DNA of 51,243 nucleotides, taken from Megalodesulfovibrio gigas DSM 1382 = ATCC 19364. Its GTDB lineage: Bacteria; Desulfobacterota; Desulfovibrionia; Desulfovibrionales; Desulfovibrionaceae. The translations under genes were made by a program, and so were the position numbers. The stretch is from NCBI RefSeq assembly GCF_000468495.1, contig NC_022444.1, positions 3,397,553 to 3,448,795 of the forward strand. Reading direction: 5' to 3'. The notes beneath the pieces are model-generated. The model had not been told where the DNA came from, searched no databases, and saw only the letters and a program-made list of their open reading frames with translations. Shown one piece after another: positions 1-51,243 of the stretch (positions are counted from its first letter, which is position 1; each line of letters opens with the position of its first letter).

Positions 1-22
1 CCTTTTTCAAAATTAAAATGTT

Positions 23-1465
23 CTAAAAAAATGTGACGTCTTCGCCCCGTTCTTCGCTGCTGGCAGCGGCAGTCACCGCGGCTGTGTTTGTTGCCTTGGC
101 TGTTGCGGTGCCCAGAATGGAATGGGCCAGCGCGCGCTCGGTTTCCATGGTGTACAGGGAGGAAAGCCGTTCAAGAATCTCCTCGCGCAGGCCCAGGCGC
201 AACAGCTCGGATTCCAGATCCGACTTGCTCTGCACCGCCGCGAATTCCTGACGGATCTCGTGCAGCGCCTCAATGGCGTGGCCGACCACCTGTTTGATGA
301 TGTCCTCGAACTGGAGGTTGAAAATCATGGACTTGATGCGCTCGCTGTTTTGCGAGGTCTCGCCGATGAATGCGTCCATGATTCCTTCCATCTCCGTGGA
401 TATTTCCAGCAGCGAGACGAACAGCCCTTCCATGAGCGCGCTGGTGGAGCTGACATAGACGTTCTCCACCTCGATGGCCTCCTTGACGCTCATGGTGGCG
501 TCCGAAATGAAGCGGTGCGCCCTGCCCAGGCCCTGGCGGATGTTCACGGCCGAATCCGCGGACTTCTGCGCCAGCTTGCGAACCTCGTCGGCCACCACGG
601 CAAAGCCGCGCCCCGCCTCGCCGGCGCGGGCGGCCTCAATGGCTGCATTCAGGGCCAACAGGTTGGTTTGGTCGGCGATGTAGGAGACGTCCTCGGAAAA
701 CGGCAGCACTTCTTCCAGGATTCCCTGCATGTGGTCCAGCTTTTGCGCATACTCGGCCTTGCCTTCCACGATCACCGCCAGTTCAGCCACAACACTTTTG
801 ATTGTCTCCATGTAGCGCGCGCGCAGGTACTCGAAATTCCGGCTGGTGCCCGTATCGGCAATGTGCTGGGCCAGGCGTTGACGGATCAGCCCCAGGAGCT
901 GGTTGTTGGCGGAGATGCTCCCATCCATGCTTGCCACCAGCTGATTCAGACTGCCGATGACTTCCACGGTGGCGGTTTCGATGCTGCCTGTGGAGTGCTG
1001 GAGCTGCCCGACAACCACCGCGAGGATTTCATCCGAAATGTGGATACGGCGTTGCAAGGACATGACGGTGTCCGCCAGGGATTCAAGATGCTCCTCGGCT
1101 TCGCGTACGGCAGCGGCTTTGTGTTGCGCCTGGGCCTCATGCGCGGCGGCCCTGGCCTGGCTCTCGTCCAGGCGCGCCTGCCAGGCCTGCCGCATTGCAT
1201 CCAGTTCCTGCGCATGCTCCTGCAGCAGATGCGCCCTGCTGGTGGGTTCCTTGAAAAAAAAGACCGCCCCAACGAGACCAAGCAGCGGCAGCAGCAGCGC
1301 CCCCGCTCCCGCGAGCAGCGCCTGCGCCGGGAAGAACAACTGACACGCTGCCAGCCAGACCAGCCCCAGCAGCACGCCCGCAGCCAGACCGCGCAACAAC
1401 ATCAGGCAGTTTCTCTGCTCCTCCAGGTATGCGTACGAATGCGTGAATGGATTATTTTTTTGCAT
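23..1465 (-). CDS. Methyl-accepting chemotaxis protein, membrane anchored, no sensor domain
   Basis: 480 residues. Two hydrophobic segments lie at about 22-45 and 48-71 with almost nothing between them, so there is no periplasmic ligand domain. A long coiled coil follows. The conserved MCP hairpin tip begins at residue 265 ([19 protein letters not shown], then [15 protein letters not shown]) and binds CheA and CheW in this family. No HAMP domain is evident. It starts three bases after the stop of the upstream cheA, so it is the last visible gene of the chemosensory operon. The short loop suggests it senses through the membrane, through a partner or from the cytoplasm; this is inference. No C-terminal CheR/CheB-tethering pentapeptide is seen. 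Confidence 0.9.
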
Positions 1466-1468
1466 GAT

Positions 1469-3574
1469 TTAGTCTACTTGCATCAGATTTTCCGGGTTCA
1501 GGACCAGCAGCACCCGGCCATCGCCCAGAATGGTCACGCCGCCAATATACGAGAGGCCTGCCAGGGCCTCGGGCACTGGTTTGATGGCAATTTCACTATT
1601 GCGCAGCATGCGGTCGATCAGCAGGCCGAACTTGCCGCCTGCACAATGCGCCACCACCACGAGGCGCTCGGAGGCTGCATCCTCACGCACGTGGTTAGAG
1701 AGCGGTGCGGTGGAGCCTCGCTGCCGGAGCAAATCTTCCAGGGGCGCCACGGGCAGGATCTCCCCGCGGTAATGCATGGCCCGGTGCCCTCCGATCTCGT
1801 GGATTTCATGGGCCGGCACGCGGACCGTCTCCAGCACGGTGTCCATGGGCAGGGCGTACTGGTTTTCCCCGGCTTGCACGTGCAGGGCCATGCTCACGCC
1901 CATGGTCATGGGGATCTCCAGGGTAAAGGTAGTGCCCCGGCCCTGGATGCTTTCCAGCCGCACCGTACCGCCCAGGGTCAGCAGCGTGGACTTGACCACG
2001 TCCATGCCCACGCCGCGGCCGGAAATGTCCGAGACCTGCTCCTTCATGGAAAATCCGGGCAGGAAGATGACGTCAAAGAGATCGGGGGCATCGGGATCCG
2101 CAACGTGCAGGCCCATGGCCCGCGCCTTTTCAAAGACGCGCTGCCTGTCCATGCCTTTGCCGTCGTCGGTTATCTTGAGCACCAGGTTGCTGCCCTCGCG
2201 CGCGGCCCGCAGGGTGAGGACACCGCGCTCACCCTTGCCTGCGGCCAGTCGCTCCGACATTGTTTCCAGGCCATGGTCGCAGGAATTGCGCACCATGTGG
2301 ATGAGCGGCTCGGAAAGAATGTCCGCCACCTTCTTGTCTATCTCGGTTTCCCCCCCCTGAATGACCAGCTCGATGGACTTGCCTTGCTTGTGGGAAATAT
2401 CGCGGACAACCCTGCTGAATTTTTGGAATATGGTCCTGATGGGCACCATGCGCAGATTCATGACGCCACCCTGCAGCTCGTTGGTGATGCGTGAGAATAG
2501 GCGCAAATTGTCCTTCAGGGACTTGATGGCGGCCGTCTCCATTCCGCCTGCGTCATCCAGGCGGGCGACCAGAAATTCGTAGGCGTTCCGCGCGATGATC
2601 AATTCGCCGATCATGTTGTTGAAGGCGTCGATCTTGCCTTCTTCCACGCGCATGACCTTGAGTTCGCCTTGTCGATCTTCCGCAGGCCGCTCGTCAGCCT
2701 GTTTTCGCAGCGCCTGCTCCAGCTCCGATTCGGTGATCTTGCACTCATCAAGGAGTATCTGCCCCAGCGGCTTGCGTGGAGAGGCGTTTTCCGGCTCCAG
2801 CTCCAATTTTGTCACCTGGATCAGCTCCACATCGAAGGCCAGGTCGCTGATGGCTTCGGGGGCAAGTGCCGTGACCACATACACGCACGGCGTAAGGTAC
2901 AAGTCCAGAGGCTGCAGCTCCTGGCAGTTGGGCACGGCGCGAGGGCAGCTGGCCCGGTAAAAAACGCAGGCATTCTCCAGGGCGCGCAGAAAAATTGCGG
3001 GGTCGAACCCGTTGACCAGATCTTCGGAGGTGAACGCCGGCGTCACCTTGTAGGCGGCCAGTTCCCGACCCTCCGCCGGCCCAAGGTGCAGGCGCAGCTC
3101 GGCAGCCAACACCGGATCCTGCAACACTTCGACGCACTGCGCGGCCGGGCCCAGGGCAGCGTGGGGGCTGGGGCGACAGACGTCGTCCCCCCCTGCACCG
3201 AGCAGCCGCTCGAATCCCTGCATCAGGTCGATGCGCAGCACGGGTTCCTCGCCTCGCCTGACGGCCTGGAGCATCTCGCCCAGGGCATCCAGACCGCCAA
3301 GCAGGGAATCCACGACTTCCCGGGTCAGCACCGATTCCCCGGCCCGCAGGCTGTTCAGCAGGGCTTCCAGGTGGTGGGCAAAATGCCCGAGGCTGTCCAG
3401 ACCGAACATGGCCGAGCTGCCCTTGATGGTGTGGACACCCCGAAAGATGGTATTGAGAAGATCCTGATCGCCCGGATTGGATTCCGCCCTGAGCAGGGCA
3501 TCCGTGACTGCATCAAGAATATCGCGTACTTCTACGATATACTGCTGTCTGTGCTCGTCCTTACGGGAGTCCAT
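1469..3574 (-). CDS. cheA: Chemotaxis histidine kinase CheA (single Hpt)
   Basis: 701 residues, the normal CheA length. Domains in order: Hpt with phosphoacceptor His48 in GVHTIKGSSAMFG; a poorly conserved middle at about 130-290 where the response-regulator-binding domain usually lies; the dimerisation helices (about 305-380); an ATPase domain with N box HMVRNSCDHGLE near 425, G boxes DDGKGMD near 470 and GRGVGMDV near 515; and a C-terminal CheW-like regulatory domain from about 555. All catalytic motifs look intact. An AGGA ribosome site lies five bases before the ATG. It follows a cheY gene by 33 bases. It is one of two CheA kinases in the same operon, and the two are clearly different paralogues. 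Confidence 0.95.
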   Translation of the reverse strand: MDSRKDEHRQQYIVEVRDILDAVTDALLRAESNPGDQDLLNTIFRGVHTIKGSSAMFGLDSLGHFAHHLEALLNSLRAGESVLTREVVDSLLGGLDALGEMLQAVRRGEEPVLRIDLMQGFERLLGAGGDDVCRPSPHAALGPAAQCVEVLQDPVLAAELRLHLGPAEGRELAAYKVTPAFTSEDLVNGFDPAIFLRALENACVFYRASCPRAVPNCQELQPLDLYLTPCVYVVTALAPEAISDLAFDVELIQVTKLELEPENASPRKPLGQILLDECKITESELEQALRKQADERPAEDRQGELKVMRVEEGKIDAFNNMIGELIIARNAYEFLVARLDDAGGMETAAIKSLKDNLRLFSRITNELQGGVMNLRMVPIRTIFQKFSRVVRDISHKQGKSIELVIQGGETEIDKKVADILSEPLIHMVRNSCDHGLETMSERLAAGKGERGVLTLRAAREGSNLVLKITDDGKGMDRQRVFEKARAMGLHVADPDAPDLFDVIFLPGFSMKEQVSDISGRGVGMDVVKSTLLTLGGTVRLESIQGRGTTFTLEIPMTMGVSMALHVQAGENQYALPMDTVLETVRVPAHEIHEIGGHRAMHYRGEILPVAPLEDLLRQRGSTAPLSNHVREDAASERLVVVAHCAGGKFGLLIDRMLRNSEIAIKPVPEALAGLSYIGGVTILGDGRVLLVLNPENLMQVD

Positions 3575-3607
3575 ATATTCCTGCCGCCATGTTCGTTCAC
3601 ATCCGGG

Positions 3608-3973
3608 CTAGCCGAGGATTTTCTTCACGACGCCAAGCAGGGTTTCAGGCTTGAAGGGTTTGACAATCCAGGCCTTGGCTCCGGCCTGGCGGCCTTCTTC
3701 CTTCTTGCTTTCCTGGCTTTCCGTGGTGAGCATGACGACCGGCAGAAACTTGCAATTGGGCCGGGTCTTGACTTCTTTGATCAGGCTGATGCCGTCCATG
3801 TTCGGCATGTTCAAATCTGTCAGAATCAAGTCGAACTTGGCGCCCGAGAGTTTGCCCAGCGCGTCTTTGCCATCCGAGGCTTCCTGGACCTCGTAGCCTG
3901 CACCGCGCAAGGTCATGGCCATCAGACTGCGCATGGACACTGCATCGTCAACAACAAGTATGGATTTTGGCAT
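3608..3973 (-). CDS. CheY-like single-domain response regulator
   Basis: 121 residues from the start chosen here. The ATG at 3973 has AGGAG eight bases upstream; an ATG nine codons earlier would run into the STAS gene and has no better site. Receiver motifs are complete: acidic pair in ILVVDD, phosphoacceptor Asp53 in LTDLNMPNMDG, and Lys in IVKPF. There is no output domain, so it acts by binding a partner such as a flagellar switch or another protein. Lying directly before a cheA, it is the probable partner of that kinase. Confidence 0.93.
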   Translation of the reverse strand: MPKSILVVDDAVSMRSLMAMTLRGAGYEVQEASDGKDALGKLSGAKFDLILTDLNMPNMDGISLIKEVKTRPNCKFLPVVMLTTESQESKKEEGRQAGAKAWIVKPFKPETLLGVVKKILG

Positions 3974-3996
3974 GCCGTCTATCTCCTGCATGGGTT

Positions 3997-4302
3997 TCAA
4001 GAAATCTGTTCCGCGATGTGTATGCCGTACAGCCTTGCGATATCTGCCAGGGCCTCGCCAGCATCATTCAGGCAGAAGGCCTTGCCGTACTCCCGGGCGG
4101 TCTGCCGCACGGAGAGCAGCAGCTGAAAATACGCCGTGTCCACGGCCAGAACATCCCCGGCGCCGACGGCAACCGTGGAAAACTCCAGACTGTCCCAATC
4201 AACAGCCTTCAGGAGCAGGGCATGGGCCTCGACCTCATAAATCAGGCATTCAGCCGGCAGCAGCACGCTCAGAATGCCCTGACTGGTTTCGATCCGCATC
4301 AT
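3997..4302 (-). CDS. STAS-domain protein
   Basis: About 101 residues. The whole protein resembles a STAS (MlaB/anti-sigma antagonist-like) fold, with a VDTAYFQLLLSV segment at the position where the family has its helix-capping Asp and Ser/Thr. The ATG at 4302 overlaps the stop of the preceding triple-CheW gene as ATGA; a second ATG follows immediately at 4299, and a strong GAGGAGG lies just before both, so either could be used. STAS proteins bind partners and are often switched by phosphorylation of Ser/Thr. Its place between a CheW scaffold and CheY suggests a role inside this chemosensory pathway. The family call is by eye and moderate. Confidence 0.7.
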   Translation of the reverse strand: MMRIETSQGILSVLLPAECLIYEVEAHALLLKAVDWDSLEFSTVAVGAGDVLAVDTAYFQLLLSVRQTAREYGKAFCLNDAGEALADIARLYGIHIAEQIS

Positions 4303-5780
4303 GCCTCCTCGCGTTGCAATGTCGTGCATGCGGACTCCTCCGCAGCCAGTGCGTCCAGATCCAGCAGCAGCACCGGGGCGCCATCCCCGATTTTGGCCGC
4401 CCCCACGAGGTAGCGCCGGGACTTCTCCGGCAACCAGGATGCAGGCAGCGGCTCGACAGTGTCCCGCCGCACATCAAGGGGCTTCATGACCCTGTCCACA
4501 ATCAGCCCGTTCATCTGGGCCCCCTGCCCTGCCACCAGCATGCGCGTCTCGTCCGTCCGGTTGGCCCTGGCCAGGCCCAGGCGTGCGCGCAGGTCCATGG
4601 CCGGGATGACCACCCCCCGCAAATTGACCAGGCCCTCGAAGTGGGGCAGCGTTCCGGGCACGGGCGTAATTGCTTCCGGCACGGTGATCTCCCGGACACT
4701 GTGCATGGGCGTGGCAAAAATCTCCTCCCCCAGGCCGAAGCAGACGTGGCGCTCCAGAACGGTGTCCGGTTCCAAGGCCTCCTGCGCCGCGCCATGTTCC
4801 AAATCTGCTGAATATGATTCCTCTCCCAGATGTTCCGGCAGCCGGCCCGCGAACAGGGCTTCCGGATTCAGCAACATGAGGAGCCCCCGGCCGTCGTGCG
4901 TGTGGATCGCTTCCGCACCGCACACCCCGGCCCCCTGTTCAGGCAGGACGAGAATGCGCCCCAGGCGTTCGGCTGCAATACCCAGGCGCATGCCGCCGTG
5001 CTCCAGCACAAAGAGGTAATGCCGGTGGGCTTGCGCCACGCTGGCGCTGGACTCCAGGAGCAGGCCAAGGTCGAACACAGCCAGGGTTTCGCCTTTATCC
5101 GCCATCAGCCCCAGCAGCCCCGGAAACGCCCAGGGCGGTGACAGGGCCTGGGTGTACGGACTGATTCTGACGATGGACTCCAGCCGCAGGGCGAATTCCC
5201 TGCCCGCCGCGGCAAAGGTCATCACCGTCATCATTGGGCTGGCGGGATTCCCGTCCCGTTCCCGGCCGCCAGCGGTCCGGGAGAGGGGGTGCTGCGACCT
5301 TCCGGTCACCGTCCTGACCTGCGCCGGGATATCGAAGGCGCACAAGGCATCCACGTTCAGCCAATAGACCATGCGCCCGGCCATCCCGTTGTGGAGCACC
5401 CCCCGGATACATTCGCGGGCGGCCCCCAGCTCCGGAATTGCCGACGTCTGGACCATGGCGCCGTCTTCGGCATCGATCATGGCCAGCACCTTGTCCAGGC
5501 GCAGGGCCATGGGGCCGCCATGCGGAGCCACCACCACGTGCTGGTGCGGGCTTGCGGTGTCCGATGCGCTGTCGAACCGCACTCCCCCGAGCCGCAGCCC
5601 CAGGTCCATGACGGGCATAATTTCGCCGCGCAGGTTGGCCAGGCCCAGGACGCAGTCTGGCGCACCAGGGGTTGCCGTGACAATCAGTTCGCTTTCTATG
5701 CTGCGCACGGCATTGGCAGGCATGGCCAGCAGCAGGCTGCCACACTCGACGATGAGTATTTTTTCCAACGCGTGCGCCAT
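4299..5780 (-). CDS. Triple CheW-domain coupling protein (first copy)
   Basis: 493 residues, about three times a normal CheW. Three CheW-like modules can be read: about 7-150 (conserved GLANLRGEIMPVMDL), about 183-325 (much diverged, GLLGLMADKGETLAVFDLG) and about 331-485 (GLVNLRGVVIPAMDLRARLG). The middle module has lost the NLRG core, so it may be structural only. CheW modules link methyl-accepting proteins to CheA. The ATG follows the stop of the double-Hpt cheA by one base with GGAG upstream, so translation is probably coupled. It differs from the other triple-CheW gene in this operon, whose three modules are all well conserved. Confidence 0.88.
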   Translation of the reverse strand: MAHALEKILIVECGSLLLAMPANAVRSIESELIVTATPGAPDCVLGLANLRGEIMPVMDLGLRLGGVRFDSASDTASPHQHVVVAPHGGPMALRLDKVLAMIDAEDGAMVQTSAIPELGAARECIRGVLHNGMAGRMVYWLNVDALCAFDIPAQVRTVTGRSQHPLSRTAGGRERDGNPASPMMTVMTFAAAGREFALRLESIVRISPYTQALSPPWAFPGLLGLMADKGETLAVFDLGLLLESSASVAQAHRHYLFVLEHGGMRLGIAAERLGRILVLPEQGAGVCGAEAIHTHDGRGLLMLLNPEALFAGRLPEHLGEESYSADLEHGAAQEALEPDTVLERHVCFGLGEEIFATPMHSVREITVPEAITPVPGTLPHFEGLVNLRGVVIPAMDLRARLGLARANRTDETRMLVAGQGAQMNGLIVDRVMKPLDVRRDTVEPLPASWLPEKSRRYLVGAAKIGDGAPVLLLDLDALAAEESACTTLQREEA

Positions 5781-5781
5781 G

Positions 5782-7932
5782 TCAGTGCTCCAGCCGATGC
5801 ATTGCCGAATCGATCAGCTCGCCAGGATCCAAGACCAGCAGTGCGCGTCCGTCGCCCAGGATGGAGGCTCCGGCCAGGCCCGGCAATCCTGCCAAAAAAT
5901 CCGGCAGGGGCTTGATGACAAGCTCTTCCTGACGAAACAGGGCATCCACGGCCAGGCCGAGCCTGTCTTCCCCTTTTTGCAGGACGACAACGGGTATGTC
6001 CTCGTCCTGGGCGTCCCGCAGCGCATCGTCCAACGCATCCTTCCGGGCGTCGTCCCCGGAAGGGGCTTCTGCCGGGAGCACGCCCAGCAGTTCCGAGAGC
6101 GTCTCCAGCCCCAGGACTTCGCCGCGCAGGGTCATGGCCCGCTTTTTCATCATCGGCTTGATGCGGCTGTTGTTGATTTTCACGGTTTCCCGCACGGCTT
6201 CCACGGGAATGGCAAAGGTTTCCCTTCCCACCCCCACAAGCAGGACCTCCACCACCGCCAGCGTCAGGGGCAATTCCATGCGCAGGCGTGTGCCCTCGCC
6301 CACGCGGGAGTCGATGTGCACGTTGCCCTTGAGCTTACGCATGTTCGTGAGCACCACATCCATGCCCACGCCACGCCCGGAGATGGCCGTCACCTGGTCT
6401 GCGGTGCTGAAGCCCGGCTCGAAGATCAGCTGGATAATCTCTTCGCGAGTCAGCGTGGCTGCCCTGTCCGGAGTCACCAGCCCCTTGGCGACCGCCTTTT
6501 CGAGCACCGCGGCGCTGTCGATGCCTGCGCCGTCGTCCACCACCTCAATGACGATGGCGTTGCCCTCCTGGGCGGCTTTCAGGAGAATGGTGCCGCGCTC
6601 GGGCTTGCCATTCCTGACGCGCCATTCCGGGCTTTCGATGCCATGGTCTGCGGCGTTGCGGATAATGTGCATCAAGGGATCGCCAATTTCCTCGGCCACG
6701 CTCTTGTCTATTTCCGTGTCTTCGCCCTGGAGGATCAGGCTGATTTTCTTGTCGCTGCGCTGGGTGATATCGCGGATGATGCGCGGGAATTTCTGAAACA
6801 CCGTGCGTACCGGGACCATGCGCATGTCCATGACACTTCGCTGCATGGCGTCCGAAATGCGGGCAATGCCCTGGCAGGCAACGCGCAGCTCGCGCAGGCC
6901 CGGCAGGTGTTTGCCTGCCTGGCGCTCCAGTCCCTTTTCCACATGCCCCAGCACATTCCTGGCCACGATGAGTTCACCCACAAGGTTCATGAACACATCC
7001 AGAATCTGCTGATTCACGCGCATGGTCTTGATGGCGGCATGCGGCTGCAGCTGGCGCTGGAGCTGGCCAGAACGTTGATCCGTGCCGGGATCCCCTGCAT
7101 TTCCCGGGGCGGCCTCTTTCGTCGCAGCGGCCTCCTGTGCAAGGCCTGCCAGGAACAGCTTGATCCCCGAGAAACTTTCGCCGAGCTTCTCCAGCAAGGA
7201 CGCAGAAAGCGCAATCTCGTTCTGGCGCAATGCGTCCAGGATATTTTCGATGTGGATCGCCGCCTCTTCCAACGAGTCAAAGCCCATGTATCGGGCCCCG
7301 CTTTTCATGGAGTGCGCGGCACGGAAGAACATGTCCAGCGTTGAACGATCTTCCCCTGCGCCCTTTTCCATGCGCTCAAGGCAAAGCTTCATGGTATCCG
7401 TGTGCTGGGCTGCGGAATCCAGAAAGATGGCCAGGGGCGCCACAGCCAAGGGCCCGGAAGCGGCAACGGCCCGTTCCGGCACGCCGAGGCGCTGTTTTTC
7501 GATGCGCAACCGCTCCACAAGGGCAGCTGCATCCCACGCGCTCCCCGGCTTTTCGACCATCCCCCGCAGCGCGTCCACGGTTTCAAAACAGACGTCCAGC
7601 AAGGCATCGGAAAAGGCAAACGCATCCATGCCGCGCACAGCGTCAAGGATTGATTCAAGCGCATGGGCCAGTTCGGCTATGTCCTGCAGGCCCACATACG
7701 ATGCGGTCCCCTTGATGCTGTGAATGCGCCGAAAGAGTTCACCCAGGGCGGCACGGTCATCGCAGGCCTGGCCCAGCTTCAGCAGGGACTGCTCGGATTC
7801 GTCCAGGTTTTCTGACGCCTCCACCTGAAAATCCCTGAGCAGCCTGTCCGCCAATTCGTCGCTGACGGGCATGCCCCCACTCACTGACGCAGCGATGGGC
7901 ACCTTAGCTATCTCTTTTTTCTTGCTGGGCAT
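5782..7932 (-). CDS. cheA: Chemotaxis histidine kinase CheA with two Hpt domains
   Basis: 716 residues. Two Hpt domains: His71 in RRIHSIKGTASYVG and His207 in RAAHSMKSGARYMG. The segment usually used to bind CheY is replaced by the second Hpt and a Gln/Pro-rich linker. The dimerisation helices, ATPase (N box HIIRNAADHGIE near 422, VDDGAGID, GRGVGMDV) and C-terminal CheW-like domain follow and look intact. AGGA lies eight bases before the ATG. The next gene upstream is a cheY and the gene downstream is a triple CheW. Two Hpt sites suggest phosphate delivery to more than one receiver, which fits the three receivers in the operon; that is inference. Confidence 0.94.
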   Translation of the reverse strand: MPSKKKEIAKVPIAASVSGGMPVSDELADRLLRDFQVEASENLDESEQSLLKLGQACDDRAALGELFRRIHSIKGTASYVGLQDIAELAHALESILDAVRGMDAFAFSDALLDVCFETVDALRGMVEKPGSAWDAAALVERLRIEKQRLGVPERAVAASGPLAVAPLAIFLDSAAQHTDTMKLCLERMEKGAGEDRSTLDMFFRAAHSMKSGARYMGFDSLEEAAIHIENILDALRQNEIALSASLLEKLGESFSGIKLFLAGLAQEAAATKEAAPGNAGDPGTDQRSGQLQRQLQPHAAIKTMRVNQQILDVFMNLVGELIVARNVLGHVEKGLERQAGKHLPGLRELRVACQGIARISDAMQRSVMDMRMVPVRTVFQKFPRIIRDITQRSDKKISLILQGEDTEIDKSVAEEIGDPLMHIIRNAADHGIESPEWRVRNGKPERGTILLKAAQEGNAIVIEVVDDGAGIDSAAVLEKAVAKGLVTPDRAATLTREEIIQLIFEPGFSTADQVTAISGRGVGMDVVLTNMRKLKGNVHIDSRVGEGTRLRMELPLTLAVVEVLLVGVGRETFAIPVEAVRETVKINNSRIKPMMKKRAMTLRGEVLGLETLSELLGVLPAEAPSGDDARKDALDDALRDAQDEDIPVVVLQKGEDRLGLAVDALFRQEELVIKPLPDFLAGLPGLAGASILGDGRALLVLDPGELIDSAMHRLEH

Positions 7933-7946
7933 TCGTATAATCCTGG

Positions 7947-8315
7947 TCAGGCGAGGAGCATTTTGACTTTGGTCACCAGGGCCGCGGGTTGCGTTGGCTT
8001 CACCAGGTACACGTTGGCCCCGGCCTCCATGCCTTTCACCCTGTCCAGGGCTTCTTCTTCCGTGGAAATCATGATCACAGGCATGTCGCGGTAGCCATCC
8101 GTGGAGCGGATTCTGCGTGTCAACTCATAGCCATCCATCTTTGGCATGTTCACATCCGTGATGACCATGTGGAACTGTTCACGCAACAACAACTCAAGGG
8201 CAATATAGCCATTTTCCGCAGTGGCACATTGATATCCTGCCCCAGCAAGGATGTACTCATGCAGGCTCAAGACAATGTTTGAATCGTCAACAATTAATAT
8301 TTTTGAGCACATCAT
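7947..8315 (-). CDS. CheY-like single-domain response regulator
   Basis: 122 residues from the ATG at 8315, with 8312 as an equally placed alternative; AAGG lies just upstream. Longer in-frame extensions run into cheR and are rejected. Receiver motifs: ILIVDDSN, phosphoacceptor Asp54 in VITDVNMPKMDG, and Lys in LVKPTQP. It starts eight bases after the end of cheR and ends 14 bases before the double-Hpt cheA. It is a likely phosphate acceptor of that kinase. Confidence 0.93.
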   Translation of the reverse strand: MMCSKILIVDDSNIVLSLHEYILAGAGYQCATAENGYIALELLLREQFHMVITDVNMPKMDGYELTRRIRSTDGYRDMPVIMISTEEEALDRVKGMEAGANVYLVKPTQPAALVTKVKMLLA

Positions 8316-8322
8316 GCATTCC

Positions 8323-9174
8323 TTATCGCGTAGCGCTTGTTGCAGGCTTCTTGTAACAAAGAAAATCCCCAACTCGTTCCAGCAGAAATGAGGCGGTGAT
8401 GCGTCCCACAGATTCCGAATGGCCAAGAAAGACATACCCGCCTGGATTGAGCGCATCATACAGGCAGGAAAGAACCTTCTTCCTGGAATCATCATCAAAA
8501 TAGATGAGTACGTTTCTGCAGAAGATGAAGTCGAATCCGCGTTTGCGGCGCATGGACACCCGATCCACCAGGTTCAGTTGCTCAAAGGTCACAGGCTGCA
8601 TGGCGTTTGCAAGCAGCTGCCAGCCGTCCGCGGTGCGCTGGAAGTACTTTTGCCTGTACACAATGGGAGTTTCCTTGACGGAACGTTCGCTGTAGAGCCC
8701 GATGCGCGCATGCCGCAGGACATGGCGGTCAATGTCTGTTGCCAGGATTTCCGTGTCCCAATTGGCATAGTCTTCAATCATTTCCTGGAGGATGATGGAC
8801 AGGGTGTACGGCTCCTCGCCCGTGGCGCACGCCGCGGACCAGATATTCATGGTGGCATCCCGGGCCCGGCGCTTGCGTTCGAGGTATTTCGGCAGCACCT
8901 CCTCAGCAAAACCACGCAGCTGTGGAAAATCGCGAAAGAAGTAGGTTTCGTTGATGGTGATTTCTTCGATAAAACAGGAAAGCTCCGTTTCCTTGTGCGA
9001 ATAGAGCAACTCGTTGTAGTATTGCTGGAACGAGCTGCAACAACGAACCTGCATGCGCTGCGCAAGACGACTGGACAGAAAGTAATTCTTCTTCGGCTCG
9101 AAGTATATTCCAGTCTCTTTGTAGATGAGTGCTCGAATTCTTTCCAGATCGGCATCTGTCAGCAATGATTGCAT
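8323..9174 (-). CDS. cheR: Chemotaxis receptor methyltransferase CheR
   Basis: 283 residues, the standard length. The N-terminal helical domain (about 1-75) precedes an S-adenosylmethionine-binding domain with SAACATGEEPYTLS near residue 111. Further family motifs include FFRD in the entry to the catalytic domain, ILATDID and FDFIFCRNVLIYFD. It methylates glutamate side chains on methyl-accepting proteins during adaptation. AGGAG lies seven bases before the ATG. It sits between the HEAT-repeat gene and cheY. There are no TPRs, so receptor docking is not by a fused repeat domain. Confidence 0.95.
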   Translation of the reverse strand: MQSLLTDADLERIRALIYKETGIYFEPKKNYFLSSRLAQRMQVRCCSSFQQYYNELLYSHKETELSCFIEEITINETYFFRDFPQLRGFAEEVLPKYLERKRRARDATMNIWSAACATGEEPYTLSIILQEMIEDYANWDTEILATDIDRHVLRHARIGLYSERSVKETPIVYRQKYFQRTADGWQLLANAMQPVTFEQLNLVDRVSMRRKRGFDFIFCRNVLIYFDDDSRKKVLSCLYDALNPGGYVFLGHSESVGRITASFLLERVGDFLCYKKPATSATR

Positions 9175-9183
9175 GCGATGCTC

Positions 9184-9846
9184 CTATGCCAATCCGCAAT
9201 GCATCAACGCAGTACGATGATAATACTGCGCCTCTGGCGAAAGCCGGGCGGTATTGATGGTTGCAAACGCCTTTTGGGCGGCCTCGCCTCCAATTCTGGC
9301 AATGGCGTGCAGAATGTTGCATTGCAGCCAGGCATGCGAGTCCAGGTGTTGCAGCAGCGCAGGCACGGCGCCTTTGTACCCAACCCTGCCGATGGCTTCG
9401 GCTGCTGCGCCGGCCACATTGGGGTTGGGATCGTCAAGCATGCGCACGAAGAGAGCTTCTGCGTCGATCTCGCTGACCTCCCCTATCTTGCCCAGAATAT
9501 CCACGGCGAATTTGCGAATGTCCGAGACGGGCGAGGTGCAGCAGGCTGTCAGCTCCTCCAGCGCATCCAGACTGAGCGCTTCCAGTATTTCAAAGCTGAT
9601 ATTGCGCAGGGGCACCTCTTCTGAAGCCATGAGCGGAACCACGCGCCGGGCAGTTTCGCGCCCGCCGATGACTCCCAGGGCCTCGGCCGCCGCCTCGCGC
9701 ACAGCCACCACCGGATCTTCCAGGGCCGTGACAAGCGCCGGCACTGCCCCTTCCAGGCCCAGGGATCCCAAATCCTCAGCCGCGTAACGGCGCACTGTTT
9801 CGTCGCCGGTCTGGAGATTGTGAACGAGCCGATCAAGCTCTTGCAT
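9184..9846 (-). CDS. HEAT-repeat protein in the chemosensory operon
   Basis: 220 residues made almost wholly of repeated helical pairs of about 31 residues, with the pattern ALxDPxxxVRxAAAEALGxIG repeated with variation (for example ALEDPVVAVREAAAEALG and MLDDPNPNVAGAAAEAIG). This is the PBS-lyase/HEAT type, a scaffold for protein contacts with no enzyme motif. AGGAGG lies seven bases before the ATG. It lies between cheB and cheR, nine bases from cheR, so it may position the adaptation enzymes; that is inference. HEAT proteins are not part of the classical chemotaxis set. Confidence 0.85.
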   Translation of the reverse strand: MQELDRLVHNLQTGDETVRRYAAEDLGSLGLEGAVPALVTALEDPVVAVREAAAEALGVIGGRETARRVVPLMASEEVPLRNISFEILEALSLDALEELTACCTSPVSDIRKFAVDILGKIGEVSEIDAEALFVRMLDDPNPNVAGAAAEAIGRVGYKGAVPALLQHLDSHAWLQCNILHAIARIGGEAAQKAFATINTARLSPEAQYYHRTALMHCGLA

Positions 9847-9866
9847 TCATCGCCTCCTGGGTCATC

Positions 9867-10946
9867 CTAGGATGTGACCAGACTGATAATCTTGCTTGCA
9901 ATGGCTTGCACAGGCAGCACAAATTCCGCTCCGCCCAGACGTATGGCCTCGGCAGGCATGCCGAAGACCACTGCTGTTTCTTCCGACTCGGCGATGGTCC
10001 GCCCGCCTGCCTTGCGTATGGCGGCCATGGCCCGGGCGCCGTCGTTGCCCATGCCGGTCATGAGCACGGCAATGATATTGCCGCCGTAACACTCCAGCAC
10101 CGATTCCATGGTCACATCCACCGAGGGCTTGTGCAGGGTCTCTGCAGGCTGCTCTGAGAGTCTGACCATGAACCCCGGCTTGCCTGCGCCCCTGGGCGCC
10201 AGGGTCATATGCACGTCTCCCGGCGCCAGGTAGCCGTGGTTGGGCTCGATGATGTCTGCGCGCTGCGCCTCCTTGAACGGGAAGGCGCAGTTGCTGTTCA
10301 GGCGCTGTGCAAAGGAGGTGGTGAAGCTCCCGGGCATGTGCTGGATGACGATGACGGGCACGCCAAAATCCGCCGGCAGTTGCGGAAGGACATCCATGAT
10401 CGACTTGGGACCACCAGTGGACAGGCCAATGACCACAATTTTGTTCGCAGGGCTGGCCGGAGTGGTTACCCTGGGAGTGCGCGCCGGAGTGGGACGCGGG
10501 CGCGCTTGCGGCTGGGCCTTCTTGCGTCTGCCGGCGCGTCCGATATTGACGCTGGCTGCCGCACGGATTTTGAAGATGATCTCTGCAGCAATCTGATCCA
10601 TGTTCTTGGAGATGGTCCCCCCGGGCTTGGCCACAAAATCCACCGCGCCCAGCTCCAGGGCCTCGTATGTCGTCAGCGCGCCTTCCCGGGTCAGGGAACT
10701 GATCATGACCACAGGCCGGGGCGATTCCATCATGATGTACTGCAGGGCCGTCAGGCCATCCATGACGGGCATGTTGATATCCAGGGCCACCACGTCCGGT
10801 TCCAGCTCCTTGGCCTTGTCCACGGCCTCGCGTCCGTCCTTGGCCACGCCAATGACCTCGATCTCCCCGGAGCTTTCCATGATTTTTTTGATTTCCCTGC
10901 GCATGAGCGCCGAGTCGTCGGCAATCAGGACCTTGACCTTTCGCAT
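9867..10946 (-). CDS. cheB: Protein-glutamate methylesterase/deamidase CheB
   Basis: 359 residues. N-terminal receiver with LIADDSALMRREI and phosphoacceptor Asp56 in ALDINMPVMDG; then a basic, proline-rich linker (about 125-165); then the esterase domain with the catalytic Ser near residue 175 in GLSTGGPKS, a His in QHMPGSFTTSFA, and the Asp in LMTGMGNDGA. It removes methyl groups from receptors when phosphorylated by CheA. GAGGA lies eight bases before the ATG. It is followed by the HEAT protein and cheR, so both halves of the adaptation system are adjacent. Confidence 0.96.
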   Translation of the reverse strand: MRKVKVLIADDSALMRREIKKIMESSGEIEVIGVAKDGREAVDKAKELEPDVVALDINMPVMDGLTALQYIMMESPRPVVMISSLTREGALTTYEALELGAVDFVAKPGGTISKNMDQIAAEIIFKIRAAASVNIGRAGRRKKAQPQARPRPTPARTPRVTTPASPANKIVVIGLSTGGPKSIMDVLPQLPADFGVPVIVIQHMPGSFTTSFAQRLNSNCAFPFKEAQRADIIEPNHGYLAPGDVHMTLAPRGAGKPGFMVRLSEQPAETLHKPSVDVTMESVLECYGGNIIAVLMTGMGNDGARAMAAIRKAGGRTIAESEETAVVFGMPAEAIRLGGAEFVLPVQAIASKIISLVTS

Positions 10947-11000
10947 GTACCGTCCTCACAAAGTGATGGAGTGAAGGCCACCCCGAACAGACCGCGCACG

Positions 11001-11492
11001 CTACAGCAACACGCGCTTGCCATTGGTCAATTTGACTTCAATGGCGCCACTGCCCACATCAAAGAACACGCTGCGGCCGAAGGCGCCGCCCACGGATTGC
11101 GCCGCAACATGCAAGCCCAGTGTGCGCAGCACCTCCGTCACACTGGTCAGAATTCCTGTGGGGAGCTGACCCATGAAGCCCACTTCGCAGCCCTCGAACA
11201 TGTTGCCGGCCCCCGCGAGACGCACGGACATGTGCTCGCGCCGCGCGCCTCGGCGTTCCATGGGGAGCAGAAGCCCCACCAGGGCGGTGTCGGCATATAA
11301 TCCTGGCGAGTGTGCGGCCTCTTGCACGTCCAGCGAGGAGGACGGCATGGGGATGTGCGCCATGCCGCCCAGCTTGCGCGCCTGGTCCCAGAGGCAGGCC
11401 ACCACGCACGAGCCCACCCCCCTGGCCACCAGCAGGCCGGCATTGCGAGCCATCTTGAATTCGCCCGTCAGGACTACCTGTTCCGGACCCAT
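11001..11492 (-). CDS. cheD: Chemoreceptor glutamine deamidase CheD
   Basis: 163 residues from the ATG at 11492, which has GGAG about eight bases upstream; longer in-frame extensions overlap the triple-CheW gene and are low-complexity. The catalytic pair is visible: Cys29 in GVGSCVVACLWD and His46 in MAHIPMPSS. CheD deamidates receptor glutamines and can modulate CheA signalling. It lies between the triple-CheW gene and cheB. A second, divergent CheD is encoded at 31054-31581. Confidence 0.93.
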   Translation of the reverse strand: MGPEQVVLTGEFKMARNAGLLVARGVGSCVVACLWDQARKLGGMAHIPMPSSSLDVQEAAHSPGLYADTALVGLLLPMERRGARREHMSVRLAGAGNMFEGCEVGFMGQLPTGILTSVTEVLRTLGLHVAAQSVGGAFGRSVFFDVGSGAIEVKLTNGKRVLL

Positions 11493-11517
11493 ATTCTTTC
11501 TCCGGACCGCCGTCTGG

Positions 11518-13158
11518 TCATTGCGCCACCACGGTTGCCCGGCCCTTGCCTGACCTGGCTTTTTCCTTTCCCCCTGCTGCAGCCGACCGTTCAGCCTCGC
11601 CAGGGCGGTCACCAGCAGGGGTGTCCGCAGCCAGTTCCATGAGTTCGAGCCCTTCCTCGCCGGAGAGGATGGAGTCCACATTCAAGAGGATGATGATGCG
11701 TTTGCCTTTGTTCAGTTTGCCCAGACCGTCGATGAATCGTTTGTCCGGGCTGCTGCCGGAGAGGACCGAAGGCGGCGGTTCGATGTCTTTCTTGGCCATG
11801 CGCAGCACCTCGGACACGGAATCCACGATGACGCCGGTTGTCCGTCCCTGGATGCTGAGCACGACAATGCGGTTCTGTTCCGTGCGCTCGCCTTTCTCCA
11901 GGTTGAATCTGGTGCGCATGTCGATGACCGGAAGGACGTTGCCCCGCAGATTCACGATGCCTTCCACAAAGTCCGGAGCCTTGGGCACCGTGGTGATTTC
12001 CTCGATGCGGATGATCTCCTGCACGCGCATGATATCGATGCCGTATTCCTCGTGCGCGACATGAAAGCAGACCAGCTGGGCTTCGTCGTCGATTTCCTGG
12101 GCGGCCTTGAGCTCGTGTCTCGTGGCGCTGCCTGCGGTGGCCGCCACCTCTTGCCGCTCTTCGTCCGAAAGCAGGCGGGCGGCGTCCAGGAGCATGAGCA
12201 GACGTTCCCCCTTGTTCAGCTTGCCCACACCCTTGAGCCGGGAGGCATCTTCCGAGTTGATGATGGCGGGCGGGAGTTCGATGCTGGATTTTGGCAGACG
12301 CATGACCTCGGATACGGAATCGACCTGAATGCCTGTGAGCACTCCGTCCAAATCCAGCACCACGATGCGCCGGGCGTCGATCTCGTCATCATCCACGGCC
12401 GCGCTGCCACCAACTGCGGACGCCGTCTCGTCCGCCTCCAGGCCGAATCTGGTGCGCAGGTCCATGATGGGCAACAGCCGGTTGCGCAAGGACATCACGC
12501 CCTTGATGAAATCCGGCGCCTTGGGCACGGTGGTGATTTCCGTGACGCGGATGATCTCCTGCACCTGCATGATATCGATGGCGAATTCCTCTTCGGCAAG
12601 CCTGAAGGTCACCATCAGCTCTTCCTCTTCCAGGGCCTTGCTTTCCACCATCCCGGTGCGGCCGGCCTTGGCAGTGGTGCCCTTGGCTCCCGTGGCCCCC
12701 ATGGCCGCCGGTATGAGCATGTCCGCATCCAGGATCATCACCAGGCGGTTGCCATTGCCGATTTTGGCCACTCCCCGCAGGTACTGGCCTTCGATGCCAG
12801 CCACCACCTTGGGCGGGACCTCGATGATCTTATCGTCAATGTGCAGCACCTCGGACACGGAATCCACAATGATGCCTGTGGACGTGCCGCCGCAATCCAG
12901 AACCACCACGCGGGTGGAATCGTCCATCTCCTTGGAATCCATCCCCAGACGCTGACGCAGGTTGATGACCGGCAGGATGCTGCCGCGCAGGTTGGCAATG
13001 CCATTCATGTAGCTGGGCGTATTGGGCACCTTGGTAATGACCGGCGGTCGCACGATCTCCTGGACCAGGCCGATGGGAAACGCCAGCTCTTCGCCAGAGA
13101 GCGAAAAGGTCACAAGCTGACCTTCCCCGGTTTCCACGATCAGTTCTTCTTTCGTCAT
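11518..13158 (-). CDS. Triple CheW-domain coupling protein (second copy)
   Basis: 546 residues from the ATG at 13158, which has GGGGAG six bases upstream; an upstream TTG would add six residues but lacks support. Three well-conserved CheW modules: about 12-155 (GIANLRGSILPVINLRQRLG), about 180-335 (GVMSLRNRLLPIMDLRTRFG) and about 350-505 (GIVNLRGNVLPVIDMRTRFN). Modules 2 and 3 share long near-identical stretches (ITTVPKAPDF in both), which points to internal duplication. It should couple several receptor-kinase contacts at once. The neighbour upstream is the two-tip receptor. Confidence 0.92.
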   Translation of the reverse strand: MTKEELIVETGEGQLVTFSLSGEELAFPIGLVQEIVRPPVITKVPNTPSYMNGIANLRGSILPVINLRQRLGMDSKEMDDSTRVVVLDCGGTSTGIIVDSVSEVLHIDDKIIEVPPKVVAGIEGQYLRGVAKIGNGNRLVMILDADMLIPAAMGATGAKGTTAKAGRTGMVESKALEEEELMVTFRLAEEEFAIDIMQVQEIIRVTEITTVPKAPDFIKGVMSLRNRLLPIMDLRTRFGLEADETASAVGGSAAVDDDEIDARRIVVLDLDGVLTGIQVDSVSEVMRLPKSSIELPPAIINSEDASRLKGVGKLNKGERLLMLLDAARLLSDEERQEVAATAGSATRHELKAAQEIDDEAQLVCFHVAHEEYGIDIMRVQEIIRIEEITTVPKAPDFVEGIVNLRGNVLPVIDMRTRFNLEKGERTEQNRIVVLSIQGRTTGVIVDSVSEVLRMAKKDIEPPPSVLSGSSPDKRFIDGLGKLNKGKRIIILLNVDSILSGEEGLELMELAADTPAGDRPGEAERSAAAGGKEKARSGKGRATVVAQ

Positions 13159-13182
13159 AAGGCTCTCCCCGGACAATGCCGA

Positions 13183-15135
13183 TTAGGCCGCCTGCAGTTC
13201 GTCTGCGAGTGCCGAGATATCCTCAATGGCCTGGCTGAGTTCCTGCATTCCCTTGGCCTGCTCGGTCGCACTGGCCGACGCCTGCTGGGCGGCGCTGGAA
13301 CCCTGCTGGGCCGCGGAAGCAATCTGGTCCACGCCCTGCTGCGCCTGTTCCACGGCGAGTGCAGCCTGCCCTGTATTGCTCTGAATGCTGACGATGCCCA
13401 CGCGCACCTCGCCGATCTCTTTCTCGATGCGCAACAAATCCGCAGTGGATTTTTTGGCATTGTGCGCGTCTTTGTTGGCCATGGAACCCAGTTCGAGGAT
13501 GTCCCTGGAGACGATGAGCACCTGATCCTGGATGGAGCGCACGAGGTCTTTGATCTTTTCCGCGTTCTGTTCCGAATCGTTGGCCAGGGTGCGGATGTCG
13601 GAGGCCACGACGGCAAAGCCCTTGCCGTATTCACCGGCCCGCGCGGCTTCAATGGCGCCGTTCACGGCCAGCATGTTCGTCTGCATGGCCACGTTGGTGA
13701 TGGCATCCACGATCTTGTCGATCTGGCGCACACGCACTTCGAGGCTCTTCACATTTTCAGCCGACGTGGTGCTGACGTTGGCGCTGGTGCTGATGCCCAC
13801 AATGAGGTTGTCCACCGCGACCTTGCTTTCGGTCAGCAGCGTGACCATGTTGACGACCTTTTCCAGGGCATCCACAGCCTTCTGGGCGATCTCCTGGCTT
13901 TGGCGATTCACCTGGGTGATGGCCGAGGAGGATTCTTCCGCAGCAGCGCTCTGCTGTTCCGCGCCCTTGGCAATCTGGCGGATGGCGCTCATGATCTGCT
14001 GGGAGGCGGCATTGGCCTGGGAGATGGTGGCGGAGAGTTCCTCGGCCGTGGCGGCGAGCTGCTCGCTGGATTTTTCGGAATCCGTATTGACCTTGAGGTC
14101 TTCAGCCATCTGGGCCAACTCTTCGGTGGCGGTTTCGATATCCTTCATGGCCTTCATCTGCTCGGCCGTGGAGGTCGATGCCTGGGCCGCTGCGCTGGCG
14201 GCTTCTTCTGAGGCCGAGGCAATGATTTCCGTGCCCTTGAGGAACTGCACAATGGCCGTGGCCACGCTGGCGCTCATGTCGTTGATAAAGGCGCACTCGC
14301 CCTGCAGCTGCTTCATGTCCGCTTCAATCTGAGTCAGCTGCGCAGTGACGGCGCGGCCCTTTTCCACCTCTTCCTTGCCGGTGTTGCCCGCTTCTTCCGC
14401 ATCCCTGGCCACCACGCGCACGTCCTTCTGGATCTCGGAAATCAGCTCGCGGATCGAACGGGCCGATTTTTCCGCGCCCTCGGCCAGGTTGCGGACCTCG
14501 TCCGCCACCACGGCAAAGCCACGGCCATGCTCGCCTGCACGCGCTGCCTCAATGGCGGCGTTCAGAGCCAGCAGGTTGGTCTGATCCGCAATGCCTGCCA
14601 CGGTCTTGACCACTTGGCCAATCTCGTCCGCCTGCTTTTCCAACTCGGAAATGAGCCTGGCAGACTGGACGTTCCGGTCCGCTGAAAGGCCTACATTGGC
14701 GATGATGGCTTCAATGTCTGCCGAGGTCTGGCGCACCAGCTCCTGCAGCGCATTGGTCTTTTCCATGGAGGCCTGGGCAACCTCGCTGGTGTTCTTGGCG
14801 GTAATGTTGAGCCGCTGGGCCGCGGTTTGCCCTTGCTGGGCCGCGGCGCTGGCCTGGGTGGCTCCGGAGGAAATCTGCTCCATGGCCTTGTCCAGCTGCT
14901 CGGCCGCGGCGTTGGCCTGAGCGATGCCGCTGGCAAGCTCTTCCGTAGCCGAGGCAATGCGTTCGGCCACCTGCTGCCGTTTGGCGGCGGTGCGGCTGGC
15001 TGCCCGCTGGGCCGCCCGCTCCTTGGCAATACGGCGCTTTTCCACAAGATCTTGCGCCGCGTTCCGATCGGCCTCGGCATATCCTGGTGTGCGCCGCTGA
15101 TTTGCTGCACTCGGGGGGGGAGCCAGTTTTGCCAT
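13183..15135 (-). CDS. Soluble methyl-accepting protein with two MCP signalling tips
   Basis: 650 residues from the ATG at 15135, with GGAGG eight bases upstream. There is no membrane segment, no PAS, GAF or other sensor domain, only Ala-rich coiled coil. Two complete MCP hairpin tips occur about 300 residues apart: one from residue 184 ([37 protein letters not shown]) and one near 484 ([37 protein letters not shown]). Each is flanked by its own heptad repeats, so the protein looks like two fused MCP signalling domains. It probably works in the cytoplasm. The signal it senses cannot be read from sequence. Confidence 0.92.
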
Positions 15136-15206
15136 CAGAGAATCCTCCACTTGTCCTAGGTGAATTGCATGAGCCGGCTTACGATTATCGATATCAAGAT
15201 ATCGTC

Positions 15207-15596
15207 TCAAAGAACCCGGACGCCTTTTTTCACAGCCTCCTCGACAACACTGCCCAGAAGCTCCGCAGAAAAAGGCTTGAGCAAGAAAAATGTGGCCTGC
15301 GCCACGCGCGCCGCCCTTTCCGTGCACTCCGAATCATCGCTTGTAATGATGATTGCCGGGATTCGGGGCGTCCCCATGGTCTCCGCGAGTTGCGTCAGCT
15401 CCTGCAGAATCTCCAGGCCGCTCACCTTGTCCATGAACACGTCCAACACCAGCAAATCATAGGTGTTCGTGGCCATGAGCTTGAGCACGTCCTCTCCATT
15501 GGGGACCACTTGCACCTCGTGCCCCATGGCGCTGAGCGCGTGGGCAATGATCTTGCGGTAAAACAGATCATCGTCAGCAACCAGAATGTTCGCCAT
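15207..15596 (-). CDS. Response regulator, receiver domain only
   Basis: 129 residues from the ATG at 15596, with GGAGGTG upstream; an extension of 20 codons is rejected. Receiver motifs: ADDDLFYRK, phosphoacceptor Asp52 in [11 protein letters not shown], and Lys in LLKPFS. The sequence after the phosphorylation site (FMDKVSG rather than NMPxMDG) separates it from the two CheY proteins further down the operon. It is the first gene of the chemosensory operon, 71 bases before the two-tip receptor. Confidence 0.9.
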
Positions 15597-15723
15597 AGGC
15601 ACCTCCATGCATGAGGTCCCGCAAAGCAAGACCTGCGCCAGGATCGGCCTATGCATTTTAGTCTATTATTTAAGGGCAATAACGAGCAGTATTCGCCCGT
15701 CTTCCGGGGGAGGGGCCACAGAA

Positions 15724-15743
15724 TGGAGGTACAAAAACCTCCA
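15724..15743. repeat. Inverted repeat 1 upstream of the che operon
   Basis: Perfect arms TGGAGGT and ACCTCCA (7 bases each) with a 6-base A-rich spacer. It lies 128 bases upstream of the first che start codon. No T run follows on either strand, so it is more likely an operator or leader structure than a terminator. Confidence 0.65.
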
Positions 15744-15863
15744 CTGCGAGGCATACAGCAAAAAATAAGAGTAACTATTCCACCGAAGAAGATCTGATTA
15801 AATGCAGAGGCATAGACTATGATTGAATTTCTGCGGACTGTTATTGGAATATGCAACAAAAAT

Positions 15864-15881
15864 GGTGGCATTTTTGCCACC
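15864..15881. repeat. Inverted repeat 2 upstream of the che operon
   Basis: Perfect arms GGTGGCA and TGCCACC around TTTT. The arm resembles the GGAGGCA arm of inverted repeat 3, 73 bases away. Confidence 0.65.
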
Positions 15882-15953
15882 CGCGCATGCGCCGTATTCG
15901 TGCGCAGGCCCACCACGCCACACGATTGCGCCGCAGACCTCTTCGGTCCGCGT

Positions 15954-15971
15954 GGAGGCAAATTTGCCTCC
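15954..15971. repeat. Inverted repeat 3 upstream of the che operon
   Basis: An 18-base perfect palindrome, GGAGGCAAATTTGCCTCC, with no spacer. Continuous dyads of this kind are typical of dimeric repressor sites. Confidence 0.65.
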
Positions 15972-16228
15972 CAGGCAACGAGGATAGCCCTCCCCCACTT
16001 CCCAACGCCATTATTTCAGACCATTTTGCCTTTGAAACGAGCTCTCGGGGGAACTCCTTCGCAACGGCTTGTTATTCTTATTCCATACTAAATTACTGGA
16101 TTGTAAAAGAGAGGAGCACCTCGCCCAAAAGGGTCCCCGTTCTCGCACGGATCTTGTTTCCAAAAACAATACAATGCCTCAGAAACAGGAAAGACTGAAT
16201 CTACAACGCCTATCTGGAATACCACACC

Positions 16229-16261
16229 AAAAAAGGGCCTGGATCTGTGATCCAAGCCCTT
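16229..16261 (-). terminator. Rho-independent terminator after tRNA-Ala
   Basis: On the minus strand a 13-pair stem (AAGGGCTTGGATC with GATCCAGGCCCTT, one G-T pair), a 3-base loop and a run of T. It begins 10 bases past the CCA end of tRNA-Ala. Confidence 0.9.
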
Positions 16262-16271
16262 GAAATACCCG

Positions 16272-16347
16272 TGGTGGAGACGAAGGGATTTGAACCCTCG
16301 ACCTACGCGTTGCGAACGCGCCGCTCTCCCAACTGAGCTACGTCCCC
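16272..16347 (-). tRNA. tRNA-Ala (anticodon CGC)
   Basis: A 76-base cloverleaf with encoded CCA. The acceptor stem GGGGACG pairs with CGTCTCC and contains the G3-T70 pair, the alanine identity element. The anticodon loop TTCGCAA gives anticodon CGC, which reads GCG. The T loop is TTCGAAT. A possible promoter lies upstream on the minus strand: TTGTCT (16383-16388), 17 bases, TAAGAA (16360-16365). A strong terminator follows, so it is a single-gene transcript. Confidence 0.97.
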
Positions 16348-16445
16348 ACGAAGCAAGGGTTCTTATCCGATGCATCGCCCCAAGACAAGCGAAATATTGC
16401 GGCGGCTGTCGGCCCCCGCCGTGGGGCATCGCGCCACCGCAGCCG

Positions 16446-17177
16446 TCAGCGGCGGCGGAACTCCCACAGGCTGGCCGGCACGCCGCCGGCGGGCCAGTTG
16501 CGGGCATGGACTTTGGCCGCGTAGGCCTTGGAGGCATCGAACCCGCGGCGGTGCATGGCTTCGATGAACGGGCGATACACGGCGCGGTCTGGCTCGGCAA
16601 TCCAGGCCACGCCCTCGGGGGCCACCACGCGATCCAGAAAATCGGCCACGGGCGGGATGAAGCGGTGCTCGTACACCACATCCCCGGCCCAGACCACGTC
16701 GAACACCCGTTTGCGGAAGGCCGGGGCGCGCCAGTCCATACACAGCCAAGCCGGGGCGCGGCCGTCAAGGTGCGCCTGATTTTCTACCGTGTTGCGCCGG
16801 GCAAAGGCCAGGGCATCGGCCTCGTAATCCATGGCCGTCACCCGGGCGCCCAGGCGGCTGCCCACCAGGGCCGTAAAGCCCAGGCCACAGCCGAGGTCCA
16901 GACAGCGGCGGCCGCAGATGCGCGACTGACTGCGCTCCAGCCACTGGGCCAGGAGATAGCTGGAGGGCCACAGCTCCGTCCAGTACGGCAGGCGTTCGTC
17001 CGCTTCAAATTGCCGGCGGCGGCGCAGGGCCGCGGGGTCTGTGTCCAGCAGGTCATCGTCTTCTTCATCGTCGGCCAGACGGTCCCAGAGGGTTTCCAGG
17101 TCCGCCAGGCTGGCGAGCTGCCAGCGCACGCCGGCGGCCTCCACGGTGAAGCATCTGCAGTCGTCGTATGCGTTCAT
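16446..17177 (-). CDS. Class I SAM-dependent methyltransferase (methyltransferase-16 type)
   Basis: 243 residues. The SAM-binding motif LDLGCGLGFTALVGSRLGA is followed by MDYEADALAFARRN, and a DVVWAGDVVYE segment sits at the post-II position. This pattern fits the family that includes protein-lysine methyltransferases of the METTL20/21 type, here in bacterial form. An acidic stretch (DDEEDDDLLDTDP) lies near residue 40. The substrate cannot be told from sequence. The start has no strong ribosome site. It lies 45 bases after the PilZ gene on the same strand. Confidence 0.8.
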   Translation of the reverse strand: MNAYDDCRCFTVEAAGVRWQLASLADLETLWDRLADDEEDDDLLDTDPAALRRRRQFEADERLPYWTELWPSSYLLAQWLERSQSRICGRRCLDLGCGLGFTALVGSRLGARVTAMDYEADALAFARRNTVENQAHLDGRAPAWLCMDWRAPAFRKRVFDVVWAGDVVYEHRFIPPVADFLDRVVAPEGVAWIAEPDRAVYRPFIEAMHRRGFDASKAYAAKVHARNWPAGGVPASLWEFRRR

Positions 17178-17222
17178 GCGGCCGTGCTAACGGAAGACCG
17201 GGCGCAGCGCAATGCGCGGCCA

Positions 17223-17762
17223 TCAATCCTGGGGCTGGGACATGAGGTAAAAGCCGAGATCCGCATCCCTGGCCGGCGCATTGGTGAACCGACCATGGAT
17301 TACCTGCCGGCTGATCCCCGTAATCTCAAGCTCCCGGGTGATGGTGGGCCGCAGGGGCGTTTCCAGGACAAAGGACACGCGCAGCCTGTCGCCCATGCGC
17401 ACGTCGTGCGGGTCGGGGATGGAAAAGCGCATGCCTGTGAGGGAGAGATTCTGGATGAGGAGCTCGTCCCTTTCCTGGGTCTCCAGGTGCGTGTACTCCC
17501 CGGCGAGCTGCACGCGCTTGCGCGGCGCCTGTCGCAGCTCCAGATGACTTTCGAACCGGTGGCCGCATGAGCAGGTGACAAGCAGCGGCTTCTTCCCCTG
17601 CTTGTACCGGGCGGCATCAATGCGTCTTTCCCGGGAGCAATGCGGACAAACGATGGTGACCATACCTTGAGGGTCCGCAAAAAAGGTATGCATCTTCACT
17701 GGATGCGCGTTATCGGCCGCAGACGGGGAAGACGTTGGCGATGTGGGGTGCCCAGGGTCCAT
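17223..17762 (-). CDS. PilZ-domain protein with N-terminal zinc ribbon
   Basis: 179 residues from the ATG at 17762, which has GAGGAG upstream; an in-frame extension into the ABC-F gene is rejected. Near residue 38 a CPHC, then about 25 residues later CSCGHRF, form a small zinc ribbon. A PilZ domain follows, with RQAPRKRVQL and NLSLTGMRFSI. PilZ proteins bind c-di-GMP through RxxxR and (D/N)xSxxG; here Asn replaces the usual Asp, which is a known variant. It is a likely reader of c-di-GMP made by enzymes encoded further along the window. Confidence 0.85.
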   Translation of the reverse strand: MDPGHPTSPTSSPSAADNAHPVKMHTFFADPQGMVTIVCPHCSRERRIDAARYKQGKKPLLVTCSCGHRFESHLELRQAPRKRVQLAGEYTHLETQERDELLIQNLSLTGMRFSIPDPHDVRMGDRLRVSFVLETPLRPTITRELEITGISRQVIHGRFTNAPARDADLGFYLMSQPQD

Positions 17763-17794
17763 GCGCTGCTCCTCTGCGGCATGGGAGGGGGCTG

Positions 17795-19765
17795 TCAGCA
17801 GCCCTCCTCCAACGCCTGAATTTCCGTTTCCAGCTGCTCCATGGCGGCGATGCAACGTTCGGCCCGTTCCTGGGTCACGTTGTATTCGCCCAGCAGGGTG
17901 GCGCTTTTGGCGGCATCGGCAAACACGGCCGGGTCTGCCAGCTGCTGTTCCACCTCGGCCTGGCGGGAGAGGATGTTTTCCAGCTCCTGTTCCTTGTCCG
18001 CGTAGGCCTGTTTTTTGGGGCCCAGCAGTTTGGCCATGGCCTTTCGCCGTTCCGCCTCCTGCCGCTTGCGATCCTGGCGCTCGGCCCGGCTTTCCCCGGG
18101 CTTGTCGCCAAGAGATTTCGAATCATCCACTACCACAGTTCCCTTGCCGGGCACAACTGCAGGATTGGCCTGCCGGGATCTTTCGTAGGCCTCGAAGCCT
18201 TCTTCGTGGATGACGAAACCCTGGGGCGTGAGTTCCCAGACCTGTTCCGCCACGCGCTGCATGAGCCAGCGGTCGTGGGCCACGAAGAGCACGGTGCCTT
18301 CGAAATCTTCCAAGGCCTCGATGAGGGCCTCGCGACTTTCCAGGTCCAGGTGGTTGGTGGGTTCGTCCAGCACCAGAAAATTGGACCGGGACAGAAAGAG
18401 CGTGGCCAGGATGAGCCGGCTTTTCTCGCCGCCGGACAGGGAAGACACGGGGCGGTCGAAGTATTCCTGCCCGAGCAGGAAAAGCCCGAGCACGCTCATG
18501 AGCTCTTCTTCGGTGGTGCGGGGGTCGCACAGGCGGCGGATTTCCGAAAGCGTGGTCTTTTCGGGATCCAGAATCTCCAACTGATGCTGGGCAAAGATGC
18601 CCATCTTGGTGTTGGAGCTCACTTCCACCCGGCCGGCCAGGGGCTGATGCCGGCCGGTGACGCACTTGAGCAACGTGGACTTGCCGCAGCCGTTAGGACC
18701 GGCCAGGGCGATCTTCTGCCCGCGAAAAATCTGAAAATCAATCGGCTTCCACAGCTGCTGCCCGCTGCCGTAAGCCGCGGCAAGGCCCACCACGGCCATG
18801 GGGGTGCGGTCGCCGCGCTGGGGTTCCGGCCATTTGAACGAAAGGGTTTTCTTCCTGGCGTCCGGCTTCAGGCCCTCCAGCTCCTTTTCCAGCTTTCTGG
18901 CCTGCTTCTGACGCGAACCGGCCTGTCGGGCCTTGGTGGCCTTGTATTTGAACCGGGCCACGAAGGCGAGCTTGCGTTCCAGCTCCTCGTTCAGGCGTTT
19001 GGTCTCGCGCTGGCGCTGCTCTTCCTGCTCGTCCTGCCAGACCAGGAACTGCGAGAAGGTGCCCTTGCGGAACATCGGCTTGGGGCCGCCGAAATACAAG
19101 GTGTGCGTGGCCAGGCGGTCCATGAAGATGCGGTCGTGGGCCACGAAGACCAGCACGCCTTCATACGCCAGCAGAAACTGCTCCAGCCACTCCACGGCTT
19201 CCAGGTCCAGGTGGTTGGTGGGTTCGTCCAGGAGCAGGATGTCTGCCCCGGCCACCAGCACGCGGGCCAGCTTGGCGCGCTCCCGCCAGCCGCCGGAAAA
19301 GCTCTGCAGCGGGTCATGATGCCGGGCGGCGGGGAATCCCAGCCCTTCCAGCACCACATGGGCGCGCTGTTCGGGATTGTGCCCGTAGACGGCCTCCAGC
19401 TCTGCCTGCCGGGTGGCCAGACGGGCCAGGGCTTTTTCGTCGTGCACGGCGGTGGCGGCTTCCCATTCCTTCCAGAAATCGTTCCAGGAAGGCAGCACCT
19501 CCAGCACCCAGGCAATCAGCGGGGTGGCCAGGACGTCTTCGTCCATTTCCTGGGCCACGTAGCCCAGCCGCGCGCCCTTGGGCATGGTGATGCGCCCGGC
19601 ATCCGGCGCGCTGACGCCGGCGATGACCTTCAGAAAAGTGGACTTGCCCGCGCCATTGGCCCCGACCACGGCCAGACGCACCCCGGAGACCAGCTCCAGG
19701 GAAAAATCCTTGAACAGATCCCGGGCCCCGTAACTCTTGGTGATGCCTTGTATGGAACAATTCAC
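17795..19765 (-). CDS. ABC-F family ATPase
   Basis: 656 residues from a GTG at 19765 with AGGA upstream; an ATG at 19795 would add 10 residues (MFFLLFQESR) but has no ribosome site. Two ABC cassettes without membrane segments: Walker A GANGAGKST and signature FSGGWRERA in the first; GPNGCGKST and LSGGEKSRL in the second; both carry LDEPTNHLDLE. A charged linker separates them and a Lys/Glu-rich coiled coil ends the protein. ABC-F proteins act on ribosomes (EttA, Uup, YheS) or give antibiotic protection. The C-terminal coiled coil favours the Uup or YheS type. It is transcribed in the same direction as leuB but lies after a hairpin. Confidence 0.92.
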   Translation of the reverse strand: MNCSIQGITKSYGARDLFKDFSLELVSGVRLAVVGANGAGKSTFLKVIAGVSAPDAGRITMPKGARLGYVAQEMDEDVLATPLIAWVLEVLPSWNDFWKEWEAATAVHDEKALARLATRQAELEAVYGHNPEQRAHVVLEGLGFPAARHHDPLQSFSGGWRERAKLARVLVAGADILLLDEPTNHLDLEAVEWLEQFLLAYEGVLVFVAHDRIFMDRLATHTLYFGGPKPMFRKGTFSQFLVWQDEQEEQRQRETKRLNEELERKLAFVARFKYKATKARQAGSRQKQARKLEKELEGLKPDARKKTLSFKWPEPQRGDRTPMAVVGLAAAYGSGQQLWKPIDFQIFRGQKIALAGPNGCGKSTLLKCVTGRHQPLAGRVEVSSNTKMGIFAQHQLEILDPEKTTLSEIRRLCDPRTTEEELMSVLGLFLLGQEYFDRPVSSLSGGEKSRLILATLFLSRSNFLVLDEPTNHLDLESREALIEALEDFEGTVLFVAHDRWLMQRVAEQVWELTPQGFVIHEEGFEAYERSRQANPAVVPGKGTVVVDDSKSLGDKPGESRAERQDRKRQEAERRKAMAKLLGPKKQAYADKEQELENILSRQAEVEQQLADPAVFADAAKSATLLGEYNVTQERAERCIAAMEQLETEIQALEEGC

Positions 19766-19877
19766 GCGAGATTCCTGGAAAAGCAAAAAGAACATGGCGA
19801 CACGCCGCCGGAAGACGCTCCAACCGGCGAGTCATGCCACAAGTGGCCCACAGTGAAAAGTCTTTTGGAAGGGGGAT

Positions 19878-19917
19878 GCGGGGGAAGCACCGTTCCGCGG
19901 AACGGCGCTTCCCCCGC
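19878..19917 (-). terminator. Large hairpin after leuB, probable terminator
   Basis: GCGGGGGAAGC and GCTTCCCCCGC (11 pairs) enclose one mismatch and the palindrome CCGTTCCGCGGAACGG. It begins nine bases after the leuB stop. The T-rich segment on the minus strand lies some 20 bases further on, so termination strength is uncertain. Confidence 0.6.
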
Positions 19918-19925
19918 GCATATGC

Positions 19926-21011
19926 TTATCCCAGTGCGTCAACCACGGCATCGCCCATGGCTGTGCAGCCCACGAGGGTCAGACCGGGCTGGGCGCTGTT
20001 GTAGATGTCGCCAGTGCGCAGGCCCTTGTCCAGCACGGCAGAGACAGCCTGCTCGATGACGGCGGCCTCGGCCTCCAGGCCCAGGGCAAAGCGCAGCATC
20101 ATGGCCACGGACAGGATGGTGGCCAGGGGGTTGGCCTTGTCCTGGCCGGCGATGTCCGGAGCCGAGCCGTGGATGGGCTCGTAGATGCCGGGGCCGGATT
20201 CGCCCACCGAGGCCGAGGGCAGCATGCCGATGGAACCGGTGATGGCCGCGGCGGCGTCGGAGAGGATATCCCCGAACAGGTTGCCGGTGACGATGACGTC
20301 GAACTGGCTGGGATCGCGCACCAGCTGCATGGCGGCGTTGTCCACGTACATGTGGCTCAGTTCCACGTCCTGGTAGTCCTTGTGGACTTCGATGACCACA
20401 TCCCGCCAGAGCTGGGAGACGTCCAGCACGTTGGCCTTGTCCACGCTGCACAGGCGCTTGCCGCGCTTGCGGGCAGCCTCGAAGGCCACCTTGGCGATGC
20501 GGCGGACTTCGGACTCGGTGTAGCGCATGGTGTTGAAGCCCATGCGCTCGCCGTTTTCTTCCACAATGCCCTTGGGCTGACCAAAGTAGACGCAGCCGGT
20601 CAGCTCGCGCACCACCAGCACGTCCAGGCCCTTGGCCACGATGTCCGGCCGCAGATAGCTGGCCGAGGCCAGTTGCGGAAAGAGCGTGGCCGGGCGGAAG
20701 TTGGCAAAGCAGTTCAGCTCCTTGCGGATCTTTAGCAGGCCGGTTTCCGCGCGCAGGTGGCGGGGCAGGTTGTCCCACTTGGGACCGCCCACGGCGCCGA
20801 GCAGCACGGCGTCGCTTTCCTTGCAGGCCTGGACCGTGGCGTCGGGCATGGGCTCGCCCACGGCGTCGATGGCCGCGCCGCCGGCCAGAACATTGGTGTA
20901 CGTGAACGTGTGGCCGAACTTGCGGCCCACCAGATCCAGCACCCGCACGGCCTGGGTCACGATCTCGGGGCCGATGCCGTCGCCGGGCATGAGGCAGATG
21001 GAGTAATTCAT
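19926..21011 (-). CDS. leuB: 3-isopropylmalate dehydrogenase
   Basis: 361 residues from the ATG at 21011 ([17 protein letters not shown]). Family motifs include GDGIGPE at the N terminus, [11 protein letters not shown], the arginine-rich active site loop ([13 protein letters not shown]), and the metal-binding [29 protein letters not shown] region that also gives NAD specificity with GSAPDIAGQ. It oxidises and decarboxylates 3-isopropylmalate in leucine synthesis. It is the last gene of leuA-C-D-B, set apart from leuD by 194 bases that hold a long inverted repeat. The longer ORF to 21146 runs through that repeat and is rejected. Confidence 0.97.
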
Positions 21012-21095
21012 GAGGAAAACTCTATGGTTGTAAAAACGTGAAGACTCGGGGCGCTGCCCCGAACCCCGCCAGGGGGCTGACCCCCCTGGACCCCG

Positions 21096-21152
21096 CATTC
21101 GTGTTGTCACTGGGCGGCGCGTTCCAGCGCCGCCCAGTGACAACACCGAATG
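21096..21152. repeat. Long inverted repeat inside the leucine operon
   Basis: Perfect 20-base arms (21101-21120 and 21127-21146, starting GTGTTGTCACTGGGCGGCGC) around the 6-base loop GTTCCA. Allowing one bulged base, five more pairs (CATTC with GAATG) extend it. The flank at 21046-21094 holds a C/G-block motif of the kind that recurs between genes in high-GC genomes. It sits between leuD and leuB. Confidence 0.85.
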
Positions 21153-21205
21153 GAGGGGGTGTGGGGGAACTCAGTGCCCCCACTCTCTCCTGCCATTGTA
21201 TGACC

Positions 21206-21700
21206 TTACGCCGTCAGACGCTGTTTGACGTAGTTCACCAGGCCGCCGGCGTTCAGGATCCCCTGCATGAAGGGCGGCACGGGCTGGGCGGCGATGGTCT
21301 CGCCGGTGCGCTTGTTAAGGATCTGCCCGGTGATGATGTCCACTTCCAGGGGATCGCCGTCCTGGATGCGGCTGATGTCGTCTCCCACTTCCAGCAGGGG
21401 CAGGCCCATGTTGAAGCTGTTGCGGTAGAAGATGCGGGCATAGGAATGGGCAATGACCACACTCACGCCCGCGCCCAGGATGGCCACCGGGGCGTGCTCG
21501 CGGGAGGAGCCGCAGCCGAAGTTGCGGCCAGCCACGATGAAGTCGCCCTTCTGGATGCGTTTGTTCCAGCCGGGCTCCAGGCCTTCCATGCAGTGCTTGC
21601 CGAGCTCCACAGGATCGGTGGTCACAAGAAACGGGGCCGGGATGATGGCGTCGGTATCGATATGCTCGCCCACCAGATGGGCAGCGCCGGAAAGTTTCAT
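21206..21700 (-). CDS. leuD: 3-isopropylmalate dehydratase small subunit
   Basis: 164 residues, the short HacB-type (archaeal and deltaproteobacterial) LeuD and not the approximately 200-residue enterobacterial form. Motifs: [10 protein letters not shown] at the N terminus and [14 protein letters not shown]. With LeuC it isomerises 2-isopropylmalate to 3-isopropylmalate. It begins 21 bases after leuC. Confidence 0.96.
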
Positions 21701-21721
21701 GATTCGAATCCTCGCAGGCGG

Positions 21722-22999
21722 TTACAGAGACGCAGGGTGGACGATTTCGCCAGCCACGGCCGCGGCGGCGGCCAGGGACGGGGAAGACAGATACACCTCG
21801 CTCTCCAGGTGTCCCATGCGGCCCTTGAAATTGCGGTTGGTGGTGGCGATGGCGCGTTCGCCCTTGGCCAGAATGCCCATGTGGCCACCCAGGCAGGGCC
21901 CGCAGGTGGGCGGCCCCACGATGCAGCCGGCTTCCATGAAGGTTTCCAGCAGCCCTTCCCTAAGAGCCTGGGTCCAGATTTTCGGCGTGGCCGGCAGCAC
22001 CACGCAGCGCACGGACTTCTTCACCTTGCGGCCCTTGAGGATGGCCGCGGCTTCGCGCAGGTCCTCAATGCGGCCGTTGGTGCAGGAACCGATGACGGAC
22101 TGGTTGACCACGATATGCTCGGCGGCCAGCTCATCCACGCCGCGCACGTTGTCCGGCAGGTGCGGGCAGGCCACCTGCGGCGACAGGGAGGCGGCGTCAA
22201 TCTTGATGATCTCGTCATAGGGCGCGCCGGCGTCGGGGGCGATTTCCTGCGTGGCGGTGTGGCCGTGGGCCTTGGCGAAGGCCAGGGTCTTGGCATCCGC
22301 CGCAAAAAGCCCGACCTTGCCGCCAGCCTCAATGGCCATGTTGGCCATGGTCAGGCGACCTTCCACGGAAAGGGCGGCCACGGTGCTGCCGCCGAACTCC
22401 AGGGCCTTGTAGCGTGCGCCGTCCACGCCGGTCTTGCCGATGGTGTGGAGGATCAGATCCTTCGCGCCCACGTAGGCCGACAGCTCGCCGTCGATCTGCA
22501 CATAGATGGTCTGGGGCACCTTGAACCAGGTCTCGCCCAGGGCCATGGCTCCGGCGATGTCCGTGGAGCCCATGCCCGTGGCAAAGGCGCACAGGCCGCC
22601 GTAGGTGCAGGTGTGGCTGTCTGCCCCCACCACCACGTCGCCGGGGCCCACCAGGCCCAGTTCGGGCAGCAGCGCGTGTTCCACGCCGCAGTCCCCGCCC
22701 TCATAATAGTGCAGGATGTCCTGCTCCTGGGCGAATTCCCGGATGCCGCGCACCTGTTCGGCGGAGGCAATGTCCTTGTTGGGGGTGAAATGGTCCATCA
22801 CCAGGGCGATCTTGGTCTTGTCGAAGACCGTGGCCGCGCCCATCTGCCGGAAGCTCTTGATGGCCAGGGGCGCGGTGATGTCGTTCGCCAGCACCAGGGA
22901 GACGCGGCAGCGGATAATCTGCCCGGCCTCCTTGATCACTTCGTCGCTGGCGGCCTGAAGCAGTTTCATGGCAAGGGTGTGCGCTACAGCGTGACGCAT
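21722..22999 (-). CDS. leuC: 3-isopropylmalate dehydratase large subunit
   Basis: 425 residues, HacA-type LeuC. Iron-sulfur ligands are visible: Cys in IGSCTNGRIEDL and the pair in PTCGPCLGGHMG. DSHTCTYGG is the aconitase-family substrate loop. The ATG at 22999 has AAGGAGGAGG upstream and overlaps the end of leuA by 16 bases, so the two are translationally linked. The enzyme needs a [4Fe-4S] cluster in its active site. Confidence 0.97.
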   Translation of the reverse strand: MRHAVAHTLAMKLLQAASDEVIKEAGQIIRCRVSLVLANDITAPLAIKSFRQMGAATVFDKTKIALVMDHFTPNKDIASAEQVRGIREFAQEQDILHYYEGGDCGVEHALLPELGLVGPGDVVVGADSHTCTYGGLCAFATGMGSTDIAGAMALGETWFKVPQTIYVQIDGELSAYVGAKDLILHTIGKTGVDGARYKALEFGGSTVAALSVEGRLTMANMAIEAGGKVGLFAADAKTLAFAKAHGHTATQEIAPDAGAPYDEIIKIDAASLSPQVACPHLPDNVRGVDELAAEHIVVNQSVIGSCTNGRIEDLREAAAILKGRKVKKSVRCVVLPATPKIWTQALREGLLETFMEAGCIVGPPTCGPCLGGHMGILAKGERAIATTNRNFKGRMGHLESEVYLSSPSLAAAAAVAGEIVHPASL

Positions 23000-24513
23000 T
23001 GACGTTCCTCCTCCTTTTTGGCGAGGCGATTGAGGGCGTTGAGATAGGCCTTGGCCCCGGCCTTGATGACGTCGCCGTCGGCCCCGCGACCCACGGCGGC
23101 GTGCGCATCCATGCGCAGCCGGACCATCACCTCGGCCTGGGCGTCCGTGCCCGAGGTGACGGCGTTGACCTGATAGTGTTCCAATACCGGGGACTTGCCC
23201 ACGGCCTTGTTGATGGCGCTGAAGGCGGCGTCCACCGGCCCCACGCCGAAAGTGGCTTCGCGGATCTCGCGGCCGTCCATTTCCAGCACCAGGGCGGCGG
23301 AAGGCGGATCGACCCCGGCCACCACGGTGAGGTTCCTCAACCGGTACTTGTCCGGAATGCGGAAGACCTCTTCCAGGACCACGGCTTCCACGTCCTCGTC
23401 GAAAATCTGTTCCTTCTTGTCCGCCAGCTTCTTGATGGCTTCAAAGACGATGCCCAGCTGCTCGTCGGAGAGGGTGAAGCCCAGCTCCCGACACTTGGTG
23501 CCCAGGGCGTTGCGGCCGGAATGCTTGCCCAACACCAGTTCCGTGCGGGTGCGGCCCACGGCTTCGGGGGTCATGATCTCGTACGTGCGGCTGTCTTTGA
23601 GCATGCCATCCTGATGGATGCCGCTCTCATGGGCAAAGGCGTTGGCGCCCACAATGGCCTTGTACGGCGGGATGGGCGCGCCGATGATCATGGACAACAG
23701 CCGGCACGTGGGGAACAACTGCTCCGTGCGGATGCCCGTTTCCAGCTGGAAATACGGCTGCCGCGTGCGCAGGGCCATGATCACCTCTTCCAACGCGGCG
23801 TTGCCGGCGCGCTCCCCGATGCCGGAGACGGTCACTTCCGCCTGCCGGGCCCCGGCCTTGAGCGCCGCCAGGGTGTTGGCCGCAGCCAAGCCGAGATCGT
23901 TGTGACAATGCACGGACCAGACCACCTTCTCGCTGCCGGGAACATGCTCCAGCAGATAGGCGATCAGCTCCCCGAACTCCTGGGGCTGGGCATAGCCCAC
24001 GGTATCCGGAATGTTGATGGTCCTGGCCCCGGCCTTGATGACCTCCGCGCAGATGCGCGCCAGGAACGGCGGCTCGGAACGCGAGGCGTCCTCGGCGGAA
24101 AACTCCACGTTGGCCGTGTACTGCGCCGCGTGCCTGACGGCGGCGATGGCCATTTCCACCACCTGATCCGGCGCCTTGCGCAGCTTCTTTTCCATGTGGA
24201 TGGGCGACGTGGCGATGAAGGTGTGGATGCGCGGATGGGCCGCGTCCTTGATGGCCTCCCAGGCGCGGTCGATGTCCGGCTGGATGGCCCGGGCCAGACC
24301 GGCAATCTGGGAATCCTTCACCGCGGCGGCAATGGCCTGCACGGCCTGGAAATCGCCCTTGGAGGCCGCAGGAAAGCCGGCTTCGATGACGTCCACGCCC
24401 ATGCCTTCCAACTGTTTGGCCAGGCGGATCTTTTCCTGCTGGTTCATGGTGGCGCCCGGCGATTGCTCGCCGTCGCGCAAGGTGGTGTCGAAAATGATGA
24501 CGCGATTGGACAT
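22984..24513 (-). CDS. leuA: 2-isopropylmalate synthase
   Basis: 509 residues from the ATG at 24513 (MSNRVIIFDTTLRDGEQSP) with GGAG seven bases upstream. The catalytic TIM barrel carries DTTLRDGEQSPG, and the metal ligands HCHNDLG and GERAGNAALEE. The C-terminal leucine-binding regulatory domain follows (GVGPVDAAFSAINK and GRGADGDVIKAGAKAYLNAL), so feedback inhibition by leucine is expected. It makes the first committed step of leucine synthesis. A leader peptide lies upstream. Confidence 0.97.
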   Translation of the reverse strand: MSNRVIIFDTTLRDGEQSPGATMNQQEKIRLAKQLEGMGVDVIEAGFPAASKGDFQAVQAIAAAVKDSQIAGLARAIQPDIDRAWEAIKDAAHPRIHTFIATSPIHMEKKLRKAPDQVVEMAIAAVRHAAQYTANVEFSAEDASRSEPPFLARICAEVIKAGARTINIPDTVGYAQPQEFGELIAYLLEHVPGSEKVVWSVHCHNDLGLAAANTLAALKAGARQAEVTVSGIGERAGNAALEEVIMALRTRQPYFQLETGIRTEQLFPTCRLLSMIIGAPIPPYKAIVGANAFAHESGIHQDGMLKDSRTYEIMTPEAVGRTRTELVLGKHSGRNALGTKCRELGFTLSDEQLGIVFEAIKKLADKKEQIFDEDVEAVVLEEVFRIPDKYRLRNLTVVAGVDPPSAALVLEMDGREIREATFGVGPVDAAFSAINKAVGKSPVLEHYQVNAVTSGTDAQAEVMVRLRMDAHAAVGRGADGDVIKAGAKAYLNALNRLAKKEEERQCVTL

Positions 24514-24543
24514 GGTGCTGCTCCGCGATCGGTGGCGATTCCT

Positions 24544-24652
24544 ACCGAAAAGCCCGGCGCATGGCAAAGGCTTCCGGCAGGAAGGGAGTCCCCGCCTTGC
24601 GGTGGGGATATGCCTGGGGCAAACGATGGACGAAGACCGTCCTGAAGAACGG
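24544..24652 (-). promoter_or_regulatory. Putative leucine attenuator structures
   Basis: Between leuL and leuA the transcript can fold in competing ways. A hairpin at 24637-24652 (CCGTTC with GGACGG, loop TTCA) overlaps another at 24628-24642 (GGAC with GTCC), so only one can form. A further hairpin lies at 24590-24607 (CCCC and GGGG arms). A last stem at 24544-24578 encloses a TTTT run just before leuA. I cannot assign terminator and antiterminator with certainty. Confidence 0.5.
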
Positions 24653-24670
24653 AGAAATGGATGACGAGCG

Positions 24671-24742
24671 CTACAGCGCCCGTAGCAGGAGGCGACGGGA
24701 AATGGCGGAGCAGGAGGCGATATGGCAAATAAAGCAATCCAT
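24671..24742 (-). CDS. leuL: Leucine operon leader peptide
   Basis: A 23-codon ORF ending RRLLLRAL then TAG. Codons 18-20 are CTC, CTG and CTA and codon 23 is CTG, so four of the last six codons are Leu; CTA should be uncommon in a GC-rich genome. The ATG has AGAGGAGG about eight bases upstream, better than many full genes here. It lies 157 bases before leuA on the same strand. Leu codons at the end of a short translated leader are the mark of leucine attenuation in known leuL systems. The peptide also contains several Cys codons, whose meaning is unclear. Confidence 0.8.
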   Translation of the reverse strand: MDCFICHIASCSAISRRLLLRAL

Positions 24743-24826
24743 AGATGCCCCTCCTCTAGCACCGCCCCGCCCGCACGTCAAGGAAAATTGATCGAGCAAA
24801 CAGCATAACGCGCGACATATCCTGCC

Positions 24827-25978
24827 TCATTCAATCACCGAATCCGTCACCTGGGGATCGCCGTTGCCGAGGTAGAAGATGCCCGGATAGCCCGGCGTCT
24901 CAAAGCCGGCGCTGGGATTGTCGCGCAGGGTGGAATTTTCGATCACCAGGGTGCCGGTGCGGTCGTTGCTGACAAAAAAGATGGCGCCGCCGCCTTCGTT
25001 GGCCGTGTTGTGTTCGATGCTCGTGCCGCACAGCCGCAAAGTGAAGGTGTTGCCGTCGTTGTAAATCGCCCCGCCGCTGCCGCCGCCGGGCGTGCCAGGG
25101 CGGGCCGGGTTCGCGCCCGTGCCGATGGCCTTGTTGTACGAGAACAGGCTGTTGAGCACGGTAAAGGACACCCCGATGCTGGAGAGGCCGCCGCCATTGG
25201 AGCCCACATTGCCGTAGCGCGATCCGCCGCCGAAGGTGCTGTTGACCACGTAGACGGGCTGGTCCTGGTATTGATCGAACACCCGCACGGCAGCGCCGCC
25301 CACGTCCGGCCCTTCGGCATCGCAGGTATTGTTGAAGAATCGGCTGTTGACGATCTTGAAGCGGCCGCCGCGGACGTAGATAGCGCCGCCGCCGTCATAA
25401 GCCTCGCCTGTGGAATCGGCGTTGCTGAAGGTCAGATTCTGCACCGTGAGCCGGGGGTGGTCCTGATCGTCACAATGGGGCGTGGTCCAGACCTGGTCCG
25501 GGTCGCAGGTGTTCATGTACAGGATGCGGCGTGCGCCGCCGCCGCTCAGGGTCACCTTGCCGCCACCGTCCAGGACGATCTTTGGGCCGGTGTTGTTGAA
25601 GACCTTGGCCGTGGCCTGCAAGGCGATGGTCACGGGGGCGGGGCCGCAGTTGAAGGTGATGACGCCGCCCCGGGCCACGGCGTCCACCACGGCCTGACTG
25701 GTGCAACTGGAGGGCCGGCCGTCGCCGATGACCTGATCCGGCTGGGAGACGTCCTCGGCCTGGGCTTCGGCGGGGATGCTGCAACGGCCCTGGGGGTTGC
25801 CGGCAGGGGGCAGGCCGGCCTGCCTGGCCTGGGCCAGCATGGCCGGCAGACTCAGCAGCAGCGTGTCTGCGGCGTCTGAAGCGGCTGGAGATGCAGCAGC
25901 CGCGGCCGGCAGGATCCACAATCGGCACACAAGCCACGGCAACGCAACACAGCACATGATGATACAACGCCACGACAT
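24827..25978 (-). CDS. Secreted right-handed beta-helix protein
   Basis: 383 residues from the ATG at 25978 (MSWRCIIMCC) with GGAGG upstream; the longer frame overlaps the divergent promoter region. The first 30 residues form a signal peptide ending near AAAAASPA. The body has repeated short beta-rungs such as GGAIYVRGGRFKIVNSRFFNNT, NGGGLSSIGVSFTVLNSLFSYN and GGGAIFFVSNDRTGTLVIENSTLRDN, the pattern of parallel beta-helix and polymorphic outer-membrane-type repeats. There is no autotransporter barrel. Function is unknown; surface or secreted adhesion or polysaccharide binding is possible. It is divergent from the next gene. Confidence 0.75.
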   Translation of the reverse strand: MSWRCIIMCCVALPWLVCRLWILPAAAAASPAASDAADTLLLSLPAMLAQARQAGLPPAGNPQGRCSIPAEAQAEDVSQPDQVIGDGRPSSCTSQAVVDAVARGGVITFNCGPAPVTIALQATAKVFNNTGPKIVLDGGGKVTLSGGGARRILYMNTCDPDQVWTTPHCDDQDHPRLTVQNLTFSNADSTGEAYDGGGAIYVRGGRFKIVNSRFFNNTCDAEGPDVGGAAVRVFDQYQDQPVYVVNSTFGGGSRYGNVGSNGGGLSSIGVSFTVLNSLFSYNKAIGTGANPARPGTPGGGSGGAIYNDGNTFTLRLCGTSIEHNTANEGGGAIFFVSNDRTGTLVIENSTLRDNPSAGFETPGYPGIFYLGNGDPQVTDSVIE

Positions 25979-26141
25979 GACTGCAACCCTCCGCTGCATG
26001 ATACACAGGAAGATGAGCACGGGCACAAGGCGGACGAGGCCTGCTGTTTTCTCCCACACAATGATTGTCCGCGCAACGCACATGTGGTACCTTGTCGCAT
26101 CTTTTCCATGCAGCCACGCAACTTCCCGGGGGGGCCAAACC

Positions 26142-27875
26142 ATGCGTTACAACATCCTGCATCTGCTCGCATTGTGTTGCGGCTTGGCGCTGGCCATCCA
26201 TGCCACCGCCAGTTTCGGCCACGCCGCCAGCGGGGACGACATGCTGCTGACAGTGCCCAGTACAGCCCCGCCCGCAGCACGGGGTATCGTCTTCACCACG
26301 GAGGGCGCCTCCTTCTCGCCAGTGCTGGTCGTCACCGGTACGCCGACCATCCGGTGGATCTGGTCCGACGGCACCACCAGCACCAGCGCCACACCCACCA
26401 AAAATTTCGGCAGCGCCGGGAAACGTCGGCAGACCCTGATGGTGACCCCCTGGAGCGCCGTGCAGCGTATCAACATCGGCTACGATGCCGGCGACGGCGG
26501 CACATACGACATCGAATTCGTGCCGGATCAACAGGTCTCCAAGGTCGAGGGCCTGCACCACGTGCGGCCCTGGCTCCGGCAATGGTGCTCCTCCTACAAC
26601 CAGATCCCCAGCCTTGACTTCAGCAATTTTGAGCAGCTGGATACCATCGAGTGCTATCTGTCCACCTCCCTCCAGCAGGTGAACCTGCGCAACACGCCCA
26701 ACCTGCAACGGGCCTGCTTCGAGGATTGCAGCCTCCAGGCCCTGGACCTCTCCGGCAGCCCGCTGCTGGAGGATCTGCGCGGGGCGTTGAACAACTACCC
26801 GACCGTCACCTTTGGCAGCGTCGGCGCGAACACATGGCACATCTGCATCCGGGACAACCCGCAGATGACCGTGCGCAACCTGTTCGCCAACATGGCCCAG
26901 TTCCCCGTCATCAGTGAATTGTTCATCTGGAACACCAACCAGTCCGGCACCCTGCGCGTCCCGGCCTCGGCCCCGGGCAGCTCGGTGTCCATCATTGCCG
27001 ATGACAACCAGTACACCAGCCTGGACCTTTCCGGCGCGCTGCAGCATGGCGTGTTCCAGGCATGGGTGAGCCTGAACAACAATCCCCTCACCGCCGTGAA
27101 CATCACCGGCTGTCAGCAGATTACCGACCTGCGCCTGAACGGCAATCAGCTGAGTTCCGCCAGCCTGGATACCCTGCTGGCCACCCTGGACAGCCTCGGC
27201 AGAAGCGATCTCAACAGCAACGGCGAACTGTTTGCAGACATCCGCGGCGCCGCCAATCCTGGCGCAGCCGGCTATGCCAGCGCCCAGGTCCTGGGCACCA
27301 AGGGCTGGACCATCCATGCCAACAGCTGGAGCGTGGAACCCCAGCCGCCCAACAACGGCCAGCAGGACATTACGTTCACCACCACCGGGGACACCACAAA
27401 CATGCGCTGCGATTTCCGCGACGACACCACCACAGCCACGTGGCGGTGGTCCGACGGAACCACCACCCCGGCCACTTCCGGGGCCGCGACACAAAAGACC
27501 GGCCTGGGCGCGGGGGCCCACACCCACGTCCTGCGCATCTCCAACGGCGCAGCCCTGCGACGCTTCGGAGCAGCCAGCGGTGGCGAAGGACATCTGGTGT
27601 CCATGACCGGGTTTGCAAACACCCCGTCCCTGAAGATCCTCTATGCGTACATGGAAACAGCCCTGAACAGCCTGGGCCGGACCAACACCACCGTGGTCAG
27701 CGAATATCACCTGATGGATACGGCGCTTTCAGCCGCATCCATCGATCAGGTCTATGCGGATGCCGTGGCTACCAATATCTGGAACGGCTCCATCTGGAGC
27801 AGCAACAGCGGCACGGCAGCCAGCGCGGCAAACCGCGCCACCCTGCAGGCCCGGGGCTGGACGCTTTCCGAGTAA
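26142..27875 (+). CDS. Secreted leucine-rich-repeat-like protein
   Basis: 577 residues from the ATG at 26142, chosen because a clean signal peptide begins there (MRYNILHLLALCCGLALAIH, cleavage near GHAAS) and a G-rich ribosome site precedes it. It contains loosely repeated LRR-like segments (LDLSGSPLLEDLRG, LDLSGALQHG, VNITGCQQITDLRLNGNQL). Two copies of a beta-rich module with a WSDGTT core lie near residues 65 and 440. It has many Thr, Asn and Ser residues. There is no anchor. Such proteins are usually surface or secreted binding proteins; the role here is unknown. A repeat-type hairpin follows the stop. Confidence 0.7.
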   Translation: MRYNILHLLALCCGLALAIHATASFGHAASGDDMLLTVPSTAPPAARGIVFTTEGASFSPVLVVTGTPTIRWIWSDGTTSTSATPTKNFGSAGKRRQTLMVTPWSAVQRINIGYDAGDGGTYDIEFVPDQQVSKVEGLHHVRPWLRQWCSSYNQIPSLDFSNFEQLDTIECYLSTSLQQVNLRNTPNLQRACFEDCSLQALDLSGSPLLEDLRGALNNYPTVTFGSVGANTWHICIRDNPQMTVRNLFANMAQFPVISELFIWNTNQSGTLRVPASAPGSSVSIIADDNQYTSLDLSGALQHGVFQAWVSLNNNPLTAVNITGCQQITDLRLNGNQLSSASLDTLLATLDSLGRSDLNSNGELFADIRGAANPGAAGYASAQVLGTKGWTIHANSWSVEPQPPNNGQQDITFTTTGDTTNMRCDFRDDTTTATWRWSDGTTTPATSGAATQKTGLGAGAHTHVLRISNGAALRRFGAASGGEGHLVSMTGFANTPSLKILYAYMETALNSLGRTNTTVVSEYHLMDTALSAASIDQVYADAVATNIWNGSIWSSNSGTAASAANRATLQARGWTLSE

Positions 27876-27883
27876 CGGTCTGT

Positions 27884-27924
27884 GCGAGAGGGGAAACATT
27901 TTGGCAAAAGGTTCTCCCTCTCGC
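27884..27924 (+). terminator. Hairpin repeat after the LRR-like gene, probable terminator
   Basis: Arms GCGAGAGGG and CCCTCTCGC enclose a further AAC/GTT and TTTT/AAAA pairing. It lies eight bases after the stop. It shares a 14-base and a 15-base identical block with the hairpin at 51198-51239. Confidence 0.7.
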
Positions 27925-27990
27925 GCCCTCCCCTTCAAAAAACTTAATAATATATCACGATTACAACACCAATCTTTGGAATGGAGAAGC

Positions 27991-28002
27991 GGGGGGGGGG
28001 GG
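27991..28002. repeat. Run of 12 G
   Basis: An uninterrupted G12 tract between the LRR-like gene and the small membrane protein gene. It lies 29 bases beyond the stop codon of the latter. No coding sequence crosses it in the reading given here. Confidence 0.9.
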
Positions 28003-28031
28003 AAATGCAATACACGCCCAGGTTGTGACGT

Positions 28032-28358
28032 CTACAGCAAACCAAGGAGCTTTTCGGCGACCGGAGAGAAAAAGGCCACGGCCATGGCGGCCAAGCCGAT
28101 GAGCACCTTGAGCAACACGTCCATGCGATCGAAGCGGCCTTCCAGCTTGGTCAGACGCTCCGTAAGGCGCAGTTCCTGAGCGGCCATCTCCCCGCGCAAC
28201 TCGGCGCGCAAGTCCGCAATGTCTTTCTTGGTGGACACCTCGGCCAAGAGCGCAGTCATGACGCGAGCATCCGAGGCATGAAATGCTTCAATAAACGGCG
28301 CGGCCTTCTCCGGCCCAAGGGCGGCCTCCATGGCCTTTGTCTGCTCGTAGGTTAACAT
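28032..28358 (-). CDS. Small coiled-coil protein with C-terminal membrane anchor
   Basis: 108 residues from the ATG at 28358 (MLTYEQTKAMEAALGPEKAA). Start choice is uncertain: no clear ribosome site precedes it, and the frame stays open upstream to a GTG at 28535 that would add a second hydrophobic segment. The middle is a charged coiled coil (KKDIADLRAELRGEM, RLTERLTKLEGRFDRMD), and the last 25 residues are a membrane helix (VLIGLAAMAVAFF). This layout resembles the DUF1640-like group of small coiled-coil membrane proteins. Function is unknown. Confidence 0.65.
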   Translation of the reverse strand: MLTYEQTKAMEAALGPEKAAPFIEAFHASDARVMTALLAEVSTKKDIADLRAELRGEMAAQELRLTERLTKLEGRFDRMDVLLKVLIGLAAMAVAFFSPVAEKLLGLL

Positions 28359-28558
28359 GGGGCAAAGCATGCCCCAAGGACGGGCATCTGGCAAGGGGAG
28401 CACGCGAAAGGCCAGAGCCGCGGCGCGGCCTTCCGCCTCTTCCAGCGTGCCCCGCAGCCCTGCACACCCGACGACCAAAAGGAGCAAAGCCCGGAGTAGC
28501 CCCCTCTTCTTGAGGGTTCTCTCCTCTCGCAACACCCTTGTTCCAAAGCGGATCTGCC

Positions 28559-29803
28559 CTACCCCAGCACCGTGTTACGGCCGCCAGCCTTGGCCGCATA
28601 CAGCTTTTCGTCGGCGGCCTTGATCATGGCGTCCACGCTGTCCAGGCGTTCGCGGCACAAGCCGATGCTCAGGGTGCAGTTGATCATGCGCTTGCCCACC
28701 AGAATGGGGGTGGTTTCCACGGTCTTGCGCACCTGCTCGAAGATTTCCACGGCATAGTCCGGCTCCATGGAGGCGGCAAAGACGCAGAACTCCTCTCCGC
28801 CCATGCGGGCCACCACATCCGACTGCCGGAACCGCCGCAGCAGCATGTTGCCCAGGTGCTTGAGCACAGCATCGCCGCCGTCATGGCCGAAGGTGTCGTT
28901 GATCTTCTTGAAGTGGTCCACGTCCAGCATGGCCACGCAACAGTGCAGGTTCTCGCGCCGGGCCTGGGCCAGGAGCTTGGCCGAGGTCTCAAAAAAATAG
29001 CGGCGATTGAACAGGCCGGTCAGAGGGTCGGTGTCCGAAAGCCGCTGGATGGTTTCCATGTGCTCCAGCAACTCCACGTTGTGGGTCACGCGGCAGTACA
29101 GCTCCTCGCTGGTGAAGGGCTTGGTCAGGTAGTCGTTGGCGCCGCTCTTGAGGAACCGGGCCGACAGCACGTTGCCGCCATGGGCGGAAACGCCGATGAT
29201 GGCCAGACGATTTTTCGGCACCTTCATCCGCACGGCCTTGGTGAACTCAAAGCCGTCCATGCCGGGCATGTTGTAGTCGGTGATGAGCAGTTTGACGTCC
29301 GGGTGCTCCTCCAGCATGGCCAGACCGGCCTGGGCCGAGGGGGCCTCCACCACCTGAAACTGATGCACCCGCAACAGGCTGCCGATGAGTTGCCGGGCAG
29401 TGCGCGAGTCGTCCACCACCAGGGCCTTGATGCTCTGGTTGCGCCGCAGCCGTTCCAACAAATCAACAATATATTCTATTGTTTGTGGACTTTCCTTCAC
29501 CACGTAATCCACGATCTGCTTGGACCAGATAATGTCGCGGATTTCGTCGTTGAAGGAACCGGTGAAAATGATGCTCGGCACGCCGTGCCGGGTCACCAGA
29601 TCCACCACCTCGCCGTTGGGGGCGTCCGGCAGGTTCAGGTCCAGCAGGGCGGCAAAATAGCCGCCGGGCCGGCTTTCCAGTCGGGATTTTGTCTCGTGCA
29701 AATCGCTGGCGCGTTCCGTTTCCAACCCCAGACGGGCCTGGACCCGCTGCGCCAGCAACGAGGCGAAAAGATTTGAATCCTCAACAATGAGCACAGGTTG
29801 CAT
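28559..29803 (-). CDS. Response regulator with two receivers and a GGDEF domain (PleD-like)
   Basis: 414 residues. First receiver at about 1-125 (LIVEDSN, LLDLNLPDAPNG, VVKES), second at about 126-245 (VVDDSRTAR, ITDYNMPGMDG, YLTKPF), both with the key residues. The GGDEF domain begins near 258 with SDTDPLTGLFNRRYF; the active site is GGEEF and an inhibitory RxxD site (RQSD) lies five residues before it. It should make c-di-GMP from GTP on phosphorylation and be product-inhibited. It is probably a source for the PilZ protein in this window. Confidence 0.94.
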   Translation of the reverse strand: MQPVLIVEDSNLFASLLAQRVQARLGLETERASDLHETKSRLESRPGGYFAALLDLNLPDAPNGEVVDLVTRHGVPSIIFTGSFNDEIRDIIWSKQIVDYVVKESPQTIEYIVDLLERLRRNQSIKALVVDDSRTARQLIGSLLRVHQFQVVEAPSAQAGLAMLEEHPDVKLLITDYNMPGMDGFEFTKAVRMKVPKNRLAIIGVSAHGGNVLSARFLKSGANDYLTKPFTSEELYCRVTHNVELLEHMETIQRLSDTDPLTGLFNRRYFFETSAKLLAQARRENLHCCVAMLDVDHFKKINDTFGHDGGDAVLKHLGNMLLRRFRQSDVVARMGGEEFCVFAASMEPDYAVEIFEQVRKTVETTPILVGKRMINCTLSIGLCRERLDSVDAMIKAADEKLYAAKAGGRNTVLG

Positions 29804-29872
29804 TAACGCTCCACTGCCGGCGCCCCTCGGGTGCCAGCCTGAAAACCGACTGCGTGTTCCATGTTGATGAAT

Positions 29873-30517
29873 CTATCCGCCGCCAAACGGCTCCAGCACT
29901 TGCGCCATGTCCGGGAACAGCTCCAGAAACTCCCGGGCAAAGACTGCCGGTTCTTCAAACAATATCGACCGAATGCCCAGTTCCCTGGCCAGGGCCACAT
30001 TGCGCCGGGCGTCGTCGATGAACAACACGTCCGACGCAGGCATGTCCAGAACGCCCAGCGCATGCCGGAAGCTTTCCGTCTGGCGCTTGGTGCTGCCCGT
30101 GTGGTATGAATTGAAGACATACTCAAAGTGCATGAAGAACCCGTGACGGCGCTCCAGTTCGTCCAGCCAATCGGTATGGTCGGACAGGATGGCCGGCACC
30201 ACGCCCTGGACAGCCAGGGCCGAAGCCAGGGCCAGCATTTCCTGCCGGGGGATGCAGCCATCGAGAATGGCCTGACGCATGGCGAGCCGCTCGCCCCGAA
30301 GGCCGCTGCGGGCCTCGAACATGTCCCAGAAAACGTCCTCCCCGGCAGTGTTGGTCAGGTAGCCGCTGCCGTACATGGCCTCAACCGCCGCCGCGATGAC
30401 GGCAGACGGCTCCAGGCTCCGGGCCAGCGCCTGACAGGTCAAGGCGTCCAGAAACCCTTCCCGGGCAATGACGCCGCCAAAATCGAACAACACGGCACGT
30501 GGTCGTGAGATATTCAT
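29873..30517 (-). CDS. HAD-superfamily hydrolase
   Basis: 214 residues from the ATG at 30517. HAD motifs: I, VLFDFGGVIARE (nucleophile Asp; the second Asp is replaced, as in many subfamily IA variant-3 enzymes); II, ILSDHTDW; III, the Lys in TGSTKRQTESF; IV, VLFIDDARRN. The cap is helical. Likely a small-molecule phosphatase of the YihX type; substrate unknown. It is divergent from the HU gene, with 151 bases between them. The longer frame upstream is antisense to the HU gene and is rejected. Confidence 0.85.
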   Translation of the reverse strand: MNISRPRAVLFDFGGVIAREGFLDALTCQALARSLEPSAVIAAAVEAMYGSGYLTNTAGEDVFWDMFEARSGLRGERLAMRQAILDGCIPRQEMLALASALAVQGVVPAILSDHTDWLDELERRHGFFMHFEYVFNSYHTGSTKRQTESFRHALGVLDMPASDVLFIDDARRNVALARELGIRSILFEEPAVFAREFLELFPDMAQVLEPFGGG

Positions 30518-30598
30518 GCCCCGCTTGTACGTCGATGTTTGCCTTAGCACAAGCTGCCGCTGCACCGGAAACGAACCGTCCCGGGATTCTCCCCCCTC

Positions 30599-30627
30599 TT
30601 GCCAGTCTTCCAGAAGCGGAGTATTTA
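30599..30627 (+). promoter_or_regulatory. Possible promoter of the HU-type gene
   Basis: TTGCCA (30599-30604), 17 bases, TATTTA (30622-30627). The -35 match is good and the -10 match is weak. It lies 41 bases before the start codon. Confidence 0.35.
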
Positions 30628-30668
30628 TGTAGACTGTGGTAATATGGACAAACCGGGGGCAACTCGAC

Positions 30669-30944
30669 ATGAACAAAAGCGAACTCGTCAAGGCGTTGGC
30701 AGAAGAACACATGCTGCCCATCGATGAAGCAGCCATGATGGTGGATACCTTCTTCGACTGCCTTCGCGATGCCATGGTTCGGGGGGAACGGGTGGAAATC
30801 CGTGGATTTGGTTCCTTCAAGGTCAAGGAATACAAAAGCTACCTCGGCCGCAATCCCAAGACAGGCTCCAACGTGGCCGTGCCGCCCAAGAAACTGCCTG
30901 CGTTCCGCGCCGGCAAGGAACTCAAGGACGTACTGAACGTCTGA
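30669..30944 (+). CDS. HU/IHF-family DNA-binding protein
   Basis: 91 residues from the ATG at 30669 (MNKSELVKALAEEH). The HU-type signature GFGSFKVKEYKSYLGRNPKTG and VPPKKLPAFRAGKELKD are clear. It forms dimers that bend DNA. It is alone on the plus strand, divergent from the HAD gene. A 12-pair hairpin (30971-31004) follows the stop but lacks a T run. Confidence 0.95.
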   Translation: MNKSELVKALAEEHMLPIDEAAMMVDTFFDCLRDAMVRGERVEIRGFGSFKVKEYKSYLGRNPKTGSNVAVPPKKLPAFRAGKELKDVLNV

Positions 30945-31053
30945 GCTGCACCATCCATGCGCCTCAATTGCGCCGGCAGCGGTGAATACACGCCGTTGCC
31001 GGCGTGTTGCGCCTTGTCCACCATCTCCTGCCCCTCTGGTCCCGGAGCATTCC

Positions 31054-31581
31054 GTGCCGACATTGAATAGCCTCCTGGACTCCTCCTTGCCGGTGCTGCA
31101 TTTGCGCATCAGCGAATGCATCGTCACCCGCAAGCCCTGCATGGTGACCACAGTGCTGGGCTCCTGTATTTCAGTCACCCTGTTCCATGCCCCCTCGGGC
31201 ATGGCGGGCATCTGCCATGCCATGCTCCCCGAGGCCGATACCGGCGCCAAGGGCGGCATGGCCGCCTGCCGGTTTGTCGATGTGGCTGTTTCCACCATCC
31301 TGAACCGGTTCCGCCGCTGCGACATCAAACCAGATGCGCTGGAAGCCAAGCTCTTCGGTGGGGCCTGCAGCCTGCTCGCATCCCAGCGCCTGCGGCCGGA
31401 GCAAATTAAATCCGAGGCGTACTGGAATCTGAACGTCGGCGCACGCAATGTGGAGGTGGCCCGCGCCATGCTCAAACGCGAGGGCGTGCGGCTCAGCAGC
31501 GAGCATGTGGGCGGAGAGCACGGCCGCAAACTCTTCTTCCACACTGCCACGGGCGACGTGTGGCTAAAATCCCTGCGGTGA
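31054..31581 (+). CDS. CheD-family deamidase, second copy
   Basis: 175 residues from a GTG at 31054 with GGAG seven bases upstream; no suitable ATG exists in front of the catalytic region. The CheD signature is intact: Cys in TTVLGSCISVTLF and His in GICHAMLPE, with FGGACSLL further on. It is more diverged than the cheD in the operon, and its distance from any receptor gene suggests another target or a role with the TPR/GGDEF-like protein encoded next. The two are separated by a promoter, so they need not be co-transcribed. Confidence 0.85.
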   Translation: MPTLNSLLDSSLPVLHLRISECIVTRKPCMVTTVLGSCISVTLFHAPSGMAGICHAMLPEADTGAKGGMAACRFVDVAVSTILNRFRRCDIKPDALEAKLFGGACSLLASQRLRPEQIKSEAYWNLNVGARNVEVARAMLKREGVRLSSEHVGGEHGRKLFFHTATGDVWLKSLR

Positions 31582-31691
31582 TCGATTCAGAACACGATGC
31601 ATCCCCCCTGCTGCTCGTCAGTTGCGCGCTCTTTACCGCCAAATGCCCCGAGCGCATCCGCCGTCTCCAGGGGGGATATCCGGCAGGCACA

Positions 31692-31720
31692 TTAAAATTT
31701 CTTGAGATAAACTCTAGAAT
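31692..31720 (+). promoter_or_regulatory. Probable promoter of the GGDEF-like/TPR gene
   Basis: TTAAAA (31692-31697), 17 bases, TAGAAT (31715-31720), in a short AT-rich patch within GC-rich DNA. It supports the ATG at 31737 over the much longer frame that begins at 31560 and overlaps cheD. Confidence 0.5.
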
Positions 31721-31736
31721 AAGGCATGTTGGGGGC

Positions 31737-34241
31737 ATGCACTCCAGAACAATCCCCACGGCCAGCACCGTCACCTTGTTGCGTCAGGATCTGGTGGCCT
31801 ATGAGCCGCTGCTCAAGGAATCCCTGGGGCGGTTCATCGCCTTCAAGGCCGGCCATCTTTTTTTCCCGCAAAGCCTGCCTGCGGAAACGCGCGGCGAGGA
31901 TGGCGCCTACCGCGCCGCGCATCTTGCGCGGGAACGCAAGGTGCTGGTGCCGCTGCTGTTTGAGGGGAAATTGCTGGGGATGATGGTGCTCAAGGGGGTG
32001 AGCCTCAAGGCTCCCAAGACCACCCTGGCCAGCCTGCCACAGCTGGCGACGTCCTGTCTGGAGCAATTGTTTCTGCACAAACTGGCCACCAGCGATCCCC
32101 TGACCGGCCTGCCCCACCGCCAGGCCTTTCTGGCCGAGGTGGCCCGGGAAATCGACGCCGTGCGGCTGGCCTCACGTCCGCATTACACCCACAGCGCCGC
32201 AGCAGGCGGCCTGCAACTACCCCCGGACGCCGCCGTCGTCGAGGATGGCGCCGATCCCGCAGCCCTGCCGGCCTGCAGCGAAATAGACCCCATGCCCGCG
32301 GGCATTCCCTGGCGGGCCGCCATGGGGCTGGTGGCCGTGCAGCTTGGCGGTCTGGAGCACATTGTCCAGCGCGCCGGCCACTGTTTTGCCGAGGACGCCC
32401 TGCGCAAGGCGGCCCGGGCTCTGGCCCAGGCCCTGCCAGAAACCGCCCTGCCCGCCCGGGTTGGCGATGCGCTCTTTGCCGTGTTCGTGCGGGAAGCCAC
32501 CCCCCGCCTGTGCCGGGAAACCGCCCTGGCCGTGCGGCAGGCCCTGGACGATCTGGTGCTGACCCACGAGGTGACGGGCTGCAATTTCCGCGTGGCCGCC
32601 AGTTGCGGACATGCCTGTTTTCCGCAGGACATCGACGGCAGTCAGGCCGAGCGCAATCCCGCGGAGCTGGCCCGCGTGCTCCTGGACCGCGCCCGCAAGG
32701 CCGCCGCTGCCGCCCGGGACGCCTCGCCGGAACGGGTATTCGCCTTCCGGCAGGTCCTGGAGGAAGGCGGCCGCGTCTCCCGCCTGCTGCCCATGCATCG
32801 CTGCATCATCACCCTGGGGGCCTCCCTGGGGGCGCAGGAGGGGCAGCGGTTCCTGGTCTGGGGCAAGGACAAGCCCCGCACCGCCGCCGGCGGCAACGGG
32901 CTCTCCCCGCTGTTCAAGGGCGAGCTGCTGATCATGGAGACCTCCCGCGAGCAGAGCCAGGCCGAGGTCATGCATCTTTCCGATCCTTCCTGGACCGTGG
33001 AGGTGGGCGACCGGCTCACCCTGGTCAGGGATGCGCGCAACGAGACCGTTCCCGGCGCCGCCACCCCTGGCGGCCCGGCGCGGGATCTGCTCACCGGCCT
33101 GCTGCTGTATCGCGATTTTCTGGAGCACCTGCGCAATGCCCGCGAGGCTCAGGATGTCTTCTCCCTGGCGTTGGTGCGCGTGCGGCCGAAAGCCTCCGAC
33201 GGCGACGAGGCTGGGGAACGATTCCACGAGCACGCGGAACGGCTGGTGGCCGAAGCCGCCAGTCTGGCGCGCGAACTGCTGGGGCCGGAGGCGGTGGGCG
33301 GCCGCTTCAGCCTCAACAGCTGCATCTTTTTCCATCCCGGCCAGTCTGCAGAAGCCGTCCTCGCCGCACACAAGGCCCTGGCCGAACGCCTGGACCGCCG
33401 GGGCGTGGAGGCCGCCGTGGGCGTGGCCGGCTACCCGTTCCTGCATTACAGAAAGGCGGACATGCTGGACAATTGCCGCAAGGCCCTGGAGTATGCCCTG
33501 CTGCTGCCAGCTCCCCACCTGGGCCTGTGCGATTCCCTGGCCCTGACCATCCATGGCGACAAGCTGTTCAGCCAGAACGACCTCTTCAACGCCCTGGAAG
33601 AATACAAACTGGCCCTGCTGGCAGACGAAAACAACAATCTGGCCCGCGTCTCCCTGGGCGTGTGCGAGGCCCGGCTGGCCCGGCTGCCCCAGGCCAGGGA
33701 ACACTTCGAGGAAGCCGTGACCCGGGATCCCAGCGATCCCAAGGCCCTGTACAATCTCGGCTGCGTCTGCCAACGCCAGGGAGAGGCCGCCGCCGCCCGC
33801 AAGGCCTTCCGTCGCTGCATCGCCCTGGACCCCGGCCACCTGTATGCCTATATCCGCCTTGGCCAACTGTCCGAAGCCGACGGCGCCCTGCCTCAGGCCC
33901 TGAGCTGGTTCAACAAGGCCGCGGCCCTGCACGGCGGGTATGCCCTCACCCGTCGCCCTCTGGCCCGCCTGTATCACACCATGGGCCGCCTGGAAGAAGC
34001 CCGCGAATGCCTGCACCAGGCCTTGTCCTACGATCCCAAGGACGCCCATTCCCTCCATCTGCTGGCCCGCATGTACCTGGACGCCGGCGAGGATCCCGAG
34101 CTGGCCAAGGTGCTGGCCTCGCAGAGCGTGGCCCTCATGCCCGGACATGCGCCCTTCATCAAGGAGCTGGCCCGCGCCCTGGACGCCCTGGGCCGGCCCC
34201 AGGATGCCAGGGATTGCCTGGCCAAGGCGCAGGGCATGTAG
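31737..34241 (+). CDS. Protein with two degenerate GGDEF-like domains and TPR repeats
   Basis: 834 residues from the ATG at 31737, preceded by GGGGG. An N-terminal alpha/beta region (about 1-110) resembles a GAF domain. A GGDEF-type domain starts near 118 (SDPLTGLPHRQAFL), but its active site reads RVGDALFAVF. A second GGDEF-like stretch starts near 448 (DLLTGLLLYRDFL) with GGRFSLNS in place of the active site and a recognisable end (AAVGVAGYPFLHYRKADML). About five TPRs cover 600-834 (for example ALYNLGCVCQRQGEAAAARKA). Neither domain should make c-di-GMP; they may bind nucleotide or serve as scaffolds. Confidence 0.8.
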   Translation: MHSRTIPTASTVTLLRQDLVAYEPLLKESLGRFIAFKAGHLFFPQSLPAETRGEDGAYRAAHLARERKVLVPLLFEGKLLGMMVLKGVSLKAPKTTLASLPQLATSCLEQLFLHKLATSDPLTGLPHRQAFLAEVAREIDAVRLASRPHYTHSAAAGGLQLPPDAAVVEDGADPAALPACSEIDPMPAGIPWRAAMGLVAVQLGGLEHIVQRAGHCFAEDALRKAARALAQALPETALPARVGDALFAVFVREATPRLCRETALAVRQALDDLVLTHEVTGCNFRVAASCGHACFPQDIDGSQAERNPAELARVLLDRARKAAAAARDASPERVFAFRQVLEEGGRVSRLLPMHRCIITLGASLGAQEGQRFLVWGKDKPRTAAGGNGLSPLFKGELLIMETSREQSQAEVMHLSDPSWTVEVGDRLTLVRDARNETVPGAATPGGPARDLLTGLLLYRDFLEHLRNAREAQDVFSLALVRVRPKASDGDEAGERFHEHAERLVAEAASLARELLGPEAVGGRFSLNSCIFFHPGQSAEAVLAAHKALAERLDRRGVEAAVGVAGYPFLHYRKADMLDNCRKALEYALLLPAPHLGLCDSLALTIHGDKLFSQNDLFNALEEYKLALLADENNNLARVSLGVCEARLARLPQAREHFEEAVTRDPSDPKALYNLGCVCQRQGEAAAARKAFRRCIALDPGHLYAYIRLGQLSEADGALPQALSWFNKAAALHGGYALTRRPLARLYHTMGRLEEARECLHQALSYDPKDAHSLHLLARMYLDAGEDPELAKVLASQSVALMPGHAPFIKELARALDALGRPQDARDCLAKAQGM

Positions 34242-34334
34242 CCGCGCCCGTTCCCGGCTCTGCGCTTGCGCTTTTTAACTGAAGGTGTACCATGCGTTCA
34301 TTACAGTTCCACCACACGCCAAGGGGGGACACCT

Positions 34335-35327
34335 ATGGACGCGGGCACGCGCGCGATTGTTGTCATTGGAGGGACGGGATTCATCGGCCGGCTGCTTGTG
34401 CAGCGGCTCCTGGAGCGCGGCGAGACGGTGCGCATCGTCTCACGCCATCCGGACGGGCCGGGCGGGGCCTCCCGGGGCTTGCGGTCCCTGCCTTGGGCCG
34501 CTGCCGCCATGGCCTCCAACCATCTGGCCCTGTGCTCCTATGACGACCTGACCACCGCCCTGGACGGCTCGGCCGCCGTGGTCAATCTGGCCGGCGAGGA
34601 CATTGCCGCCCGTCCCTGGACCGCCGCCCAGAAGCAGCGCATCCGCGACAGCCGCGTCTACAGCGTCCGAACCATGACTACCGCCCTGCGCGCCACGCAG
34701 TCGCCCCCGGCAGTGCTCCTCCAGGGCTCGGCCGTGGGCTACTACGGCGATGCCGGGGATGCCCTGCTGGACGAAACCGCCCCCCCCGGCAAAGGGTTCC
34801 TGGCCGAGACGGCCAAGGCCTGGGAAGATGAATCCCGGGACGTGCCGACCCTGGGCACTCGCCGTGTGCTGGTGCGCACCGGGGTGGTGCTGGATGCCGG
34901 CGGCGGCGTGCTGGATCGCATGCTTCCGGCCTTCAAATACTTTCTGGGCGGTCCGTTGGGCAACGGCAAGCAGTGGTTCCCCTGGATTCATCGCGAGGAT
35001 GAGGTCCGGGCCATGCTGTTCTGCCTGGACACGCCGGATATTTCCGGCCCGGTGAACTTTGTGGCTCCCACCCCGGTCACCAACCGGGAATTCTGCCAGA
35101 CCCTGGCCCGCGCCCTGCATCGAACCTGCGCCCTGCCCATGCCGGCGGCCATCCTCAAGCTGGCCCTGGGGCAAATGGCCAGGGAACTGCTGCTCGCCAG
35201 CCAACGCGTGACGCCGACCCGACTGCACGCCGCTGGGTTTGTCTTCACCTACCCGACCCTGGCCCTGGCGCTGCAAGCCATCCTGGGCAATTCCACCCAC
35301 CGCCGGCAAGGAGGCCTCGCTGCATGA
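34335..35327 (+). CDS. TIGR01777-type SDR epimerase/oxidoreductase
   Basis: 330 residues from the ATG at 34335, which has GGGGGG six bases upstream. Rossmann motif VVIGGTGFIGRLLVQRLL, then VVNLAGEDIAARPWT, LLQGSAVGYYGDAGD and PWIHREDEVRAM, and a C-terminal DUF1731 segment (RVTPTRLHAAGFVFTYP). This is the YfcH/SDR39U1 family, NAD(P)-dependent with unknown substrate. It may be co-transcribed with the HD-GYP gene 50 bases downstream. Confidence 0.9.
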   Translation: MDAGTRAIVVIGGTGFIGRLLVQRLLERGETVRIVSRHPDGPGGASRGLRSLPWAAAAMASNHLALCSYDDLTTALDGSAAVVNLAGEDIAARPWTAAQKQRIRDSRVYSVRTMTTALRATQSPPAVLLQGSAVGYYGDAGDALLDETAPPGKGFLAETAKAWEDESRDVPTLGTRRVLVRTGVVLDAGGGVLDRMLPAFKYFLGGPLGNGKQWFPWIHREDEVRAMLFCLDTPDISGPVNFVAPTPVTNREFCQTLARALHRTCALPMPAAILKLALGQMARELLLASQRVTPTRLHAAGFVFTYPTLALALQAILGNSTHRRQGGLAA

Positions 35328-35377
35328 CGTCCTCCCGCCGGCACGCACCCACATGCCCCTGCGAAAGGTGATGACGC

Positions 35378-36838
35378 ATGCTGCCCAATCTGTTCGGCGA
35401 CTCGACCATCCCGTCCATCGAGGACCGCGCGGCCGGGACTCCCGAGGCCCAGCCCCGCATTCTGGTGGTGGAGGACGAGCCCATCGTGGCCCTGGACATC
35501 CGCCGCCGTCTGGGCCACCTGGGCTATGCGGTGGTGGACTGCGTCTCCTCGGGCGAGGCCGCAGCCCGGGCCGCCGAGACCCAGCACCCTGATCTGGTGC
35601 TCATGGACATCATGCTGGAAGGCGACATGGACGGCATCGACGCCGCCGCCGTCATCCGCAAGCGGGCCAACATCCCCGTCATCTACCTCACCGCCTTTGC
35701 CGATGAGGAGACCCTGCACCGCGCCAAGATCACCGAGCCCTTCGGCTACATCATCAAGCCCTTCGAGGATCGGGAGCTGGAAACCTGCATCCAGATGGCC
35801 CTGTTCAAGCATAAGATGGATGCCCGGCTGCAACGCAGCGAACGCTGGCTCTCCACCACCCTGCGCTCCATCGGCGATGCCGTGATCTCCACAGACCGCG
35901 AGGGCCGCATCCGGTTCATGAACCCCGTGGCCGAGCATTTGTGCGCCATGCCCAAGGGCCATGCCCTGGGCCAGCCCCTGCAGACCGCCCTGCGCATCCT
36001 GGATGAAAACACGGGCGAGGACCTGGGCATTCTGGTGGATAACGCCCTCCGGCAGCGGCGCAGCTTCTGCCTCAAGGAATCCGCCATCCTCGTCTCCCGC
36101 AAGGGGGAAGAGCGGCCCATCGACCTTTCCGCCTCGGCCATCGTGGGCGAATCGCCCTTTGCGGAACAGGAGGGCGACATCCACGGCGTGGTCCTCGTGT
36201 TTCGGGACATGACCGATGCCCGCCGCACCGAGGCCGCCCTCAAGGATAGCGTGCGCACCCTGGGCCGCACCCTGGAAGAGATTGTCGCCGCCCTGGCCAC
36301 CACCACCGAAAAACGCGACCCCTACACCGCCGGCCACCAGTTGCGGGTGGGCACCATCGCCGAGGCCATCGCCCGGGACATGCGCCTGACCGAGGACCAG
36401 ATCCAGGGCATCCGCGTGGCCAGCCTGCTGCACGACATCGGCAAAATCTACATCCCGGCAGAAATCCTCTCCAAGCCGGCCATGCTCACCATCCATGAAA
36501 TGAATCTGATGAAGACCCACCCCGAGGTGGGATACGACATCCTCAAAGGCATCTCCTTCCCCTGGCCGGTGGCCGAAATGGTGCTGCAGCACCACGAACG
36601 GCTGGACGGCACCGGCTACCCCCGCGGCATGCGCGCCGATACCATCCTTATGGAGTCCCGCATCATCATGGTGGCCGACGTGGTGGAAGCCATGAGCTCC
36701 CACCGCCCCTACCGCGCCGCCCTGGGCCTGGACCTGGCCCTGGAAGAGATTGAAATGCATGCCGGAACACGCTACGATCCCCTGGCCGTGCGGCACTGCC
36801 TGCGGCTGTTCCGGGAACGCGGCTTCGCCATCACCTGA
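35378..36838 (+). CDS. Response regulator with PAS and HD-GYP c-di-GMP phosphodiesterase domain
   Basis: 486 residues. Receiver at about 26-145 (ILVVEDEPIVALDI, VLMDIMLEGDMDGIDAA, IKPFED), PAS-type domain at about 155-285 (GDAVISTDREGRIRFMN), then an HD-GYP domain from about 300 (HDIGK, HHERLDGTGYPRG). The GYP signature and the HD metal ligands are present, so it should hydrolyse c-di-GMP. The receiver resembles the LMDIMLEG subgroup. It may counteract the PleD-like cyclase encoded at 28559-29803. Confidence 0.92.
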   Translation: MLPNLFGDSTIPSIEDRAAGTPEAQPRILVVEDEPIVALDIRRRLGHLGYAVVDCVSSGEAAARAAETQHPDLVLMDIMLEGDMDGIDAAAVIRKRANIPVIYLTAFADEETLHRAKITEPFGYIIKPFEDRELETCIQMALFKHKMDARLQRSERWLSTTLRSIGDAVISTDREGRIRFMNPVAEHLCAMPKGHALGQPLQTALRILDENTGEDLGILVDNALRQRRSFCLKESAILVSRKGEERPIDLSASAIVGESPFAEQEGDIHGVVLVFRDMTDARRTEAALKDSVRTLGRTLEEIVAALATTTEKRDPYTAGHQLRVGTIAEAIARDMRLTEDQIQGIRVASLLHDIGKIYIPAEILSKPAMLTIHEMNLMKTHPEVGYDILKGISFPWPVAEMVLQHHERLDGTGYPRGMRADTILMESRIIMVADVVEAMSSHRPYRAALGLDLALEEIEMHAGTRYDPLAVRHCLRLFRERGFAIT

Positions 36839-36921
36839 TCGCCTCGCGCGACGGACCTGCGGCACCGGAGCTGCCCCTTCTGCCGAATCTCAACTCTGCG
36901 GCCGCATCCCGGCCTGCATGG

Positions 36922-37911
36922 ATGCGCTGCATGCCAACCGATTCTCACGATGCCGTCTGCCAGGTGCTGGACACCATCCGCGCCGTGGAGGTGGTGGACA
37001 AGCCCGGAGACGAAGACGCCAGGGATCTGGCCCACACCATGCGGGACTGGCTCAAGTCCCGGGGGGTGGCCGTGCGTTGCTGGACCAACCAGCTCGGCTC
37101 GAACTCCCGCGCCCGCAGCGTGGAGCCGCAGTTCAAGAGCGATCTGGTCATCGTCATTGGCGGGGACGGCACCTTCCTGAGCGTGGCCCGGCAACTGCCG
37201 CAGCCATCGCCGGCCATCCTGGGCTTCAATCTGGGCAAGGTGGGCTTTTTGACGGAGCTGTGCCCCGGCGCCTGGCGGGAGGCCCTGGCCCAGGTGCTGG
37301 AAGTGGGCGTGGCCGTGCACCAGCGCATGGCCCTGGGCTGGATGATCCGCCGCGGCGGCTCGCCCGTGGCTGCCGGCAAGGCGGTGAACGAGCTGGTCAT
37401 CAGCCGGGGCAACGTGGCCAAGCTGGCCGTGCTGGACATCGCCGTCCAGGACGAGCGGCTGGGCGCCCTGCGCTGCGACGGGCTCATGGCCTCCACGCCC
37501 TCGGGCTCCACGGGCTATGCCGTTTCCGCCGGCGGCCCGCTCATCCATCCCGATGTGGATGCCTATTGCCTCACCCCGATCTGCCCGTTTCTGGACACCT
37601 TCTACCCGCTGGTGCTGCCCTGCACCCGGCGCACGGAAGTGACGCTGCTGCCCTGCCGCTCTGAAGTCTGGCTGACCATTGATGGCCAGGAGGGCTGGCC
37701 CCTGCAGACGGGGGACACGGTGCAGATCGAAGGCCTGCCCAGGGCTCTGCGTTTTGCCACCCTGCAGGGGTCCAACTACCTGCAACGGCTCAAGGTGAAA
37801 GGCTTCCTCCACCGCAATGCCGATCCTGGCCTTAGCTGGCAGGAGTACGGCTGCGAAGCCGCCGCGCCCATCCCTCCGACCGCCGAACCCCCACAGGACC
37901 CGCATGAGTGA
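36922..37911 (+). CDS. nadK: NAD kinase
   Basis: 329 residues. Motifs: GGDGTFLSVAR near residue 79, FNLGKVGFLTEL, NELVISR and TPSGSTGYAVSAGGPLIHPDV. It phosphorylates NAD to NADP. Starts at 36922 and 36931 are both possible, with no strong ribosome site. A Pro-rich tail of about 20 residues follows the usual C terminus. Its end overlaps the start of the next gene by eight bases, so the two are coupled. Confidence 0.95.
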   Translation: MRCMPTDSHDAVCQVLDTIRAVEVVDKPGDEDARDLAHTMRDWLKSRGVAVRCWTNQLGSNSRARSVEPQFKSDLVIVIGGDGTFLSVARQLPQPSPAILGFNLGKVGFLTELCPGAWREALAQVLEVGVAVHQRMALGWMIRRGGSPVAAGKAVNELVISRGNVAKLAVLDIAVQDERLGALRCDGLMASTPSGSTGYAVSAGGPLIHPDVDAYCLTPICPFLDTFYPLVLPCTRRTEVTLLPCRSEVWLTIDGQEGWPLQTGDTVQIEGLPRALRFATLQGSNYLQRLKVKGFLHRNADPGLSWQEYGCEAAAPIPPTAEPPQDPHE

Positions 37912-39649
37912 CAGACTGCCGCCCATCCAGAACATGGTGGAGCTGCGCAAGGGAGTCGATGCCGATCTCGACGCCTGGCTGCTGCATTGCATCACCCAGA
38001 ACAACCTTGAATATCTCATCAATCCGCACTCCAACGCCTCCCCGGAGCAGTTGCGGTTCATGGTCTGCCTGGATGAGGATCAGGTGTACATCCCCTGCTC
38101 CGATGTGCTGTTCCAGGATCTGATGGCGCCGGAGCTCACCCAGGGGCTGCTGCGCGGCTATCTTGTCTGTTGGAAGGTCTTGGTGCGTCTGGCGCATCAG
38201 CATATCAAGGATCCGTACATCCGCCGCACCATCTTCCAGTTCGCCCGCCGGCAGTTCCAGGGCACGCTGCATCATCACATCCTCATCCCCTCGCGGCTGA
38301 TGAAGCGGTTGCAGAACATCTTTTCCAGCCTCACCGGCATCGACGATCCCTACCTTGAGCGCAAGCAGCAGTATAACCAGCGCGCCCAAGCCTTTCTGGA
38401 CAGCCCAGTGCTGGAGTCCCTGCTGTACGCCTGCCCGGCCAGCTCGCTTTCCTGCGCGCGCATCAAGGATCTGCGCTGGGAACTGGATCTGCTGGAACTG
38501 CAGCGGCTGTTCATGCTCTCGTCCTGGGTGGATCTCTGGCACGAGGACACGCCCAACATCCTGCAGGCCCGCGAGATTCTGGCCCAGCCCTGCACCGAAT
38601 TCGACCGCCTGACGGACATCTTCGGCCCCGACCACCCCGAGCCCCTCAAGATCCTCTACCTGCCCAACGCCTCGGGCGGGATCCTGTTCGATATCCGCAT
38701 CATCCGCTGCCTGCTGCGCATGGGGCACAAGGTGATCCTGGCCCTGAAAAGCGGCTTCTACTTCCAGACGCCCACCATCTGGGACGTGGACCGCGATCCC
38801 GTGCTGGCCAAGGCCCTGGCCGGGGCGCACTGCATTGCAGACAGCAGCCTGGGCAAGAACGCCCTGCTCAAGACCCTGCGCGAACATCAGTTCGTCATCA
38901 TCGGGGACGGCTCCCAGGAGCGCTGCAACCTGTACCGCTCCTCCGTCACCTTTGCCCGGGCCTGGAAGGAAGCGGATGTGATCATCGCCAAGGGCGAACC
39001 CCATGTGCGCCGGCTCATCCAGACGGGCCACCAGTTCACGCGCACCATCTGCTGCTTCCACCGCGACGAGCGCGGCTTCCACCTGCACGTCAAGGAAAAG
39101 CCGGCCCACGTGCACAAGCACACCGAGGCCGGCCTGCGGGCCAAGGCCGGGCAGATCATCCAAAGCATGCGCGAGGCCAAGGTCCAGGGCCGACGGCCCA
39201 TGTTCTATTCCGCCATCATCGGCTCCATCCCCGGACAGACCAAAACCGCCATCCGGGTGGTGACGGCCTTTGTGACGCATTTGCGGGCCAACCTGCGCGG
39301 GGCGTTCATCATCAACCCTGCCGAGCACTTCGAGCCCGGCCTGGACGGCGACGACCTGATGTTCATGTGGGAACAGGTGCAGCGCTCCGGCCTGCTGGAG
39401 GTGTGGCGATTCCAGACCGTGGCGGACGTGGAGAAAAGCTTCGAGCTGCTGGACGAGCCCATGCCCGCGGCATGGATCGGCAAGGACGCCACCTTCTCCA
39501 CCGGCTGCACCAAGGAGATGCGCATCGCCCTGGACATGCAGCGCGAGCACCCGGAAATGCAGATCCTCGGGCCGCCGCCGGAGCACTTCTTCCGCCGCCA
39601 GGAATATGGGGTGGGTCTGTACCACGATGCCGGCATCGTGGCGCGATAA
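37904..39649 (+). CDS. DUF89/ARMT1-like protein, function unknown
   Basis: 581 residues from the ATG at 37904, overlapping nadK. The N-terminal half is helical. From about 245 there is an alpha/beta domain in which YLPNASGGILFDIRII corresponds to the DNAGE-type motif of the DUF89 metal phosphatase family, and IIAKGEPHVRR to its KGQGN motif, followed by CTKEMRIALD. Several ligand residues are altered (Asn-Ala-Ser-Gly-Gly for Asp-Asn-Ala-Gly-Glu), so metal binding may differ. The nadK link hints at damaged-metabolite control, but that is inference. Confidence 0.6.
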   Translation: MSDRLPPIQNMVELRKGVDADLDAWLLHCITQNNLEYLINPHSNASPEQLRFMVCLDEDQVYIPCSDVLFQDLMAPELTQGLLRGYLVCWKVLVRLAHQHIKDPYIRRTIFQFARRQFQGTLHHHILIPSRLMKRLQNIFSSLTGIDDPYLERKQQYNQRAQAFLDSPVLESLLYACPASSLSCARIKDLRWELDLLELQRLFMLSSWVDLWHEDTPNILQAREILAQPCTEFDRLTDIFGPDHPEPLKILYLPNASGGILFDIRIIRCLLRMGHKVILALKSGFYFQTPTIWDVDRDPVLAKALAGAHCIADSSLGKNALLKTLREHQFVIIGDGSQERCNLYRSSVTFARAWKEADVIIAKGEPHVRRLIQTGHQFTRTICCFHRDERGFHLHVKEKPAHVHKHTEAGLRAKAGQIIQSMREAKVQGRRPMFYSAIIGSIPGQTKTAIRVVTAFVTHLRANLRGAFIINPAEHFEPGLDGDDLMFMWEQVQRSGLLEVWRFQTVADVEKSFELLDEPMPAAWIGKDATFSTGCTKEMRIALDMQREHPEMQILGPPPEHFFRRQEYGVGLYHDAGIVAR

Positions 39650-39724
39650 CAACACCGGCCCCCCGGGGGCCTTCCAGACGGCTGGTCTCAATGGTGGTGG
39701 CAATGGAATCCCGGCAACAACGAC

Positions 39725-39765
39725 GAAGGGGTCACACCGCAAGGCGTAACCCCTTCATTTTATTT
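39725..39765 (+). terminator. Rho-independent terminator after the DUF89-like gene
   Basis: GAAGGGGT and ACCCCTTC arms (39725-39732 and 39749-39756), a 16-base loop, then ATTTTATTT. It also separates the plus-strand operon from tRNA-Ser on the other strand. Confidence 0.8.
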
Positions 39766-39767
39766 GC

Positions 39768-39862
39768 TGGCGGAGAGGGAGGGATTCGAACCCTCGATCA
39801 GGGTTTAAGCCCCGATACCCGCTTAGCAGGCGAGCTCCTTCGGCCGACTCGGACACCTCTCC
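39768..39862 (-). tRNA. tRNA-Ser (anticodon GCT)
   Basis: A 95-base class II tRNA with encoded CCA, acceptor stem GGAGAGG with CCTCTCC, a long variable arm typical of Ser, anticodon loop CTGCTAA (anticodon GCT, reading AGC and AGT) and T loop TTCGAAT. A good promoter lies on the minus strand at 39911-39939. Confidence 0.97.
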
Positions 39863-39910
39863 AGAATGCGACACGCTGCGCTGCGACACAGCTGCATGCG
39901 CGAATTGGTA

Positions 39911-39939
39911 CTTTTAGCTACACGGCCCGTATTTGTCAA
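39911..39939 (-). promoter_or_regulatory. Promoter of tRNA-Ser
   Basis: On the minus strand TTGACA (39934-39939), exactly 17 bases, TAAAAG (39911-39916). The -35 box is a perfect consensus, and the start site would lie about 40 bases before the tRNA. Confidence 0.75.
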
Positions 39940-40332
39940 GCACATCCGATCCGGGCCAGAAGCCGGCCCGGCCATGGTTCCGCGAGCCTGCACCTGTGCC
40001 ACACAGGGATTGACCCGCACCGCAATCCCCTGTACTGCGCTTCATGCCTCGTGCGAAGTTGCCGCCTCGACCATGAAGGACCATGGGGCGCGGTGCGGCC
40101 GAAGCCCCCTTTCCCGTTTTGGATGCCTTGCGCTGCGCCATTGCGCAGCGTTTTTTTGTGCAACAAAAACTCGCCGCACCTTCGGCAGATGCACTGCCTC
40201 TGCAGGGCTGCTCCTGCCGTGTGCGCAATAGCGTTGCTGCAGCGTGCGTTGCGCCCATGATGAATGGCTTGCACGCTGCGCATGTGAAATTCAGGGCAAA
40301 ATTGCATGCCCGTATTTACAGCGCTGCACTTG
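39940..40332. other. Gene-free stretch with an orphan terminator
   Basis: About 390 bases without a supported gene between tRNA-Ser and mucR. It contains a short hairpin (CCGGGCC with GGCCCGG, 39951-39971) and a strong rho-independent terminator at 40131-40157, so a small RNA or an attenuated leader is possible here. ORFs crossing it look like shadows. Confidence 0.55.
40131..40157 (+). terminator. Orphan rho-independent terminator
   Basis: A perfect 8-pair stem CGCTGCGC / GCGCAGCG, loop CATT, then seven T. No gene on the plus strand ends nearby: the last one ends at 39649 and has its own terminator. Confidence 0.85.
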
Positions 40333-40356
40333 TGCTGTATGAGCATACATACAGCA
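40333..40356. promoter_or_regulatory. Inverted repeat in front of mucR, candidate operator
   Basis: TGCTGTATG and CATACAGCA, a perfect 9-base dyad with a 6-base spacer, ending 20 bases before the mucR start codon. Its AT-rich sequence in GC-rich surroundings suits a site for a Ros/MucR zinc-finger repressor, so autoregulation is likely. Confidence 0.6.
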
Positions 40357-40376
40357 ATTCACGCGAGGAGCCACCT

Positions 40377-40778
40377 ATGGATGATTATCTGAAAGAAGCC
40401 TTGGAAATTGTAAAAGCGCAGGCGAGCGTTCGCACCATGACCGAAGAGGAAATCACCTCCATGGTGCAGAAGCTTGCGGAAGGTTTCCGGGGCATCAGCG
40501 GCGATACGGTCGTGGAAGAGGACGGCGCGCAAGGGCCTGCCATGGACCCCAAAAAGGCCGTGAAGGAAAAGTCCGTCACCTGCCTTGAGTGCGGCAAGAC
40601 CTTCAAAATCCTCACCAAGAAGCACCTGGGCACCCACGGGCTCACCCCTGAGGCGTACCGCGAAAAGTACGGCTACAAGAAGGGCGCGCCGCTGGTCTCC
40701 AAGGGCCTGCAGCGTGAGCGCCGCAAGAAGATGAAGGACATGAAGCTCTGGGAAAAGCGCAAAAAGGTCGGCGAATAG
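40377..40778 (+). CDS. mucR: MucR/Ros-family zinc-finger transcription regulator
   Basis: 133 residues from the ATG at 40377 with GAGGAG upstream; a much longer frame is rejected. The MucR domain is recognisable from VTCLECGKTFKILTKKHLGTHGLTPEAYREKYG, with the CxxC and HxxxxH-type ligands of the single zinc finger. The C-terminal tail is very basic (RERRKKMKDMKLWEKRKK). Ros/MucR proteins control surface polysaccharide, motility and virulence genes in alphaproteobacteria; the targets in this lineage are unknown. A dyad overlaps its promoter. Confidence 0.92.
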   Translation: MDDYLKEALEIVKAQASVRTMTEEEITSMVQKLAEGFRGISGDTVVEEDGAQGPAMDPKKAVKEKSVTCLECGKTFKILTKKHLGTHGLTPEAYREKYGYKKGAPLVSKGLQRERRKKMKDMKLWEKRKKVGE

Positions 40779-40819
40779 CTGCCGTTCCACTTGCATCCCC
40801 CAAAAGACATGCCCTGCAG

Positions 40820-40859
40820 ACGGGCCGTGCCATGCACTTGGCGCGGCCCGTTTTGTTGT
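40820..40859 (+). terminator. Rho-independent terminator after mucR
   Basis: A 12-pair stem (ACGGGCCGTGCC with GGCGCGGCCCGT, one G-T pair), a 7-base loop, then TTTTGTTGT. It lies 41 bases past the mucR stop. Confidence 0.85.
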
Positions 40860-40912
40860 GTCGCCGCATGCGTATCGGGATGCAGTGTGCTTCTAGAGCA
40901 TGTTGCCCTTGA

Positions 40913-40930
40913 AAAAGGACGTTGCGAGAG
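40913..40930. repeat. Partial copy of the intergenic hairpin repeat
   Basis: The 18 bases AAAAGGACGTTGCGAGAG recur exactly at 51187-51204. The second half of the hairpin seen there is degenerate here. Confidence 0.75.
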
Positions 40931-40952
40931 TTCTTTTCAAAAACAACGCGCT

Positions 40953-42476
40953 CTACTGGCGGCTTCCGCCTTCCGCCACCATGGGCGCCGGTGGCAGCCG
41001 CACCACGAACCGGGCCCCGGTTCTGCCCGGCCCCGGGGGGGAGACGGCCCGGATATCGCCGCCATAATGCCGCACGATGTTGCGACAGATGGCCAGGCCC
41101 AGCCCGGAGCCCTTGTGCGCGCGCCGGATGCCTTCGTCGCCCGGGGCATGCTGGAATTTCTCGAAGATACGATGCAGATCCGCGGCGGGAATGCCGGGGC
41201 CGGCATCCTCCACGGCCAGTTCCACAGCCCCCGTCTCCGTCAACCGGCCGATGATGCGGACAGGCCCCTCTTCGGTGACCTTCAGGGCATTGTCCAACAG
41301 ATGGACCACCACCTGCTGCAGGCGGTCGCGATCCATCAGCAGCGGCGGCAACGTGGGCGCCAGATCCACCTGCAGCGTCACCCGCGTGCGATCCGCAATC
41401 TGGCTGGCCAGGCTGGCCACACTTTTTTCCACCACGCCCGCCAGGGTGATCACCTCATCGCGCCATTCGCTCTTGCCAGCCTCGATGTTGGAAAGATCCA
41501 GCAGGTCATCCACCAGACGGCCCAGCCGGGCCCCCTCCTCCTGCACAATGCGCAGGTTGTCCAGGATGCGGCTGGCAGCGGCATCAATGGCAGCGGCATC
41601 GCCAGGGGGGCGGCGCGTGGCCGCCTCACGGATGACCGGCAGCAGCCGGCGCTGTAATTCCTTGCGCACCAGCACCACAAAACCGAATACCGAGGTCAGG
41701 GGGGTGCGGATTTCCTGGGACACGGCAGAGAGCAGCTCCGTCTTGAGCTGGTCCAGTTCCTTGAGCCGGACGTTCATGGCCTCGGCCTCTCGCGTGGCCG
41801 CCTGCAGGGAACGCTGCAACTCCTTGCGGGTGGTGATGTCGCGAATGACGCATACGGCTTCGTCGCGTCCGCCATTGGGCGCATGCCGCAGTGGCGCCAC
41901 CCGGGCCTCGAACCATGCGCCGCGCAGGGAGAACACCACCTCTTGCACGGCGTCGGCACCTGTGGAAATCCCCATGGCGGCGCGGGCAGCCCCGGAAAGC
42001 AGCCGGGCGCACGGCAGGGGCAGCAGTTCCTCCAGGAACCGGCCCTGGCCCAGGGGCGCCCCCGGCGGCGGCGAGACGCTGGCCGGCAGGGTAAAGAGGG
42101 TGCTGGCGTCGTTAAGGACCTCCACCACGCGGCCGGAATCGTCCAATACAAAGGCGGCGTCCGGCATGGCGGCCAGCACGGCCTGCAGCCGGGCCTTGGT
42201 GGCGCGCAGCGCTGCGGCCTGCCGCGTGCGGCGCGTGTTGACCACCGCAAGGTGAAACGCAATCAACCCCAGTACCGCCAGCAATCCCGCGGCAGTCAAC
42301 GTGGCTGGCAGGTGATTCTCCAGCAGGCGCGCGGGCGTGTCCCACCAGAAAGACGGCGGCTGGGCGTGCGCCATCCTGCCGGGCCACAGCACTGCGGCTG
42401 CAAGGGCGGCAACGGTCCATGCAGTACGCAAGGACCGGCGATATCTGCGATTGCAACAAGTGGAACGGCTGGGCAT
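40953..42476 (-). CDS. Sensor histidine kinase-like protein lacking the phosphoacceptor His
   Basis: 507 residues. N-terminal signal or membrane segment (about 17-38), second membrane helix (about 58-80), a PAS-type domain (about 90-235), a HisKA-like helix pair and a HATPase domain (LLDNALKVTEEG, VEDAGPGIP, FEKF, GSGLGLAI). The H box reads VSQEIRTPLTSV: the codon at 41715-41717 is CAG, Gln254, where His is expected. The ATPase motifs appear intact. It cannot autophosphorylate at the normal site, so it may signal as an ATP-dependent partner or use another residue. No response regulator is adjacent. Confidence 0.88.
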   Translation of the reverse strand: MPSRSTCCNRRYRRSLRTAWTVAALAAAVLWPGRMAHAQPPSFWWDTPARLLENHLPATLTAAGLLAVLGLIAFHLAVVNTRRTRQAAALRATKARLQAVLAAMPDAAFVLDDSGRVVEVLNDASTLFTLPASVSPPPGAPLGQGRFLEELLPLPCARLLSGAARAAMGISTGADAVQEVVFSLRGAWFEARVAPLRHAPNGGRDEAVCVIRDITTRKELQRSLQAATREAEAMNVRLKELDQLKTELLSAVSQEIRTPLTSVFGFVVLVRKELQRRLLPVIREAATRRPPGDAAAIDAAASRILDNLRIVQEEGARLGRLVDDLLDLSNIEAGKSEWRDEVITLAGVVEKSVASLASQIADRTRVTLQVDLAPTLPPLLMDRDRLQQVVVHLLDNALKVTEEGPVRIIGRLTETGAVELAVEDAGPGIPAADLHRIFEKFQHAPGDEGIRRAHKGSGLGLAICRNIVRHYGGDIRAVSPPGPGRTGARFVVRLPPAPMVAEGGSRQ

Positions 42477-42574
42477 GGACTCTTTGCTGGGGATGGGTAT
42501 ATACGCCTGGGGCAGAACGTATCAGAAAATCCCATCCACGCAACCCTGTTCCATCACGCCACCGCGGAAACGTC

Positions 42575-43420
42575 TTGCTGCGCCACCACCTCGCCCCTTC
42601 GTCCACCACCCGCCTGGCTCATCTTTCGGATCTGCATTTCGGCGACCAGCCCGGCGGCCTGGCCCGATCCCTGGCCCTGGCCCTGGAGCATGCCGCCCCG
42701 GATCTGGTGATCGTCAGCGGCGATCTCACCCAGCGCGCCCGGCCCGGCCAGTTCCTGGAGGCCAAGGCCTGGCTGGACGCCCTGGCCCGCCCCGTCCTGC
42801 TGGTGCCCGGCAACCACGATCTCCCCCTGCTCGCCCTGTGGTCCCGGCTGTTGCGACCGCGGCGACGGTTCCAGCAACTGGCGACCATGGATCGGGCGCC
42901 GTGCTGGCGTTCGGAGCAGGTGCTGGTGCACGGGGCGGACTCCACCCGCCGCTGGCGCTGGAAATCCGGTCGGGCCCCAGGCTGGTGCGGCGGCGCAGGG
43001 GCTGGTCAGGTGCGGGTGCTGGCCGTGCATCACCCCCTCGGTGGCACTCCCCGACCCCACCCGCCCGCAGTCACGGCCATGCCCATGGCCGACGTGGTAC
43101 TGGCCGGACACGACCATCACTCCCGGGTGGAACTGCTGCGCACGGCCACCACCCCGGCCGGGGTGCTGCAGCTGGTGGCCGGCACGGCCCTCTCCCGCCG
43201 TCTGCGCGGCGAAGCCAACAGCTTTTTGCTGCTCGACGTGACCGTGAATCCCCTCGGCGGCCAACACGCAACGGCCTGCCTGCAGGTGCAGCGCTGGGAG
43301 CACGCCGACGACGGCTTTGCACCGGCCGCCGCGCAGGCTTTTTCCAAACAGCTCGGCCAGGACGACACCGGCTGGACAGCCTGGCAGGAACCAGTCATTG
43401 AGTGCACACGGAGGGACTGA
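42575..43420 (+). CDS. Calcineurin-like metallophosphoesterase
   Basis: 281 residues from a TTG at 42575, with GGAAA just upstream; the only ATG in frame (42419) would overlap the divergent kinase gene by 58 bases and add a Trp/Cys-rich tail of no known kind. Metal-binding motifs in order: LSDLHFG, VSGDLTQ, PGNHD, HHPLGG and AGHDHH, a complete metallophosphatase set of the CpdA/Icc type. The substrate may be a cyclic nucleotide or another phosphoester. Its stop is followed immediately by the start of dgkA. Confidence 0.82.
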   Translation: MLRHHLAPSSTTRLAHLSDLHFGDQPGGLARSLALALEHAAPDLVIVSGDLTQRARPGQFLEAKAWLDALARPVLLVPGNHDLPLLALWSRLLRPRRRFQQLATMDRAPCWRSEQVLVHGADSTRRWRWKSGRAPGWCGGAGAGQVRVLAVHHPLGGTPRPHPPAVTAMPMADVVLAGHDHHSRVELLRTATTPAGVLQLVAGTALSRRLRGEANSFLLLDVTVNPLGGQHATACLQVQRWEHADDGFAPAAAQAFSKQLGQDDTGWTAWQEPVIECTRRD

Positions 43421-43798
43421 ATGCGCAACAAATTCCTGGGAACCGGCCAGCCCGGCTATCATCCCCTCAGAAAAATCCGCATCTGCCTGCACGGTCTGGC
43501 CCTGGCCATGCGCTACGATTTCAGCGTGGCATACAAGCTGGCGCTTTCGGCCGTGGTGCTGGCGGTGGCCCTGCTGATGCGCGATACCGTGGATGTGCTG
43601 CTGGTGGCCGTGGCCACGGCCCAGATGCTCATGGCCGAAATCTTCAACAGCGCCCTGGAGGCGGTGTGCGACTACCTGACAGCCCGGGAGGACCGCCGGG
43701 TGGCGGCCATCAAGGACATGGCGGCCGCAGCGGCCGGCCTGTCCATCGCTGCCTGGGTGGCCGTGCTGGTGGGCGAGGTGGTGCTGGCCTTCATGTAA
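43421..43798 (+). CDS. dgkA: Diacylglycerol kinase
   Basis: 125 residues, normal length for the prokaryotic membrane DgkA. The signature is visible as EIFNSALEAVCDYLTAREDRRVAAIKDMAAAAAG, and three membrane helices fit (about 35-53, 55-70 and 99-121). It phosphorylates diacylglycerol in the membrane, or a related lipid such as undecaprenol. Its ATG follows the stop of the phosphoesterase gene with no gap, so the two are translationally coupled. Confidence 0.92.
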   Translation: MRNKFLGTGQPGYHPLRKIRICLHGLALAMRYDFSVAYKLALSAVVLAVALLMRDTVDVLLVAVATAQMLMAEIFNSALEAVCDYLTAREDRRVAAIKDMAAAAAGLSIAAWVAVLVGEVVLAFM

Positions 43799-43819
43799 CA
43801 GGAGCAGGAACAGGGACGA

Positions 43820-44902
43820 TCAATCGCCGTTGTCGAGCTCCTGCATGCGGTCCACGGGTGAAGGCGCCTGCTCATCCGAGGCGCGACGCTCGAACCGCCG
43901 GCCGGTGATTTCTTCGTACAAATCCAGGGCCTCGGGGAACTCCCCACGCATGATGAGAGCCTGCAGGGCATGCTTTTCCGCCTGTTCCCGGTCGCCCATG
44001 AAGAGAAAGGCCCTGGCCAGATTGAAGTACAGCGCCTCGTTGTCCGGGGTGAGTTCAATGGCCCGCCGGTAGGCGTGCACCGCGCCGCGATAGTCGCCCT
44101 GGCGGCGCAGCTTGACGCCCAGGGTATTGAACGGGTTTGGTGTCTTGTTCTCGTACTTGAGGATCTGGATAAAGAGTTCCTTGGTTTCCTCCAGCTTGTC
44201 CAGCTGCGCGTACACCTCGGCGGCCTTTTGCAGATACCGGGCATGGGCGGCGGTTTCGCCCTTGCCCTTGTAGGCCTCGGCCAGCCCCTTGTAGGCTTCG
44301 GCGAACAGATCATTGATCTGCACGGCTTTCTTGAAAGCGACGATGGCTTTGCCGTACTTGCCGTCCATCAGGTAGCGCATGCCCATGTCGTAGTAGCGGT
44401 GGGACTCGTCCTGCTCCGTCACCAGCTCCTCAAAGGACTCGATGGCTTCGTCAAAGGCGCCGGCTTCCACCAGCTCCCTGCCCTCGCGCACCTGTTCCTG
44501 CTCTATTTCCGTAAACATTTCCGTGCGCTGAGCCAGGCGAATATGCCGCTCAAAGGTGGCAATGGAATACGGCCGCAGGATGTAGCCCCCGACGCCAGCG
44601 CTGATGCTGTCCAGCACGCGATCACGCCGGGCCTCGGCCGTGACCATGATGACCATGGTCTGCCGCAATTCCGGCACCTGGCGCAGCCGGCGCATGAACT
44701 CCAGGCCGGGCATGTCCTCCAGCTCGGAATCCAGAAGCACCAGGGGCACACTATAATTGCGCAACAACTCCAGCGCCTTGACGCCTGAGGCAAGGACGTG
44801 AATCTTCTCCGGCTTCATCCGCGCCAGCGCCATTTTGTCATGCTTGGCATGCATGGGCTTGCCGGTGAGGATGAGGATCGCACGGATGGGGAGATCGGCC
44901 AT
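43820..44902 (-). CDS. Pseudo-receiver protein fused to TPR repeats
   Basis: 360 residues from the ATG at 44902. A receiver-like fold spans about 5-125: the phosphoacceptor Asp may be in LLDSELEDMPGLEF, but the acidic pair after beta-1 is missing (AILILTGKP) and the conserved Lys is Arg (YILRPYS). Phosphorylation therefore looks unlikely. TPRs occupy about 140-335 (HRYYDMGMRYLMDGKYGKA, NPFNTLGVKLRRQGDYRGA, EALYFNLARAFLFMGDREQA). It probably works as a protein-binding scaffold. It is convergent with dgkA, 21 bases away. Confidence 0.85.
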   Translation of the reverse strand: MADLPIRAILILTGKPMHAKHDKMALARMKPEKIHVLASGVKALELLRNYSVPLVLLDSELEDMPGLEFMRRLRQVPELRQTMVIMVTAEARRDRVLDSISAGVGGYILRPYSIATFERHIRLAQRTEMFTEIEQEQVREGRELVEAGAFDEAIESFEELVTEQDESHRYYDMGMRYLMDGKYGKAIVAFKKAVQINDLFAEAYKGLAEAYKGKGETAAHARYLQKAAEVYAQLDKLEETKELFIQILKYENKTPNPFNTLGVKLRRQGDYRGAVHAYRRAIELTPDNEALYFNLARAFLFMGDREQAEKHALQALIMRGEFPEALDLYEEITGRRFERRASDEQAPSPVDRMQELDNGD

Positions 44903-45044
44903 GGGCTGCGTTGTCCTTATCGATGAAAGATGCGTGAAACTAGGCAAAAACACGCGCCTTGACAAGGCACGTCAGACAGGTTCAAGGAGTCAACGTCTCC
45001 CTGATTTTTTGGAGCAGAATATCCGAAACGCTGTGGAGGTTTCC

Positions 45045-46211
45045 ATGCAGCGCGAACGACTCGAATACATGGACTGGTTGCGGGTGCTGGCCACGGCGGC
45101 GGTGGTGCTCTTCCATTGCTGCATGTTTTTCACCCCGGTAGACTGGCACATGAAAAACGCCACCACGAGCACCGCGCTGTTCCTGGCGGTGGCGGTGATG
45201 GATTTGTGGCTGATGCCGCTGTTTTTCCTGCTGTCCGGCATGGCCAGCTGGCTTTCCCTGGGCGGCCGCAGCCCCTGGCGCTATGTGCAGGAGCGAAGCC
45301 TGCGTCTCCTGATCCCATACTACGGGGTCGGCGTGTTTGTGCTGCTGCCGCCGCAGTGCTGGTTCGACCGCATCACCCATGCAGGCCTGACGGAAAGCTT
45401 TTTGTCCTTCTATCCAGACTACTTTAGCACATTGCACCTTGGCCCGTCGCCGTTTTTCCTGGGGTTCTGGTCCGGGCATCTGTGGTTCCTGCGCATGCTC
45501 TTTCTGGTGTCCATGGCCGGCCTGCCCATTGTGCTGGCCTTGCGCTCGGCCTGGGCGCAGGGCTGGCTGGAACGCCGCGCCGAGGCCCTGGCCGGGCTGG
45601 TGCCGAGCCGGCGGACAGGGTTGCAGGCCCTGGTGACCCTGACGCCGTTTCTGCTCCTGGTCAGCGCCATGGACCTGATGCTGCGGCCCATGCCCGGCCG
45701 CTTCACCTGGGAGAGCTTCGGCTGTTTTCTGACACACTTCATCATCGGCGCCTGTCTGATGACCTCTCCCAGACTCCGGGACGCGCCAGCCAGGGCCTGG
45801 GCCTGGCTGCTGGGTCTGGCCCTGCTCTGCACCCTCCTCTACCTTGGCATGATGCTTGGCGGTTTCGCCTCGCCGCTGACGGGGGATCTGCCGTATTGGA
45901 AGGTGGTGCTCGTGCGGCTTGTCCGGGGCGGCGGCATCTTCGGCTGGGTGGCGGCGTTGCTCGGCCTGGGCATGCGTTTTCTGCCGGCCGGCGGCCCTGC
46001 CCTGCGCGCCATGGCCGCGGCGGCCATGCCGGTCTACATCCTGCATCAGACGGTGCTGCTCATCATCGGCGCGTTCGTCATCCCGAGGGATTGGAGCATC
46101 GCCGGCAAATTCTCCGTCATCGCCGTGGTGTCCTCGATCCTCATCGTGCTGCTGGTGCGGTATGCCATCTGGCCATACCGCTGGGTGCGCTTCGCCTTCG
46201 GCATGAAATAA
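45045..46211 (+). CDS. Acyltransferase 3 family membrane protein
   Basis: 388 residues from the ATG at 45045 with GTGGAGG upstream; the upstream extension is rejected. The N-terminal RLEYMDWLRVLATAAVVLFHC has the conserved (D/N)xLRxxA and the catalytic His. About ten hydrophobic helices follow. It moves acyl groups to membrane-bound or surface sugars or polymers; the substrate is unknown. Confidence 0.85.
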   Translation: MQRERLEYMDWLRVLATAAVVLFHCCMFFTPVDWHMKNATTSTALFLAVAVMDLWLMPLFFLLSGMASWLSLGGRSPWRYVQERSLRLLIPYYGVGVFVLLPPQCWFDRITHAGLTESFLSFYPDYFSTLHLGPSPFFLGFWSGHLWFLRMLFLVSMAGLPIVLALRSAWAQGWLERRAEALAGLVPSRRTGLQALVTLTPFLLLVSAMDLMLRPMPGRFTWESFGCFLTHFIIGACLMTSPRLRDAPARAWAWLLGLALLCTLLYLGMMLGGFASPLTGDLPYWKVVLVRLVRGGGIFGWVAALLGLGMRFLPAGGPALRAMAAAAMPVYILHQTVLLIIGAFVIPRDWSIAGKFSVIAVVSSILIVLLVRYAIWPYRWVRFAFGMK

Positions 46212-46232
46212 CTCGCCGGCCGGGGCCGTCGT

Positions 46233-46829
46233 TCAGCGCGGCGGCCCCAGCAGCAGCATTTCAGACAGGGTCAGATCCACCTTGGGCCGCGGCCCGGCCA
46301 GGGTCTCGCGGAAGGCGCGGTCCACGGCAGCCAGTTCCTGGTAGAACGGCGTGCGGTCCATGGGATCGCCGGCGCCGGTCATGGCCAGGGCCTCATAGCG
46401 CGGACAGCCGGGAAACGCGTGCGTCTCCCGACCGGGAGGCGTGATGACGTGCGCCACGCCATGCAGCCGGCAGATCATGAAGCGATGCGCATAGATGCCG
46501 CACAGCCCGGCCTGGTTCATGGGGCACATGGCCTGGGGAGTCTCGCCCAGGGCCAGGGCACGCTGCACTTCCGTGAGATTGGCCTGCGCCAACGCCAGGA
46601 ACTGCGCCTGCGCCTCGGGCGAATGGCCCTTGATTCCTTCCAGAAAATACGCCCATTCCACCATGGTGTGGTGCTGGAAGTGGCTCACGCAGCAATTGTG
46701 GGCGCAGTCTGCGCAGGTGAACTGCACGCGGTCGGCGGCTGCCTGATAGGCGGCATCCATTCTGGAATACAGATCAGCCAACCGGGCGAAGCATTGCTTG
46801 CGCCGGCGGGAGCGTTGCACGGGATTCAT
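46233..46829 (-). CDS. YkgJ-like cysteine-cluster protein
   Basis: 198 residues. Cysteines near residue 39 (CADCAHNCC), then CPMNQAGLCGIY and CRLHG form the cluster typical of the YkgJ/UPF0153 zinc or iron binding group. There is no signal peptide. Function is unknown. It overlaps the kinase-like gene upstream by four bases (ATGA) and so belongs to its operon. Confidence 0.8.
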   Translation of the reverse strand: MNPVQRSRRRKQCFARLADLYSRMDAAYQAAADRVQFTCADCAHNCCVSHFQHHTMVEWAYFLEGIKGHSPEAQAQFLALAQANLTEVQRALALGETPQAMCPMNQAGLCGIYAHRFMICRLHGVAHVITPPGRETHAFPGCPRYEALAMTGAGDPMDRTPFYQELAAVDRAFRETLAGPRPKVDLTLSEMLLLGPPR

Positions 46830-47413
46830 GAGCGGGAGCGTTCCTTGAGCCAGTGGATGATGTGGTCGGCCACGGCCTCCGGGGCCAGGCCGTCGGTTTC
46901 GACATGATGATCCGCCGCTGCGGCATAGAGCGGTTCGCGCTCAAGCACCAGGGCGTCCAGAGTCTGCCCCGGCGCGATGGCCAGACCGCGTGTCCCGCAG
47001 GCCTGCAGCCGCGCCGTCACCGTGGCCGGCGAGGTCCGCAGCCAGATCACGGGCCCCCGGGACTGCAGGTGGCGCATGGCGTTGGCGGAATAGATGACGC
47101 TGCCGCCGGTGGAAACCACGGCCCGGGCCAGCCACAGCCCACCGACAATGCCGGCTTCGGCCTCCAGAAAGGCGTCGCGCCCCAGGGCCTGGTACAGCGG
47201 CTCCAGCTCCATGCCGTAGAAGGCCTCGATGAGGGAATCCGTATCCAGATGCCCGCATTCGAGGGTCCGGGCCAACAGCCGGCCCACGGTGGACTTGCCC
47301 GAGCCGGACATGCCCACCAGGGTGAGCACCGGCGCAGGCGCGCCCGCAGTCTGGGCAGGCAGCAGGGCCTCGAACAGCGTGGGAGCGGCGGGAGCCAGGG
47401 AAGGCAGTTGCAT
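46826..47413 (-). CDS. Shikimate kinase-like P-loop kinase
   Basis: 195 residues from the ATG at 47413, though the ribosome site is poor. Walker A GMSGSGKSTVGR near 35 is followed by HLDTDSLIEAFYG, AVVSTGGSVIYS and IWLRTSP, a shikimate kinase layout. The shikimate-binding region is not fully conserved (STGGSVIY where the family has a GGG motif), so the substrate could differ. It lies 178 bases after rpsI beyond a terminator and is coupled to the YkgJ-like gene. Confidence 0.7.
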   Translation of the reverse strand: MQLPSLAPAAPTLFEALLPAQTAGAPAPVLTLVGMSGSGKSTVGRLLARTLECGHLDTDSLIEAFYGMELEPLYQALGRDAFLEAEAGIVGGLWLARAVVSTGGSVIYSANAMRHLQSRGPVIWLRTSPATVTARLQACGTRGLAIAPGQTLDALVLEREPLYAAAADHHVETDGLAPEAVADHIIHWLKERSRS

Positions 47414-47499
47414 GGGGCGCACTCTAGCGATGGAGGCCAGGGAAGGCAATGGCACCATTGCACACTGCCTGCAGCGGCCCATGACACGACCAAAACGCC

Positions 47500-47533
47500 A
47501 AAAGCCCGACCCCGTGTTGTGCGGGGCCGGGCT
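47500..47533 (-). terminator. Rho-independent terminator after rpsI
   Basis: Twelve-pair stem (AGCCCGGCCCCG with CGGGGTCGGGCT, one G-T pair) and a 7-base loop, followed by TTT on the minus strand. It lies 58 bases past the rpsI stop. Confidence 0.85.
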
Positions 47534-47591
47534 GAAAGCACAGAAGGTACATGGCACTCGTGCGCCATACCCGCCGCCAAGCGGCAGGCGA

Positions 47592-47981
47592 TTAGCGCTT
47601 GGAGTACTGGAACCGGGCGCGGGCGCCGCGCTGGCCGTACTTTTTACGCTCTTTCTTGCGGGCGTCGCGGGTGAGGAAGCCGGCCCGCTTGAGCACGGTG
47701 CGCAGTTCGGGGTCAAGCTCAAGCAGGGCGCGGGCAATGCCGTGGCGCACAGCTTCGGCCTGGCCGGCCACGCCGCCGCCAGCCACGCTGGCCTTGACGT
47801 CCAGCTGGCCCAGCTTGCTGGTGGCCTGCAGCGGCTGCCGCACAAACACCTGCAGGCAGGGACGGGGGAAATATTCTTCCATCGGGCGCTCATTGATGAG
47901 AATCTGCCCGGTGCCAGGATACAGGCGAGTGCGGGAGGTGGCCGTTTTACGACGGCCGGTACCGTAATGAAAATCGCTCAT
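47592..47981 (-). CDS. rpsI: 30S ribosomal protein S9
   Basis: 129 residues, full length. Typical start [19 protein letters not shown], then [23 protein letters not shown] and the basic tail [18 protein letters not shown]. It follows rplM by 26 bases, the usual order. Confidence 0.99.
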
Positions 47982-48007
47982 GGAATCACTCCGAATGCTG
48001 GGCGAAA

Positions 48008-48436
48008 TTAGATGTCGAGGACAGCCGGCTGCTGGGCGGCATGGGGATGATCCGGCCCGGCATAGACTTTGAGCTTCTTGAGCAGGGCGCGGCCCATGCG
48101 GTTGCGGGGCAGCATGCCCTTGACCGCGTGCAGGATGACACGCTCGGGGTGACGGTCCAGCATATCCTTGAGGGCCGTCTCCTTGAGACCGCCGGGGAAG
48201 CCGGAATGACGGTAATACTTTTTCTGTTCCAGCTTTTTGCCGGTGACCTTGATCTTTTCGGCATTGACCACCACGATGAAATCCCCGGTATCAATAAACG
48301 GGGTAAACTCGGGCTTGTGCTTGCCGTGCAGGCGGCGGGCGATCTCAGTGGCCAGCCGGCCGAGAATCTTGTCTTCAGCATTCACCACGAACCAGTCGCG
48401 GCGAATGTCCTTGGGCGTGGGGGTGAAGGTCTTCAT
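48008..48436 (-). CDS. rplM: 50S ribosomal protein L13
   Basis: 142 residues, full length. [34 protein letters not shown] and [20 protein letters not shown] are the L13 signatures. It is first in rplM-rpsI, with a good promoter upstream. The transcript leader of about 100 bases contains a hairpin (CGCTCCC with GGGAGCG) that could be an autoregulatory site. Confidence 0.99.
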
Positions 48437-48542
48437 GCCGTCCTCGTTGCAGCAAAACGATCAGGACGCTCCCGACGTACGGCGGGGAGCGACCGGAACT
48501 GTTCGGTTGGGCTCCACAATCTTCTGTGACGCAAAGACGGAT

Positions 48543-48572
48543 CATATAGTCCCCCGGGCGCGCTCGTGTCAA
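48543..48572 (-). promoter_or_regulatory. Promoter of rplM-rpsI
   Basis: On the minus strand a consensus TTGACA (48567-48572), 18 bases, TATATG (48543-48548). It lies about 105 bases before rplM. Confidence 0.7.
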
Positions 48573-48626
48573 GCGCTTTTCCGGCGAAGGCAGATCCCGG
48601 CCTGGATATTTTTACACCACAGCGCG

Positions 48627-48655
48627 TTGACCCCTGATGGGGCGCAGGATAGAGT
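48627..48655 (+). promoter_or_regulatory. Promoter of the SPOR lipoprotein gene
   Basis: TTGACC (48627-48632), exactly 17 bases, TAGAGT (48650-48655), 28 bases before the ATG. It is divergent from the rplM promoter. Confidence 0.65.
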
Positions 48656-48683
48656 CCGCCGCATGACGCTTGGAGGCCTCCCC

Positions 48684-49904
48684 ATGTACGCATCCACACA
48701 ACGACTCTGCGCCTGGAGCACCAGACTCGGCAGGGGCGCGCTGTGCGCCGCGCTGGTCGCGGTGTTCCTGCCGGCCTGTTCCAAAACCACCATCGATCCT
48801 GCCCGGTACGGCCAGTCCAATGGGCAATACGCCCAGCCGGCGGCCCCGGTCGCGGGGCAATCCGGGACACTGCAGGAAACAACCCTGAGTGAAGCGCCCG
48901 CCGCACCAGTCGCACCCGCGCCTGCCGGTGTTGCGTCCGTGCCCATCGTCGCGGCACAGCCGGCGCAACCATATTATGACCCCTACGCAGCACCTGCCGC
49001 GCCGGCACCGGTTGCGCCTGCGCCACCCGCTCCCTCCGGCAGGTCCGACGGCCCCTTTGCCCCCTCTGCCGAAGAGGAGCTGGCCGCCCTGCGCTCGGCC
49101 AGTCAGGCGCCCCCTGCGCCGGCCGCGCCCCCGGCCCCCCGGCCCGCCGCCGGCACTGCCGCCGGAGCCACCGTGTACCAGCTCCAGGCGTTTCTGGATC
49201 GCACCCGGGCGCAGGCCTACCGCGATCAACTGGCCGCCAAGGGACACGATGTCTTTTTCGAAGAGGCCCTGGTCAACGGCCAACAGTACACCCGCGTACT
49301 GATCCGCCTGCATGGCACCGAGCAGGAACGCCGGGGCGTGCTCAACGGGCTGGGTGCGCCCGACGCCAGGCCCCGACGCGCCCCCCCGCCCGCCGCGCCG
49401 GCGCCGGTGTCCCAGACGGTGCCCCTGACCAAGCCGGCGGCCGTGCCCATTGCGGCCACGACTGCCACGGCCGCGAGTGTCGCGACGGTGCCGGGCTCCA
49501 TCCCGGTGGTCACGCCCCCTGCCCAGCCTGTTCCGGCAGCCCCGGCAGTCCCGGCAGCCAGGCCCAGCCCGGCAGCACAGCAGCCCACGGCCGCCGGACG
49601 GCCGGAATGCCAGGTGACAGCCACGCACCTCCAGACCGCAGGCGTTGGCCTGCCCGGAGCCGGTTCGCCATTGATGATCGAAAAACAGGCCCGCGAAGAC
49701 GCCACCCGCAACCTGCTCCTCTGTGTGGATACCTACCGCAAGGAACGCGGCCAGGTTCCCCAGCACTACACCATGCAGGCCGACATCCCCCCGGGACTAC
49801 TCCAGGTGGGCGATGTGGACCTGCAGCCCGACGGCTCGGTGCGCGCCGTCATGCGCATCCGTCTTGCCGACCTGCCGCAGCTCGACGTGCAGGTTCTGGA
49901 CTGA
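48684..49904 (+). CDS. SPOR-domain lipoprotein
   Basis: 406 residues from the ATG at 48684, with GGAGG seven bases upstream. A lipoprotein signal ends at ALVAVFLPACSK. Long Ala/Pro-rich linkers of the periplasm-spanning type flank a SPOR-like domain near 160-235 (VYQLQAFLDRTRAQAYRDQL). A C-terminal domain (about 320-406) is conserved-looking but not recognised. SPOR domains bind denuded peptidoglycan at division sites. It is probably an outer-membrane or periplasmic protein. Confidence 0.8.
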   Translation: MYASTQRLCAWSTRLGRGALCAALVAVFLPACSKTTIDPARYGQSNGQYAQPAAPVAGQSGTLQETTLSEAPAAPVAPAPAGVASVPIVAAQPAQPYYDPYAAPAAPAPVAPAPPAPSGRSDGPFAPSAEEELAALRSASQAPPAPAAPPAPRPAAGTAAGATVYQLQAFLDRTRAQAYRDQLAAKGHDVFFEEALVNGQQYTRVLIRLHGTEQERRGVLNGLGAPDARPRRAPPPAAPAPVSQTVPLTKPAAVPIAATTATAASVATVPGSIPVVTPPAQPVPAAPAVPAARPSPAAQQPTAAGRPECQVTATHLQTAGVGLPGAGSPLMIEKQAREDATRNLLLCVDTYRKERGQVPQHYTMQADIPPGLLQVGDVDLQPDGSVRAVMRIRLADLPQLDVQVLD

Positions 49905-49910
49905 CCCCCC

Positions 49911-51170
49911 ATGCCATCCATCCGCAAAAGCCTGCTGCAATTCATTTTCTCCGGCGCATTCATGAAGCGCTGGAACGACAAGCTGCGCCCCATGGAACTG
50001 CAGGAAGTGGACAAGCAGGCGCACAAGATGATCGCCGCCTGGGCCCTGTACCGCATCGCCGCCGCCGACATGCCCCGGCAGGAGGCCCTGGATCTGGGCG
50101 AGCGCATTGTGGAAGGCGCGCTGTTCGACTATTTTTACCGCCTGATCATCACAGACATCAAGCCACCAATTTTCTATCAGATCAAGGCCAATCCGGATCA
50201 TTACCAGCTGCTTACGGAATGGGTGCTGGAGCAGCTGGAGCAGCGGGTGGTACCCCTGGGGCAGGACCTCTGGCAGCGCCTGCGGGCCTATCTGCTGCTG
50301 CAAGGCCCGGCCGTGGACCAGGACCCGGCCCGGCGCATCCTGGCCGCGGCGCATCTGTACGCCAGCAACTGGGAATTCAATCTCATCAAGGGACTCTCCC
50401 CCCTGGACGACGAGCTGCAGGAAATTGACGCGTCCTTCAAGGACGGCCTCACCGCCCTGCTGGACATCCCCGGCGTGGACCAGCTCCTGGCCGGGCACAC
50501 CTCCCCCCTGGGCCGGTTCCTGCATCTGTGCGGGCAGCTGCGCTTTCAGAAACGCTGGTCCCAGACGCCGCGCGTGCCGGAAACGTCCGTCCTCGGCCAC
50601 ATGTACATCGTGGCCTGCTACGGCTACTGCTTTTCCCTGGCCGTGGATGCCTGCCGCGCCCGGCGGGTGAACAATTTCTTTTCCGGCCTGTTCCACGACC
50701 TGCCCGAACTGCTCACCCGGGACATCATCTCCCCGGTGAAGAAATCCGTGCAGCACATCTCTGAACTTATTGAAGAATACGAGAAAAAGGAGCTGCAGCG
50801 CCGGGTGCTCCTGCCCCTGGAGCGCAGCGGGCATCCCGAGCTGGTGGCCGATTTGCGCTTTCACCTGGGTCTGGATGTGGGCGGCGAGTTCGTCCCGTCC
50901 ATCCTCAATCAGGAGACGGGCCAGCGCGAGGCCGTGAGCGAAGAAGCCCTGTTCGCCCATTGCAACGAGGATCGCTTTGATCCCAAGGACGGCCAGCTCC
51001 TCAAGGTCTGCGATACCCTGGCTGCCTACATCGAGGCCTATACCGCCCTGCGCAACGGCATCTCCTCGGAGCAGCTCCAGGAAGGCCTCTGGCGCATGCG
51101 CAGCCGCTACCAGAACCTGACCCTGGGCAAGGACCTGCACATCGGCGCGCTGCTGGCGGATTTTGATTAG
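49911..51170 (+). CDS. HD-domain protein (YfbR/HD_3 type)
   Basis: 419 residues. The HD motif lies near residue 262 in FFSGLFHDLPELLTRDIISPVK, which matches the YfbR-like nucleotidase pattern, preceded by a metal-binding His in VLGHMYIVACYGY. An in-frame ATG at 49962 is an alternative start. The N-terminal 230 residues and the C-terminal 100 are not recognised. Substrate is unknown; dephosphorylation of a nucleotide is likely. It begins seven bases after the lipoprotein gene. Confidence 0.8.
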   Translation: MPSIRKSLLQFIFSGAFMKRWNDKLRPMELQEVDKQAHKMIAAWALYRIAAADMPRQEALDLGERIVEGALFDYFYRLIITDIKPPIFYQIKANPDHYQLLTEWVLEQLEQRVVPLGQDLWQRLRAYLLLQGPAVDQDPARRILAAAHLYASNWEFNLIKGLSPLDDELQEIDASFKDGLTALLDIPGVDQLLAGHTSPLGRFLHLCGQLRFQKRWSQTPRVPETSVLGHMYIVACYGYCFSLAVDACRARRVNNFFSGLFHDLPELLTRDIISPVKKSVQHISELIEEYEKKELQRRVLLPLERSGHPELVADLRFHLGLDVGGEFVPSILNQETGQREAVSEEALFAHCNEDRFDPKDGQLLKVCDTLAAYIEAYTALRNGISSEQLQEGLWRMRSRYQNLTLGKDLHIGALLADFD

Positions 51171-51197
51171 GGCACGTTAATTTTGCAAAAGGACGTT

Positions 51198-51239
51198 GCG
51201 AGAGGGGAAACCTTTTTGCAAAAGGTTCTCCCCTCTCGC
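51198..51239 (+). terminator. Hairpin repeat after the HD-domain gene, probable terminator
   Basis: GCGAGAGGGGA and TCCCCTCTCGC enclose AACC/GGTT and a TTTT/AAAA core. The repeat family is shared with 27884-27924 and 40913-40930, and it lies 27 bases past the stop. Confidence 0.75.
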
Positions 51240-51243
51240 GCTC

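What the first reader, a model, noticed from the sequence alone, without database searches (positions are those of the whole stretch)
24544..24742. Leucine attenuator with an unannotated leader peptide
A 23-codon ORF with a strong ribosome site ends in RRLLLRAL, including consecutive CTC CTG CTA codons and a last CTG. Overlapping, mutually exclusive hairpins follow before leuA. This matches leucine leader attenuation, known from enteric leuL, in a different lineage and in an ORF too short for usual gene finding.
Basis: partly seen in the sequence, partly recalled or inferred. Interest (0 to 1): 0.7.

Follow-up and report, generated by a model that had tools for sequence, protein, structure and literature searches.

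The report
Leucine sensor ahead of leuA
In the sulfate-reducer Desulfovibrio gigas a 23-codon reading frame before the leucine genes looks like a leucine gauge, and in most relatives examined a similar gauge, written in a very rare leucine codon, is built into the end of an unrelated membrane-lipid gene next door.

Summary
The small ORF is real (24742-24671, minus strand, MDCFICHIASCSAISRRLLLRAL*, 157 nt before leuA). Its leucine codons and a stop-codon hairpin are conserved in the only congener held; the 'strong ribosome site' is not. No intrinsic terminator and no ribosome-dependent hairpin switch could be shown in the window.

Relatives suggest what it is. In 139 of 152 genomes of the order pssA (phosphatidylserine synthase) lies upstream of leuA, and its last ~24 codons are loaded with the rare leucine codon CTA: 151 of 306 Leu codons in the last 18 against 18 of 2395 in the body (87 dereplicated genomes, not selected for CTA). 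A hairpin lies over the stop codon. Where pssA is not next to leuA its tail has no CTA (0 of 10). Some genomes, D. gigas among them, instead have a stand-alone uORF with CTA and a hairpin starting there (5 of 13 without pssA upstream, 0.2 expected).

This fits a leucine-responsive attenuator with CUA as sensor codon, as in Salmonella and Campylobacter leuL. New here is a sensor hosted in the 3' end of a structural gene, with an effector step that is not a visible intrinsic terminator (Rho is my guess). Function is untested.

The parts
24671..24742 (-). leader ORF, MDCFICHIASCSAISRRLLLRAL*
   Evidence: 4 substitutions in 72 nt in L082
24683..24691 (-). leucine codons CTC CTG CTA (CTA at 24685-24683 is the rare one)
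   Evidence: CTA enrichment in relatives
24664..24683 (-). hairpin H1, 8 bp + 4-nt loop, begins in the CTA codon and covers the stop codon
   Evidence: z -2.56; counterpart hairpins in relatives
24753..24781 (-). tentative promoter: -35 TTGACG (24781-24776), 17-nt spacer, -10 TAGAGG (24758-24753; TATCCA in the congener)
   Evidence: not found by the strict scan
24651..24670 (-). pyrimidine-rich, G-poor stretch directly after the leader stop (9 C, 2 G in 20 nt); possible start of Rho loading (guess)
   Evidence: relatives
24628..24642 (-). hairpin GGACG-GUCUU-CGUCC (overlaps the weaker CCGUUC-UUCA-GGACGG, 24652-24637)
24590..24607 (-). hairpin CCCCACCGCAAGGCGGGG
24539..24583 (-). large hairpin before leuA, no U-tract after it; one outer pair is lost in the congener
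22984..24513 (-). leuA, 2-isopropylmalate synthase, first gene of leuACDB
21722..22999 (-). leuC
21206..21700 (-). leuD
   Evidence: TIGR02087 above its cut-off
19926..21011 (-). leuB
   Evidence: start read

Best explanation
It is the leucine-sensing half of a ribosome-dependent attenuator of the leuACDB operon. A ribosome translating the end of an upstream reading frame (here a dedicated 23-codon leader, in most relatives the 3' end of pssA) meets CUA, a very rare leucine codon, placed at or near the 5' foot of a hairpin that closes over the stop codon. With leucine plentiful the ribosome passes, releases at the stop, the hairpin forms behind it, and transcription tends to stop in the untranslated stretch before leuA. 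With charged leucyl-tRNA scarce it stalls on CUA, holds the hairpin open, and transcription continues into leuA. Shown by sequence statistics: the codon choice at the end of pssA, the hairpin, and its tie to leuA. Supported by fewer cases: the dedicated leaders. Inferred: stalling, leucine response, direction of control. Guessed: termination by Rho rather than an intrinsic terminator.
For: In 87 dereplicated genomes with pssA upstream of leuA, not selected for CTA, CTA is 151 of 306 Leu codons in the last 18 codons of pssA against 18 of 2395 in its body; the next codon is CGA (26/255 against 17/595), others below 2-fold. Without dereplication, in 115 genomes with gap up to 230 nt, CTA/Leu is 44/87, 131/175, 71/159, 16/123 and 2/78 in successive six-codon bins from the stop and near zero beyond. 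CTA is 2 of 1208 Leu codons in 30 leuA genes. The pssA tail holds a CTA in 120 of 139 genomes (24 of them only one) against 0 of 10 readable pssA tails not adjacent to leuA (Fisher p 1.8e-8, not corrected for kinship). Hairpin over the stop: mean best z -2.51 against -0.87 inside the same genes (87 genomes). Where the adjacent pssA tail lacks CTA and the gap is 310-402 nt, all 7 genomes have a CTA uORF (2.8 expected) and 5 have one with two or more CTA (0.2 expected). CTA plus hairpin: 5 of 13 genomes without pssA upstream, 0.22 expected. CUA is the significant codon of the Salmonella leu attenuator (passage on Carter 1986 in PMC1183508), and C. jejuni LeuL ends in rare Leu codons including CUA (PMC3847290 passages).
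Against: No expression data. The window leader has one CTA among four Leu codons, and a uORF with one CTA is by itself expected by chance (7 of 13 against 6.2). 19 of 152 genomes show no accepted sensor. Folding shows no downstream switch in the window, and pairing of the freed hairpin arm with downstream RNA is not above control over 60 genomes (4.8 against 4.4 pairs, p 0.41). C over G after the stop is weak in stand-alone leaders (137 to 113). Five stand-alone leaders of one genus (L146, L153, L154, L156, L157) show no H1 (z -0.7 to +0.7), and of the seven CTA uORFs above only one has an unbroken stem from its CTA.
Confidence: 0.74

Rival explanations
1. A classical enteric-type attenuator: protector, antiterminator and intrinsic terminator hairpins compete, as in leuL.
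For: Leucine-rich leader and several hairpins in the window. In genus g8 the H1 region forms a duplex with a downstream block in all 10 genomes, with compensating changes (GAAUUG/CAAUUC, GAUUUG/AAAAUC, GAACUU/AGUUUU); the best long-range duplex beats shuffles at p 0.03 in 6 of 10 g8 and at p 0.04 in 6 of 14 g47 genomes (related genomes, pairings first seen by eye). A few relatives have hairpin plus U-run (L182, L103).
Against: Terminator-like sites in 6 of 61 dereplicated pssA-type genomes (2.5 expected) and 2 of 20 stand-alone leaders, none in the window. Window and congener show less long-range complementarity than shuffles (p 0.98, 0.995) and no change of downstream helices with ribosome position.
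Confidence: 0.12
2. The hairpin is a processing site or protein-binding RNA element, and CTA is kept only because the element needs the letters CUACG.
For: In many relatives the CTA codon is part of one hairpin type, CUACGRGAG...CUCYCRUA: 33 matches in 32 of 199 genomes, 21 of them 70-800 nt upstream of a listed leuA start.
Against: CTA codons also occur in runs and away from the hairpin foot (CTACTACTA in L111, five CTA in L108), and in leaders without this hairpin sequence (L114, L120, L146). Other codons of the hairpin are far less biased.
Confidence: 0.07
3. Translational control: the leader or the freed hairpin arm masks the leuA ribosome site, as proposed for the actinobacterial LEU element.
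For: In the window CUGCUCCGC of the leader is fully complementary to GCGGAGCAG before leuA and is paired with it in the predicted structure; in the congener the freed H1 arm pairs near that site with probability about 0.57.
Against: Leader to leuA-ribosome-site pairing beats shuffles at p 0.05 in only 1 of 20 stand-alone and 2 of 61 pssA-type leaders; window p 0.28, congener 0.66.
Confidence: 0.05
4. Rare CTA codons serve PssA itself, for example slow translation of the last membrane segment, and leuA is a bystander.
For: PssA is a membrane enzyme (recalled) and most CTA tails belong to it.
Against: PssA genes of the same order that are not next to leuA lack CTA in their tails (0 of 10). Outside the order, pssA genes upstream of leuA have CTA in 4 of 13 tails, 5 of 40 Leu codons, far less than within it.
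Confidence: 0.02

Closest known systems
leuL leucine attenuator of enteric bacteria (Rfam RF00512 Leu leader)
   Same: Short ORF with consecutive Leu codons before leuA; use of CUA as the sensitive codon (Carter 1986, seen only as a passage in PMC1183508).
   Different: No Rfam match in the window or in 14 relative loci; no intrinsic terminator or demonstrable antiterminator in the window; in most relatives examined the sensor is the end of pssA, not a separate leader.
LeuL of Campylobacter and other Epsilonproteobacteria (PMC3847290, passages read)
   Same: 20-35 aa leader ending in Leu codons that are rare in C. jejuni (CUA, CUC, CUG), before leuABCD; proposed ribosome-stall antitermination.
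   Different: Separate leader ORF found by a ribosome site, with RNAs ending shortly behind the stop; the passages read say nothing of a host structural gene.
LEU element of Actinobacteria (PMC1262725, part 1 of 3 and passages read)
   Same: Leu-rich leader before leuA without the usual attenuator parts.
   Different: There a pseudoknot with a base stem that pairs the Leu codons with the leuA ribosome site; such pairing is not above chance here.
tna operon of E. coli and predicted Rho-type cys leaders of Mycobacterium (PMC1262725)
   Same: Leader peptide with a possible Rho-dependent, not intrinsic, termination step.
   Different: tna responds to tryptophan through a nascent-peptide stall (recalled); here rare-codon stalling is inferred.

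Membership tests
ribosome-mediated amino-acid attenuator (general kind) | leader reading frame enriched in codons of the amino acid made by the operon | tested here: met
   RRLLLRAL* in the window; CTA 151/306 against 18/2395 in pssA tails of relatives
ribosome-mediated amino-acid attenuator (general kind) | RNA structure at the control codons that a stalled ribosome would disrupt | tested here: met
   H1 over the stop codon; not in five g21 leaders
ribosome-mediated amino-acid attenuator (general kind) | expression of the operon rises when the charged tRNA is scarce | not testable with these tools
   no expression data at hand
leuL of enteric bacteria (RF00512) | match to the Rfam covariance model | tested here: not met
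   no match at gathering score
leuL of enteric bacteria (RF00512) | intrinsic terminator with U-tract before leuA | tested here: not met
leuL of enteric bacteria (RF00512) | antiterminator that excludes the terminator | tested here: not met
   window; partial support only in genera g8 and g47
leuL of enteric bacteria (RF00512) | rare CUA codon among the control codons | tested here: met
actinobacterial LEU element | leader pairs with the leuA ribosome site | tested here: not met
   window p 0.28; 1 of 20 stand-alone leaders at p 0.05. The pseudoknot itself was not tested
Rho-dependent leader (tna-like) | C-rich, G-poor RNA after the leader stop and no intrinsic terminator | tested here: inconclusive
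   composition fits pssA-type leaders (C 727, G 424 in 25 nt of 87 genomes), weakly stand-alone ones; no Rho assay

The most novel reading that the evidence does not exclude
Across one bacterial order the 3' end of a functional structural gene (pssA, a membrane-lipid enzyme) doubles as the leader peptide of the neighbouring leucine operon: its last codons are kept as the very rare CTA for leucine sensing, with a hairpin over the stop and a non-intrinsic (probably Rho) termination step. The sensor has moved several times from pssA into dedicated leader peptides, some perhaps nearly leaderless, such as the D. gigas one, after which pssA lost its CTA codons.
Probability: 0.65. Interest if true: 0.78.

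Novelty: new variant of a known kind. Interest (0 to 1): 0.64.

Why it matters
If true, a regulatory leader can live inside the C-terminus of an ordinary enzyme, so amino-acid attenuators cannot be found by looking for short leader ORFs alone; codon choice at the ends of genes upstream of biosynthetic operons becomes a search signal. It gives a case where a sensor sits in a host gene in some genomes and in a dedicated leader in others within one order, and it makes the choice between intrinsic and Rho-type termination testable in sulfate reducers.

Tried and rejected
Masking of the leuA ribosome site by the leader: not above shuffles. Antiterminator pairing of the freed H1 arm: not above control over 60 genomes (4.8 against 4.4 pairs, p 0.41). 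A second measure of that call, the gain in downstream pairs, was lower in real than in shuffled sequences (0.8 against 2.1, p 0.0006), which I could not interpret. Only genera g8 and g47 show such pairing (6 of 60 dereplicated genomes at p 0.02). Intrinsic terminators: above the shuffle expectation but in 6 of 61 only. The related-loci scan gave 80 loci, by their titles mostly beta- and gammaproteobacterial, that I did not analyse. A strict sigma-70 scan found no promoter; my looser script did, so the promoter is tentative.

Corrections made on checking. The first tally of CTA tails chose the frame with most CTA and is biased. The 61-genome set was selected for having a CTA in the pssA tail; its figure of 133/229 against 2/1703 is therefore inflated, and the unselected set of 87 is used instead. 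A uORF with one CTA turned out to be no rarer than chance in genomes without pssA upstream, so the case for stand-alone leaders there rests on CTA plus hairpin; for this, and because one pssA outside the order has two CTA (L272), I lowered the probability of the novel case from 0.68 to 0.65.

Rows and limits. Upstream stretches held were about 0.7-1.5 kb, so pssA is often cut and 'body' counts use what was held. In L135 the leuA start was not found, so its 'no pssA' is unreliable; L236 and L239 were flagged in that check and kept. L110 has one doubtful CTA uORF, not counted; L123 and L219 have one each, at about the chance rate, not counted. In one search the second sequence (L082) was given on the wrong strand and is not used. 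The output was cut, so some sequences of clades g10/25 and f5 were not seen there.

Full report
WHERE THE WINDOW LIES. The window is part of a genome whose large contig has 3,693,899 bases (G000:C2). The Desulfovibrio gigas ATCC 19364 chromosome has that length (PMC4287179, passages read), so I take it to be D. gigas. One relative (G209, contig length) has the length given for Desulfovibrio indicus J2T, 3,966,573 (abstract shown).

THE OBSERVATION. On the minus strand a 23-codon ORF runs from 24742 to 24671 and ends RRLLLRAL*. leuA starts at 24513 and is followed by leuC, leuD and leuB. In the only congener held (G001, locus L082, LeuA 97% identical) the ORF keeps start, stop, frame and all four Leu codons, with 4 substitutions in 72 nt. 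A hairpin (H1, 24683-24664) starts in the CTA codon and closes over the stop codon; 2 of 200 shuffles fold as well. In the congener the G of its G-U pair is A, giving A-U.

WHAT DOES NOT HOLD. The purine tract GAGGAGGGG before the ATG is not in the congener. Both genomes share TTGACG, a 17-nt spacer ending GTGC, and a second box that starts TA (TAGAGG here, TATCCA there) and ends 10 nt before the ATG; the rest of the spacer and of the second box differ, and GCATCTATGG follows in both. Three other stand-alone leaders (L114, L120, L199) have TTGACA-N17/18 boxes ending 8-9 nt before theirs, so 5 of 20 in all. If this is the promoter, the leader mRNA is nearly leaderless and the purine tract is not transcribed (inference; the strict scan found no promoter). 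No terminator-like site was found. Two hairpins do overlap, but their computed probabilities do not depend on H1 or on a ribosome parked on CTA or on the stop, and complementarity between the H1 region and the RNA before leuA is lower than in shuffles.

RELATIVES. I compared leuA upstream DNA from 152 distinct genomes of the order, taken from those with a leuA match: 58 of 59 (50 read; 8 not fetched, mostly fragments or distant paralogues) and 191 of 199 (110 read; 8 genomes occur in both). A pssA homologue lies upstream of leuA in the stretch held in 139 of 152; the query is PssA by NCBIfam TIGR00473 (144 bits, cut-off 107).

THE CTA SIGNAL. In 115 genomes with a pssA-leuA gap of at most 230 nt, CTA is 264 of 622 Leu codons in the last 30 codons of pssA and 13 of 3125 in the body. 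From the stop upstream it is 44/87 (codons 1-6), 131/175 (7-12), 71/159 (13-18), 16/123 (19-24), 2/78 (25-30) and near zero beyond. After dereplication of all 139 to 87 genomes, without regard to CTA, it is 151/306 in the last 18 codons against 18/2395 in the body, and 69 of 87 have at least one CTA in the last 24 codons; the next codon, CGA, which often follows CTA in the hairpin, is 26/255 against 17/595. CTA is 2 of 1208 Leu codons in 30 leuA genes and 1 of 201 in six window genes.

THE CONTROL. In the 13 genomes without pssA in the stretch upstream of leuA I searched for pssA elsewhere: found in 11, tail readable in 10, CTA in the last 30 codons in 0 of 10, D. gigas among them. The distances vary: one lies on the same contig under 1 kb upstream of leuA (G185), one about 29 kb away (G023), the D. 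gigas copy about 76 kb away. The CTA codons thus follow leuA, not PssA.

STAND-ALONE LEADERS. Among 139 genomes with pssA upstream, 120 have at least one CTA in its last 24 codons and 19 have none. Of those 19, 7 (L105, L114, L120, L155, L162, L167, L199; gaps 310-402 nt) have a CTA uORF between pssA and leuA; shuffles give 2.8 of 7, and 5 of 7 have two or more CTA against 0.2 expected. Of the other 12, two have a one-CTA uORF (0.8 expected). Of the 13 without pssA upstream I accept 6 (L081, L082, L083, L084, L104, L129). There a uORF with one CTA is no more frequent than in shuffles (7 against 6.2), but CTA plus a stem of 6 or more pairs that starts at the CTA and closes near the stop occurs in 5 of 13 (L081, L082, L083, L084, L104) against 0.22 expected. 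The same test finds 1 of the 7 above, 0 of 7 in genus g21 and 0 of the 12. That makes 133 of 152 genomes with a sensor that I accept, and 19 without: L110, L122, L123, L127, L128, L130, L135, L137, L151, L171, L172, L180, L202, L203, L219, L222, L226, L228, L236. L123 and L127 use CTT instead but keep a strong hairpin by eye. Seven genomes of genus g21 have both CTA in the pssA tail and a CTA uORF; in five of these a terminator-like repeat follows pssA (read).

THE HAIRPIN. In the 87 unselected genomes the windows around the pssA stop fold better than shuffles (mean best z -2.51) compared with windows 250 nt upstream (-0.87, p 1e-10). In the CTA-selected set of 61 the value is -2.74, for pssA not adjacent to leuA -1.21 (n 10, p 0.001), and for 20 stand-alone leaders -2.27. 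A strict pattern for the commonest hairpin type gave 33 matches in 32 of 199 genomes. By coordinates 21 lie 70-800 nt upstream of a leuA start listed, 8 could not be placed because their leuA was not listed, and 4 (G098:C32, G008:C7 on both strands, G109:C43 near a contig end) are not known to be at leuA. The same pattern read backwards, the tool's control, matched 19 times, so the pattern alone is not specific; its position is.

WHAT FOLLOWS THE HAIRPIN. The 25 nt after the pssA stop hold C 727, G 424 in the 87 genomes; after non-adjacent pssA C 81, G 68 (10); after stand-alone leaders C 137, G 113, T 167 (20). Terminator-like sites occur in 6 of 61 against 2.5 expected. Pairing of the H1 region with a block before leuA is convincing in genus g8, where all 10 genomes form a duplex with compensating changes and 6 of 10 beat shuffles at p 0.03, and plausible in g47 (UGCGUAACGG with CCGUUAUGCA; 6 of 14 at p 0.04). 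These genomes are related and the pairings were first seen by eye. Over the whole set it is at control level. The sensor is conserved while the effector part differs by clade; I favour Rho-dependent termination, as a guess.

OUTSIDE THE ORDER. Of 28 phylum loci, one (L267) belongs to the order and shows CTACTACGCGCCCTA, one (L262) had no readable leuA start, and 26 lie outside. By homology 13 of these 26 have pssA upstream of leuA; 4 of 13 tails hold a CTA (L272 two, L260, L276, L278 one each), 5 of 40 Leu codons. The neighbourhood is thus wider than the order, while the dense CTA tail is seen within it.

COMPARISON WITH WHAT IS KNOWN. Leucine leaders with CUA control codons are known in Salmonella (passage in PMC1183508) and predicted in Epsilonproteobacteria (PMC3847290, passages). 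A survey of regulatory RNAs that included Desulfovibrionales used the Rfam Leu leader and says attenuator motifs may have originated in gammaproteobacteria (PMC3766115, passages). Rfam finds nothing here. My searches for a Desulfovibrio or deltaproteobacterial leucine attenuator, or for an upstream gene acting as leader, listed none that I recognised by title or abstract; the library lacks most subscription papers. Whether the leader ORF is annotated in the public record was not checked.

VERDICT. The more interesting result lies outside its coordinates: an order-wide rare-codon signature of leucine sensing at the end of pssA.

Noticed in passing
window 22984-24762 (-): The leuA reading frame is open without a stop through the whole leader up to a GTG at 24762 (592 aa); the congener frame is also open. 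Gene callers could extend leuA over the leader; homologues start at M(S/A)xxx before FDTTLRDGEQ, so I read it as non-coding there.
   Followed up: partly
L146, L153, L154, L156, L157 between pssA and leuA: After pssA a GC-rich repeat with a T-run is followed by a ribosome site and a 30-aa ORF ending ...GPLL(C/G).L..N with 3-4 CTA codons: apparently a separate leader transcript in one genus.
   Followed up: partly
L111, L178, L190, L193, L200, L204, L207, L208, L220, L225 downstream of pssA: A block ending GGGGACGGTAA or GAGGACGGTAA can pair with the pssA tail GTCCTCCAAAGA..., with compensating changes that match a Glu/Asp change in PssA.
   Followed up: partly
G098:C32:142713-142736 (L302), G109:C43:180-214 (L282), G008:C7:174273-174294 (L303): Hairpin-pattern matches not known to lie before leuA; the G008 site matches on both strands.
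   Followed up: no
L123, L127: Two relatives keep a strong stop-codon hairpin in the pssA tail but use CTT instead of CTA.
   Followed up: no
L272 (outside the order): A pssA tail 349 nt before leuA holds two CTA codons, a possible intermediate or chance.
   Followed up: no
window 24827-26143 (-): A 438-aa ORF upstream of the leader, rich in Gly/Asn stretches like a beta-helix protein by eye, matches no NCBIfam family at E 0.001.
   Followed up: no
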